Shown: positions 1 through 45,543 of the stretch, piece after piece
Position numbering within the stretch: the first letter of the stretch is position 1
Layout of the letters: every line of letters starts with the position of its first letter
Source of the DNA: Candidatus Saccharimonadota bacterium
GTDB taxonomy: Bacteria; Patescibacteriota; Saccharimonadia; Saccharimonadales; Saccharimonadaceae
Assembly (NCBI GenBank): GCA_030531645.1
Contig: JAUNNB010000008.1
Coordinates: 1 to 45,543, forward strand
Direction: 5' to 3'
DNA: 45,543 nt
The notes under the pieces: model-generated
What the model saw: only the letters and a program-made list of their open reading frames with translations
The model's database searches: none
What the model was told of the DNA's origin: nothing
Translations under genes and position numbers: made by a program

Positions 1-68
1 GCCAGCTGGAATCGAACCAGCATTGTAGACTTAGAGGGTCTATGTCCTATCCGTTGAACGATGGCGCC
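1..68 (-). tRNA. tRNA-Arg (anticodon TCT), 3' end cut by window edge
   Basis: Read on the minus strand from 68. The acceptor strand GGCGCCA pairs with the visible TGGC at the 3' end; three acceptor bases and the discriminator lie outside the window. The D-arm is GTTC/GGAC, the anticodon stem TAGAC/GTCTA, and the T-arm GCTGG/CCAGC with loop TTCGATT. The seven-base anticodon loop is CCTCTAA, giving anticodon TCT (reads AGA/AGG). Position 33 is C where nearly all tRNAs have U. The rest of the cloverleaf is canonical, so this looks like a working tRNA with an odd base rather than a pseudogene. Confidence 0.9.
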
Positions 69-89
69 ACTCTATATATTATACCATAT

Positions 90-1085
90 TTAGTATCTAT
101 CGGCGGTCTTTACGAAGGTTTCGACAGTACGGCCGAGTAAGACAATTTCTTGTGGCGAGGTCTCGTTGGTGAGAACTGCAAAGATGTAATGGCGGGCTGG
201 CTTGGTCTCGCCATCGTTATTGACAACTTCTGGGAACTCGACGATAGCTGCGTCGTCATAAGTGTGCCAAAGATTCATAATACCATTGGCGATAGTGGCG
301 TTGGACGGGTTGTTTCCTTCTACGGCTGGGGCGGTAGTTTTATACCAGCCAGACTTGTTGTAGACCTTGGCTGAAGTAAAACCGCTAGGAAGACCTTGGC
401 GAAGATCTTGCTTGTCGAAAGTCTGATTGTCGCGTTGGTTTAACAATGAATCTTGAATCATATTCCAGGTTTCTTCGGTGAAATTTGGATGATTGTGGTA
501 TAGTCTCATGAGATTGGAAATTTCGGTTGGGGTAGAAGTGAAGTTAGCAAAGGTGGTTTTTTCATAACCCATATCTTGGAATTCTTTTTGAAGAATATCG
601 CGGCCGATGCTATCCCAGATAGCGTCAGAACAAGCAACGTCGGACCAGCGCAATGTGTAATCGAGACAGAGGGCGCGAGTGAGGTTAGTGCTTCCGACAA
701 GCTCGCTAGATTTCCAGTCGTGGCGTTCGATTTTGATGTAGGCTTGATAGGCGACGAAGAGTTGATAAAGCTGAGCCATATCAAATACTTGGTCTTCGTT
801 GTGACGGCCGACGATAGCGTCGTTGTCTACATCGTAAATTACTACGCCGATACGGTCGCGGTCTGCACGACCATCGAGCCACTGATTGAGTGGCAACTGG
901 ATATTGATCTGCTCTGGGGTGGAAGCTTCGATTTGGGCTTGGATTTCGGCCTGTTCTGCTTCTTCGGCGGACTTTTTTGAATTCTCAGAAATGAGTTTGT
1001 AGACGCCAAAAATCCCAGCGATTAAAACTGCGAAACCTGCGACTCCTGCGATGATGTAACCGGTGATTTTTTTATAGTCTAACAT
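90..1085 (-). CDS. Membrane-anchored class A beta-lactamase-fold protein, probably catalytically inactive
   Basis: A 331-residue protein. Residues about 8-32 form an N-terminal membrane anchor, followed by a short charged linker (about 33-52) and an extracytoplasmic domain with the order of a class A beta-lactamase / serine hydrolase (Beta-lactamase2 type). Three landmarks are visible. The region expected to hold SxxK reads AQLYQLF at 104-110, so the catalytic Ser and Lys positions are Gln105 and Gln108. The SDN loop is C-SDA at 152-155. The KTG strand is KSG at 244-246. Losing both SxxK residues argues against acylation chemistry and against drug resistance. A role in peptidoglycan binding or as a scaffold is possible but inferred. 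The gene lies downstream of a cell-wall cluster and has its own promoter 7 bases before the ATG. Confidence 0.6.
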   Translation of the reverse strand: MLDYKKITGYIIAGVAGFAVLIAGIFGVYKLISENSKKSAEEAEQAEIQAQIEASTPEQINIQLPLNQWLDGRADRDRIGVVIYDVDNDAIVGRHNEDQVFDMAQLYQLFVAYQAYIKIERHDWKSSELVGSTNLTRALCLDYTLRWSDVACSDAIWDSIGRDILQKEFQDMGYEKTTFANFTSTPTEISNLMRLYHNHPNFTEETWNMIQDSLLNQRDNQTFDKQDLRQGLPSGFTSAKVYNKSGWYKTTAPAVEGNNPSNATIANGIMNLWHTYDDAAIVEFPEVVNNDGETKPARHYIFAVLTNETSPQEIVLLGRTVETFVKTADRY

Positions 1086-1092
1086 TGCTTTT

Positions 1093-1098
1093 ATTATA
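1093..1098 (-). promoter_or_regulatory. -10 box, near-leaderless promoter of the beta-lactamase-fold gene
   Basis: TATAAT with extended TGG. It ends 7 bases before the ATG at 1085, so the predicted transcript starts within a base of the start codon. No Shine-Dalgarno fits in between. Confidence 0.65.
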
Positions 1099-1109
1099 CC
1101 ACATTATGC

Positions 1110-3101
1110 TTATAGTTTTCTTAGACGGACCGCGAAGCCGCCACCCGGAGCCATCCAAATATCGAGGAAGTCTGAGCTGGTGACACGCTTAGCTTCAATG
1201 GCGATTTTGAGAGGATTGTCGCGGAAATGAGCGTTGTCTGCATCGCGATAGATTTCTGCATAGTAGATAGCAGCCTCTTCGAGGAAGTCGAGGTTGAGGT
1301 GGACGCGGTGGGCTTGGTCGTTGGTAACGCCGCCGATGAACCATGTGGTTTGATCGCGGGAGAGGCGTGCTACGACGTAATACTCACCGATTTTGCCGAG
1401 TAGAGGCACGGTGCGTTCCCAAATAACTGGAACATTGCGGATGAATTCATAGACTTCAGGATTAACTTCTTCGTAGAAGCGTGGGCGATCGGCAGCCATC
1501 TGCATACCGGAATAGATTGTGACATAGTAAGCGACTTGGCGTGCGAGGGTTGAAGCGAGACGCTTGGCGCCGTTGGTGATGTCAAAGATGCCAGATGTGT
1601 AGTCCATGCCGCCGGCAAGGAGGCGGGTAAATGGAATAATGGTGCAGTGGCTTGGACTGAGTGCGCCACCTTCGTATTCTTGGCCGCGGGCACCTTCGCG
1701 AGTGAGCAAGTTCGGAAAAGTACGTTCGATACCGGTGCCTTTGATTGGTTCGTGGATATCAAGATGAATGTGATATTTGGCAGCAAGCTCGACAGTTTTC
1801 TGATAATGATTGACGCCAACTTGGGAGTGATGAAATTCTTTGCGGCCGTTGATTGTCATACGAGAGCCAGCATAGCCGGATTTGATGTAGTTGATATGAT
1901 GGTCGGTATAGTATTTATAAGCTTCTTCGAGTTGGAGTTCGTAGTTATCAACGAAGCCGACAGTCTCGTGGTGGCCAACGATTTCAATTCCCTGCTCGTA
2001 GGCATATTGGGAGACTTTTTCAATATCGAAATCTGGCATTGGATGGAGGAAGTCTGTGGTGGCACCGTTTTGGAGCCAGTCGCCATCCCAACCGTTGTTC
2101 CAGCCCTCGGCGAGCACGCCTTGGATATCTAGGCGGCGAGCAGCGTCGATGTATTCAATCATGTGCTCGGTAGTGGCGCCATGACGATCGCCAGAAGCCC
2201 AAGTCCATTCGCCGACAAACATTGCCCACCAAATGCCGATGAATTTGATTGGGCGGACCCAGCTGAAATCATCGCGAGGAGGGTCGTTGAGATTTAGAAC
2301 CATGCGGTTAGTGATGAGCTCAATCGGAGCATTGCCGATCATGAGAACGCGCCAAGGCGTATTGAATGGAAGCGAAACATACGCCTTCATACCATCTGAA
2401 AGCGGAGTAATATCGGCTTGCAAGCGCCCTTTGATATTGAGTTTGAGATTCATGGCGCCGTAATTGTAGAGGGCAGCCTCGTGAATAGCGACATAGAATC
2501 CGTCTGGGGTCTCGATGGCGGTAGGAGTATGGATTGCATCGACTAAATTATAAATCGGGGTGCGTTCGTAATTGTATTCGTAACGATCTGGTTGGTAGGC
2601 TGGGATTTTCCAAGCGCCGCCATTGGTGTCTAAATTAAACTCGGTAAGCTCTTCTTTGATGATGAGACGTTGGAACTTTGGCTGAGGAGGAACTTCATAA
2701 CGGAAAGCGACACCCTCGTTGAAAACACGAAAGCGTAGTGTCATAAGACGTGGCTCGGCGCCTTTTTCTTTTAGGGTTTCCGTGAGATAAAAGATAGCTT
2801 CGTTGTAGTTATTGCGGATAAGACGTTCTTCGCCAACTATGCATTCCCAGGATTCGTCGACCTTGTTTTCGCGATGACGGACTAGCGAGAGATTCATTTT
2901 GAGGGGGGCTTCGCCTTGGAGATTGAGGCCAAGGCAGGAATCGCGGACGATTAGTTTTCCATCCTTTTTTACAGAATAAAAAGCCTCTCCATTACGGAGC
3001 TTAAAAACACATTCGATTCTGGAATCGGGCGACAAAATCTTCTGTTCGTGTTGGAGAACAGGTTGATGACTAAGCAAACTCTTCAAAAAAGAGATTGTCA
3101 T
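1110..3101 (-). CDS. Glycoside hydrolase family 97 (alpha-glucosidase-like), cytoplasmic
   Basis: A 663-residue GH97 enzyme. An N-terminal beta-sandwich (about 20-270) carries the family signature around GVAFRYEVP. A TIM barrel (about 280-560) follows, with GIWWAMFVGEWTW, an HHET motif, IHEPIKGTG and REGARGQEYE, then a C-terminal beta domain. The segment YIKSGYAG lies where retaining members carry the Asp nucleophile. Here it has no Asp, which fits the inverting alpha-glucosidase (SusB-like) subgroup that uses Glu residues as general base; this subtype call is an inference. There is no signal peptide or anchor, unlike the secreted Bacteroidota enzymes, so it should act on imported alpha-glucosides or stored glycan. 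It is preceded by its own -10 box exactly 6 bases before the ATG. Confidence 0.9.
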   Translation of the reverse strand: MTISFLKSLLSHQPVLQHEQKILSPDSRIECVFKLRNGEAFYSVKKDGKLIVRDSCLGLNLQGEAPLKMNLSLVRHRENKVDESWECIVGEERLIRNNYNEAIFYLTETLKEKGAEPRLMTLRFRVFNEGVAFRYEVPPQPKFQRLIIKEELTEFNLDTNGGAWKIPAYQPDRYEYNYERTPIYNLVDAIHTPTAIETPDGFYVAIHEAALYNYGAMNLKLNIKGRLQADITPLSDGMKAYVSLPFNTPWRVLMIGNAPIELITNRMVLNLNDPPRDDFSWVRPIKFIGIWWAMFVGEWTWASGDRHGATTEHMIEYIDAARRLDIQGVLAEGWNNGWDGDWLQNGATTDFLHPMPDFDIEKVSQYAYEQGIEIVGHHETVGFVDNYELQLEEAYKYYTDHHINYIKSGYAGSRMTINGRKEFHHSQVGVNHYQKTVELAAKYHIHLDIHEPIKGTGIERTFPNLLTREGARGQEYEGGALSPSHCTIIPFTRLLAGGMDYTSGIFDITNGAKRLASTLARQVAYYVTIYSGMQMAADRPRFYEEVNPEVYEFIRNVPVIWERTVPLLGKIGEYYVVARLSRDQTTWFIGGVTNDQAHRVHLNLDFLEEAAIYYAEIYRDADNAHFRDNPLKIAIEAKRVTSSDFLDIWMAPGGGFAVRLRKL

Positions 3102-3107
3102 ACATTA

Positions 3108-3113
3108 ATTATA
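3108..3113 (-). promoter_or_regulatory. -10 box, leaderless promoter of the GH97 gene
   Basis: Extended TGATATAAT. Six bases separate it from the ATG at 3101, which places +1 on the A of the start codon. Confidence 0.7.
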
Positions 3114-3123
3114 TCATATAAGC

Positions 3124-3555
3124 TTAAGCGTGATGATAATTTGAACCTTTGGAGATTTCACCTGCGCGATAGATTTGCTCGATGAGCATTGCGCGCATAA
3201 GTTGGTGTGGAAAGACTAAGTTGGAAAAGCTCCAAACAAAGTCGGCTTTATTTCTGGCTTCTTTGGGCACGCCGTAAGCTCCACCAATTACAATGGCGAC
3301 TGAGCGGCTGGAGTTGAAAACATCTTCTAGCTTCTTGGAAAACTCTGGGGATGAAATGTTTTTGCCGCGTTCGTCGGTGATGATAACATATTCGGTTGGT
3401 TTGAAGCGCCATTCATCTAGATATTTTGCGAGCTTCTCGTCGTCAAAAAATTCCCAGGTGACGTCGAAAGGTTTTTTGAGGCGTTTTTCGTATTCCTTTA
3501 CAGCTTCGGCGACCCAAGGATCATGTTTTTTGCCCCCTGAAAGAATCCGGATCAT
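3124..3555 (-). CDS. rlmH: 23S rRNA pseudouridine-1915 N3-methyltransferase RlmH
   Basis: A 143-residue SPOUT-family methyltransferase that adds the m3 group to pseudouridine 1915 of helix 69 in 23S rRNA, using SAM. The trefoil-knot motifs are present: VIGGAYG (SAM-binding loop), then FSNLVFPHQLMRAMLIEQIYRA and the terminal YHH. RlmH proteins are usually about 155-160 residues, so this one is slightly short, mainly near the N-terminus. It lies 33 bp after the ftsQ-like gene. It has its own strong promoter (TTGACA, 17 bp, TATAAT) whose -35 overlaps the upstream stop codon. Confidence 0.95.
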   Translation of the reverse strand: MIRILSGGKKHDPWVAEAVKEYEKRLKKPFDVTWEFFDDEKLAKYLDEWRFKPTEYVIITDERGKNISSPEFSKKLEDVFNSSRSVAIVIGGAYGVPKEARNKADFVWSFSNLVFPHQLMRAMLIEQIYRAGEISKGSNYHHA

Positions 3556-3563
3556 ATACTTCT

Positions 3564-3592
3564 ATTATAGCACACTTTGTGAGTTTTGTCAA
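3564..3592 (-). promoter_or_regulatory. rlmH promoter, almost leaderless
   Basis: -35 TTGACA at 3592-3587, a 17 bp spacer, and extended -10 TGC-TATAAT at 3569-3564. The ATG follows 8 bases later at 3555, so the leader is at most about two bases. Confidence 0.75.
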
Positions 3593-4158
3593 TCTTCGTC
3601 TTCTTCAGACTTTTCTGATTTTTTGTCGGCGGTTTTGAAATAGGCGCGTTCTGGCAGGCGTACATCGACGTAAGTGGCGCTAATCTTTTTGTCATCGAGA
3701 TATTTTACCATACGTATAGAATCCTCGGCTGTTTCGGCGGTACCGCGATCTAGGCTACACTTGTAATATTCATTGCGTCCATCAAGATAGATGTCGAGCT
3801 CGCGAGTTTTGCCGGTTGGCAGCACTACACGAGAAACTTTATAGCCAAGGTCGAAGAAATCTTTTTCAATTCGACCCACGTAGTTTTTAATCTTGTCTGT
3901 GACATAATTTGTATCGCCTTCATCGATGATTTCAACGGTTGGCGTATATGTGGTGTCTATGACAGCGACAGGCTTGTCAGAATCGACGACGATTTGATGA
4001 ATGACGGCAGCAACAATTGCGATAACGAGTGCGAAACCAGCCACAACCAAAGCCAACGTAAGATTTTTACGTTTGCGTTCGCGTGTGCGGAGTTCGGCGC
4101 GCTCGGATTCGGTTTCTGCGATTTCGCGTTCCGCTACAATTGTTTTGCCGAGCTTCAT
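3589..4158 (-). CDS. Short FtsQ/DivIB-like division protein (tentative)
   Basis: A 189-residue bitopic membrane protein. It has a highly charged cytoplasmic N-terminus (1-33), one transmembrane helix (about 34-58), an extracytoplasmic domain and an acidic tail. The stretch MVKYLDDKKISATYVDVRLPERAYFK near residues 148-173 resembles the conserved C-terminal beta-strand segment of FtsQ/DivIB (consensus like yiDvR.p....v). Its position directly after murG, sharing an ATGA overlap, is where ftsQ normally sits in dcw clusters. FtsQ usually has a POTRA plus beta domain of about 200 residues; here the extracytoplasmic part is only about 130 residues, so the POTRA domain would be reduced or very divergent. 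The name rests mostly on position and one motif. Confidence 0.5.
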   Translation of the reverse strand: MKLGKTIVAEREIAETESERAELRTRERKRKNLTLALVVAGFALVIAIVAAVIHQIVVDSDKPVAVIDTTYTPTVEIIDEGDTNYVTDKIKNYVGRIEKDFFDLGYKVSRVVLPTGKTRELDIYLDGRNEYYKCSLDRGTAETAEDSIRMVKYLDDKKISATYVDVRLPERAYFKTADKKSEKSEEDED

Positions 4159-5438
4159 TTTTTCGTGATGTCCTTCCCTTCTGACACGTCGATGAGAATT
4201 TCAGCAAGACGTTTGGCGGCGTCTGAACGAGCTTCGGAGTGGAGTTTGTTGCTCATTTCTTTACGTTTCTTTGGTGAACGAGCGAGAGTACGAATAATTT
4301 CGAGAAGTTTTTCTGGTTTTTCGAAAACAGCATGGTCGTTAATTTGTTCGGCAGCACCAATTTTTGAAAGACGCACGGCGTTCTTTGTTTGGTGATCGCC
4401 TGGGAGTTTTTCATAAGGGACGAGGATGATACATTTGCCCAGTGCAGATAGCTCGGCAATAGTGGTTGCGCCAGCACGAGTCACGACAATGTCTGCAGCA
4501 CCAAGTAAGACATCCATTTCAGTTGAGAACTCCCAAAGGCGGAAGTTTGATTGTAGCTTGGCTTTATCCCATTCCTCATATTTTTTGAGTTCAATAACTT
4601 CTTCGTAGTGTTTGCGTCCAGCAACGAGGCCCACGCTGGTGAATTTCAAAAGCTCTGTGATGGTTTCTGAGACGGCACGGTTTAAATTAGCGGCGCCTTG
4701 TGATCCACCGGTAACGATAACGAGTGGCTTGTCTTCGTCGAATCCGAGTTCTTTTTTCAGAGATTTCTTTCTTGCTTCAGAAACTTCCTTGAACTCTTTT
4801 GCGACTGGAATACCTGTCCATACGTATTTAGCGTGTGCTTCGTCTTCCTCAAATGGAGTGCCGGTGCAAATAACAGTGGCCTTTTTAGCTAAAGTGCGAT
4901 TAGCGAGCCCCATAGTGGCGTCTGATTCGTGAATGACGTATGGAATGCGGAACATCTTAGCTATGATGCCAACTGGTAAGCCAACGTATCCACCCTTAAG
5001 GAAAATGATGTCTGGGCGATTAGATTTTTTAAGCATTCTAAAGAAAGCTTGAATGATGCCAGATGTGAATCCAAAGAATCCACCAATATTGCCAAAGGTA
5101 ACATCGCGGAGGGCTTTGCCGCCCATGCCGAGATAAGTTTCGGCAGACATATTGTGATAGCGATGGAATTTACCAGCGTGGATTTTGCGAACGCGGATAT
5201 ACGGGGCTGATTTATTAATCGTGGTGCCAGGAATGTGTGGAGTTTCTTCTTCGGCAGTTTCTTCTTCTCCCCACGAAACTTCAAGCTCAGTGGTGATTTT
5301 TACAACGTTCTTATAATATTTTTTATCAGTCCAAAATTCGACCTTGGTCTTAGGATTTTTCTTCAGGACTTCACGGATAACGGCAACGGCTGGCGTGACG
5401 TGACCACCACTACCACCTCCTACTACGAGTAGCTTCAT
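4155..5438 (-). CDS. murG: UDP-GlcNAc:undecaprenyl-PP-MurNAc-pentapeptide transferase MurG
   Basis: Makes lipid II from lipid I on the inner face of the membrane (GT28 fold). The N-terminal G-loop GGGSGGHVTP is at residues 7-16, and FLKGGYVGLPVG and the HESD motif follow. The C-terminal half carries VTGGSQGAANLN and the UDP-GlcNAc site (TRAGATTIAELSALGKCIILVPY.....DHQTKNA). At 427 residues it is about 60 longer than E. coli MurG because of an insertion at about 55-115 with an acidic Glu-rich stretch. Its start overlaps the end of ftsW by 29 bp. AGGAGG eight bases upstream (on the minus strand) supports this start. It ends in TGA overlapping the next start codon (ATGA). Confidence 0.96.
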   Translation of the reverse strand: MKLLVVGGGSGGHVTPAVAVIREVLKKNPKTKVEFWTDKKYYKNVVKITTELEVSWGEEETAEEETPHIPGTTINKSAPYIRVRKIHAGKFHRYHNMSAETYLGMGGKALRDVTFGNIGGFFGFTSGIIQAFFRMLKKSNRPDIIFLKGGYVGLPVGIIAKMFRIPYVIHESDATMGLANRTLAKKATVICTGTPFEEDEAHAKYVWTGIPVAKEFKEVSEARKKSLKKELGFDEDKPLVIVTGGSQGAANLNRAVSETITELLKFTSVGLVAGRKHYEEVIELKKYEEWDKAKLQSNFRLWEFSTEMDVLLGAADIVVTRAGATTIAELSALGKCIILVPYEKLPGDHQTKNAVRLSKIGAAEQINDHAVFEKPEKLLEIIRTLARSPKKRKEMSNKLHSEARSDAAKRLAEILIDVSEGKDITKK

Positions 5439-6678
5439 GAGCTGGCTCCTCCTTTCGTTCTTTATCTAATATTGGTTTACGTTCGGTGTAGGCAGAAATT
5501 TGATAAGCAAGACCAAGGGCTCCCCCGACGAAAATCATACTGGTGCCACCATAGGAAAGGAGCGGAAGTGTGATACCAGTGAGCGGAATAATATTACTCA
5601 TAGCGGCAATATTGACGCAGACATGTGTGGCAATCCAAGCGAAGATGCCAACTGCTACTAGTGAATATGAATGATCTCTAGACATATCGGCGGTACGAAT
5701 GAGGTGATACAGAAGAATTGCGAAAGTGATGATGACGATAATGACTCCAACGAAGCCGAAGGTCTCGGCGATGATAGCAAAGACAGAGTCGTTGATGGCT
5801 TCTGGTAGATAGCCGGTAGCTTGGATACTGTTCCCTACACCTACGCCAAAGAACCCGCCTGTGCCGATGGCGATGAGGGCTTGCTCAATGTGGTATGAGT
5901 TGGCTTGGTCGCCTTGGCCGAGGAAGGTAGAAATACGTTCCATACGGTGTGGTGAAGAGATAGCTAGTAAGACGCCAATAGCTCCAGCTACGGCTACTGT
6001 AATGATGAGTTTAGGCCATGTAACTCCGGCAACAAATAATATAGCAACAGCTTCAACGATGATAGGAATGCTGGAGCCGAAATCTTTCTGAGCGACCATT
6101 ACGAAGAGAATAGAAATGCCAACTGCAAAAACATACTGAATCCAGAAAATTCCTTCTGGATTTTTGATAATGCGTATAAAGAATTCTTTTGGCGTGCGGA
6201 CGCCGCGCATAGTATTTTTGAACCAACCTTTGGTAAGTCCGCCAGCCTGGCGACACTTCACGGCGATGTTAGAGAGATATAAAATGATAGAAAATTTGAG
6301 GAGCTCGGCAGGCTGAAAAGTGGCAATTTTAAGATCAATCCAGCGGCAGGCGCCGTTTGTACATTGTGCGAAAGGCAAATTTAATTTAGCAGAAATTAAG
6401 AGAAATAGATTGATGAGAACTGCGCCTAGAAATAGCCAACTAGAAGCTTTGAGCAACTTTTTGATTGGGAAAAAATACATGAAAATAAAGAAGATGATGG
6501 ATGCGACTACGTATATAATCTGGCGAAGAAAGAAGTAATAGTCGCTATAATTAGAGCCTTGGGAATTAAGAAAGTGAGCGCGAACTGGACTTAGGGTAAA
6601 CATGACAATAATCCCAATCGCCATAAGGATGAGGGTAATAATTAAAATAAAAGGATTGCCGCGATGTTTTCTTTGCAT
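5410..6678 (-). CDS. ftsW: Peptidoglycan polymerase FtsW (SEDS family)
   Basis: Septal lipid II glycosyltransferase with about ten transmembrane helices, 422 residues from the chosen start. SEDS landmarks: KLNLPFAQCTNGACRWIDL in the early loop, the PAELLKFSIILYLS motif, QKDFGSSIPI, GVGVGNSIQATGYLPEAINDSVFAIIAETFG, and the terminal PLLSYGGTSM. The ATG at 6678 is chosen because it overlaps the mraY stop (TAATG) and begins a normal N-terminus, MQRKHRGNPF. An upstream in-frame extension only reads antiframe mraY sequence. It sits between mraY and murG and is the natural partner of the FtsI transpeptidase encoded just upstream. Confidence 0.95.
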   Translation of the reverse strand: MQRKHRGNPFILIITLILMAIGIIVMFTLSPVRAHFLNSQGSNYSDYYFFLRQIIYVVASIIFFIFMYFFPIKKLLKASSWLFLGAVLINLFLLISAKLNLPFAQCTNGACRWIDLKIATFQPAELLKFSIILYLSNIAVKCRQAGGLTKGWFKNTMRGVRTPKEFFIRIIKNPEGIFWIQYVFAVGISILFVMVAQKDFGSSIPIIVEAVAILFVAGVTWPKLIITVAVAGAIGVLLAISSPHRMERISTFLGQGDQANSYHIEQALIAIGTGGFFGVGVGNSIQATGYLPEAINDSVFAIIAETFGFVGVIIVIITFAILLYHLIRTADMSRDHSYSLVAVGIFAWIATHVCVNIAAMSNIIPLTGITLPLLSYGGTSMIFVGGALGLAYQISAYTERKPILDKERKEEPAHEATRSRRW

Positions 6679-7724
6679 TAGTGGACGATACCTCCGGATA
6701 GAGCCATAAATACACCGATAATGGCAAAGATTCCGGCGATAACCCAAAAGCGCATTACGATTTTAGCCTCGCCCCAACCCTTCGCTTCGAGATGATGATG
6801 AATAGGTGCGGAAATAAATAGTTTTTTCTTGAAAACTTTTTTCCAGAAAATCTGGAGAAGTGACGAGCCTGCTTCAACAACGAAGATGATACCGATAATA
6901 GGAAGCAGGAAGAAAGCGTCGGTCATCATAGCAACCACACCTAAGCCTGCGCCAAGCGCGAATGACCCGGTATCGCCCATCATAAAGCGAGCAGGTGGGA
7001 CGTTGAACCAGACGTAAGAAAGCAACCAACCAACTACGGTCATACAGAAGGCGAAGAGCTGAATCTGGCCTTGGAAGAGGGCGATAGCACCGTAGGCGCC
7101 GTAAGCAATCATGGCGAGACCGCCAGCGAGACCGTCTAGGCCGTCGGAAATATTAACTGCGTTAGATGTAGCAACAACTGCGAATGCAAATAGGATAAGC
7201 ATGCCAATGTAGCCAAATTCAACTTCAGCATTAATGAATGGGACATAAACGCTAGTCCAACCGAGTTTGTGGACGAAGAACCAGCCCAAGACTAGGCCGA
7301 TAAGTGTAATGAGGATGAACTTGACTGGAGCGCGTAAGCCAGCGGCACCCTTCCCTTTGCCGAGGACATTAATAAGATCGTCGATGAGACCAACAAATGC
7401 ACCGCCAAGGAACCCGGCTAGAGGTAGCCAAGTTTCGCCACGAGTCCAGTTACAAATATAAGTAACAACAGAAACCGTAACGATACCAACTAGTCCTGCC
7501 ATAGTTGGAAAAGCGCGCTTGAACTTGTGCGCATGGAGTTTGGACATAACTGGGAGTTTATCACCAGTCATAGTTTCAGTTTTCTGCTGTTTCCACCAAT
7601 GTTTTTTGTAAGCAAAATGTGTGTAAATTGGGGTTAGAAACATTGCGAGTAAAAAGGCGCCAAGGGCTAGAATTAAACCCCAGAATGCTTCGCCTTTCAA
7701 TCCGTTTTCGAGCATAGTACCCAT
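6678..7724 (-). CDS. mraY: Phospho-N-acetylmuramoyl-pentapeptide transferase MraY
   Basis: Makes lipid I from UDP-MurNAc-pentapeptide and undecaprenyl phosphate at the inner membrane. It has ten predicted helices and 348 residues. Signatures: a PTMAGL-type first motif (FPTMAGLVG), NAVNISDGLDGLAGG (catalytic Asp), FMMGDTGSFALG, and the basic loop with APIHHHLEAKGWGE. Its ATG lies 6 bases after a -10 box inside the ftsI tail; a second ATG three codons later is an alternative. Its stop overlaps the ftsW start by one base. Confidence 0.96.
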   Translation of the reverse strand: MGTMLENGLKGEAFWGLILALGAFLLAMFLTPIYTHFAYKKHWWKQQKTETMTGDKLPVMSKLHAHKFKRAFPTMAGLVGIVTVSVVTYICNWTRGETWLPLAGFLGGAFVGLIDDLINVLGKGKGAAGLRAPVKFILITLIGLVLGWFFVHKLGWTSVYVPFINAEVEFGYIGMLILFAFAVVATSNAVNISDGLDGLAGGLAMIAYGAYGAIALFQGQIQLFAFCMTVVGWLLSYVWFNVPPARFMMGDTGSFALGAGLGVVAMMTDAFFLLPIIGIIFVVEAGSSLLQIFWKKVFKKKLFISAPIHHHLEAKGWGEAKIVMRFWVIAGIFAIIGVFMALSGGIVH

Positions 7725-7730
7725 AATATT

Positions 7731-7736
7731 ATTATA
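7731..7736 (-). promoter_or_regulatory. -10 box, leaderless promoter of mraY-ftsW-murG
   Basis: Extended TGATATAAT between the ftsI stop and the mraY ATG, with a 6-base gap. It would let mraY and downstream genes be transcribed separately from ftsI as a leaderless message. Confidence 0.65.
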
Positions 7737-7741
7737 TCACA

Positions 7742-9472
7742 CTACTTCCACTTCTTATATCTTATCATCCACTTGGAAATGAGGTCGAAAATCTTCTTGG
7801 AATCGTATGAAGTGGCGGTTTTGCCATCTTCCCAAATCCTAGTCATAATGACGTATTCTGGCATATCGTCCTTGGACTTAGCGCCGAAGCCTACGTAGGT
7901 AGCGCGAGTATCACCTTCGATAGAATAGGCGCCATTTGTAACAACCTGGGCGGTACCAGTTTTTGCGCCAACGTATGCGCCTTGATCAAACTCTGGAGCG
8001 TTGACATAAATGACGCGGGCACTGTAGAGCATTTCGCGCATAGTCTTGCTGGTTTCGGCAGTAACCTTGCCTGGCTCGCCTTCTGGATATTCAGCCTGGA
8101 TGAATTTGCCATCTTTGTATTCACCGGCGTAAAGCGTAGGACGATAATAGGTGCCGCCGTTAACTATGGCTGAGAAAGCTGAGATGACTTGGATGGTAGT
8201 GAGAGAAAGACTTTGGCCGAAGGTCATATTGGCGTAACGTGCGTCGGTGGCTTCTGTGGTGCCTGGGGCCCAAACGGTACCATCTGCTTCGCTGAAGCCG
8301 ATGCCAGTGTATTGGCCGAGATGGAAGCGATTATAATAATAGTCAAACAAAATCTCTTTGCCTTTTTCGGTAATTCTGTCTGGATCGCCGCCGAGTAGTT
8401 TAAGAGCGTGGATGGAACCCATATTGAGAGACCAGTCGAAGGCGGTCTGCATGGTGATGTTGCCGGTCATCCCGCGGTAGGCGTTGCCGATAGTCCAGCC
8501 ATCGATAACGACTTCGTCGACGTTGTTGAATTTAGTCTCTGGAGTCATCTTTCCTTCGTTGATAGCTGCGGCGAAAGCAAAAGTCTTACATACAGATGCT
8601 GGGTCGTATGTGCTGCTAAATGCATCTATTTGGTAGACCGAGGCGTCCTTAACGTATCCGTAATTAGCTGGGTCGTAACTTGGGGTTTGGGCGATGGCTA
8701 GAATCTCGCCGTTCCTAGGGTCCATAACGATTGCGTTAGCATTGGCGATGCCAGTTTCTTTAGCAACTTGACGAACGGCTTTCTCAGCCTGGTTTTGAAT
8801 GTTGCGATCAATGGTGAGGACGATGTTTGAGCCGTCAGTTGCTGGCTCTTTGACATTTTTATCGCCGATGGTGAGAGGGATATCATTAACGTCTTTTACG
8901 GTAAACATGGTGCCGTTTTTACCAGCGAGGACATCATTATATGAACCTTCGGTACCGTATTGACCAATACCATCGCTATTTACAAAACCTAGGATATTAG
9001 CGCCAAGAGTACCCTCTGGGTAGGCACGCTTTGTGTTAGCCTGCATCCAAACACCAGGTAGTTTAGCATCTTTGATTTGTTGCGCGATTTCGTATGGAAC
9101 GTTACGAGCAACTACGTAATAGCGGAGTTCTGTATTACTGAAGATATTATCCCATTTAGCAACGAGGTAATCTTTGGCTAGGCCGCCTATGGTTTGTTCG
9201 ATTTCAGTACGATTGCCGGCAGAAGTTTGTGGATCTAAGATCACGGTCCAGACTTTGACATTCATAGCTGCGAGGACTGGCTCTTCCCCGTCTCTAAAGT
9301 AGATTTCGCCACGCTTGGCAATAATTTCTGTAGTTTTAGTTTGATACTCGGCTGCGAGGGCTACATATTTGTCGTGTTCGATAATTTGGATAAAAAACAA
9401 ATTACATATAATATATACGAATATTCCGGCGACTATTACTTTAAGAAAATTGGTCCGTAATCCTCTTTGCAT
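7742..9472 (-). CDS. ftsI: Septal peptidoglycan D,D-transpeptidase FtsI (class B PBP)
   Basis: Cross-links septal peptidoglycan outside the membrane. It is a 576-residue bitopic protein with one membrane helix at about 9-30. A pedestal/dimerisation domain starting at the AKRGEIYFRDG motif (52-62) is followed by the transpeptidase domain. The active-site triad is complete: SVCK (Ser293, Lys296), SLN (348-350) and KTG (504-506). No PASTA repeats are present. It heads the division cluster and, with FtsW two genes downstream, forms the expected septal synthase pair. Transcription starts from a -10 box 6 bases before the ATG. Confidence 0.94.
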   Translation of the reverse strand: MQRGLRTNFLKVIVAGIFVYIICNLFFIQIIEHDKYVALAAEYQTKTTEIIAKRGEIYFRDGEEPVLAAMNVKVWTVILDPQTSAGNRTEIEQTIGGLAKDYLVAKWDNIFSNTELRYYVVARNVPYEIAQQIKDAKLPGVWMQANTKRAYPEGTLGANILGFVNSDGIGQYGTEGSYNDVLAGKNGTMFTVKDVNDIPLTIGDKNVKEPATDGSNIVLTIDRNIQNQAEKAVRQVAKETGIANANAIVMDPRNGEILAIAQTPSYDPANYGYVKDASVYQIDAFSSTYDPASVCKTFAFAAAINEGKMTPETKFNNVDEVVIDGWTIGNAYRGMTGNITMQTAFDWSLNMGSIHALKLLGGDPDRITEKGKEILFDYYYNRFHLGQYTGIGFSEADGTVWAPGTTEATDARYANMTFGQSLSLTTIQVISAFSAIVNGGTYYRPTLYAGEYKDGKFIQAEYPEGEPGKVTAETSKTMREMLYSARVIYVNAPEFDQGAYVGAKTGTAQVVTNGAYSIEGDTRATYVGFGAKSKDDMPEYVIMTRIWEDGKTATSYDSKKIFDLISKWMIRYKKWK

Positions 9473-9478
9473 AGGTAT

Positions 9479-9484
9479 ATTATA
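9479..9484 (-). promoter_or_regulatory. -10 box, leaderless promoter of ftsI
   Basis: Extended TGGTATAAT with a 6-base gap to the ATG at 9472. It diverges from the nrdD promoter about 30 bp away. Confidence 0.7.
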
Positions 9485-9512
9485 CCATATTTAAAAATAA
9501 GCAAAAAAAGTA

Positions 9513-9541
9513 TTGACACACCATATGTGGTGGTATAAAAT
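9513..9541 (+). promoter_or_regulatory. nrdD promoter
   Basis: -35 TTGACA at 9513-9518, a 17 bp spacer, and -10 TAAAAT at 9536-9541. An overlapping TATAAA lies at 9534, preceded by TGG. The spacer is occupied by the first NrdR-like box. Confidence 0.8.
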
Positions 9542-9565
9542 AGATTCAGACACTAAATATAGAGT
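9518..9565 (+). promoter_or_regulatory. Tandem NrdR boxes
   Basis: Two 16 bp imperfect palindromes match the NrdR operator consensus (ACAC-AT-rich-GTGT type): box 1 ACACCATATGTGGTGG at 9518-9533 and box 2 ACACTAAATATAGAGT at 9550-9565. They are separated by 16 bp, so their starts are 32 bp (about three helical turns) apart, the spacing known for NrdR sites. Box 1 fills the -35/-10 spacer and box 2 covers the start site, so binding should repress. NrdR is the ATP/dATP-sensing Zn repressor of ribonucleotide reductases; its gene is not in this window. Confidence 0.75.
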
Positions 9566-9682
9566 CGAGGTAACGCACCGAAAAGCCAGCTTATAGAACA
9601 GATTTAGAGGAAGCCAGGAGCCTAAGGCGCTACAAAAACAAATAACGATCAATTTGAACACACTATTAAGGAGGTAATTTTT
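9566..9682 (+). other. Untranslated leader of nrdD
   Basis: About 117 bases lie between the promoter region and the nrdD ATG, long for this window. I see short hairpin options (GGT/ACC near 9570 and GCCTAAGGC near 9620) but no recognised riboswitch consensus and no convincing small ORF. The ribosome binding site AAGGAGG lies just before the ATG. Confidence 0.5.
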
Positions 9683-12067
9683 ATGTTCAAAAAAATCATC
9701 AAAAGAGATGGTAAAGTTGTAAACTTTGACCAAGAAAAAATCGCAGAGGCGATTGCGAAGGCAGGTCTCAAGACTGAGGAATTCAAGTCTGACCGTGCCC
9801 ATGCTTTGGCTGAAAAAGTTGTGAAGGTGGCGAACGAAACTATCAAGGAACGCACCCCAACTGTAGAGCAGATCCAAGACGTAGTTGAGCAAGTCTTGAT
9901 GGATTCTAGCTTCAAGCGTACTGCAAAGGCTTATATTACGTATCGCCAGGATCGCAACAAAGTTCGTGATGCAAAATCAAACCTTATGGGTATCTACAAG
10001 ACGATTGCAATTGCTGATGCTTCTGAAGACTCCGACGTGAAACGTGGTAACGCTAACGTCGATGGCAACTCAGCGATGGGTAAGATGCTCCAGTTTGGCG
10101 CAGAAGGTTCCAAGGTCTTTGCTAAAACTGTGCTTCTCAAACCGGAGTTTGCATACGCACACGATAATGGGGACATTCATATTCACGACCTCGATTTCTA
10201 TGCTACTGGCACCCTTACTTGCTGCCAGACCGACCCTTTGAATCTTTTCGCTGATGGCGGATTCTCAACAGGTCATGGTTATCTCCGTACTCCAAATTCA
10301 ATTGGCTCTTACGCTGCTCTCGCTGCAATTATCCTCCAGGCAAATCAGAACGAGCAGCATGGTGGTCAGTCAATTCCTAACTTTGATTACGCGATGGCTC
10401 CAGGTGTAAATAAGTCTTATAAGAAGGCTTTGAAGCGTAACCTTGAGAAATATAATATATATGCCGATAAAAAAGTTGAAGTTAAGATTCCTGACGATAT
10501 CGAGTTTGGTGATGATAAAACTTTGGAACGCTTGAAGGTTCCAAAAGCTGTGATCGAGACTTCTAAAGAAGATGTTGAGAAGCAAACTCTCCAAGCTATG
10601 GAAGGTTTCATCCACAACCTCAATACTATGCACTCCCGTGCTGGTGCTCAGGTTCCATTTACTTCTATTAACTTCGGTACTGACACATCCGCAGCAGGTC
10701 GTCTTGTTTCGAAATACTTGCTTGAAGCTACTGAAAATGGTCTTGGTAAGGGCGAGACTCCAATCTTCCCTATCTCCATCTTCAAGGTTAAGGAAGGTAT
10801 TAACTACAACCCAGAAGATCCGAACTACGATTTGTTCAAACGCTCAATGGAAGTTTCTTCCAAGCGTCTCTTCCCTAACTTTACTTTCATCGATGCACCA
10901 TTCAATTTACAGTATTACAAGCCTGGTGATTATCGTACCGAGATTGCTACGATGGGTTGCCGTACACGTGTCTTTGGTTCTTGCTTCAAAGAGAGTGATG
11001 GTGTCGTAACCGGTCGTGGTAACTGTTCATTCACTACCATCAACCTCGTTCGCATCGGTATCAAGCATGGTATCTGTCTTGGTGAACGTAAGGAAGCAGA
11101 CTGGACTGGCTTCTATGAAGATCTCGATGATGTGATGGATCTCTGCCGTGATCAACTTTATGAACGCTATGAATTCCAGGCTCACCAGCATGTTCGCAAC
11201 TTCCCATTCCTTATGGGTCAGCACAACTGGTTTGGTTCTGAGAAACTTGGTATGAATGATACCCTCGAAACAGTTATTAAGCACGGTACACTTTCAATCG
11301 GCTTTATCGGTCTTGCTGAGACACTTGTAGCAATGATTGGCCAGCATCACGGTGAATCTGAGGAAGCAAGAGAACTTGGTCTCGACATCGTTACCCATAT
11401 GCGTGAACGCTGTGATGAATACACTAAGAAAGCTAAACTCAATTATTCCCTTCTTGCTACACCTGCTGAAGGTTTGGCGGGACGCTTTACTCGTATCGAT
11501 CGCAAAGAGTTTGGCAAGATTAAGAATGTCAACTGCCGTGATTACTACACTAACTCATTCCATGTGCCAGTTTATTACCCAATTTCAGCTTTCGAGAAGA
11601 TTGAGATTGAGGCTCCATATCACGCACTTTGTAACGCAGGCCACATTTCTTACATCGAGCTTGATGGCGACCCATCTCAGAATATTGAAGCATTCGAAGC
11701 TGTGATTCGTAAGATGCATGACTGTGGTATTGGTTACGGTTCCGTGAACCACCCAGTGGACCGTGATCCAGTATGTGGCTTCTCTGGTATCATTGCTGGC
11801 GACCGTTGTCCATCTTGTGGCCGTAAAGAAGATGATGTGCCATTCGAAAGACTTCGTCGTATTACTGGCTATCTCGTTGGTTCCCTTGAACGCTGGAACG
11901 ATGGCAAGAAGGCCGAGGAGAAGGATCGTGTGAAGCACGGTGTCTTCGTGAAGTGCGATGATTGCGAGAAGGTTCGCAATGACAAGAATGGCCAATACAG
12001 CAAGGCCGAGAAAGATGCGCGCGAAGCAAAGAAAGCTAAGGCAAAAGCCGCGACAGGTAAGAAATAA
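9683..12067 (+). CDS. nrdD: Anaerobic ribonucleoside-triphosphate reductase (class III)
   Basis: Reduces NTPs to dNTPs without oxygen using a glycyl radical. In order over 794 residues: an N-terminal ATP-cone (about 1-90, starting KKIIKRDGKVVNF), which is the dATP/ATP allosteric switch; the ten-stranded barrel with TLTCCQTDPLNL and GNCSFTTINLVRIGI, including the thiyl-forming Cys region; the Zn site with Cys in VCGFSG and RCPSCG; and the glycyl-radical loop RRITGYLVG with Gly729. After this a C-terminal extension of about 50 residues has a further CxxC (KCDDC) and a Lys/Ala-rich tail. The start is supported by AAGGAGG. nrdG, its activase, follows after a strong hairpin. Confidence 0.96.
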   Translation: MFKKIIKRDGKVVNFDQEKIAEAIAKAGLKTEEFKSDRAHALAEKVVKVANETIKERTPTVEQIQDVVEQVLMDSSFKRTAKAYITYRQDRNKVRDAKSNLMGIYKTIAIADASEDSDVKRGNANVDGNSAMGKMLQFGAEGSKVFAKTVLLKPEFAYAHDNGDIHIHDLDFYATGTLTCCQTDPLNLFADGGFSTGHGYLRTPNSIGSYAALAAIILQANQNEQHGGQSIPNFDYAMAPGVNKSYKKALKRNLEKYNIYADKKVEVKIPDDIEFGDDKTLERLKVPKAVIETSKEDVEKQTLQAMEGFIHNLNTMHSRAGAQVPFTSINFGTDTSAAGRLVSKYLLEATENGLGKGETPIFPISIFKVKEGINYNPEDPNYDLFKRSMEVSSKRLFPNFTFIDAPFNLQYYKPGDYRTEIATMGCRTRVFGSCFKESDGVVTGRGNCSFTTINLVRIGIKHGICLGERKEADWTGFYEDLDDVMDLCRDQLYERYEFQAHQHVRNFPFLMGQHNWFGSEKLGMNDTLETVIKHGTLSIGFIGLAETLVAMIGQHHGESEEARELGLDIVTHMRERCDEYTKKAKLNYSLLATPAEGLAGRFTRIDRKEFGKIKNVNCRDYYTNSFHVPVYYPISAFEKIEIEAPYHALCNAGHISYIELDGDPSQNIEAFEAVIRKMHDCGIGYGSVNHPVDRDPVCGFSGIIAGDRCPSCGRKEDDVPFERLRRITGYLVGSLERWNDGKKAEEKDRVKHGVFVKCDDCEKVRNDKNGQYSKAEKDAREAKKAKAKAATGKK

Positions 12068-12075
12068 GATTAACC

Positions 12076-12101
12076 TTAAGCCCCGCTTAGGCGGGGCTTA
12101 A
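12076..12101 (+). terminator. Intercistronic hairpin between nrdD and nrdG
   Basis: A perfect 11 bp GC-rich stem (TTAAGCCCCGC / GCGGGGCTTAA) with a four-base loop. No T-run follows, so full intrinsic termination is doubtful. It may stabilise the nrdD message 3' end or lower nrdG expression relative to nrdD. Confidence 0.7.
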
Positions 12102-12115
12102 GTAGCAGGAGTAAT

Positions 12116-12601
12116 ATGGAGATTAGATTATCGGGACCAATTGAGCACGATAACATAGTCAATGGCTATGGACTTCGTGCTGTGGTTTGGACACAAGGTT
12201 GTCCAAATCATTGCCCTGGTTGTCAAAATCCGGAGACTTGGGATTTCAATGGTGGTGTATTGGTTCCCGTGGAAGAGGTATGCGAGGAATTAAGTAAACT
12301 TCCTGGTCAAGCTGGTTTGACATTCTGTGGTGGCGAGCCGTTTGTGCAGCCTGAGGCGTGTCTAGAGATTGCGAGATTTGTGAAGAAAGAGTTAGGTTGG
12401 AATGTTTGGAGCTTCTCTGGTTTTACTTATGAAGCTATCCAGAAGATGGGCGGTGCTGCAGTAGAATTCCTAAATGAACTGGATGCTTTGATAGATGGTC
12501 CATTTATTCTGGCACAGAGAGATTTGACATTAAAATTCCGAGGATCGAGGAATCAAAGATTGCTACATCTGAAAAATGGTAAAATAATTTCGCAAGAATA
12601 A
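12116..12601 (+). CDS. nrdG: Anaerobic RNR-activating radical SAM protein NrdG
   Basis: Generates the glycyl radical on NrdD by reductive cleavage of SAM. A 161-residue compact radical SAM protein with the cluster motif CPNHCPGC (Cys29, Cys33, Cys36), followed by the QNPETWDF segment typical of NrdG and the GGEP motif (FCGGEPF) that binds SAM. AGGAG lies a few bases before the ATG. It is co-directional with nrdD and separated from it by only 48 bp that carry the hairpin. Confidence 0.95.
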   Translation: MEIRLSGPIEHDNIVNGYGLRAVVWTQGCPNHCPGCQNPETWDFNGGVLVPVEEVCEELSKLPGQAGLTFCGGEPFVQPEACLEIARFVKKELGWNVWSFSGFTYEAIQKMGGAAVEFLNELDALIDGPFILAQRDLTLKFRGSRNQRLLHLKNGKIISQE

Positions 12602-12617
12602 TTTTATATTTTGCCTA

Positions 12618-12645
12618 TTGACAATATGCTTATGTTTAGTATAAT
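12618..12645 (+). promoter_or_regulatory. Strong promoter of a candidate ncRNA
   Basis: -35 TTGACA at 12618-12623, a 16 bp spacer, and -10 TATAAT at 12640-12645. No plus-strand gene follows, only the RNA below and then its terminator. Confidence 0.75.
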
Positions 12646-12651
12646 AAACTT

Positions 12652-12792
12652 AAGCTGATACGCTTCACAGGGGTTCCACTGAAGTTAGTGGAGTGTGGAG
12701 ATTTCAAAAACAAACAGCGGATTAAAACAAAAATTTGTGCCCCCAGGGTGGGCGCGTAGCAGCAAAAAGAACTCGGGCAACCGAGTTCTTTT
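12652..12792 (+). ncRNA. Candidate structured small RNA (about 140 nt), family unknown
   Basis: Lies between a consensus promoter and an intrinsic terminator with no ORF. A closing helix pairs GCTGATACGC (12654-12663) with GCGTAGCAGC (12754-12763), with one A-G mismatch. Inside it a long hairpin pairs TTCACA (12664-12669) with TGTGGA (12694-12699) and, further in, TCCACT with AGTGGA (12675-12680 / 12687-12692). An A-rich single-stranded stretch (about 12701-12733) follows, then a GCCC/GGGC hairpin (12739-12753). I see no SRP, tmRNA, RNase P or 6S signature. The helices make random sequence unlikely, but the function is unknown. Confidence 0.6.

Positions 12793-12793
<1 letters not shown>
12767..12793 (+). 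terminator. Bidirectional intrinsic terminator (ncRNA and obg)
   Basis: The stem GAACTCGG/CCGAGTTC extends through A/T pairs and is closed by a GCAA tetraloop. T-runs follow on both strands, so it can end the ncRNA on plus and obg on minus. It reaches the obg stop codon. Confidence 0.9.
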
Positions 12794-14112
<1,319 letters not shown>

Positions 14113-15213
14113 TTACTTTCTTTCGTGGATGAAGCGATATTGACCCCAAGCAGAGCGAGGAATGTTTTGGTAACCGACGCGGCCCCAACCAGCCAAACCG
14201 TTCATATCCGAGATAGTAATATAATCGCCGTTGACGCTTTCTACGTAGCCGACGTGACCATATTGACCATAGTCGGTTTGAATGACGTCACCAGCACGTG
14301 GAGTGCCATCGATATAGAATGACCCTGCAAGAGAATTATCCCAGGTACTAGCGTTACCAAGACCACCAGGGAGGGTATATTTACCGCCAAGTTGAGCACG
14401 ACGGCCCCAGGCATACCAAGTACACCATCCGTAAGGCATTGGGTTAGACGAGGTCCAGTAGATACGAGTATAGTAATTAGTATTGGTATAGGTTGGAGTT
14501 GGAGCGACGTAATCTGGGCGTTCGGTGGCTGGCATGTCGCCATCAGGAAGCAGGTAATGAGCGCCAACCGGCAATCCTGCGTTGGTAGCATAGTTTTCGA
14601 GGTTGTTAGCGGCTACGATATTTTCGACGGATGATTTGTACTTAGAAGCGAGAGATTCGATAGTTTCGCCATTGACGACTTTGTGAACAAAACCAGAGCG
14701 GGCTGGGACATAAATAGTTTGGCCAGCGGCAACACCAGCGCGATTAGTCATATTATTAGACCAACGAATCATAACTTCGGTAACGCCACAAGCGGCGTAT
14801 TTGCTAGAAATGGAGGCCACGGTTTCGCCTTCGGAGACTTTGTATTCGACAACACCAGTAGCATAACATGCAGAGTTAAGATTGGTTGGTTTTTCAAACT
14901 TGTCCGTGGAGGTTTGATCTACTTCTGAGAGAGAGGTGAGGGAGTTGTAGTTAACGTTGACTGCCTCCGCGGTAGCGAGGTTCATGACATGAGCAAGCTC
15001 GGAGACCATGTAATATTCGGAAATTTGATCTGCGGAAGCCGCGTAGTTATTAGAAGCGAGGGCTTGGATATTAAGTCCAGTGTTTTCATCGACACCCTTA
15101 TTAGCAGAACCAACAACAACAATGCCAATGATGACAATAGTGCTTAGAATATATGGTAAGAAGTTCTTTGTGAACTGCTTAATCCCACCTTTTTTGGTTG
15201 TTTTCGCTGTCAT
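14113..15213 (-). CDS. Membrane-anchored LysM-LysM-CHAP peptidoglycan hydrolase
   Basis: A 366-residue exported cell-wall hydrolase. A basic N-terminus and one hydrophobic anchor (about 19-38) precede a spacer. Two LysM domains follow (starting near KVSEGETVASISSKY and KVVNGETIESLASKY), then a Pro/Tyr/Thr linker and a C-terminal CHAP domain with its catalytic Cys in GWCTWYAWGRR and His in GHVGYVE. CHAP domains are amidases or endopeptidases that cut stem or cross-bridge peptides. The ATG at 15213 lies 8 bases after the RuvX-MltG stop; an alternative TTG at 15252 would overlap it. Placed after MltG, it probably acts in the same wall-remodelling operon. Confidence 0.9.
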   Translation of the reverse strand: MTAKTTKKGGIKQFTKNFLPYILSTIVIIGIVVVGSANKGVDENTGLNIQALASNNYAASADQISEYYMVSELAHVMNLATAEAVNVNYNSLTSLSEVDQTSTDKFEKPTNLNSACYATGVVEYKVSEGETVASISSKYAACGVTEVMIRWSNNMTNRAGVAAGQTIYVPARSGFVHKVVNGETIESLASKYKSSVENIVAANNLENYATNAGLPVGAHYLLPDGDMPATERPDYVAPTPTYTNTNYYTRIYWTSSNPMPYGWCTWYAWGRRAQLGGKYTLPGGLGNASTWDNSLAGSFYIDGTPRAGDVIQTDYGQYGHVGYVESVNGDYITISDMNGLAGWGRVGYQNIPRSAWGQYRFIHERK

Positions 15214-15221
15214 ATTAATCG

Positions 15222-16919
15222 CTATAGGGCGACCAAGCAGAGTTTCTGACAATAATCACGGGCGTTCTGTTGGTGTCCCTGTTCGCTATCACTATAATAC
15301 ATCTTTCCATCGTCTCCTGTCAAGAAGTAGAGGTCGTGGCGATGGGTTTGATCAGGCTCTGCAACAGCGAGAAGAGCAGTGATGGATGGCTGGGAAATTG
15401 GGCCTGGAGTGAGGCCGGTATGCATACGGGTATTGTAGAGCGAATCGTGTGCTAGGATGAGGGCATTATCCGTAAGAGTCTCACGATTTGGGTCGATGAT
15501 GTCTGCGGCATAAGTGGCAGTAACATCAGAGCCAAGGGACATACCGAGGCGGAGACGATTCAAGAATACTTGAGCAACGCCTGCCATATCGTCGGACTTA
15601 GCTTCTTTCTGGACGATAGAAGCGAGGATAATTCCCTCACGAAGCGTGAGACCTTGTTTCTCGAATTTAGCTTCGAGATCGTTACCGATGACACGTTCGT
15701 TAAGCTCCAAGATGGCACGCTTTAAGATATTCTCAACCTTTTCGCCATTATAGAACTGATAAGTTTCACCAAAGATGTAGCCTTCGAGTTGAACTGGGAT
15801 TGGCTGGGCAGAATTGGTGAGAGCGCCGTTGACATCGTAGAGACCTTTAAGGACTGCGGAATCGTAGTGTTTCTCAAAGGCAGGATTGATTTCTTCTTCT
15901 GTATAGCCGATGGCAAGGAGTGAAGCCTTGATATCTGCGATGGTAGAACCTGGCAAGATGGTGAAGTTGAAAGTATTGGATACAACGCTACCATTTTTCA
16001 TTGCTTCGACGATGTCGGCAGTGGTCATAGTTGGGCGGAAATCATAATCACCAGCTTGGATTTGTCTGCCATCTTCATTGAGACGAATGAAAACTGTGAA
16101 GGCGAAGTTAGATTTGATAAGGCCGGCTGCCTGGAGATTAGAAGCGATTTGGGCAATTGGCTCAGCGGTGACTGAGAATCGAATAAATTTGCAGGATTCT
16201 GGAATTTCCTCGGTTGCGTTGGCTTGCTCTTCGGCAGTGGTGTATTTACAAGTAACATCTGCGACTGGAGCGCCGAGCATATTGTTATACCAAAGGAAGA
16301 AACCACCGACACCTAGACCACCTAGGACAAGCAATACGGCCAAGATAGTGCAAACAATTCTGATGGCTTTGTGATTCTTAGAAGTGCGCATTTTTGGTTC
16401 CTCTTTTACGATTTGAGCAGTATCAGTGGTGGAACCACCTTCAAAAGGGATATTGGCAGCTCCTGTAAAATCAGCTGGATCGGCGGCTTTGGCGCGAGAA
16501 GGGGTTGCCTTCTTCATAGTAGCCATACGTTCGATGCAGTCTTGAAGAATGATGGAAGCGGCTTCGGCATCGATCTCGCCCTTTTGGTAGTGTTTCTTAC
16601 GGGCTTTGAGACGCTTTTCGGCTTCTACCGATGTTAGAGTTTCGTCTTGGAAATAAACCTTAGAATTTGGAATTACCTGACCAAGTTCGCGAGCGAAGTT
16701 GCGGACATAGGCAGATTGCTGAGTTTCATTCCCTTGGTTGCTACGAGGGAGACCGATAACAAAGATATTGGTATTATAGAGACGGGCGAGACGGGCAATT
16801 TCGGAAAACTCCTGACCATTAACGGAGATAAATCCGTCTGGGACAGCAATTTTTGTTGATGTGTCAGCTTTGGCGACACCAATACGCTTAGTGCCGACGT
16901 CAAGACCGATAAGTTTCAT
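15222..16919 (-). CDS. RuvX-MltG fused ORF: YqgF-type nuclease joined to endolytic transglycosylase
   Basis: One uninterrupted 565-codon frame. Residues 1-133 are RuvX/YqgF (RNase H fold; LDVGTKRIGVA, a FVIGLPRS segment, DETLTS and DAEAASIILQD), linked to pre-16S rRNA maturation and Holliday-junction resolution. A 45-residue disordered linker follows, then a membrane helix (about 184-207) and MltG (YceG), with ASIVQKEAKSDDMAGVAQVFLNRL carrying the catalytic Glu. MltG cuts nascent glycan strands at the membrane. Inside the frame an AGAGGA site precedes an ATG at 16391 (residue 177), just before the membrane helix, so free MltG may also be made. The start shares TAATG with the upstream gene. 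Both halves look intact. Confidence 0.88.
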   Translation of the reverse strand: MKLIGLDVGTKRIGVAKADTSTKIAVPDGFISVNGQEFSEIARLARLYNTNIFVIGLPRSNQGNETQQSAYVRNFARELGQVIPNSKVYFQDETLTSVEAEKRLKARKKHYQKGEIDAEAASIILQDCIERMATMKKATPSRAKAADPADFTGAANIPFEGGSTTDTAQIVKEEPKMRTSKNHKAIRIVCTILAVLLVLGGLGVGGFFLWYNNMLGAPVADVTCKYTTAEEQANATEEIPESCKFIRFSVTAEPIAQIASNLQAAGLIKSNFAFTVFIRLNEDGRQIQAGDYDFRPTMTTADIVEAMKNGSVVSNTFNFTILPGSTIADIKASLLAIGYTEEEINPAFEKHYDSAVLKGLYDVNGALTNSAQPIPVQLEGYIFGETYQFYNGEKVENILKRAILELNERVIGNDLEAKFEKQGLTLREGIILASIVQKEAKSDDMAGVAQVFLNRLRLGMSLGSDVTATYAADIIDPNRETLTDNALILAHDSLYNTRMHTGLTPGPISQPSITALLAVAEPDQTHRHDLYFLTGDDGKMYYSDSEQGHQQNARDYCQKLCLVAL

Positions 16920-18589
16920 TATTCCTCCACCTCTATTGATACTTTAACTTTGTCTTTGTTATTTGGAACGCTACGGACCCAGAAGAACGATGTGTTGACC
17001 TGGACTGAGCTTACGCCCTTGATAGACTGAATTAAGGTTTGAACCTCACCAGTTTTCTTGCCGAGAGCTTTCTCGAGGATAGCATCTTCAGTAACTTCTG
17101 GGCCAGTCTTGATGGTAGATTTCAATTTAGCAGTAAAGGCTTTGTCTTGCTCGGCGAAGCGTTCGAAGAATGGTGCTCCGATGTCGTAAACGATTTGGTC
17201 GTCGCCAATGGAACCTTTAATCTTGTGCTTGATGAATGCTTCAATGGATGCTTTGTCTACGATATACATAGTGAATGTAGTCTTGGCAGTGACCTTAGCT
17301 TTGCCATCCACCTTTTCACCTACAGCAGGGCTAGAAGTAGGATCTGAAGATTCGGCTTTGAAGCTAGAATCGATGGTGATAACATCGGAACTGACTTGAT
17401 TTAGAAGTAACTCTTTGCCACCTTCGATTGAACCGAGTTCCTTGATAGCTTTTTCGACGTCTTCCTTGGAAACAACTTTCTTTTTATCGGTGGTTCCACC
17501 AGAGAAATTACTAGGGTTGGTTATACGCTTACCTGGAAGGTTAGTGAGTGTGGGAGCACTCCAATCGGATTGATTTGCCGCAATATTCTTGTCTTCCCCA
17601 CCCTCAGTAGACATAACTGGGACAGAGACTATGACAATACAATCGTAGTTTTCAAGCCTATACCCATCACCAGAGCAATTGCCGGTTCTTCCGTCCCACT
17701 GAACTTTTACGTCGGAAGTTGATTTATATGAGATATTAGTTTTTGCAATTGTAAATTCGGTGCCTGCAGGAATACTAGTATCGATGCCGTTTTTGTATGT
17801 GAGAGAGTTGACGGTGGATTCGACGGTTAGTGTACCGGAGGCTTTATTGCCGAAGTCTTTTTCGCCTGTAGCCTCAAATTCGGTAGAGGCTTCCTTGGTG
17901 TATTCGACTTTTTCGAGGCGGAGTTTGCCTTCTTCGATATTAACCTGGTCAGCTTCGGTGACTAAAGTGACGCTTTCGGCGAAGCTAGAAGAGCTGGTAC
18001 GAATCTTTACGATGATATCTGCAGCACCGGAGAAACCGATGGCCCAGACGAGGAAGATAATAAGTACGACAAATGCTGCACCACCAGCGATAATAAACTT
18101 GCGGTATTTATCAAGATTTGGGATTACGGAGTTTTTCTTACCGCTTTTCTTGGTAGTATTAGATTTTTTCTTTGATTCGAGAGACTTTTCGTCGATCTCT
18201 TCGACATCTTTTTTGGCAGGCTTTTTGGTAGTTTCTGACTTGGTATCAGTCTCTTCGACATCCTCTTCTTCGATGGTTTCAACTTTGCGGGTTGGTTTCT
18301 CGACATCTTCTGGACGTGGGATAACAGGACGAGATTGCAAAGTCTTAGCGACAGGAATGCCGTTAGAAGCGGCAAGCTTCATAACGGAAGGATCGGTCGT
18401 GACTAGGACGATAACCTTTTCGGTCTGTTTCCCTGTGCGGGCGATGAGTTTGACATTAATGCCACTGCGAAGAACACCAAGCTTCTTTGGTGGAACAATG
18501 GCGACGATTTTTTGCTGAGCGCTTTTGATGCGCGCAATTACGTCTGTGATATCGTCATCTGGTTCAATATATATTACATCTTTGTTCAT
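16919..18589 (-). CDS. Conserved CPR membrane protein with baseplate-J-like extracellular domain
   Basis: A 556-residue protein of unknown role. The N-terminal cytoplasmic domain (1-90; DVIYIEPDDDITDVIARIKSA... VAIVPPKK) recurs, as I recall it, in Patescibacteria proteins. A Glu/Lys/Ser/Thr-rich linker (about 95-155) leads to one membrane helix (about 162-186) and a long extracytoplasmic region. There the segment TYKNGIDTSIPAGTEFTI resembles the beta-sandwich of phage baseplate J/gp47 proteins. It is translationally coupled on both sides by TAATG junctions, to the response regulator upstream and RuvX-MltG downstream. A role in envelope structure or wall-enzyme scaffolding is an inference from context. 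Confidence 0.7.
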   Translation of the reverse strand: MNKDVIYIEPDDDITDVIARIKSAQQKIVAIVPPKKLGVLRSGINVKLIARTGKQTEKVIVLVTTDPSVMKLAASNGIPVAKTLQSRPVIPRPEDVEKPTRKVETIEEEDVEETDTKSETTKKPAKKDVEEIDEKSLESKKKSNTTKKSGKKNSVIPNLDKYRKFIIAGGAAFVVLIIFLVWAIGFSGAADIIVKIRTSSSSFAESVTLVTEADQVNIEEGKLRLEKVEYTKEASTEFEATGEKDFGNKASGTLTVESTVNSLTYKNGIDTSIPAGTEFTIAKTNISYKSTSDVKVQWDGRTGNCSGDGYRLENYDCIVIVSVPVMSTEGGEDKNIAANQSDWSAPTLTNLPGKRITNPSNFSGGTTDKKKVVSKEDVEKAIKELGSIEGGKELLLNQVSSDVITIDSSFKAESSDPTSSPAVGEKVDGKAKVTAKTTFTMYIVDKASIEAFIKHKIKGSIGDDQIVYDIGAPFFERFAEQDKAFTAKLKSTIKTGPEVTEDAILEKALGKKTGEVQTLIQSIKGVSSVQVNTSFFWVRSVPNNKDKVKVSIEVEE

Positions 18590-19320
18590 TAGGCATTACC
18601 TCTTGTAGAGCTAAACGTAGGAATAGGAGTGATTTCTGGGGTAGCAGGTGTTGCAGGAGCCGGAGCTTCCTGAGCTTCTGGAACAGGGGTTACTTCAATG
18701 GTAGGAGCTGGAGCTTCGACTGGTGCCTCAGGTGCTGGAGCAGCTTCTGGAGCTGGGGCTGGAGTTTCAACTGGAGTTTCGGCAACCGGTGCTTCTGCTA
18801 CTGGTTCAGCAGGAGCAGGGGCTGGTGCTTCAGGTGCCGGTGTGGTCTCTGGAGCAGGAGTTTCTACGGCTGGCTCTGCAGGGGCTGGAGCTTCTACTGG
18901 GGCTTCAGGTGCTGGAGCAGCTTCTGGAGCTGGAGTTTCTTCGGCAGGAGTATTGCCGGCTATGACTTCGTGAACGGCATTAACGACATCTTCGATGCCG
19001 ACTTGGGATTTTACTAGAAAACGGTTGGCGCCAAGGGATTCACCGCGTTGGCGTTGATCTTCGGAGCTTAGAGCGGTCATCATGATGACTTTGACTTCTT
19101 TTGTTTCTGGGGTAGAACGCAAGATATCGAGCATGTCGAAGCCAGAAATCTTTGGCATCATAACATCAGATAGAATTAGATCAGGTTTTTCACGCACTGC
19201 AACTGCGAGTGCCTCTTCCCCGTTACCGGCTGAGATAATCTCAAAACCTTCCGCAGTCAAGCGGATGCTATATATTTCACGAAGACTAGCGTCGTCTTCG
19301 ACTAGTAAAATTTTTGCCAT
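18589..19320 (-). CDS. Response regulator with Pro/Ala/Glu-rich tail and no output domain
   Basis: A 243-residue protein. Residues 1-122 form a complete CheY-like receiver: acidic pocket EDD at 8-10, phospho-acceptor Asp52 in LSDVMMPK, Thr82, and Lys104 in FLVKSQ. Residues about 125-235 are a low-complexity tail of Pro, Ala, Glu and Thr (APAPEAPVEAPAP-like units) with no DNA-binding domain. The DNA of the tail holds a 29 bp perfect direct repeat (18728-18756 and 18905-18933). It probably works through protein contacts rather than as a transcription factor. It is encoded after the histidine kinase (68 bp gap) and leads the operon of envelope genes. Confidence 0.9.
   Translation of the reverse strand: MAKILLVEDDASLREIYSIRLTAEGFEIISAGNGEEALAVAVREKPDLILSDVMMPKISGFDMLDILRSTPETKEVKVIMMTALSSEDQRQRGESLGANRFLVKSQVGIEDVVNAVHEVIAGNTPAEETPAPEAAPAPEAPVEAPAPAEPAVETPAPETTPAPEAPAPAPAEPVAEAPVAETPVETPAPAPEAAPAPEAPVEAPAPTIEVTPVPEAQEAPAPATPATPEITPIPTFSSTRGNA
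18728..18933 (-). repeat. Coding direct repeats in the response-regulator tail
   Basis: A 29 bp block is repeated perfectly at 18728-18756 and 18905-18933, with a degenerate partial copy near 18828. All lie within a Gly/Ala/Pro/Glu codon-rich stretch. Such repeats can recombine and change tail length in frame. Confidence 0.8.
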
Positions 19321-19388
19321 AATAAAACTCCGTTTCCTCCATTTTATACCACTTATAGTTAAAATGCTAGACTTTAAAATTTATAGTA

Positions 19389-20765
19389 TTATGTTGTAGG
19401 GGTTGACATTGGAGGGGTTGGAAGAGCTGGTTCAGAGACAATTGGTTGAGCTGCCGGAACAGGTGCTTGCACTGGGGCAGGAGCAGGAGCTGCTGCATCA
19501 TCAGGGGTAGACATGATAGGCTGGCTTGGAGTAACTGCTTGGCCTGGCTGAGGCATCATATTATTAGTAACCGCATTGCGACGGCGTTCGTATTCTTCCC
19601 AGGTAAGTCTTGGGAAGCTGACATAGAAAGTAGAACCTTCACCGAATGAGCTTTCGGCCCAAACTTTGCCGCCCATTGCCTCGACGCGTTCTTTGACAAG
19701 ATAGAGACCAAGACCAGTGCCGCCGATGGTGCGAGTTTGAGAATTATCAGCACGATAGAATTTCTGGAAAATATGTTTCAAATCATCTGGAGAAATGCCA
19801 ATGCCGGTATCGGTGACATTAATGAGGACACGATCACCATCGCCACGAACATTGACCCAAATGCCACCGCCATTTGGAGTGTATTTGATAGCATTTTCGA
19901 TAAGATTATTCATAACTTCACGAAGGAAGTCGATATCAACGGCGGCATAGATTTCTTGGTCGAGGACATGGCCACCGGCAGAATCACCCATATTGGATGT
20001 GGAACCGTAAGTGAATTTGAGACCCTTTTCGCTCATCATTGGGACTTGGCCGTCTGCGATTTCGCGGATGAGGGCGGAAACTTCGATTGGGACAAGATGA
20101 ACTTTGAGCTTCTTGTCATCAAGCTGAGTGACATCGAGGAGGTCCTGGAAAAGTTTGCCAAGGTGCTTCGATGAAGCGTGGGCTTCTTCGAGGTATTTTT
20201 TAGCACGGTCATCGATGGTGGCGCAGTTAGGATTGAGTGCGAGGCCAAGATAGCCCTCGATAGATGCGACTGGTGTGCGCATTTCGTGAGAAGCGGTAGA
20301 GATAAATTCGGATTGCTCACCTTCGCTTTCGAGCTCTTTGGAAATATCGCGGAAAGTGATGATTTTTTCACCGTGAGCATTCATTGCTGGGGTGACACTG
20401 AGCGCGATAGGGTGTTTCTGGCCCTGAGCGTTGATTAAAACATAATCACGGGTAGTAAAATAACGACTGTTGCGAAGACTAAGTAGGAATTGGCTGTTAG
20501 AATCTTCGATGGCGATTCCCTGTGGGGTCTCAAAACGAAAAACTACATTGGCATCTAGATTGATGACGCCAGCTGGGTCGTGGCCAAGCATAGTGATGGC
20601 GGCTGGATTGACGAGCTGGATTTTGTTTTCGGCATTGGTAATCACAACACCATCTGAAATATTATTCAGGGCGATATCTGCAAGAGCTGCATGGCGAGCA
20701 GCGACAAGCGCGGCTTGATCTGGACTGTTTGCTGGATTATTTTGTTTTCTATTAAAAAGGCCCAT
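19389..20765 (-). CDS. Cytosolic PAS histidine kinase with Pro/Ala-rich tail
   Basis: A 458-residue kinase without any transmembrane segment. A PAS domain (about 25-140, with NAENKIQLVNPAAITMLGHDPAG) is followed by HisKA with phospho-acceptor His160 in STASHEMRTP. HATPase_c then carries the N-box NLIENAIKYTPNGGG, the G1 box VTDTGIGIS and the G2 box GGTGLGLYLVKE. The last 45 residues are Pro/Ala-rich, like the tail of the partner response regulator. It should sense an intracellular cue through PAS. The promoter TTAACA-17-TAAAAT ends 8 bases before the ATG. Confidence 0.93.
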   Translation of the reverse strand: MGLFNRKQNNPANSPDQAALVAARHAALADIALNNISDGVVITNAENKIQLVNPAAITMLGHDPAGVINLDANVVFRFETPQGIAIEDSNSQFLLSLRNSRYFTTRDYVLINAQGQKHPIALSVTPAMNAHGEKIITFRDISKELESEGEQSEFISTASHEMRTPVASIEGYLGLALNPNCATIDDRAKKYLEEAHASSKHLGKLFQDLLDVTQLDDKKLKVHLVPIEVSALIREIADGQVPMMSEKGLKFTYGSTSNMGDSAGGHVLDQEIYAAVDIDFLREVMNNLIENAIKYTPNGGGIWVNVRGDGDRVLINVTDTGIGISPDDLKHIFQKFYRADNSQTRTIGGTGLGLYLVKERVEAMGGKVWAESSFGEGSTFYVSFPRLTWEEYERRRNAVTNNMMPQPGQAVTPSQPIMSTPDDAAAPAPAPVQAPVPAAQPIVSEPALPTPPMSTPTT

Positions 20766-20773
20766 CTAGAAAT

Positions 20774-20802
20774 ATTTTAGCATAAACGGGATAAAATGTT
20801 AA
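20774..20802 (-). promoter_or_regulatory. Histidine kinase promoter, almost leaderless
   Basis: -35 TTAACA at 20802-20797, a 17 bp spacer, and -10 TAAAAT at 20779-20774 with extended TGC. The ATG is at 20765, 8 bases beyond. Confidence 0.65.
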
Positions 20803-20829
20803 GCACTTGATTTTTGTGTCTGCGAGTGG

Positions 20830-20858
20830 TGGACAAAACGCTTAATTTTTGTTATAAT
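20830..20858 (+). promoter_or_regulatory. Promoter of the tRNA-Ser/Met/Glu cluster
   Basis: TGGACA at 20830-20835, a 17 bp spacer, and TATAAT at 20853-20858. The predicted start is at about 20865, directly at the tRNA-Ser 5' end. Confidence 0.75.
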
Positions 20859-20865
20859 AAGAGAT

Positions 20866-20952
20866 GGAAGGGTGGCCGAGTGGTTGATGGCACTGGTCTT
20901 GAAAACCAGCAAGTTAATAGCTTCGCAGGTTCGAATCCTGTCCCTTCCGCCA
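20866..20952 (+). tRNA. tRNA-Ser (TGA)
   Basis: Class II tRNA with a long variable arm. Acceptor GGAAGGG pairs with CCCTTCC. The anticodon loop CTTGAAA is in stem CTGGT/ACCAG, the T-loop is TTCGAAT, and the discriminator is G. The CCA end is encoded. Confidence 0.96.
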
Positions 20953-20957
20953 CATAT

Positions 20958-21034
20958 GGTACCGTAGCTCAGATGGTTAGAGCGTGGGACTCATAAGCCC
21001 AAGGTCACTGGTTCGATCCCAGTCGGTACTACCA
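20958..21034 (+). tRNA. tRNA with CAT anticodon (elongator Met or Ile2)
   Basis: Acceptor GGTACCG pairs with CGGTACT (one G-T pair). The anticodon loop is CTCATAA, the T-arm ACTGG/CCAGT, the discriminator A, and CCA is encoded. The sequence alone does not separate elongator Met from lysidine-modified Ile2; initiator features are absent. Confidence 0.93.
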
Positions 21035-21036
21035 GT

Positions 21037-21113
21037 GGTTCCGTCGTCTAGTGGTCCAGGACGTCTGGTTCTCATCCAGAAAATCGCGGGTTCGACTCCC
21101 GCCGGAATCACCA
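21037..21113 (+). tRNA. tRNA-Glu (CTC)
   Basis: Acceptor GGTTCCG pairs with CGGAATC. The anticodon loop TTCTCAT is in stem TCTGG/CCAGA, the T-arm is GCGGG/CCCGC with TTCGACT, and CCA is encoded. Confidence 0.94.
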
Positions 21114-21116
21114 AAC

Positions 21117-21512
21117 CTAGTTTGTTACACGATTACGCTTGATGTAATCGTCTTCTTTTTCTAGGCGAGCGCGCAAAGTGTATTCTTTGCATTTGCCATC
21201 TTCACAGTTGGCAGCTTCGTATGAATAAGTGCTGTCGACAGTGCCAATAACGAATCCGTATGGGTCGGTGAATAGCTGAGGATCCATAACTTTGAGGTTT
21301 TCTTCGGAAATTTTCTCTGGGTAATAGCCCTTTTCAGCATAGAAACCTTCTTCCAAAGCATAATACATAGCGTTGATGGCGCGCTTGCTGTCCTCATCGC
21401 GTTGCATAGCATCAACATTGAATTTCTGGATAAAGAATACGACGACGAGTAAAACCGCCACTAACATAACGACAACTAATTCTAAGATTGTAAACCCACT
21501 TTTCTTTTTCAT
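21117..21512 (-). CDS. Type IV pilin-like protein (prepilin)
   Basis: A 131-residue class III signal protein. A short basic leader KKKSG is cut before FTILELVVVM, with the conserved Glu5 of the mature N-terminus. One hydrophobic helix runs to about residue 28, and a small globular domain contains two Cys (AANCEDGKC), probably a disulfide loop. It could be a minor or major pilin or a pseudopilin; no assembly genes are in this window. Saccharibacteria commonly encode type IV pili for motility and host contact. The -10 box lies 6 bases before the ATG. Confidence 0.88.
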   Translation of the reverse strand: MKKKSGFTILELVVVMLVAVLLVVVFFIQKFNVDAMQRDEDSKRAINAMYYALEEGFYAEKGYYPEKISEENLKVMDPQLFTDPYGFVIGTVDSTYSYEAANCEDGKCKEYTLRARLEKEDDYIKRNRVTN

Positions 21513-21518
21513 GGCTAT

Positions 21519-21524
21519 ATTATA
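21519..21524 (-). promoter_or_regulatory. -10 box, leaderless promoter of the pilin gene
   Basis: Extended TGCTATAAT with a 6-base gap to the ATG at 21512. Confidence 0.68.
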
Positions 21525-21537
21525 GCATAAAAGCTGA

Positions 21538-21562
21538 AAAAAGGGCAGTCCGGAGACTGCCC
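21538..21562 (-). terminator. Intrinsic terminator of the purine permease gene
   Basis: On the minus strand GGGCAGTC/GACTGCCC closes on a four-base loop and is followed by six T bases. Confidence 0.9.
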
Positions 21563-21572
21563 TCAGTCCGCA

Positions 21573-23057
21573 TCACAGGAATGCGAATTTGGCGATAAGT
21601 AAAACTGCAAGTACGTACATAAGAGGTTTGGGCTCTTCTTTGTGGCCGGTGAATACACTAACTACCGCATAAGCGATGATTGCCGCTGCCATACCGTTGG
21701 CGATATTGTATGTGAGCATCATGAAAACAATGCAAAGCATGCCGGGTATGATCTGGTGCAGCTCGTTCTTTTTCCATTCAACCTGCTTCATAGCAGAGAT
21801 GAGCATGGAGCAACCAACCATAATGAGCGCCGGGCCTGTAGCGAAGCCAGGGATACTGGTGAAGATCGACGCAAAGAAAATAGCGAGGAAGAACCAAGCA
21901 CCGGTGACGATGGCGCTGAGGCCGGTACGACCGCCGGACTCGATGCCGGCACCAGACTCGACGAAGCTGGTGATGGTCGTGCATTTGAACAGTGAACCAA
22001 TGATGGTTCCGATGGCGTCTGCCAGCAAAGCAAACTTGGTGGTCTTTTGGCTGCCAAGAACCTCGAGCTCACCTTCCATTGCTTCGATTTGGTTCGCATC
22101 ACCCTTGCTGAACTTCTTCGCTTTCAAGGCTTCCATCTCTTCGCTCATCTGCATCTTGATTTTCTCGATACAGGTCATACATGTGCCGATGGTGTCGAAG
22201 AAGTCTGAGTAGAACATCGTCAGGGTAATGATAATGATATTGGCGATAACGCCGCCATCAACACTGCTCAGTCCGCTGGACGTTAGGAACATTCCACCAA
22301 GTGATGATATGTGAGGAAGACTAAAGCTTGGATAAAGTGAATAATACCCAGCTTCAATATTCGGCACGTAGATGCCCATAGCCTGGCAAATCATCCCTAA
22401 AATCCACGAAGCAAAAATACCAATGACAATAGCTGCTTTAACTTTCATGACGGACAAAATCACGATAATCATCAATCCGATTAAAGCGAGCAGAGCGCAG
22501 ATGCCCTGGGTACTGAATTCATTGCGGAAGTTGACTAACGTAGTTAAAGTCGATGCGTCCCCTACAATCAGGTGTGCATTCTGTGCGCCGATGTAGGCGA
22601 GGAATCCGCCGATACCGGCACCGATGAACATCTTGAGATTGTGTGGAAGCGCTTCGGCCAGCTTGGACCGAACTTCGGTAAGTGTCAGAATCAGGAAGAT
22701 AATTCCCTCAACCAACGTGCAGATCATGACTAATTCATAAGGGTAGCCCATGCCCATGCAAATCGTAAAGACTGCGAAGGCGTTGAGCCCCATGCCAGTA
22801 GACAGAGCAATCGGCAGATTGGCCATTAATCCCATCAGGATACTGATGATACATGTCACGAGCGCGATGGCGATAGACGCTAATGTCGGGTCAACACCGA
22901 CCGCTGCATACATACCGGAACTAACCGGAATGATGTAAATCATGGACATGAAGATGGCTGTACCACTGATGAATTCGGTACTGAGTGACGAGTTACGCGC
23001 CGAGATATGGAATTTTTGCTCCAATATCCCGGATGAAGCTTGTTTTGTTGATGCCAT
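21573..23057 (-). CDS. NCS2-family (AzgA-type) purine nucleobase permease
   Basis: A 494-residue transporter with about 12-14 membrane segments. It carries the NCS2/AzgA landmarks: TAIFMSMIYIIPV near the start, the STGMGLNAF motif (about 97-105), YSDFFDTIGT in the middle and FVESGAGIESGGRTGLSA later. AzgA-type members carry adenine, guanine or hypoxanthine by proton symport; which base is transported cannot be read here. A charged cytoplasmic loop of about 45 residues (about 300-350) is inserted after the FFDTIGT motif. The gene has its own promoter, a leader of roughly 60 bases with Shine-Dalgarno GAGAGG, and a GC-rich terminator. It is thus an isolated unit unlike its mostly leaderless neighbours, and its codon choice also looks different. 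Purine salvage fits a cell with little nucleotide synthesis. Confidence 0.9.
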   Translation of the reverse strand: MASTKQASSGILEQKFHISARNSSLSTEFISGTAIFMSMIYIIPVSSGMYAAVGVDPTLASIAIALVTCIISILMGLMANLPIALSTGMGLNAFAVFTICMGMGYPYELVMICTLVEGIIFLILTLTEVRSKLAEALPHNLKMFIGAGIGGFLAYIGAQNAHLIVGDASTLTTLVNFRNEFSTQGICALLALIGLMIIVILSVMKVKAAIVIGIFASWILGMICQAMGIYVPNIEAGYYSLYPSFSLPHISSLGGMFLTSSGLSSVDGGVIANIIIITLTMFYSDFFDTIGTCMTCIEKIKMQMSEEMEALKAKKFSKGDANQIEAMEGELEVLGSQKTTKFALLADAIGTIIGSLFKCTTITSFVESGAGIESGGRTGLSAIVTGAWFFLAIFFASIFTSIPGFATGPALIMVGCSMLISAMKQVEWKKNELHQIIPGMLCIVFMMLTYNIANGMAAAIIAYAVVSVFTGHKEEPKPLMYVLAVLLIAKFAFL

Positions 23058-23128
23058 TCATAACACCTCTCTTTCTGAAAAATAACTATTGATTCTGAGT
23101 CCTGTGAAATTCAGAACAAATCCCTATT

Positions 23129-23157
23129 ATTTTACACTATTTTGCTATATAAGTCAA
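23129..23157 (-). promoter_or_regulatory. Permease promoter
   Basis: -35 TTGACT at 23157-23152, a 17 bp spacer, and -10 TAAAAT at 23134-23129. The leader that follows can form a TTCTGA/TCAGAA hairpin; no known purine riboswitch is seen. Confidence 0.7.
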
Positions 23158-23184
23158 ATATTAACAGAGATGGGCTATGGGGTC

Positions 23185-23213
23185 TTGAATTTTTGGCCAA
23201 AGTGTGCTATAAT
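23185..23213 (+). promoter_or_regulatory. rplJ-rplL promoter
   Basis: -35 TTGAAT at 23185-23190, a 17 bp spacer, and extended -10 TGC-TATAAT at 23208-23213. It precedes the L10 leader. Confidence 0.8.
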
Positions 23214-23219
23214 GGAAGT

Positions 23220-23342
23220 AAGTTACCAAAGACAGCGACGGGAGTTATCCTTAATTATGTCGCCGAGGGAATATTTTTCTTAGGGGGTGGTAGCTGCATA
23301 TTAACAATTCACAAGCTTAATTTTTAAACCAAGGAATTTAAA
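23220..23342 (+). ncRNA. Ribosomal protein L10 leader RNA
   Basis: Cis-acting autoregulatory leader. The conserved block ACCAAAGACAG (from about 23224) and the following CCGAGG (near 23263) are both present. They flank a GCGAC/GTCGC helix (23235-23239 / 23259-23263), as in other bacterial rplJ leaders. L10 or the L10(L12)4 complex binds here to repress its own operon. Confidence 0.85.
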
Positions 23343-23864
23343 ATGGCAATTAGTAAAGATAAGAAGAATACCTTGGTTGCTGATTTGACCGCGCTCCTCG
23401 AGAGCTCAAAGATGACAGTTTATGCCAAATATCAAGGTCTGACTGTCGCTGAACTTCAAGATCTTCGTAAGGCTGCCCGTGAAAATGGTGTCAAAATCAA
23501 GGTCGTGAAGAACCGTCTCGTGCGCGTTGCAATGGGTGAGCTTGCAGTCTATAAAGACACGGATACCACCGGTCTTACCGGTCAGCTTCTTTACGCTGTT
23601 TCCGACTCTGATGAAGTGATGCCAGCCAAAGTTTTGGCTGAATTCGCTAAGTCTCATGACGCTCTCGTCATTGCTGGCGGTTTCAACGATGCTGGTTCTA
23701 ACCTCTCTGATGCAGATGTGAAAGCTCTTGCTTCCCTCCCATCAAAGAACGAACTCATCGCTCAGGTCGTCGCTCAGCTTCTCTCACCAGTTACCGATAC
23801 TATTTCTGGCCTCACCGGCGGAATCTCTGGCATCGTTTCTGGCCTCGAAGCAAACGCAAAATAA
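23343..23864 (+). CDS. rplJ: 50S ribosomal protein L10
   Basis: A 173-residue stalk base protein that binds 23S rRNA and carries the L7/L12 dimers. The N-terminal globular part shows AKYQGLTVAELQDLRKAARENGVKIKVVKNRL, the family signature, and a C-terminal helix (about 130-173) binds L12. Preceded by the L10 leader; rplL follows 30 bp later. Confidence 0.97.
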   Translation: MAISKDKKNTLVADLTALLESSKMTVYAKYQGLTVAELQDLRKAARENGVKIKVVKNRLVRVAMGELAVYKDTDTTGLTGQLLYAVSDSDEVMPAKVLAEFAKSHDALVIAGGFNDAGSNLSDADVKALASLPSKNELIAQVVAQLLSPVTDTISGLTGGISGIVSGLEANAK

Positions 23865-23894
23865 GCAACCAATTTTTATTAGAAAGGATTTAAA

Positions 23895-24278
23895 ATGGCT
23901 GATATTAAGAAATTAGCTGAGGAACTCGTAAAACTTACCGTCCTCGAAGTCAACGAACTTAAAAACGTTTTGAAAGATGAATATGGCATCGAGCCGGCTG
24001 CTGCTGCAGTCGCCGTTGCTGGTCCTGCTGCTGCCGCTGGCGATGCTGCTGGTGCAGACGAAGGCAAATCTGAGTTCAACGTCGTCCTTAAAGACGCTGG
24101 TGCTCAGAAGATTGCAGTTATCAAGGCTGTGAAAGAAGCTACCGGACTTGGTCTCGGTGAAGCTAAAGCTATCGTTGATGGTGCTCCTGCTACCGTCAAG
24201 GAAAACGTCAAGAAAGATGACGCTGAAGCTTTGAAGAAAGCTCTCGAAGAAGCTGGTGCTACTGTCGAGCTCGCTTAA
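23895..24278 (+). CDS. rplL: 50S ribosomal protein L7/L12
   Basis: A 127-residue stalk protein that recruits translation factors. N-terminal dimerisation helices ([25 protein letters not shown]) are followed by an Ala-rich hinge (about 34-58) and the C-terminal domain with [40 protein letters not shown] before the ATG is the ribosome site. Confidence 0.98.
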
Positions 24279-24303
24279 TTATATTAAATGCTTGTGAATG
24301 TTG

Positions 24304-24332
24304 AAAAAATAGACCTCTAAGGTCTATTTTTT
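24304..24332 (+). terminator. Bidirectional terminator between rplL and the YjdF-like gene
   Basis: A perfect 12 bp stem AAAAAATAGACC/GGTCTATTTTTT with a five-base loop. T-runs lie on both strands, and it overlaps the last codons of the convergent gene. Confidence 0.88.
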
Positions 24333-24932
24333 CTTGCTGATGAAGAAGGCGGTGATGATGCCGGCACCTAAGGCACCGAGGATATCCCACATAGTATCGG
24401 CTACGCCTGGGGCGATGAGTTCTTGCATATGGCCACCAGTGATTTGATCGTAGAGGAATTCGTAACATTCCCAACCGGCGGCGGTGAGAGCGACAAAGCC
24501 GATGATGAACAATGTAGCAAAACCACGGTGGTAATCTTTCTTTTCTTTTCCTGTGGGGTAGAACTTGAGCATGATTTCTTTACCAACGAAGGCAAAGACA
24601 ACGCCAGAGAGGATGTGGGCAATTTTATCATAGCATGGGTTGCCGAAGATATACCAATTCTTATAGAAATCAAAATCTATGCCGAAGATCATGGAAAGGA
24701 TGGCAAAGATGAGGGCGATGAAAATCATTTGGTCGCTAAGCTCGAGACGGATGAGCTTGAGGAAACGTGGGAGAAGTGGCAAGATGATGGTGACTAAGTA
24801 GCTTCCAATTTTAGGATAAACTTCGGGATTAATGTAGTAGAGTATGGTCATGACGACACCTGTCAAAGAGAAAAGGGCAAGTAGGACTGTATTAATTTTT
24901 CCGAGAGTAGTTTTATCTTTCCATGTTTTCAT
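24324..24932 (-). CDS. YjdF/DUF2238-like integral membrane protein
   Basis: A 202-residue protein with about six membrane helices. It has the motifs of the YjdF/DUF2238 family: YDKIAHILSG, then GWECYEFLYD, and DTMWDILGALGAGI at the C-terminus, with conserved acidic and His residues facing the membrane centre. The biochemical role of the family is not known. It is convergent with rplL, sharing a terminator, and has its own -10 box 6 bases before the ATG. Confidence 0.75.
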   Translation of the reverse strand: MKTWKDKTTLGKINTVLLALFSLTGVVMTILYYINPEVYPKIGSYLVTIILPLLPRFLKLIRLELSDQMIFIALIFAILSMIFGIDFDFYKNWYIFGNPCYDKIAHILSGVVFAFVGKEIMLKFYPTGKEKKDYHRGFATLFIIGFVALTAAGWECYEFLYDQITGGHMQELIAPGVADTMWDILGALGAGIITAFFISKKK

Positions 24933-24938
24933 GGAGCA

Positions 24939-24944
24939 ATTATA
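24939..24944 (-). promoter_or_regulatory. -10 box, leaderless promoter of the YjdF-like gene
   Basis: Extended TGGTATAAT with a 6-base gap to the ATG at 24932. Confidence 0.68.
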
Positions 24945-24965
24945 CCACTATAGAAGTATGGAATC

Positions 24966-24993
24966 AAAAAATCCCCCGTGAGGAGGATTTTTT
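24966..24993 (-). terminator. Terminator of the surface-protein gene
   Basis: An A/T-flanked hairpin AAAAAATCC/GGATTTTTT with an inner CC/GG pair and GTGA loop, followed by T bases on the minus strand. It lies 20 bp after the stop codon. Confidence 0.8.
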
Positions 24994-25013
24994 GAATTAG
25001 ATTCGAGATCTAA

Positions 25014-26900
25014 TTAGCGTTCGCTTTTCTTGAAAAGCTTAGCAACTGCTGCGCCGAGAGCGACGATAGCGCCAGCGACGACTGCGAAGATGTTGCTTGA
25101 GCTTGCAGAACCAGCAGCTTCAGAGATAGCACCGGTAGAAGGAGCCTTCACAGAAGCGAGGGTTGCACCTGCACCTGCAGCTGGTTTAACAGTTGCAGCT
25201 GGTTTAGCGTCTTTACCTACGAGAATATAGACGTAGTCAAGATCATCAACTTCCATGCCGAGAACGTTGTCAAGACGAGCATAGCGTTCACCATCGATGA
25301 GAGTGGTGATGAGTTCTGGATAAGTCATGTCGCCAATGTAGACAAGGATATCAGAAGCGCTATAATTGGTCTTGTTAGCTTTATTGTAAGCGGTGAGCAT
25401 AGCAAGAATTTGTGACTTGATATCACCGAACTTCTGACCCTGCTTTGCAAAGATGACATATTGACCAGTAGCGTGCTCATAAGCGGCAGTATTAAGGGTG
25501 ACGCCGTCTTCCATCAAGAAATCAGCAGGATCATAAGCGTTGAAGACCTTAGTCTTGGTACCGATACCAACACGGACGCGATTGCGGACTGAAAACTCAG
25601 CGAAGAGAGTTTCATTGCGCTTAATGACTGCGTCAAGATTTGCTGGAGTGCGATAGTTAGGAGTGGTGAACCAACCTTCGAAGTAGTTATATTTATAACC
25701 ATGTTCATCTTTGAGGGTTGCAGCACCGGCTACGTTATTTTCTGCATCAGCATTTTCGAGACCGATGAGGTAAGAGATGTCTGCTGGAGTGAGATCATTC
25801 ATAGTAATGCCAGCATTTTGCAAGTATTCTGCGAGATTTGCGTGGCTTGCGAAAGCGGCTTGGATATACTCACGAAGCTTAGTGTTATCATTTCTTGCAG
25901 CAGCGGTTGCATCTGCTGGGTCGTCAACATCGTTGCTGTCGGTCCAGATATTGACAGTGCGCTGAGCACCAACCTTGGTGTCAATTTCATAAGTGCGGAC
26001 ACCGGCGGTATTCTTCTTTAGAAGTGAGAATTCAAAGGTGACGCCGTTGATACCTTGACCTTGAACATCTTTAGGGATAGAGATGCGATTGGTTAAATCG
26101 ACTGGAGAGTTGGTTGTGATTTTACCACTCTGGTTGACATCTGAACGGTCGTTGCTGTAAACTACTTCGAGAGAGAATTTATTACCATTGACACGTGACA
26201 TGTCTGCTGGGAGTTGGAGTTCTTCAAGAACAGCGATTTTACCACTGCCAGAAACCATAGCGGTAGTGTCGATAGTAAGTACCGCACCATCGTAGACATA
26301 GATGGTACCGTTGTTTGCTAGAGCACCACTAATGGTGTTAGAAGCAGCACGGAGTTCGATGTAGCCATTGTTGGTGACATTGCTAGTAGCAGCGGTGTTG
26401 AAGGCTGCGGTAGCATAGATCTTAGCACCTGCATTGTTGACAATTTTACCGCCAACAGTAGGAGCTGCGTTGAGATAGATAGTACCATTGTTGGTAATAT
26501 CGGTCTCTACTGGGATTGTTACAGCGCCAGTAACGGTAAGGGTGCCGTTGTTGACGATGTGGAGCTTGACGCCGTCAGCAGCTTGGAGGCTCATTGCGTC
26601 GAGACTTGCGTTGCCGTTAATAGTGAGGGTGAGATCAGTAACGGTGAGAACACCGCCAGAGATAGAACCATCACGAGTAACAGTGATAGTACCACCGGTT
26701 GCAACGAGCTTGCCTTCGTAGTTACGATTGGCGGCTGTTGGGTCGGTAGTTGCAAGAAGGATGGATTTTGTAGCGATATCACTGGTAAAGGTATCGATGA
26801 TGTCGGTGTGATCCATCGCACTTGCGTTGAAAACAGACGCGGTTGATGCTGCAGCAACAGCGAGACCAGCGCCTGCGATTAGTTTAATATTTTTTGACAT
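25014..26900 (-). CDS. Large secreted, cell-wall-anchored surface protein
   Basis: A 628-residue exported protein. A Sec signal peptide (about 1-28, cut near ASA-MD) precedes a beta-rich region (about 60-230) of short NNGTIY/NNGYIEL-like repeats that suggest a beta-solenoid. A middle domain follows, then a Listeria-Bacteroides (Flg_new)-type segment near YFEGWFTTPNY...ETLFAEFS. An Ala/Pro/Lys linker leads to APSTG at 586-590, a hydrophobic helix (about 603-622) and a KKSER tail, which is the layout of a sortase sorting signal with a non-LPXTG motif. It is probably an adhesin or coat protein facing the host cell. The SD AAAGGAG is good. Its promoter has a ten-base homopolymer in the spacer. 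Confidence 0.88.
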   Translation of the reverse strand: MSKNIKLIAGAGLAVAAASTASVFNASAMDHTDIIDTFTSDIATKSILLATTDPTAANRNYEGKLVATGGTITVTRDGSISGGVLTVTDLTLTINGNASLDAMSLQAADGVKLHIVNNGTLTVTGAVTIPVETDITNNGTIYLNAAPTVGGKIVNNAGAKIYATAAFNTAATSNVTNNGYIELRAASNTISGALANNGTIYVYDGAVLTIDTTAMVSGSGKIAVLEELQLPADMSRVNGNKFSLEVVYSNDRSDVNQSGKITTNSPVDLTNRISIPKDVQGQGINGVTFEFSLLKKNTAGVRTYEIDTKVGAQRTVNIWTDSNDVDDPADATAAARNDNTKLREYIQAAFASHANLAEYLQNAGITMNDLTPADISYLIGLENADAENNVAGAATLKDEHGYKYNYFEGWFTTPNYRTPANLDAVIKRNETLFAEFSVRNRVRVGIGTKTKVFNAYDPADFLMEDGVTLNTAAYEHATGQYVIFAKQGQKFGDIKSQILAMLTAYNKANKTNYSASDILVYIGDMTYPELITTLIDGERYARLDNVLGMEVDDLDYVYILVGKDAKPAATVKPAAGAGATLASVKAPSTGAISEAAGSASSSNIFAVVAGAIVALGAAVAKLFKKSER

Positions 26901-26931
26901 AGAATATTCTCCTTTAACTCTATATGCTCCG

Positions 26932-26962
26932 ATTATAACACCATTTTTTTTTTATAAGTCAA
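26932..26962 (-). promoter_or_regulatory. Surface-protein promoter with A10 tract in the spacer
   Basis: -35 TTGACT at 26962-26957 and extended -10 TGT-TATAAT at 26937-26932. The spacer is 19 bp and includes ten consecutive A bases on the coding strand (26944-26953). Loss of two bases would give the optimal 17 bp. Confidence 0.8.
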
Positions 26963-27111
26963 GGACTTTTTTGCCTTTTTTACAGATATGGTTTATGCTT
27001 ATTTTGCAAAATGCTTATGCTTATTATGTTATAATATTTTAAACATTAAAAGAATGGTATCTATGGAAATATGTTGTAATATATATTTTTTGTTTTTTGA
27101 AAGAAAAAAAT
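26963..27111. other. AT-rich intergenic region with repeated ATGCTTAT and a palindrome
   Basis: About 150 bp with no ORF. ATGCTTAT occurs at 26995, 27011 and 27017, around the perfect palindrome ATTTTGCAAAAT at 27001-27012. A TATAAT at 27028 has no gene after it. It could be an operator or an upstream activating region for the surface-protein gene; no known regulator is recognised. Confidence 0.5.
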
Positions 27112-27136
27112 GCCTCCATATATAATATTTGGAGGC
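27104..27136 (-). terminator. tilS terminator
   Basis: On the minus strand GCCTCCA/TGGAGGC (27136-27112) with an 11-base AT loop, followed by a T-run. Confidence 0.85.
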
Positions 27137-27158
27137 TAAAAAGATTTTTTAATATGTT

Positions 27159-28022
27159 TTACTTTTTTAGATAAAAACAGGTTTTTTCGATCTTGATGAG
27201 GTGGTTCTTCGGAAGGTTAAAAAGCTTGCCTGGGGTATAGGTGCGGATGGCTTCGAGGAAGTTTTTGAGCTGAGGGGTGGTGGCGGAGATGCCGTTTTGC
27301 TTTAAATAGATATATAGGAGTTCGAGGGCGGTGGAGTCGTCTAGGGTCTGGAACCATGCGCGGTTTATAGTTTTATCTGAGATAAGCTGAGTGGCAATCT
27401 CTTCGATCTCTTGGCGGAGTACAGACTGTCTGTAAGATAAATCTTGCAGGGAGGCTGTATTTTTTTGGCTGGCTTGGCGGAGTTGCTCGCGAATGCGGTT
27501 CCTGAGGTAATTATCTTCGGAATTGGTAGGATCTTCGCGAAAAGTGATATTATGGGCGGCGGCATATTTTAGAATATCGGCCTTGGTCCAGCGGAGTTCG
27601 AGGAAGGGGCGATATATATTATATGTGCTGGTTGGGGCATTATACATAGGGGTGAGGCCGCGCCAGCCGGTGCCACGCGTGAGGTTGATGAGGATAGATT
27701 CTGTGAGGTCGTTGAGGTGGTGGGCGGTGGTGAGGGTGGCATTTCTGCGGGTTGCTTCGAATTTCAGGAAGTCGTAGCGAGCTTCGCGGGCATCTGATTC
27801 GGAGACGCCTTCGCCGAGGAAAAGTTTTTTGCTAATGAAGGCGACGCCGTATTCCTGAGCCTTAGCTTTGGCAAATGCTTCATCTGTATCGGCAGAGGGG
27901 CGGGTGCCGTGATTAAAATGGGCTACTGTGATATTCTCTTTGGCGATTTTTGGGTTGGCACAAAAATAGTCGAGGAGGACCATTGAGTCAACGCCACCCG
28001 AGACTGCCAAGAGGTAATTCAT
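27159..28022 (-). CDS. tilS: tRNA(Ile)-lysidine synthase TilS
   Basis: Converts C34 of the CAT-anticodon tRNA-Ile to lysidine so that it reads AUA. A 287-residue N-type ATP pyrophosphatase with the PP-loop SGGVDS at 8-13, the HFNHGTRPSADTDE segment and the HHLNDLTESILINLTRGTGWRGL motif. The C-terminal specificity domains are much shorter than in E. coli (432 residues), as in other small-genome bacteria. It is divergent from the PRC-barrel gene; both have leaderless-type promoters in 53 bp. Confidence 0.94.
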   Translation of the reverse strand: MNYLLAVSGGVDSMVLLDYFCANPKIAKENITVAHFNHGTRPSADTDEAFAKAKAQEYGVAFISKKLFLGEGVSESDAREARYDFLKFEATRRNATLTTAHHLNDLTESILINLTRGTGWRGLTPMYNAPTSTYNIYRPFLELRWTKADILKYAAAHNITFREDPTNSEDNYLRNRIREQLRQASQKNTASLQDLSYRQSVLRQEIEEIATQLISDKTINRAWFQTLDDSTALELLYIYLKQNGISATTPQLKNFLEAIRTYTPGKLFNLPKNHLIKIEKTCFYLKK

Positions 28023-28028
28023 AACATG

Positions 28029-28034
28029 ATTATA
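28029..28034 (-). promoter_or_regulatory. -10 box, leaderless promoter of tilS
   Basis: Extended TGTTATAAT with a 6-base gap to the ATG at 28022. Confidence 0.7.
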
Positions 28035-28063
28035 ACATAATTACGGGTTTTTGCGAGGTGTGC

Positions 28064-28069
28064 TATAAT
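28064..28069 (+). promoter_or_regulatory. -10 box, leaderless promoter of the PRC-barrel gene
   Basis: Extended TGCTATAAT with a 6-base gap to the ATG at 28076, divergent from tilS. Confidence 0.7.
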
Positions 28070-28075
28070 TAGGTT

Positions 28076-28687
28076 ATGGTTATCAACTCTAAGAGTCTCT
28101 TGAATTGCCCGGTGCTGAGTTTGCATATTGAGGGCGAGACGGCACGCACGAATTCCATTATTGTGGACCCTGATAATTTGAAGATTATGGCGTTCGGAGT
28201 GAGCGGGCCTTTGACCGGCCGTGACGGGACGGGAGATATTTTGATGACTTCGTCTGTACGCGAGTTGAATTTGAGGGTGGGGATGATTATTAATTCTGCT
28301 GATGAATTCGTGTCGCGTGGCGAGGTGGTGAAACTTGATAAAGTATTGGATTTGAACTTCTCTTTGATTGGGCTGAATGTGGTTACCAAAAAAGGTACCA
28401 AACTTGGCAAGGTAATTGATTTCACCGTGTCTGAAGATTTTACGGTTTTGCAGTTGATAGTGAAGCGCCCACTGATGAAGGCATTGATGGATCCAGAGTT
28501 GGTGATTTCGCGCAAGGAAATTGTAGCGGTGGATGATTATACCGTGACCGTGCGTGATGAAGAGGCGAAGCTGATGAAACAAGCGGTGTCGCCAGATGAT
28601 TTTGTGCCTAATTTTGTGAATCCGTTTCGTGAAGGGAATCTAGAACCAAGTCATAAGGAAACCCTTGACGCAAAAGATACTGAATAA
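28076..28687 (+). CDS. PRC-barrel domain protein
   Basis: A 203-residue soluble protein with two PRC-barrel-like halves. Residues about 1-95 end in VGMIINSADEFVSRGEVVKLDKVLDL. Residues about 96-165 contain GLNVVTKKGTKLGKVIDFTVSEDFTVLQLIVKRP, a typical PRC strand pattern. PRC barrels bind partners in RNA processing (RimM), photosynthesis and division (CdpB-like), so no specific role can be given. The last 80 bp overlap the end of recX on the other strand. Confidence 0.8.
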   Translation: MVINSKSLLNCPVLSLHIEGETARTNSIIVDPDNLKIMAFGVSGPLTGRDGTGDILMTSSVRELNLRVGMIINSADEFVSRGEVVKLDKVLDLNFSLIGLNVVTKKGTKLGKVIDFTVSEDFTVLQLIVKRPLMKALMDPELVISRKEIVAVDDYTVTVRDEEAKLMKQAVSPDDFVPNFVNPFREGNLEPSHKETLDAKDTE

Positions 28688-29423
28688 GTTTGGTATCGTC
28701 TGGGTATTTCCTGCGTTTTTTCTCGATAATCTTCAATAGATCTTCTTTTTCGTCCCTAGGGTCTTCCCTGAAAGTGTTTTCGATAATTCTCTGATCAATT
28801 CCCTTAGCTCTGAGCTCGAGCTTGAGTTTCTTGAGACTAGTTCCCTTGATACGATTGCGATTCTCAGCAAAATATCTGGCGAATTCTTCGTCATTGATGA
28901 TATTGACTTTTTTTAGCTTGGCGATGATTTTTTCAATGTCCTCTGTGGTGATTTTGGCGCCAGGCTTAGTAGGCAAGCCGGTTTTGTAGCGGCCGGTATA
29001 TTCGTTGCGGTTGTCTTCCGTGAAGTCTTTTCTTTCGGCGTTCTTCTCGCGCGTTTTTTTACGGAGGTCTCTTACATACTCCCTGTATTCTTTATCTTCC
29101 TTGAGGCGTTTTTCAAATTCTTCATAGCGTTTCCAAGCGATTTCGCGCTTGAACTTCTTATTCTTCAGATGATCGCGGACTTCCTTTTCGGAATGGGGGC
29201 GGGTCAGGGCGTATTCGAGCTCACGTTGGTAGAGCTTGCCGAAATCAGAGAGAGTCTGGAGTTCGGTGATTTCTTCATCGGTGAGCTCCTGGCCAACTTT
29301 GAGTTTCGCGTCCGTAAGCTCTTCTAAGGTGAGACTAAAGCGGAATTTATTGTTGATGAAAACGTTAATCCTGGTCTTGTCCTTGACCGCTTGTCTCAAG
29401 TCCGTGATTTGGTTCATATTCAT
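28608..29423 (-). CDS. recX: RecX-family regulator of RecA
   Basis: A 271-residue RecX built from three-helix repeats that modulates RecA filaments. Repeat 1 is seen around LYQRELEYALTRPHSEKEVRDHLKNKK, repeat 2 around VNIINDEEFARYFAENRNRIKGTSLKKLKLELRAKGID, and repeat 3 at the C-terminus around LIQYLLRQGFPYDLV. A Lys/Arg/Glu-rich insertion (about 105-165) between repeats 1 and 2 is longer than usual. recA is encoded about 700 bp upstream on the same strand. Its 3' end overlaps the PRC-barrel gene by 80 bp. An AT-rich TATACT box lies 5 bases before the ATG. Confidence 0.88.
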   Translation of the reverse strand: MNMNQITDLRQAVKDKTRINVFINNKFRFSLTLEELTDAKLKVGQELTDEEITELQTLSDFGKLYQRELEYALTRPHSEKEVRDHLKNKKFKREIAWKRYEEFEKRLKEDKEYREYVRDLRKKTREKNAERKDFTEDNRNEYTGRYKTGLPTKPGAKITTEDIEKIIAKLKKVNIINDEEFARYFAENRNRIKGTSLKKLKLELRAKGIDQRIIENTFREDPRDEKEDLLKIIEKKRRKYPDDTKLIQYLLRQGFPYDLVLDSLHETDSQN

Positions 29424-29428
29424 AGTTT

Positions 29429-29434
29429 AGTATA
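29429..29434 (-). promoter_or_regulatory. Putative -10 box of recX
   Basis: TATACT, 5 bases before the ATG at 29423, with no extended TG. It is weaker than the other leaderless-type promoters here. Confidence 0.45.
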
Positions 29435-29439
29435 TTACA

Positions 29440-29468
29440 TTGATTTTTTGAAGTAATTTTGGTATAAT
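29440..29468 (+). promoter_or_regulatory. Promoter of a second candidate ncRNA
   Basis: -35 TTGATT at 29440-29445, a 17 bp spacer, and extended -10 TGG-TATAAT at 29463-29468. No plus-strand gene follows. Confidence 0.75.
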
Positions 29469-29474
29469 AATGGT

Positions 29475-29560
29475 AGCTGAGTTGCCCGTTTCGGACGTTA
29501 GACTGAGGGTTAGTACACTCTATCCGCAACTCTGTTAGAGAGTCCCCTTGTGGGACTTTT
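29475..29560 (+). ncRNA. Candidate small RNA (about 86 nt), antisense to the 3' end of the BECR-like gene
   Basis: A consensus promoter leads into an RNA whose ends pair (GAGTTGC 29479-29485 with GCAACTC 29526-29532). Inside are small hairpins such as CCG-TTT-CGG. It ends in a terminator hairpin AGTCCC/GGGACT plus T-run. ACTCT (29529-29533) could alternatively pair with AGAGT just before the terminator, giving mutually exclusive folds. Its last 26 bases are complementary to the end of the convergent gene. I recognise no known family. Confidence 0.58.
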
Positions 29561-30056
29561 GCTTTGCCAACTCATCTCGTATTTTTCCCAATGTTCTTTT
29601 ATCTGGATTGTAGGCCGTGACTAAAGTTAAGTGGTTCTTATTCTTCTCTACAGAGATGATAGTATTGCGTACTGACCTTGTTAAGATGTTATAACGAAAT
29701 GCGCCGCGCTTTTCTCTTATAATAATGCGAGATTTCTCGGCATTTTTGATATATTTCACAATATCGATGATTTCTTTGATATTTAAATATCTTAAATCAT
29801 GATGTCCGTATTTGCCGTATCCTTTGCCTGTGAAATGCCCAGAATTATCCATATGCAGAAGATAACTTCTTTTTATTTTGATTGCGGATTTTGCGGGAAG
29901 ATCAAAAAGTTTGGCCGCATTTTTTGAGAGATATCCTAGATTTTCTTCAGTCGAGCTTCCAGATAATATTTTTGCATACGGCTCACCGCCATTGACACAC
30001 CATAAACCATCAATAAGTGGCTGCAGGTGTTTTCGATCACCAACATAATGTTTCAT
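29535..30056 (-). CDS. Putative BECR-fold (Barnase/EndoU/RelE-like) nuclease, tentative
   Basis: A small soluble basic protein (173 residues from the ATG at 30056). The order of motifs resembles phage- or toxin-type BECR nucleases: a SYLLHMDNSGH segment, a GKYGHHDLRYLNIKEIIDIVKYI stretch (His followed by a helix), a strand with KRGAFRYNILTRS, and a final LTLVTAYNPDKR strand like the typical vvTaY ending. Likely catalytic His and Thr/Tyr are present, but I cannot prove the fold. There is no signal peptide and no obvious antitoxin gene. In-frame starts further upstream (ATG 30089, TTG 30098) fall inside the recA terminator hairpin. The 3' end is overlapped by a candidate antisense RNA. Confidence 0.45.
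   Translation of the reverse strand: MKHYVGDRKHLQPLIDGLWCVNGGEPYAKILSGSSTEENLGYLSKNAAKLFDLPAKSAIKIKRSYLLHMDNSGHFTGKGYGKYGHHDLRYLNIKEIIDIVKYIKNAEKSRIIIREKRGAFRYNILTRSVRNTIISVEKNKNHLTLVTAYNPDKRTLGKIRDELAKQKSHKGTL
29541..29560 (+). terminator. Intrinsic terminator of the second candidate ncRNA
   Basis: AGTCCC/GGGACT with a CTTGT loop, followed by TTTTGCTTT. Confidence 0.8.
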
Positions 30057-30065
30057 ATGAGTATC

Positions 30066-30105
30066 AAAAAGCAGATTAGTCGCCAGCATGAGCGACAACT
30101 AATCT
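30066..30105 (-). terminator. recA terminator
   Basis: On the minus strand AGATTA and GTCGC pair with GCGAC and TAATCT around a small bulge and an eight-base loop, followed by TTTTT. It starts 16 bp after the recA stop. Confidence 0.75.
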
Positions 30106-30120
30106 ACTATCTATAATTGA

Positions 30121-31173
30121 TTATTCGGCTTCTTCGGCTTTGGCGCGGACGGCCTTTTCGATTTCGTCCATTAGCTCAGGTTTATCCTTGAAGAGTTTCT
30201 TGGCAGCTTCACGGCCTTGAGCAAGGGTTTCGCCGTTATATTTAAGGAATGCGCCGGCTTTTTCAATAATGCCATATTGGACGGCAAGATCGAGGATGTC
30301 GCCAGTCTTGGAAATACCTTCGTTGTACATAATGTCGAATTCGGCGGTGCGGAACGGGGCGGCAATCTTGTTCTTTACAATCTTTACCTTGGTACGGTTG
30401 CCGGAGATGTTGTCGCCTTCCTTAATCTGGCCGACACGGCGGATGTCCATACGAACTGAGGCGTAGAACTTGAGAGCATTACCACCGGTGGTAGTTTCTG
30501 GATTGCCAAACATGACGCCAATCTTCATACGAATCTGGTTAATGAAGATGACGGTGGCGCGGGATTTGCTGATGATGCCGGTAAGTTTGCGCATAGCCTG
30601 AGACATCAAGCGGGCCTGGAGACCCATTTGAGCGTCGCCCATATCGCCATCGATTTCGGCTTGTGGAACGAGGGCTGCAACGGAGTCCACGACAATGAGG
30701 TCGACTGCATTACTACGGACGAGTGTTTCGCAGATTTCGAGGGCTTGTTCGCCGTTGTCTGGCTGAGAAATCAAGAGGTTCTCGATATCCACGCCGATGC
30801 GCTTAGCATAGGCTGGATCGAGGGCGTGCTCGGCATCGATGAAGGCTGCCTGGCCGCCGGTCTTCTGAATTTCGGAAATCGCATGGAGCGCAAGGGTGGT
30901 TTTACCAGAAGATTCTGGGCCGTAGATTTCGATAATACGACCTTTTGGATAACCGCCGCCGAGGGCGAGGTCTAGGCTGAGTGACCCAGAGTGGATGAGC
31001 TCAACATTAATCTTGTGGTTTTCACCGAGTTTCATAATGGAACCATCGCCGAACTGCTTGGTGATTTGCTTGATAGCAAGATCAAGCGCCTGGGCGCGAC
31101 CATCGTCAACTTTTTTAACTTTTTCTGTAGTTTTATCTTCCGTCCGTGCGGATTTTTCTGACTTTCCAGTCAT
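30121..31173 (-). CDS. recA: Recombinase RecA
   Basis: DNA strand-exchange ATPase, 350 residues. A charged N-terminal extension (about 25 residues, Lys/Glu-rich) precedes the core. Walker A is GPESSGKT at 85-92. [22 protein letters not shown] is Walker B and the start of L1, and [26 protein letters not shown] includes L2. The usual acidic C-terminus is short ([12 protein letters not shown]). SD AAGGAGG lies just upstream. Two promoters precede it, the first inside the end of glyS. recX is further downstream. Confidence 0.98.
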
Positions 31174-31216
31174 GTTCCTCCTTAATAGAATTCATTTCTC
31201 TGCTAGTCTTATATTA

Positions 31217-31243
31217 CATGAGATGGGGGTATTTATCAAGCAT
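31217..31243 (-). promoter_or_regulatory. recA promoter P2
   Basis: TTGATA, a 17 bp spacer and TAATAT on the minus strand, lying after the glyS terminator hairpin and before the recA ribosome site. It is the simplest source of full-length recA mRNA. No clear SOS box was found. Confidence 0.55.
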
Positions 31244-31245
31244 AA

Positions 31246-31268
31246 GAAAAATAGCCCCGAGAGGCCAT
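31246..31268 (-). terminator. glyS terminator / attenuator-like hairpin before recA
   Basis: ATGGCC/GGCTAT stem with a six-base loop, followed by TTTTTC on the minus strand. It lies immediately after the predicted start site of promoter P1. Confidence 0.7.
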
Positions 31269-31274
31269 AATTCT

Positions 31275-31303
31275 ATTATATCACAGATTGGCTAATTTGT
31301 CAA
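31275..31303 (-). promoter_or_regulatory. Strong promoter P1 overlapping the glyS stop
   Basis: -35 TTGACA at 31303-31298 is part of the last glyS codons. A 17 bp spacer leads to extended -10 TGA-TATAAT at 31280-31275. The transcript would begin at about 31268 and run straight into the terminator hairpin. Confidence 0.8.
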
Positions 31304-32641
31304 TAAGTCCTCGAGTTTGACGCGAGTCTGCTCGGTGGTGTCGCGGTCGCGGAGTGCGAGGGTGCCATCTTCGAGTGTATCGAAATCGATAACAACACAA
31401 TTAGGGGTGCCGATTTCGTCCTGGCGGCGGTAGCGTTTACCGATGTTGCCGTTGTCGTCGAACTCACAAGGATATTTCTTCGAGAGCTCGGTGAAGACTT
31501 CCCTTGCCTTCTCGACTAATTCAGGTTTGTTCTTGAGAAGTGGGAAGACAGCATAGCGGACTGGTGCGAGTTCTGGTTTCAATTTGAGAACGGTGCGGTC
31601 ATTGCCCTTGTCGTCTTTTTCGACAGTGTATGCGTCGCAGATGACAGCGAGGAAGAGACGGCCTAGACCCATTGAGGTTTCGAGAATCCAAGGAATGTAT
31701 TTCTCGTTGGTTACAGGGTCTGTGTAATTTAGATCTGTGCCGCTGAATTTCATATGCTGGGTGAGGTCGTAATCGGAGCGGTCGTGGATACCCATAAGCT
31801 CATCGAAGCCGTTGCCAGGGTAATTATATTCGATATCCCAAGCATCTTTGGCGTAGAATACGAGGTTCTCGTGTTGATGCCACTTGAGGTTTTCGGCCTT
31901 GATACCGAGGCTGAGAAGCCAGTTCCACTGCTCTTGCTTGATGCGTTCGTAGTTCTCTTTGTTCTCGTGTGGTTTTACGAAATACTGTGTGTCTGCCTGT
32001 TCGAATTCGCGGCAACGGAAGAGGAAGTTGCGAGGGGAAATTTCATTGCGGAAGGCTTTGCCGATTTGGGCGATACCAAATGGAACTTTCACGCGGCAAG
32101 TGTCGACAACATTTTTGTAGTTAAGATAGATACCCTGGCAGGCTTCGCCTGGAAGATAAGTTGGTTCGGTGTTTTGCTCGGTGAAATCACCAAGATTGGA
32201 CTTCACGAGAAGATTAAATTTGCGGGCGCGGGACCAGTTGGTCTTTTTACAGGTAGGACATTTAATTTCTTTTTTGTGCGCATCGAAAAGCTCGTTGATT
32301 TCTTCTTCGGACATTTTTTCATCAGCAAAAACGCCAACTTTTTCGAGTTCTTTGTCTACGCGAATACGAGTGTTGCACTCTTTACATTCGGCGAGCGGAT
32401 CGCTGAAACCACCAACATGGCCAGAGGCTTCCCAAACTTTAGGGTTCTTGAACATAGCGGAATCGAGACCGACATAATCAGGCTTGAGCTGAACATTGTC
32501 ACGCCACCAAACTTTTTTGAGGTTGTTTAGAAGTTCGACGCCATAAGGACCAAAATCATAGAGACCGGCCATGCCGCCATAAATATCTGAGCCGGGGAAG
32601 ATAAATCCGCGGCGTTTGCATAAAGAAATAATGTCATCCAT
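31292..32641 (-). CDS. glyS: Glycyl-tRNA synthetase (single-chain, alpha2 type)
   Basis: A class II synthetase, 449 residues from the chosen ATG. Motif 1 region ends near KKVWWRDNV. A zinc-binding insertion is shown by CKEC and CPTC. Motif 2 is IGKAFRNEISPRNFLFRCREFEQ, motif 3 is ETSMGLGRLFLAV, and the anticodon-binding domain begins near LAPVRYAVFPLL. This is the homodimeric type found in archaea, eukaryotes and many Gram-positives, not the alpha2beta2 enzyme. The ATG at 32641 (MDDIISLCKRRGF) is preferred over an upstream start because a TATACT box lies 7 bases before it. Confidence 0.96.
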   Translation of the reverse strand: MDDIISLCKRRGFIFPGSDIYGGMAGLYDFGPYGVELLNNLKKVWWRDNVQLKPDYVGLDSAMFKNPKVWEASGHVGGFSDPLAECKECNTRIRVDKELEKVGVFADEKMSEEEINELFDAHKKEIKCPTCKKTNWSRARKFNLLVKSNLGDFTEQNTEPTYLPGEACQGIYLNYKNVVDTCRVKVPFGIAQIGKAFRNEISPRNFLFRCREFEQADTQYFVKPHENKENYERIKQEQWNWLLSLGIKAENLKWHQHENLVFYAKDAWDIEYNYPGNGFDELMGIHDRSDYDLTQHMKFSGTDLNYTDPVTNEKYIPWILETSMGLGRLFLAVICDAYTVEKDDKGNDRTVLKLKPELAPVRYAVFPLLKNKPELVEKAREVFTELSKKYPCEFDDNGNIGKRYRRQDEIGTPNCVVIDFDTLEDGTLALRDRDTTEQTRVKLEDLLTN

Positions 32642-32648
32642 ATCTGTT

Positions 32649-32654
32649 AGTATA
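32649..32654 (-). promoter_or_regulatory. -10 box, near-leaderless promoter of glyS
   Basis: Extended TGTTATACT, 7 bases before the ATG at 32641. A weak -35 TTGCGT lies 17 bp upstream, next to the gpmI stop. Confidence 0.62.
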
Positions 32655-32677
32655 ACACCAAAAACAGAAAAACGCAA

Positions 32678-34420
32678 TTATAGCTTGATATTCTTTTGAA
32701 CCTTGATGAGTGAGCCTTCCCAGCTTGGGTGAGGTTCGATGCGAAGAAGGTCTGTGATGGTGGCTGCGATGTTGGATAGACCGAGTGAGGACTCTTTGGA
32801 AATACGGACTGGGATGTTCCCTTGGCTGGATGTCTTAGTAGTGGATGCGACATTGCAGAGTTTGTATTTCTTGCGATTGTCGGTGTTGTCGTAGAAAATA
32901 CATGGGACGAGATTGGTAGAGTGAGCGGTCTTTGGCTCGCCATTTTCGTCTAAGAGCTCTTCGGCGTTGCCGTGATCTGCGGTGATAATCATCATACCGC
33001 CGAGCTCGTCGATTTTCTTGGCGATGCGGGCGAGTTCGATATCGATAGCTTCCATAGCGACAACGGTGGTGCGGAGGTCGCCAAAGTGACCAACCATATC
33101 GCCGGCTGCGAAGTTAACGCGGATGAATTTTGGCACATTAGGCTGCTCGAGGCGGTCCAAGAGAGCATCGGCGATTTCGGCTGATTTCATCCATGGGCGC
33201 TCGTTGAATGGGCGAGTGTCGGATGGAATGTTGATTTGCTCTTCATTTGGGAAAGTCTCATAGGAATTGCCGTTGAAATAATAAGTGATGTGGCCGAATT
33301 TGACGGTCTCGGCGATAGAAAGCTGGGTGATGCCGGCGTTGCCGAGGACTTCGTGGAGGGTGTGCTCGAACTTAACAGGTGTGATGAGCTGATGTTCTGG
33401 GACATGAGTATCTGAATTGTATTCGGTGAGACCTGCAAAGAATACGTCGAGACGGCGGTTATTCTCTGTGCCACGGTTGAAATGGTCAAATTCGTTATAA
33501 GTGAAGGCTTGGGTGATTTCGATGGCGCGGTCGGCGCGGAAATCGAAGTAGATGAAGCTATCGCCATCCTTGACTAGGCCGACTGGCTTATCTACGTCTG
33601 GCTCTAGGACGACTTTGGCCATCGGAGCGAGGCGATTGCGAGGGGTAGGCTCGGCGCCTTCTTTCGGTTCGCAAATTACGAAACTTGGGATGTATTGGTC
33701 TTGAACTTCTGGCATCTCTTTGCGGAAATAATCCATAGCATCTCTGGCTGAGGAGAAATAATATTCGGCTTTACCGTGGACCATGGCATCGTAGCCTTTT
33801 TTGACAATATCCCAATCGGCTTCATAGCGGTCTGCTACGAAGACCATACGGCCACCGCCACAGGCGATTTTGTAATCAGGGCGTTTGAGATTCTTGAAAC
33901 AACGCTCCAGCTCGCGAATGTAGATTTCGGCAGATTGCGGGGAAACATCGCGACCGTCTAGGACTAGATGGACATAGACTTTTTCGATACCTTCAGAAGA
34001 TGCGCGTTCGACCATCTTGATGAGATGTTTGATGTCGCTATGGACGCCACCATCACTGAAGATGCCAGAAAAATGGAGTGCACCACCGGTATTTTTGATG
34101 TTGTCAATGGCACCGCGCCAGGCTTCAGTTTTCCAGATGGCACCGGTTGCAAAATCGTCGTCAATTTTGGCATTGCCTTGCTTGACGATTTGGCCAGCGC
34201 CGATGGTGTTGTGTCCAACTTCACTGTTGCCCATTTGGCCTTTGGTCAAGCCAACGGCTTCCCCGGATGCTTTCAGTGGGGCGCACGGATATTTAAGAAT
34301 TGCGTTATCTAAGAAATCGGTATGGGCGGCAAGCACAGCATTGCCTTTAGGATCGGTACGAAGTCCGACACCGTCCAAAACTACAAGGACGATAGGCCCA
34401 TCATATTTTAACTCGCTCAT
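32678..34420 (-). CDS. gpmI: 2,3-bisphosphoglycerate-independent phosphoglycerate mutase
   Basis: Interconverts 3- and 2-phosphoglycerate in glycolysis, using two Mn ions and a phosphoserine. The alkaline-phosphatase-like fold starts VVLDGVGL (Asp16). The catalytic Ser66 is in GQMGNSEVGH, VLDGRDV is the substrate loop, and the second metal cluster shows NFAAGDMVGH and TADHGNAEE. At 580 residues it is about 70 longer than typical (around 510), with extra sequence in the C-terminal third (TDNRKKYKLCNVASTTKTSSQGNIP). pgi is next to it on the same strand. The -10 box lies 6 bases before the ATG. Confidence 0.95.
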   Translation of the reverse strand: MSELKYDGPIVLVVLDGVGLRTDPKGNAVLAAHTDFLDNAILKYPCAPLKASGEAVGLTKGQMGNSEVGHNTIGAGQIVKQGNAKIDDDFATGAIWKTEAWRGAIDNIKNTGGALHFSGIFSDGGVHSDIKHLIKMVERASSEGIEKVYVHLVLDGRDVSPQSAEIYIRELERCFKNLKRPDYKIACGGGRMVFVADRYEADWDIVKKGYDAMVHGKAEYYFSSARDAMDYFRKEMPEVQDQYIPSFVICEPKEGAEPTPRNRLAPMAKVVLEPDVDKPVGLVKDGDSFIYFDFRADRAIEITQAFTYNEFDHFNRGTENNRRLDVFFAGLTEYNSDTHVPEHQLITPVKFEHTLHEVLGNAGITQLSIAETVKFGHITYYFNGNSYETFPNEEQINIPSDTRPFNERPWMKSAEIADALLDRLEQPNVPKFIRVNFAAGDMVGHFGDLRTTVVAMEAIDIELARIAKKIDELGGMMIITADHGNAEELLDENGEPKTAHSTNLVPCIFYDNTDNRKKYKLCNVASTTKTSSQGNIPVRISKESSLGLSNIAATITDLLRIEPHPSWEGSLIKVQKNIKL

Positions 34421-34426
34421 GGTTAT

Positions 34427-34432
34427 ATTATA
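34427..34432 (-). promoter_or_regulatory. -10 box, leaderless promoter of gpmI
   Basis: TATAAT with a 6-base gap to the ATG at 34420, directly after the pgi stop. No extended TG. Confidence 0.62.
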
Positions 34433-34434
34433 TA

Positions 34435-35655
34435 CTACTTTTCAAGTAAATGATACATTTCGCGCTTGTAGGCTTCTACGCCAGGTTGGTTGAATGGGTT
34501 GACACCTTGGAGCTTGGCGGAGATGGCGCAAGAAAGTTCGAAGAAATAAATGGCGGCGCCAAGGTTCTTGGCATCAAGTTTTTCGAGGTTGATTTCGAAG
34601 ACTGGACGAGCGGCAGAATGGGCGACAATAGTGGCGGTCTCGGCGGTTTTGTTGATGCTGGCGAGGTCTTTGCCGTTCAAATAACCAAGTGGGTCTTCGG
34701 CGTCGACGGAAATGGTGACACTGCCAGTGCCTGGGTTTTCATTGAAGGTGAGGAAGGTCTCGAAGAGTTCTGGCGAACCTTCTTGGAGGAATTGGCCGAG
34801 CGAGTGAAGATCCGTAGAATAAATAGTGCTGGCTGGGAAAAGACCGGACTTGTTCTTCCCTTCGCTTTCGCCAAAGAGCTGCTTCCACCATTCGTTGAAA
34901 TATTGCATGCGAGGCTCAAAACAGGTGAGATTCTCGACTTTCATATCGCGAGCACGCATCATATGGCGCACGACGGCGTAGGTGAAAATATCGTCACTAG
35001 GGCTAGATGCTTCATCTTTCATGCCGGCAAGAAGCGCATCGACATCGACACCGGCGGTAGCAAGCGGGAGGAGCCCGACTGGAGTAAGTACAGAGTAGCG
35101 CCCGCCAATATTATCAGGGACGACAAAAGCCTTATATCCTTCTTTGTCCGCTTCTTCCTTCAAAGTGCCTTTAGATTTGTCTGTAGTGGCATAAATACGC
35201 CTAGAGGCTTCTTCTTTGCCGTATTTTTCGATCAGTTTATCCTTCAAGACTTTGAAAGCGAGGGCTGGCTCTAAGGTGGTGCCAGATTTGCTGATGACAT
35301 TGATACTGAAATCTTTGCCTTCAATTTCGCTTAGAATTTCTGTGAGTGCGATAGGGCTAATAGAATTGCCGGCGAAGAGGAGTTTAGTTCCCTCGAGCTG
35401 CGGTTTTAATGCTTCATAAACAGCACGTGCGCCGAGGTATGATCCGCCGATGCCGATACAAACTAGATATTCGGAACTATTTCTAATTTCATTAGCGGCA
35501 GATTTCACATCATCGAGCTCGGACATACTGATGGGGTCTTTAAGCCAGCCAGCCATAGGGTCTTCTGCGATTTCTGGAAGAAATGCTTTTGAAGAGCTCA
35601 GCTGAACAGCCAAGATAGATGCGTCGAGATTAGAATGTGAAATAAATTTAATCAT
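34435..35655 (-). CDS. pgi: Glucose-6-phosphate isomerase
   Basis: Second step of glycolysis, cytoplasmic. A 406-residue compact form with two SIS subdomains: CIGIGGSYLGARAV and VISKSGTTLEPALAF. The C-terminal signature QGVNPFNQPGVEAYK includes the catalytic Lys. It lacks several insertions of the 550-residue proteobacterial enzyme, as do other small Gram-positive-type PGIs. It has a leader with SD GGAGG, unlike gpmI downstream. Confidence 0.95.
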   Translation of the reverse strand: MIKFISHSNLDASILAVQLSSSKAFLPEIAEDPMAGWLKDPISMSELDDVKSAANEIRNSSEYLVCIGIGGSYLGARAVYEALKPQLEGTKLLFAGNSISPIALTEILSEIEGKDFSINVISKSGTTLEPALAFKVLKDKLIEKYGKEEASRRIYATTDKSKGTLKEEADKEGYKAFVVPDNIGGRYSVLTPVGLLPLATAGVDVDALLAGMKDEASSPSDDIFTYAVVRHMMRARDMKVENLTCFEPRMQYFNEWWKQLFGESEGKNKSGLFPASTIYSTDLHSLGQFLQEGSPELFETFLTFNENPGTGSVTISVDAEDPLGYLNGKDLASINKTAETATIVAHSAARPVFEINLEKLDAKNLGAAIYFFELSCAISAKLQGVNPFNQPGVEAYKREMYHLLEK

Positions 35656-35677
35656 AAACCTCCTTCGGTCTGTATCT

Positions 35678-35683
35678 AGTATA
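35678..35683 (-). promoter_or_regulatory. -10 box of pgi
   Basis: Extended TGATATACT. The predicted start at about 35671 leaves a 16-base leader that contains GGAGG before the ATG. Confidence 0.6.
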
Positions 35684-35704
35684 TCATAGATGGGTGTTTT
35701 ATGA

Positions 35705-35710
35705 TATAAT
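35705..35710 (+). promoter_or_regulatory. -10 box of tRNA-Leu
   Basis: Extended TGATATAAT, about 28 bases before the tRNA 5' end. No good -35 is visible. Confidence 0.6.
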
Positions 35711-35738
35711 AAATACGTGCCTTCAGGAGGCTATCCGT

Positions 35739-35823
35739 GCCCGAGTGGCGGAATTGGTATACGCGTTCGACTTAAAATCGAATGGAGAAATCCATATGGG
35801 TTCAAGTCCCATCTCGGGCACCA
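35739..35823 (+). tRNA. tRNA-Leu (TAA)
   Basis: Class II tRNA. Acceptor GCCCGAG pairs with CTCGGGC. The anticodon loop CTTAAAA is in stem TTCGA/TCGAA. The long variable arm is TGGAGAAATCCA, the T-loop TTCAAGT, the discriminator A, and CCA is encoded. Confidence 0.96.
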
Positions 35824-35834
35824 TTTTTGTTGGC

Positions 35835-36839
35835 TTATTTTTTTAGATGCTCTTGAGCCTTCTTGGTAGCAATGCGCCCACGAGGAGTTTTTTCGATAAA
35901 TCCAAGTTGAATTAAATATGGTTCATAATAGTCCTCAATCGTAGAAGCTTCATCGCCGGTAAGTGCAGCAATGGTTGTGAGGCCAACTGGTTTGTCTGGG
36001 TAATTATCAATCATAAGTTGCAACATATTGCGGTCTGCCGGGTCGAGGCCAAGCGAATCAATTTCCATCAAATCAAGCGCCTTGGTGGCGATTTCTGTGT
36101 CGATAATTCCGTCGCCATTTACATCAGCATAGTCGCGCACGCGGCGAACTAGGCGATTTGCGATACGCGGAGTGAGACGTGAACGAGTCGCCAGAATCTT
36201 CGTAGCTTCAGGCTTGATAGGCGCATTCAAAATATTGGCAGTGCGCGCAATAATTTGTTCGATTTCGGGCTCCTTGTAATATTCAAGGCGATGCGTAATG
36301 CCGAAGCGATCACGTAGTGGACCGGCGAGCGAGCCAGTGCGAGTAGTAGCGCCAATCACGGTAAAGTGAGGCAAATCTAGGCGCACGCTTCTAGCCGCCG
36401 GACCTTTACCAATTACAATATCGAGTTTGTAGTCTTCCATGGCGGAATATAAAATTTCTTCCACTACGCGGCGTAAGCGATGAATTTCATCGATAAATAG
36501 CACATCGCCATCCTGTAAATTTGTAAGGATGGAAGCGAGGTCGCCGGCGCGTTCAATAGCTGGGCCAGACGTCACACGTAGATTGGCGCCAAGCTCATGC
36601 GCAATCACATTTGCCATGGTAGTCTTACCAAGGCCTGGTGGACCATACAAAAGCACATGATCTAGCGTAGTGCCGTCGTTACGTTTTTTCACAGCGTCAA
36701 TAGAAAGTTTCAAATTTTTCTTCAGGCGCTCTTGGCCAATATATTCATCAAAACTCGAAGGTCTGAGGTTGACCTCCTCTACCTGTTCTTCAGTGTCCTC
36801 TTCATGAACTGTCGTGTCGATAACTCGCTCGATTCCCAT
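35835..36839 (-). CDS. ruvB: Holliday junction branch-migration helicase RuvB
   Basis: Hexameric AAA+ motor that, with RuvA, moves Holliday junctions. 334 residues with Walker [10 protein letters not shown] (66-74), Walker [10 protein letters not shown], sensor 1 [20 protein letters not shown] and the C-terminal winged helix with the [12 protein letters not shown] motif. An acidic N-terminal extension (about 20 residues) is present. SD GGAGG precedes the ATG. It is divergent from rubrerythrin with nearly touching -10 boxes. Confidence 0.97.
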
Positions 36840-36857
36840 GTCGCCTCCGTATTGTGA

Positions 36858-36870
36858 TATAATGATTATA
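36858..36870. promoter_or_regulatory. Facing -10 boxes of ruvB and rubrerythrin
   Basis: Plus strand: extended TGATATAAT, -10 at 36858-36863, for rubrerythrin. Minus strand: extended TGTTATAAT, -10 at 36870-36865, for ruvB. One base separates them, so both promoters cannot be occupied at once. Confidence 0.65.
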
Positions 36871-36888
36871 ACATAGAAAAGGAGTTAT

Positions 36889-37431
36889 ATGTCAGATTTC
36901 AAAGATAGTAAAACCTATGCCAACCTCGCTAAGGCATTTGCCGGCGAATCGCAGGCACACACAAAATATCAATATTATGCCTCTCAGGCTAAGAAAGACG
37001 GTTATGAGCAGATTGCCGATATTTTCACAGAGACAAGCGGCAACGAAAAAGAGCATGCCAAGATGTGGTATAAATATATGCACGATGGCAAAGTCGGCTC
37101 CACTACCGAGAATTTGAAGCTCGCTGCCGAAGGTGAATATGAAGAGTGGACTTCCATGTATAAGGAATTCGCCGAGATTGCCCGCGAAGAAGGTTACGAC
37201 GAGATCGCCGAGAAATTTGAGCAAGTTGGTGGTATCGAAAAAGAGCACGAAGAACGTTATCGCAAATTACTCCAGAACATCGATGATGATATTGTCTTTA
37301 AGTCTGACAAGGTAACTGTCTGGAAGTGTAGGAACTGTGGTTATATCTTCACTGGCGCCGAAGCCCCAGAAGTCTGTCCAGTCTGTAATCACCCACAAAG
37401 TTTCTTTGAGCTAAGGGCTGTAAACTACTAG
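36889..37431 (+). CDS. rbr: Rubrerythrin
   Basis: A non-haem di-iron peroxidase that protects anaerobes from hydrogen peroxide. 180 residues. The four-helix ferritin-like domain (1-135) carries the iron ligands: Glu in AGESQAHTKY, the NEKEHA motif, Glu in AEGEYEEW, and GIEKEHEERY. A C-terminal rubredoxin-like domain has CRNCGYIFTG and CPVCNHP. SD AAAAGGAG supports the start. Together with nrdD it points to an anaerobic, oxygen-exposed life. Confidence 0.97.
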   Translation: MSDFKDSKTYANLAKAFAGESQAHTKYQYYASQAKKDGYEQIADIFTETSGNEKEHAKMWYKYMHDGKVGSTTENLKLAAEGEYEEWTSMYKEFAEIAREEGYDEIAEKFEQVGGIEKEHEERYRKLLQNIDDDIVFKSDKVTVWKCRNCGYIFTGAEAPEVCPVCNHPQSFFELRAVNY

Positions 37432-37434
37432 ACC

Positions 37435-37463
37435 TTGACTTTTTAGCTAAAGTGTGATATAAT
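37435..37463 (+). promoter_or_regulatory. Strong promoter just after rubrerythrin
   Basis: -35 TTGACT at 37435-37440, a 17 bp spacer, and extended -10 TGA-TATAAT at 37458-37463. The start would be near 37470, directly before a terminator hairpin. Confidence 0.75.
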
Positions 37464-37472
37464 AGAAGTATG

Positions 37473-37507
37473 TAGTCCTGAGCTATCTGGCTCGGGACTT
37501 TTCTTTG
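37473..37507 (+). terminator. Terminator between rubrerythrin and the UvrD-like gene
   Basis: A ten-pair stem AGTCCTGAGC/GCTCGGGACT (one G-T pair) with a six-base loop, then TTTTCTTT. Confidence 0.85.
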
Positions 37508-37510
37508 GTG

Positions 37511-37516
37511 TATAAT
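37511..37516 (+). promoter_or_regulatory. -10 box, leaderless promoter of the UvrD-like gene
   Basis: TATAAT with a 6-base gap to the ATG at 37523. The 15 bases from here through the ATG match those of obg exactly. Confidence 0.62.
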
Positions 37517-37522
37517 ATATAT

Positions 37523-40500
37523 ATGCCTTTAAACGCAAAACAGAAAGAGGCTGTCGAATATATCGAAGGCCCGTTACTGGTTTTGGCTGGTCCTGGGACC
37601 GGCAAGACTCAACTTCTGACGTCCAAAGTGGCGCATATTTTGAATGTGACTGACGCGAGCCCGGAGAATATTTTGTGTTTGACCTATACTGATGCTGGCG
37701 TGAAAGCGATGCGCGAGAGGTTGCAGACTATGCGCGTGGCCAATGCGGAACGTGTGAATATTAGCACATATCACTCGTTTGGACAGAAGATTATTGGCGA
37801 ATATAAAAATTATGCCGAGAATTTTACGCGTAATTTGGATCATTCGGTTGATTCGATTAGGCAGGTGAAGTTTATTCAGAAAGCAGTGAAAAGTTTGCCG
37901 GCGACTGATATTTTGCTGACTGGCGGAACTTTTGAAAATGTTTGTAAGGACACGTTGGCTACGATTGGCGAGGCGAAGACTGCCAGGTTGACATATGAAG
38001 ATTTGGATAAAATTGCCGATGAAAATTTGCGCATGGCGGAGGTGTTGAATCCGCTCCTAAATGACTGCTTGCAGAATTATGTGCGAAATATGAAATATAG
38101 ACCGTTGGTGGAGCAGGTGTATGAGCCAATGCGACAAGTGTTCATTGAAAATATGCCGAGCGATTTTATAGTGGGTGATGTAAAGCCAGAGATTTATTAT
38201 ATCTGGAAGAAGCTTGAAAAGATTTTGGCTGAAGGTAATGCACAGCTAGAGGCTTATGAAGCATTTGTGGCGCGTGGTGGTAAAAGAAATGACCCGGATG
38301 CTGTGAAAGCGCCGTCCGTTTCGAATTTGAATGGCAAGAACTTCAAGGATAAATATTTTGAACTGGACGAAAATGGCAATTATCGTTTAGCTAACCGCAT
38401 TGCTAACAAGAAATTGAAGAGTGTGGCGAAGGTCTATCAGCGCTACTCGGAAATGTTGGATGAAAATGGCGAGTTTGACTATGCGGATATGATTATCGAA
38501 GCAATTAAGGCTTTGCAGTCTGATGCAGGGTTCAAAGCTACTTTGCAGGAACGCTATCAATATATATTATTGGATGAATTTCAGGATACTAATAAATCAC
38601 AGCTTGAGATTGTCGAGCTTTTGACGGATTATGAAATGCCGTCTGTGATGGCGGTGGGTGATGATGATCAGGCAATTTATGCTTTTCAGGGTGCAACGGT
38701 AAGCAACTTGAAAGATTTTGCCGCACACTACAATGCGAAGGTGATTACTCTGACCGAGAACTATCGTTCTACGCAGGAAGTGCTGGATTTGGGGCGCAAG
38801 GTTGCTGATAAAATTGATGAAAGTTTTGCTAGAGACCAAGAGATTTCTAAGGACCTAGTGTCTATGCGAAATGCAGAACTTGCGCAACAATTCCCTACGC
38901 TGCCGATGGTGGCTGATGATTATGGAACGAGGATTGTTCGTCATGAATTTTTGGAGGCTACGTCGGAATATACTTGGGTGGCTGAGCAGATTCACCAGTT
39001 GGTAGAAAAGGGTGTGCGTCAGAGCGAAATTGCGGTAATTTGTCCGTATCATAAATATTTGATGGCGATTGTGCCGTATTTGAAGAATCACAATGATATT
39101 AATATTGCGTACGAGAAACGCGAAAATGTTTTGGATGTGGAGAAGGTGCGAGAATTAACTACGCTTGCGCGCTTCATCTATGATTTGGCTGAGAATAAGA
39201 AGGCATCTGGCTGGCTGATTGAAATTTTGAGTTTTGATTTCTGGGATGTGAGCCCATATGTGGTGATGAACCAGATACAGTCTAAATATAAGGATGACAG
39301 AGGTGCGTTTGATTATCTTTTGGGTGAAGAAAATAATGCTACGCCGGAACTCAAAGCGGCAGCTGAGAAAATTGCAGAACTAGTACAGAAGAGCTTTACT
39401 ACGCCGCTTGAAGAGTTTGTTGCAGAGCTTGCGAAATTGGTGGCGAAGAATATGGATGAGACGGATGCTTATGAGTTCTATGAATGTCTGGAAGTGTTGG
39501 TTTCTAGACTGGTGGATTATTGCCACAATATTACAAAGCCGCGCCTAGGTGATTTTATTGAATTCTTGAATGACTACGAAGCTGCGCATGAAATGATTTT
39601 GAATACGAGCCCGTATCGTGATAGTGAAAATTCTGTGCAGCTGATGACTGCTTATGGCTCTAAGGGCTTGGAGTTTGATCATGTGTTCTTGATTTCGGTA
39701 GATGATGCTGCGTGGGGTAAGTCTGAAGGCAATAATAATAAATTAACTTTGCCGAGGAATTTGGAATATATTCGTCATACTGGCATTACGGATGACGAGA
39801 AACTGAGGCTACTATTTGTGGCGATGACCCGTGCGAGGGTGTCTCTCACGATGACGAATTCGCGTTGTGATTTTGCCGGCAAAGATCGTAATAGATTAGC
39901 GTATCTAGATGAATATGCTTTGGACTCTGGCGATGTTGTGTCCTCGTTACTCCCAAATACGAATGTGGTTGAACACATTGGAGAAGATAGTATTCCTTCC
40001 CTCAAAGATTTGAAGACTAGCTTCTTAGCTCGTTACTTTGTACCAAAAGGCGATATGCGTGAGCAGATGAAAGCCAGACTTGATAATTATAGGCTCTCAG
40101 CGAGTGATTTAACTAAGTTTGTGGATCTTTGTTATGGTGGGCCGTTGGCATTTTATCGCGACAAGGTGATGCGAGTGCCGCGTGATGCGGATAACGCCAA
40201 GACTAGCCTCGGTAATTTGGTTCACGCAACTTTCGAGCAGGTGACTAATGCTAAGATTTCTGATGATGAAGCCAAGGCGTATTTTGAAGAATTGCTTGGC
40301 AAGCTAGATATGGATGAGGATGATGTTAGGATTTTGCGTGAACGCGGTGAAGTTGCGTTAGACAAATCGCTTGTGGAGTTTTCAGATATATTGCGTGCTG
40401 ATGCCGATTCAAAGATTAAGGCTATTGCGGAATTAGATTTCTATAACGATCATCTTGAGTTTAATGGAATTCCAATTACTGGCAAGATAGACCATGTAAA

Positions 40501-40900
40501 CATCGACGAAGAAAATAAGACAATTGAAATTTATGATTTCAAGACTGGTAGTTTCAAGAAAGATAAATGGGGCGCCAACGATGTTCTTTATAAGTATGGT
40601 TTGCAGCTTAGCTTCTATAAGTTGTTGTTGAATTGTAGTAATACATATAGGAACTATAAAGTTACGAGGGGTCATATCTTGTTTGTCTGCCCAGATAAAA
40701 ACGGCGATGTGTTTGACAAAGTATACAATTTTGAGTTGGACGATGTGATGAAAGATTTGATTCCGAGGGTATATGCAGAGATGCGTGCATTGGATTTCTT
40801 GGATGAGGACAACCCATTGCATGTAGAATCTGATCAGGCGTTAGAGCTGAAGGATATTAAGGAATTTATAAGCAAAATCATCGGTAAGGAGGTGGAATGA
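37523..40900 (+). CDS. UvrD/Rep-family helicase fused to a PD-(D/E)XK nuclease
   Basis: A 1125-residue DNA repair helicase-nuclease. The SF1A helicase core has the Q motif LNAKQKEAVEY, Walker A AGPGTGKTQ, motif II LLDEFQDTNKSQ, motif III VGDDDQAIYAFQGA, motif IV LTENYRST, a late-core TAYGSKGLEFDHVFL and motif VI RLLFVAMTRAR. The last 270 residues form a RecB/Cas4-type nuclease: LVHATFEQV (His), then GKIDHVNID and EIYDFKTG (Asp, Asp, Lys). This AddB/AdnAB-like layout suggests end resection at double-strand breaks. The ATG at 37523 is preferred over an upstream in-frame ATG that lies before the -10 box. The gene ends ATGA with the next one. Confidence 0.93.
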   Translation: MPLNAKQKEAVEYIEGPLLVLAGPGTGKTQLLTSKVAHILNVTDASPENILCLTYTDAGVKAMRERLQTMRVANAERVNISTYHSFGQKIIGEYKNYAENFTRNLDHSVDSIRQVKFIQKAVKSLPATDILLTGGTFENVCKDTLATIGEAKTARLTYEDLDKIADENLRMAEVLNPLLNDCLQNYVRNMKYRPLVEQVYEPMRQVFIENMPSDFIVGDVKPEIYYIWKKLEKILAEGNAQLEAYEAFVARGGKRNDPDAVKAPSVSNLNGKNFKDKYFELDENGNYRLANRIANKKLKSVAKVYQRYSEMLDENGEFDYADMIIEAIKALQSDAGFKATLQERYQYILLDEFQDTNKSQLEIVELLTDYEMPSVMAVGDDDQAIYAFQGATVSNLKDFAAHYNAKVITLTENYRSTQEVLDLGRKVADKIDESFARDQEISKDLVSMRNAELAQQFPTLPMVADDYGTRIVRHEFLEATSEYTWVAEQIHQLVEKGVRQSEIAVICPYHKYLMAIVPYLKNHNDINIAYEKRENVLDVEKVRELTTLARFIYDLAENKKASGWLIEILSFDFWDVSPYVVMNQIQSKYKDDRGAFDYLLGEENNATPELKAAAEKIAELVQKSFTTPLEEFVAELAKLVAKNMDETDAYEFYECLEVLVSRLVDYCHNITKPRLGDFIEFLNDYEAAHEMILNTSPYRDSENSVQLMTAYGSKGLEFDHVFLISVDDAAWGKSEGNNNKLTLPRNLEYIRHTGITDDEKLRLLFVAMTRARVSLTMTNSRCDFAGKDRNRLAYLDEYALDSGDVVSSLLPNTNVVEHIGEDSIPSLKDLKTSFLARYFVPKGDMREQMKARLDNYRLSASDLTKFVDLCYGGPLAFYRDKVMRVPRDADNAKTSLGNLVHATFEQVTNAKISDDEAKAYFEELLGKLDMDEDDVRILRERGEVALDKSLVEFSDILRADADSKIKAIAELDFYNDHLEFNGIPITGKIDHVNIDEENKTIEIYDFKTGSFKKDKWGANDVLYKYGLQLSFYKLLLNCSNTYRNYKVTRGHILFVCPDKNGDVFDKVYNFELDDVMKDLIPRVYAEMRALDFLDEDNPLHVESDQALELKDIKEFISKIIGKEVE

Positions 40901-41370
40901 TTTGGAACTATTTATTAGTATTTTTGATTTCGATGTTGCCAATCGTGGAGCTGAGAGGTGCGATTCCGGTGGGTGTGGGGATGGGCCTAGATGAGTTAAT
41001 TACTTATATCGTAGCTTTGATTGGTAATATGTTGCCAGTGCCACTCATCTTTCTATTTGCTAGGAAGGTTTTGGTTTGGGGCAAGGACAAAAAGTTCACG
41101 AAGAAATTCTTTTCGTGGTGTTTGAAGAAGGGCGAGAATTTGGGTAAGAAACTCACCTCAAAAATTGGCCGTAGTACATATTTTGCACTCTTCCTCTTCG
41201 TAGCAATTCCGATTCCTGGGACTGGTGCTTGGACTGGTACCTTGGCTGCTTCGATTTTGAATTTGGATTTTAAAAAGACCACCATTGCAGTGCTTGCCGG
41301 CGTTTTGACGGCTGGACTAATTATGATGGCAATTTCGTTTGGATTATTTAATGTAATCTTTGGGAATTAG
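40897..41370 (+). CDS. Small multidrug export family membrane protein (PF06695-like)
   Basis: A 157-residue integral membrane protein with about four or five helices. It has the family pattern: MLPIVELRGAIPVGVGMG near the N-terminus and PIPGTGAWTGTLAASIL in the second half. A basic loop (WGKDKKFTKKFFSWCLKKGENLGKKL) separates the halves. The family name comes from weak functional evidence; the substrate is unknown. It is translationally coupled to the helicase by an ATGA overlap and is convergent with gpsA, overlapping it by four bases. Confidence 0.85.
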   Translation: MIWNYLLVFLISMLPIVELRGAIPVGVGMGLDELITYIVALIGNMLPVPLIFLFARKVLVWGKDKKFTKKFFSWCLKKGENLGKKLTSKIGRSTYFALFLFVAIPIPGTGAWTGTLAASILNLDFKKTTIAVLAGVLTAGLIMMAISFGLFNVIFGN

Positions 41371-42203
41371 ACTGGTAAGTCAGGAACTGGCGTATTGGTG
41401 ACGGCTGCGTAGATGTAGTCGAAGTTGGAGACGCCAGTTGCAGGGCGGACGAAGCTAGGATTGTGGCGGATGGCGTCGATGGCGTTGAGGCCTTCGACTG
41501 TGGAATTGATGCGGGCTGTGCCAGCAAGAACATCTGCGCCGAGAGTCGGGACTTGGCGGAGTTTGGCACCGAAGGCGTAGTTGCGAGATGTTTTAGAACG
41601 CGAAGTGAGGACGAGATCGCCGATGCCGCAAGAGAGACCGGCCGTGGCTGGGTCGCAACCGTTGTTGGCGAGGAAAATCTGCATTTCTGCGACAGACTTA
41701 TTGATGAAGTCATCGTAATCTTGGGTGCCGTATTCGAGAGCCCAGAGGCCAGCACCGATTGAGTAGATATTTTTGAGTGTGCCACAGAGCATAATGCCGA
41801 AGGTGTCGGTAGTGATATCAAAATCGAGCCAATCAGTCTTGAATAAGTCCGCGGTTTCCTGGCTAGAAGTGGTGAGCTTAGTAGGCTTCTTGTTCATCAA
41901 ATCATCTGCAAATGCGCCGCCGCCGATTGCGGAAAGATGTTCGTAGCCTGCAAACGGGGCAAACGAAACGAGACCCTTAGATGCGCAAACGAGAGGCTTG
42001 TCCTTTGGAATGAAGAAGAGGAGCTTGGGGGTGGCTGCAGAAGGTGTAGCAAGAATATGCATCTCAGCACCATCCATGGCTTCAGAAAGATTAGTATCTG
42101 GATATTTAGCTGGATCATAATAACGGATATTGTGGCCGTTGTCGGTAAGAATCTGTCCTAGGGCTGCACCATAGGCGCCCGCGCCAAAAATAGTGATATT
42201 CAT
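41367..42203 (-). CDS. gpsA: NAD(P)-dependent glycerol-3-phosphate dehydrogenase
   Basis: Makes sn-glycerol-3-phosphate from dihydroxyacetone phosphate for lipid headgroups. 278 residues, short against the usual 330. The Rossmann loop GAGAYGAALG is at 7-16, the catalytic Lys is in CGTLKNIYSIGAG, and GIGDLVLTSRSKTSRNYAFG is the substrate/cofactor segment. The loops between the Rossmann fold and the helical domain are trimmed. GAGG just before the ATG is too close to act as a Shine-Dalgarno; the gene has a leaderless-type promoter. Confidence 0.93.
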   Translation of the reverse strand: MNITIFGAGAYGAALGQILTDNGHNIRYYDPAKYPDTNLSEAMDGAEMHILATPSAATPKLLFFIPKDKPLVCASKGLVSFAPFAGYEHLSAIGGGAFADDLMNKKPTKLTTSSQETADLFKTDWLDFDITTDTFGIMLCGTLKNIYSIGAGLWALEYGTQDYDDFINKSVAEMQIFLANNGCDPATAGLSCGIGDLVLTSRSKTSRNYAFGAKLRQVPTLGADVLAGTARINSTVEGLNAIDAIRHNPSFVRPATGVSNFDYIYAAVTNTPVPDLPV

Positions 42204-42209
42204 AACCTC

Positions 42210-42215
42210 ATTATA
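42210..42215 (-). promoter_or_regulatory. -10 box, leaderless promoter of gpsA
   Basis: Extended TGATATAAT with a 6-base gap to the ATG at 42203. Confidence 0.7.
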
Positions 42216-42231
42216 TCACAAACATAAGCTT

Positions 42232-42900
42232 TTATAAATTAATGAATTTACCAGATTCGAGATTGCCTAGTTCATAATCCCCGAAGCTGATGCGATGAAG
42301 AGTTTTGACTTTGTAACCGAGAGAGGCGAAAGTGCGACGAATTTGGCGATTCCTTCCCTCACTCATTTCAACGCGCCAAGAAGTGCGTGAATCATCGAGG
42401 CGCTCGAGGAAGAGCTTGGATGGTCCATCTTCGAGTTGAACACCAAAGTCTGAAATCATTTGTTGATGAAGGGGTTCTAGAGCTTTATCTAAAGTCACTT
42501 CATAAACCTTGATTTTGTAGAACGATGGGTGAGTGTGCTTGTAGGCAAAATCGCCATCGTTGGTGAGTAAAATGAGACCAGAGGAGTTTTTATCGAGGCG
42601 ACCGACAGTTTTGAGTGATTGGTACTCTTCGGGTAGTAAGTCGTATAAAGTTGGGGTGTCGCCCTGGGCTTTGCGAGAACAGACATAACCGACTGGTTTG
42701 TTTAATGCGATATAGGTATAGGCGGTCTCGTGTGTGGTATCGATTTTTTTGCCGTCTACAAAAAGTTCATCGCCGATTTCGAGCCTGGCGCCGAGCAGGG
42801 CGACCTCACCGCGGAGTTTGACTCTTCCGCTTGCGATGAGGTCGTCTGCTTGACGGCGAGAGACTCCTAAATTTTCAGCGATGAACTTATTAAGACGCAT
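42232..42900 (-). CDS. RsuA/RluB-family pseudouridine synthase
   Basis: A 222-residue rRNA modification enzyme. An N-terminal S4 domain (MRLNKFIAENLGVSRRQADDLIASGRV) is followed by the catalytic domain with IALNKPVGYVCS, the active-site Asp in GRLDKNSSGLILLTNDG, and MSEGRNRQIRRTF. It could act on 16S rRNA (RsuA, U516) or 23S rRNA (RluB, U2605); sequence alone does not decide. The ATG at 42900 starts the S4 domain one base after the nusA stop; the longer upstream frame is antiframe nusA sequence. Confidence 0.9.
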   Translation of the reverse strand: MRLNKFIAENLGVSRRQADDLIASGRVKLRGEVALLGARLEIGDELFVDGKKIDTTHETAYTYIALNKPVGYVCSRKAQGDTPTLYDLLPEEYQSLKTVGRLDKNSSGLILLTNDGDFAYKHTHPSFYKIKVYEVTLDKALEPLHQQMISDFGVQLEDGPSKLFLERLDDSRTSWRVEMSEGRNRQIRRTFASLGYKVKTLHRISFGDYELGNLESGKFINL

Positions 42901-42901
42901 T

Positions 42902-44014
42902 TTATTCTTCTTCGTCTTCGGCGTTTTCGAGAGTTGAGAGGAGGAGATCCTCAGCATCGACGCGCTTCTTTTTCTTTGGAGCTTCAGCGAGGAGAACATC
43001 GAGCTCGTAGCCAGTGAGCTTGGAAGCAAGACGGACATTCTGGCCTTGGCGACCGATAGCAATAGATTGCTGGTCTTCAGTGACATACACCTTGGCCTTT
43101 TCGCCCTCGATTTCCACCTTGGTGATTTCAGCAGGGCTGAGAGCTTCGCGGATGTATTCAGAAACATTATCGCTCCAAGAGACGATATCGATTTTTTCGC
43201 GTTCGCCAATTTCATTCATAACGGCCTGGACGCGGACGCCACGACCACCAACGAAAGTGCCAACTGGGTCAATACCAGGAATAGAAGAGTGAACGGCAAT
43301 CTTGGTGCGGCGGCCAGCTTCGCGAGCGATAGCCTTGATTTCGACGGTGCCGTTTTCGATTTCAGGAACTTCCTGAACGAAAAGTTGGCGGATGAACTCT
43401 GCGGAACCACGGCTTAAGATGAGCTGAGCGCCGCGTTCGTTGCGCTCAATTCCCTTAACGAGAACCTTGATACGGTTGCCAACGGTGTAGAATTCGCCAT
43501 CGATTTGCTCTGAACGAGGCATGATGCCATTGGCGCGGCCGAGATCGATGCGAACGATTTTTGGTTCTACGCGAGAGACCATACCAGTGATGATGGTGTT
43601 GACTTTGTCTTCAAAAGCGGCAAGCACAGAATCGCGTTCAGCTTCGCGAAGACGCTGAGTGATAACCTGCTTGGCGGTTTGAGAGGCAACACGGCCGAAA
43701 GCGTCTTTTAGGACGATTTTTTCTTCGACGGTTTCGCCGAGTTCTTTGCCTTTAGCTTCGCCCTGAGGGATTTCGGTAGCTGGATTGTAGGCGAGGCCAT
43801 CTTCGATAACTTCGCGAATTACATAGACAGCAGCCTCACCAGTTTGCATATTGAGGGTGGCGCGAACATTCATGTCACGATCACCAGATTCCTTACGCCA
43901 TGCAGCAGCAATAGCGGTCTCGATAACATCGAGAACAACTTCTTCCGGGAGGTTTTTCTCTTCGGAAATAACTTTGACCATAGCGGCCATTTGTTTGAGG
44001 TCGATACCTTCCAT
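42902..44014 (-). CDS. nusA: Transcription termination/antitermination factor NusA
   Basis: Binds RNA polymerase and nascent RNA to control pausing, termination and antitermination. 370 residues: an N-terminal RNAP-binding domain (1-130), an S1 domain (about 135-205, GMVSRVEPKIVRIDLGRANGIMP), then KH1 (GRRTKIAVHSS...GTFVGGRGVRVQAV) and KH2 (IGRQGQNVRLASKLTGYELDVL). An acidic tail ends DAEDEEE. The E. coli acidic repeats are absent. SD AGGAG precedes the ATG. The leader contains a hairpin. The pseudouridine synthase gene follows at once. Confidence 0.97.
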   Translation of the reverse strand: MEGIDLKQMAAMVKVISEEKNLPEEVVLDVIETAIAAAWRKESGDRDMNVRATLNMQTGEAAVYVIREVIEDGLAYNPATEIPQGEAKGKELGETVEEKIVLKDAFGRVASQTAKQVITQRLREAERDSVLAAFEDKVNTIITGMVSRVEPKIVRIDLGRANGIMPRSEQIDGEFYTVGNRIKVLVKGIERNERGAQLILSRGSAEFIRQLFVQEVPEIENGTVEIKAIAREAGRRTKIAVHSSIPGIDPVGTFVGGRGVRVQAVMNEIGEREKIDIVSWSDNVSEYIREALSPAEITKVEIEGEKAKVYVTEDQQSIAIGRQGQNVRLASKLTGYELDVLLAEAPKKKKRVDAEDLLLSTLENAEDEEE

Positions 44015-44035
44015 AAAACTCCTTTTATTAAATAA

Positions 44036-44054
44036 ACCGGCCCTGAGGGTCGGT
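44036..44054 (-). promoter_or_regulatory. Hairpin in the nusA leader, possible attenuator
   Basis: ACCG/CGGT and CCC/GGG pairs around a TCA loop, followed on the minus strand by TTTATTTAAT. It lies between the nusA promoter and its ribosome site. Confidence 0.5.
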
Positions 44055-44071
44055 CAATTCTGTATACTCTT

Positions 44072-44113
44072 ATTTTACTCTGCTTGACCATTTTTGTCAA
44101 CTGGTGTTATAAT
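44072..44113. promoter_or_regulatory. Overlapping divergent promoters of nusA and ftsA
   Basis: Minus strand (nusA): TTGACA at 44100-44095, 17 bp, TAAAAT at 44077-44072. Plus strand (ftsA): TTGACC at 44084-44089, 18 bp, extended TGT-TATAAT at 44108-44113, with the ATG 9 bases later. The two -35 boxes lie within each other's spacers. Confidence 0.75.
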
Positions 44114-44122
44114 GAAATTAAC

Positions 44123-45439
44123 ATGAGCGAAAAGAGAGATTACAACCCAGATGACATCATTCTGAGTCTTGATATTGGTACAGAATTTGTCAAAGTTTTG
44201 ATTGCTGAGCATCAGAAGGATGATAGCTTGAAAATTATTGGTGCGGCTAAGGTGCATCAAGAGATTGGTAATATGTATGCTGGTGCCATTGCTGATATTC
44301 CAGCCGTAATTTCTACTTGTGAAAAGGCTCTCTCTATCGCTGAAGAAGAAGCTGGTGTGGTTTCACGCGCGGCTGTCGTAGGTATTGCTGGCGAATTGAT
44401 TAAGGGTAGTACTTCTACTGTGCGTTATCGCCGTAAGAATAGCGCTAAGCCTATCACCGAGGCTGAGATGGACATGATTATCTCTCGCGTTCAGGAAAGT
44501 GCTGGCGAGAAGGCTCGTAAGGCTGTGGCCGTAGAAACTGGTAACCCAGATGTTGAAGTTCGTTTGATTAATTCAGCCATTGTTTCCCTCACGATTGATG
44601 GCTATAAGGTGTCCAATCCGATTAGCTTTAAGGGTTCAGAGCTTGTAATTCAATTTTATACCGCTTTTGCTCCGCTCGTTCATATTTCCGCAATTGAAAA
44701 GGTTTGTGCAGAGTTGAACTTGGATCTACTGGCAGTTGCAGTGGAGCCATTTGCGGTTTGCCGTGCTTGCTTAGGTGATGAAACTGATTCTGATTTGTCC
44801 GCAATCGTGATGGATATTGGTGGCGGCACTACAGATGTGGCCGTGGTTGATGACGGTGGCGTGGACGGCACCAAGATGTTTGGTATTGGTGGCCGTAGCT
44901 TTACGCATCAGATTGCTTCAAAGCTCGGTATGGACTTTGATACTGCAGAAAGTATTAAGTTGAATCTTGATCGCGAGCTCTTGACTGACCCTACTGCTAT
45001 CGCTATCGCAGACCGTATTTCTGGCGATGATTATGTAAATTATCTAGAAACTCCATCGCGTCGCGCTAAGATTGAAGAGGCTGTCCAGGCAAATATTGAT
45101 GTTTGGCTATCTGGAGTTCAGATAGCCTTGGAAGACTTTACGGTATTAGAGATGTTGCCGCATAAGATTTTGCTATGTGGTGGTGGCGCAGGTTTGATTA
45201 AACTTCAAGAGGCTTTGGCTACTGAAGATTGGTGGGAAGATTTACCATTCTCTCGCCGCCCCGAGGTGCATATTTTGGACGATCTCGATATTCCTGGCAT
45301 CACAAATGCAACCAATATTGATTTAGATTATACATATATTACTGCGTTTGGTTTGCTCCGCGTGGCGCTCGATACAATGTCTGGTGTTGAGGCAGAAGAG
45401 GGCTTGCGTGCCAAGCTAGCTAAGCTACTTCAGAATTAA
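44123..45439 (+). CDS. ftsA: Cell division protein FtsA (actin-like)
   Basis: Membrane tether and regulator of FtsZ rings. 438 residues from the chosen ATG. The actin fold has ILSLDIGTEFVKV (phosphate 1), an SHS2/1C insertion (about 80-160), VMDIGGGTTDVAVV (phosphate 2) and the adenosine motif ILLCGGGAGLIKL. The C-terminal GLRAKLAKLLQN could be an amphipathic membrane helix. PilM has a similar fold, but the 1C domain and the lack of pilus genes favour FtsA. The start at MSEKRDYNPDD is preferred because the upstream in-frame ATG precedes the -10 box. Confidence 0.88.
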   Translation: MSEKRDYNPDDIILSLDIGTEFVKVLIAEHQKDDSLKIIGAAKVHQEIGNMYAGAIADIPAVISTCEKALSIAEEEAGVVSRAAVVGIAGELIKGSTSTVRYRRKNSAKPITEAEMDMIISRVQESAGEKARKAVAVETGNPDVEVRLINSAIVSLTIDGYKVSNPISFKGSELVIQFYTAFAPLVHISAIEKVCAELNLDLLAVAVEPFAVCRACLGDETDSDLSAIVMDIGGGTTDVAVVDDGGVDGTKMFGIGGRSFTHQIASKLGMDFDTAESIKLNLDRELLTDPTAIAIADRISGDDYVNYLETPSRRAKIEEAVQANIDVWLSGVQIALEDFTVLEMLPHKILLCGGGAGLIKLQEALATEDWWEDLPFSRRPEVHILDDLDIPGITNATNIDLDYTYITAFGLLRVALDTMSGVEAEEGLRAKLAKLLQN

Positions 45440-45459
45440 TTAGAAAAATTAGACAAAAG

Positions 45460-45489
45460 ATAAGAGCTCACCTTTCGGTGAGCTCTTAT
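45460..45489 (+). terminator. ftsA terminator
   Basis: A 13 bp stem ATAAGAGCTCACC/GGTGAGCTCTTAT with loop TTTC, followed by an AT-rich stretch without a clean T-run. Confidence 0.8.
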
Positions 45490-45502
45490 ATAATTTGGCA
45501 CC

Positions 45503-45531
45503 TTGCTAGTTTCCCGCTATTGCAGTATAAT
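45503..45531 (+). promoter_or_regulatory. Promoter at the window end
   Basis: -35 TTGCTA at 45503-45508, a 17 bp spacer, and TATAAT at 45526-45531. It drives whatever lies beyond the window (ftsZ is a common neighbour of ftsA, but it is not visible). Confidence 0.6.
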
Positions 45532-45543
45532 CGCCGCTACTGG

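Follow-up and report, generated by a model that had tools for sequence, protein, structure and literature searches.

Ten consecutive A residues in the promoter spacer of a predicted surface-protein gene of Candidatus Saccharimonadota: a probable slippage-driven switch

The promoter preceding the gene of a predicted surface protein, P0001, in DNA of Candidatus Saccharimonadota bacterium (the window, i.e. the whole analyzed stretch of 45,543 nucleotides) carries ten consecutive A residues (A10), all of them placed between the −35 and −10 hexamers. Judged from its sequence, this promoter is probably a switch driven by slippage within the tract, and its action on the surface protein would be phase-variable or graded. 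The presence of tract-containing promoters in related bacteria, together with the differences in tract length found among these relatives, favors slipped-strand phase variation of the promoter spacer. The genome concerned (0.77 Mb, 99% completeness) has peptidoglycan genes, sortases and type IV pilin-like genes, and its size and content would agree with Saccharibacteria.

Structure of the A10 promoter

The promoter is located on the minus strand (26962 to 26932) and has the structure TTGACT-TATAAAAAAAAAATGGTGT-TATAAT, followed by CGGAGCATATAGAGTTAAAGGAGAATATTCT and an ATG start codon at position 26900 (Table 1). The distance between the −10 hexamer and the start codon of the gene for the 628-aa predicted surface protein is 31 nt, and the tract is flanked by TTGACTTAT and TGGTGTTATAATCGGAGC. 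The length of the spacer follows that of the tract: A10 corresponds to 19 bp, A9 to 18 bp and A8 to 17 bp. An earlier note on this DNA had described the same architecture (TTGACT, an extended TATAAT box and a 19-bp spacer containing ten A residues), which proved to be exact on the minus strand. It had also pointed out that the loss of one or two bases would leave a spacer of 18 or 17 bp, and this holds as well, the latter being the spacing of 58 of the 66 strict promoters of the genome (defined below). The TGn motif ahead of the −10 hexamer is shared by 45 of these 66 promoters.

A promoter scan of the intergenic region revealed no further good promoter on the minus strand. Since a likely terminator is present between tilS and the A10 promoter, the latter should drive the surface-protein gene alone. 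Two A6 tracts are located 21-30 bp upstream of A10, in approximate helical phase. AAGCAT-like direct repeats were also observed upstream of the promoter (window positions 27003-27020); as judged by a count of CATAAGC, such repeats are not enriched in the window.

Table 1. Features of the A10 promoter region and of the adjacent genes (window coordinates)
Feature	Position	Strand	Basis
tilS, gene upstream on the same strand	28022-27159	-	PF01171
Likely intrinsic terminator of tilS, GCCTCCA...TGGAGGC + T7	27104..27136	-	by eye, absent from the scan list
−35 hexamer TTGACT	26957..26962	-	sequence; also recovered by the genome-wide promoter pattern search
Promoter spacer TATAAAAAAAAAATGGTGT, 19 bp	26938..26956	-	sequence and genome-wide spacer count
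A10 homopolymer, proposed slippage tract	26944..26953	-	sequence
Extended −10 element TGTTATAAT	26932..26940	-	sequence; TG at 26940-26939
Expected transcription start region	26924..26926	-	inferred, ~7 nt past the −10 hexamer
Ribosome-binding site AAAGGAG	26909..26915	-	sequence
P0001, 628-aa predicted surface protein	25014..26900	-	ORF, sequence
Predicted right-handed beta-helix, residues 64-229	26214..26711	-	single-sequence AlphaFold
APSTG motif of the sortase-type C-terminal anchor	25131..25145	-	sequence and alignment
Terminator-like stem and T run, 3′ of the surface-protein gene	24966..24987	-	scan

The predicted surface protein

The N-terminus of P0001 is hydrophobic and resembles a signal peptide, both by hydropathy (1.77, against a cut-off of 1.6) and by eye. 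At the opposite end of the protein, the APSTG motif is followed by a membrane helix and a basic tail (KLFKKSER). The canonical LPXTG motif is absent; nevertheless, this end of P0001 aligns with protein ends containing APDTG, APGTG, APNTG or APETG in congeneric genomes. The predicted anchor is therefore non-canonical, while the remaining hallmarks of the sortase-anchored LPXTG class are recognizable in its sequence. Two sortases are encoded elsewhere in the genome (PF04203 matches above the cut-off), and their action on APxTG motifs is putative.

The single-sequence AlphaFold model of P0001 has a mean pLDDT of 43.5; the values for residues ~64-229 are mostly ~55-90, and the model is poor elsewhere. 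Comparison of the predicted beta-helix by VIA-align placed adhesin domains such as those of Awp3b, tapirin, Ag43 and TibA nearest among the beta-helices (Z ~10-15), and the neighbors detected include enzymes as well as adhesins (Z ~14-15 for the latter). Foldseek alone gave no significant match to the model, and we therefore claim the beta-helix as a fold class only. The sortase-type surface protein proposed in the earlier note is consistent with the signal-peptide-like start, the predicted beta-helix, the APSTG motif with its helix and basic tail, and the two sortases. On the basis of sequence and model, P0001 looks like an anchored surface adhesin, with its exposure on the cell surface predicted.

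No family in Pfam or NCBIfam matches P0001. Homologues of its body were found neither in 60 relatives nor in the full set of 174 congeneric genomes, in which only weak matches to the C-terminal anchor were detected; no paralogue of this anchor was found in the genome itself. Searches of the public genome collection revealed no homologue of P0001 and, in a TilS scan, no match. A second strain was found in none of the genome sets searched for P0001. The neighborhood of tilS is not conserved across the congeneric genomes.

Rarity of the tract and of its spacer length

Genome-wide counts were obtained by pattern searches, which in the case of homopolymers covered A/T runs. The A10 tract turned out to be the sole A/T run of at least 9 bases, on either strand, in the 771,005-base genome, and apart from it the longest A/T run of the window has 7 bases. 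The statement that no other promoter carries such a tract, made originally from a reading of the window, can thus be extended to the whole genome as far as A/T runs are concerned. Markov models for which the window and 30 other genomic loci (L001-L030) served as training data predicted 31-51 such runs (orders 1-4), 18 (order 5) or 2 (order 6). The observation of a single run against 31-51 expected indicates that long A/T runs are avoided in this genome. A strong avoidance of homopolymers was also apparent in the window and the 30 loci themselves, where A/T runs beyond 7-8 bases are nearly absent.

The spacer is similarly exceptional. A spacer of 17 bp was counted in 58 of the 66 strict TTGACN-(15..19)-TATAAT sites present in the genome, and one of 19 bp in the A10 promoter only. 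The chance that a randomly placed A10 tract would fall wholly within the spacer of a strict promoter is ~0.0008; if the AT-richness of intergenic DNA is roughly allowed for by a factor of ten, it becomes ~0.008.

Many promoters throughout the genome share the long consensus TTGACTTTTTAGC.AA..TGTGCTATAAT, in which conserved words occur in the spacer in addition to the hexamers. As read from the sequences, this is a consensus longer than that of an ordinary sigma-70 promoter.

Homopolymer-containing promoters in related genomes

A survey of A/T runs of at least 10 bases in 60 congeneric genomes was carried out blind to the position of the runs, and the sites were read afterwards. It revealed 17 distinct runs, A10 included. 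Nine of them (again with A10) are located in a TTGAC-TAWAAT spacer just 5′ of a gene for an anchored surface protein, and eight lie outside promoter spacers. The eight spacer runs other than A10 belong to promoters that are homologous to one another, with the sequence TTGACA-T11/T12-ATTGCG-TAAAAT or one close to it. The products encoded downstream begin with MKKSQ(I/V)LAALALAFALG or a similar sequence, and those that are complete end in an APxTG-type anchor. When the pattern TTGAC...T9+...TAWAAT was searched for in 174 congeneric genomes, exactly these eight promoters were returned, from six genomes representing six congeneric species, and the reversed control gave 0 matches.

The flanks of the tract are conserved in all eight promoters, the tract itself is either T11 or T12, and the spacers have 17 or 18 bp. 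Two genomes (G401 and G417) each contain one T11 and one T12 promoter, i.e. paralogues differing by one T. A difference of one T was also found between orthologues encoding proteins of 76% identity (T11 in G415, T12 in G014). Such differences among paralogues and orthologues indicate that tract length changes in promoters of this design (17 versus 18 bp), although one-base differences could be errors, since each length was read from one assembly of unspecified sequencing type, and some of the genomes are incomplete or slightly contaminated.

The T11/T12 promoters resemble the A10 promoter in having a homopolymer in a spacer at or near 17 bp, and their products share with P0001 a C-terminal anchor composed of APxTG, a helix and a basic tail. 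They differ in carrying T residues on the coding strand, in the −10 hexamer (TAAAAT) and in the body of the encoded protein (the MKKSQ... family), which is unrelated to that of P0001. These three differences make an independent origin of the T11/T12 promoters probable. Four of the tract-promoter APxTG genes (L095, L096, L098 and L101) were found near a RimK-like gene (MKIAILSNGNANYS...), genes for large secreted proteins and, in most cases, dnaJ; from its sequence, this neighborhood is a conserved surface-protein locus within a subgroup of the genus.

Extension of the TTGAC...T9+...TAWAAT search to 394 genomes of the family yielded 16 matches, with 0 in the reversed control. Eight of the matches precede genes for APxTG proteins. 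Another six were found in a sister genus (g34), where the genes downstream encode type IV pilins with FTIIEVVLVLAIAG-like N-termini. A T15 run in G069 lies before a gene whose small product has a hydrophobic N-terminus, and the product associated with the match in G084 has no evident surface character. Matches with A8 spacers were also present in the family (before uppP, PilM, VirB2-like and ksgA-like genes); these were not used as evidence, because runs of 8 bases are short.

The six pilin genes of g34 with T-run spacers (four in G177 and two in G126) have spacers of 20, 24, 19, 18, 15 and 15 bp. A seventh pilin gene, in G152 of the same genus, is preceded by A11 in a 17-bp spacer, which gives lengths of 15, 15, 17, 18, 19, 20 and 24 bp for the complete set of tract-bearing pilin promoters. 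The loci are separate pilin genes (L103, L107, L108 and L109 in G177; L102 and L106 in G126; L049/L086 in G152), and pilins with tract promoters of their own are candidates for an independently switchable set. One copy (copy b, L107 on G177:C43) looks interrupted, since an in-frame stop precedes the pilin domain. Upstream of the g34 pilin genes, the −10 hexamer ends ~6-7 nt before the start codon, and a distance of ~6 nt was also noted in the window (21512-21117, minus strand); with such short distances, these pilin mRNAs are probably leaderless. The T9-T14/A11 promoters of g34 are similar to the A10 promoter in bearing a homopolymer in the spacer, whose length varies between paralogues (15-24 bp), before a gene for a surface structure; they are distinguished from it by products that are pilins and by the position of the −10 hexamer 6-7 nt from the start codon.

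Pooled comparison of tract-containing and ordinary promoters revealed a spacer other than 17 bp in 13 of 18 versus 7 of 65 (Fisher p ~8e-7, homologues being counted individually). A product with a hydrophobic N-terminus was predicted for 17 of 18 tract promoters and for 8 of 28 ordinary ones (p ~1e-5, with many of the products homologous); when independent families were counted, the proportion was 4/5 versus 8/28 (p ~0.05).

Proposed mechanism and alternative explanations

In the mechanism that we propose, RNA polymerase of this bacterium strongly prefers a 17-bp spacer, and replication slippage, by adding or removing A residues within A10, would change the spacer from 19 to 18 or 17 bp and back. 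With its spacer two bases off the 17-bp optimum, the form that was sequenced (A10, 19 bp) is probably the low state, A9 and A8 would be higher states, and A8 probably the high one. Sister cells would then carry different amounts of one anchored surface protein, P0001. On this view, slippage would be frequent enough in living populations to be useful, and the length of the spacer would set the level of expression. The extended −10 element could partly release transcription from its dependence on spacing; given its presence, a basal level may persist, and control may be graded rather than ON/OFF. As regards the phase-variable switch suggested in the earlier note, the proposal gained partial support from the architecture of the promoter, the uniqueness of the tract, the predicted surface target and, above all, the recurrence in relatives, among which the tract differs in length between paralogues and orthologues. 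Host binding and immunity, with which the note had connected a switchable coat protein, may be the selective forces.

A tracts bend and overtwist DNA, and the A10 tract might for this reason be a fixed structural element which bends or stiffens the promoter, partly correcting the phase of the 19-bp spacer, with constitutive expression and no switching. The centers of the A6, A6 and A10 tracts (11.5, 20.5 and 41.5, i.e. 9 and 21 bp apart) are roughly in helical phase, and an extended −10 element supports promoter activity at a long spacer. We nevertheless regard this explanation as rather unlikely: no such tract is present in the remaining 65 strict promoters, whose spacers are mostly of 17 bp, and in relatives neither the tract (T9-T15) nor the spacer (15-24 bp) has a fixed length.

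A neutral accident, in which a run within AT-rich intergenic DNA lengthened by chance and was tolerated since the extended −10 element suffices, would agree with the location of 8 of the 17 long runs of the 60-genome sample outside promoter spacers. It is hard to reconcile with the strong avoidance in this genome of runs above 7-8 bases, with the position of the sole exception inside a promoter spacer (chance ~0.001-0.01) and with the concentration of the relatives' runs in spacers of surface-protein genes, and we judge it improbable.

Homopolymer lengths are a common error in long-read assemblies, and the number of A residues could be an assembly or sequencing artefact hiding a fixed spacer of 17 or 18 bp. 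This is very unlikely, as a run of nearly 10 would still be the longest A/T run of the genome, and assemblies made independently agree in having tracts within spacers ahead of the same limited set of genes. Promoters of the MerR family typically have a 19-bp spacer, and a spacer-bound activator would twist their DNA into shape, but the spacer studied here consists mostly of A10 and lacks dyad symmetry (2 of its 19 positions are self-complementary), and the missing palindrome led us to reject this last explanation as hardly credible.

Slipped-strand variation of the promoter spacer thus remains our preferred explanation for A10. Arguments against it are that the tracts of the relatives precede gene families other than that of P0001 and consist mostly of T rather than A residues on the coding strand, and that the bias toward surface proteins is weaker when families are counted. 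The sequences of these tract promoters make it likely that the spacer device arose separately before other surface proteins of the family (T11/T12 before APxTG proteins, T9-T14/A11 before pilins). A wider proposal is that spacer homopolymers constitute a general, repeatedly evolved device for phase variation of surface proteins and type IV pilins in this lineage of very small and probably epibiotic bacteria, with as many as four individually switchable pilin genes in a single genome, through which the cells of a population would differ in host-bacteria recognition; to this we give about the same weight as to its opposite.

Comparison with known systems

The poly-A tract of the vlp promoters of Mycoplasma hyorhinis is located between the −35 and −10 boxes. 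Random insertions and deletions in this promoter-region tract switch transcription of the surface-protein genes ON and OFF (PMC10502178). With its homopolymeric A tract and surface-protein gene, the vlp system is the closest known match to the A10 promoter; it belongs to a different phylum, comprises a family of lipoprotein genes and has been demonstrated to switch, whereas here a single beta-helix protein is concerned and switching is inferred.

Of the precedents to which the earlier note had referred, porA and hif were both found in PMC3899988. The porA gene of Neisseria meningitidis has a poly-G tract in the spacer between the −10 and −35 boxes, and the level of its transcript follows the length of the tract, with changes of a single base having an effect (PMC3899988). 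It resembles the A10 promoter in the placement of a homopolymer inside the spacer, and differs from it in the base (G, not A), in the product (a porin of a diderm bacterium) and in that its length effect has been measured, whereas that of A10 is proposed. In the case of the surface fimbriae genes hifA/hifB of Haemophilus influenzae, a change in the number of TA repeats alters the −35/−10 spacing (PMC3899988), and the system differs from the A10 promoter in consisting of dinucleotide repeats in a divergent promoter pair.

Searches of openly available full texts yielded no description of promoter phase variation from Saccharibacteria, Patescibacteria or the candidate phyla radiation, and the few co-mentions of these subjects were passing or unrelated. 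The one finding akin to it in spirit was a hypervariable repeat gene described in a Gracilibacterium (PMC6851277). Pili of Saccharibacteria/Patescibacteria mediate binding to the host (PMC12206443). If the proposed mechanism is true, epibionts with minimal genomes would have a simple way to diversify their surface, which could help to account for differing host range or binding in epibiont cultures. Its interest also lies in the apparent repetition of the design, within a single bacterial family, before three or four surface systems that are unrelated to one another.

The A10 promoter, as far as can be read from the DNA, has every structural feature of the spacer-repeat phase-variable promoters of the porA/vlp type: (i) a tract within the spacer, (ii) a tract length far above that of background runs, (iii) a 17-bp optimum within reach and (iv) a predicted surface product. 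Phase variation by spacer homopolymers is a known kind of system that has apparently not been described from the Patescibacteria lineage before.
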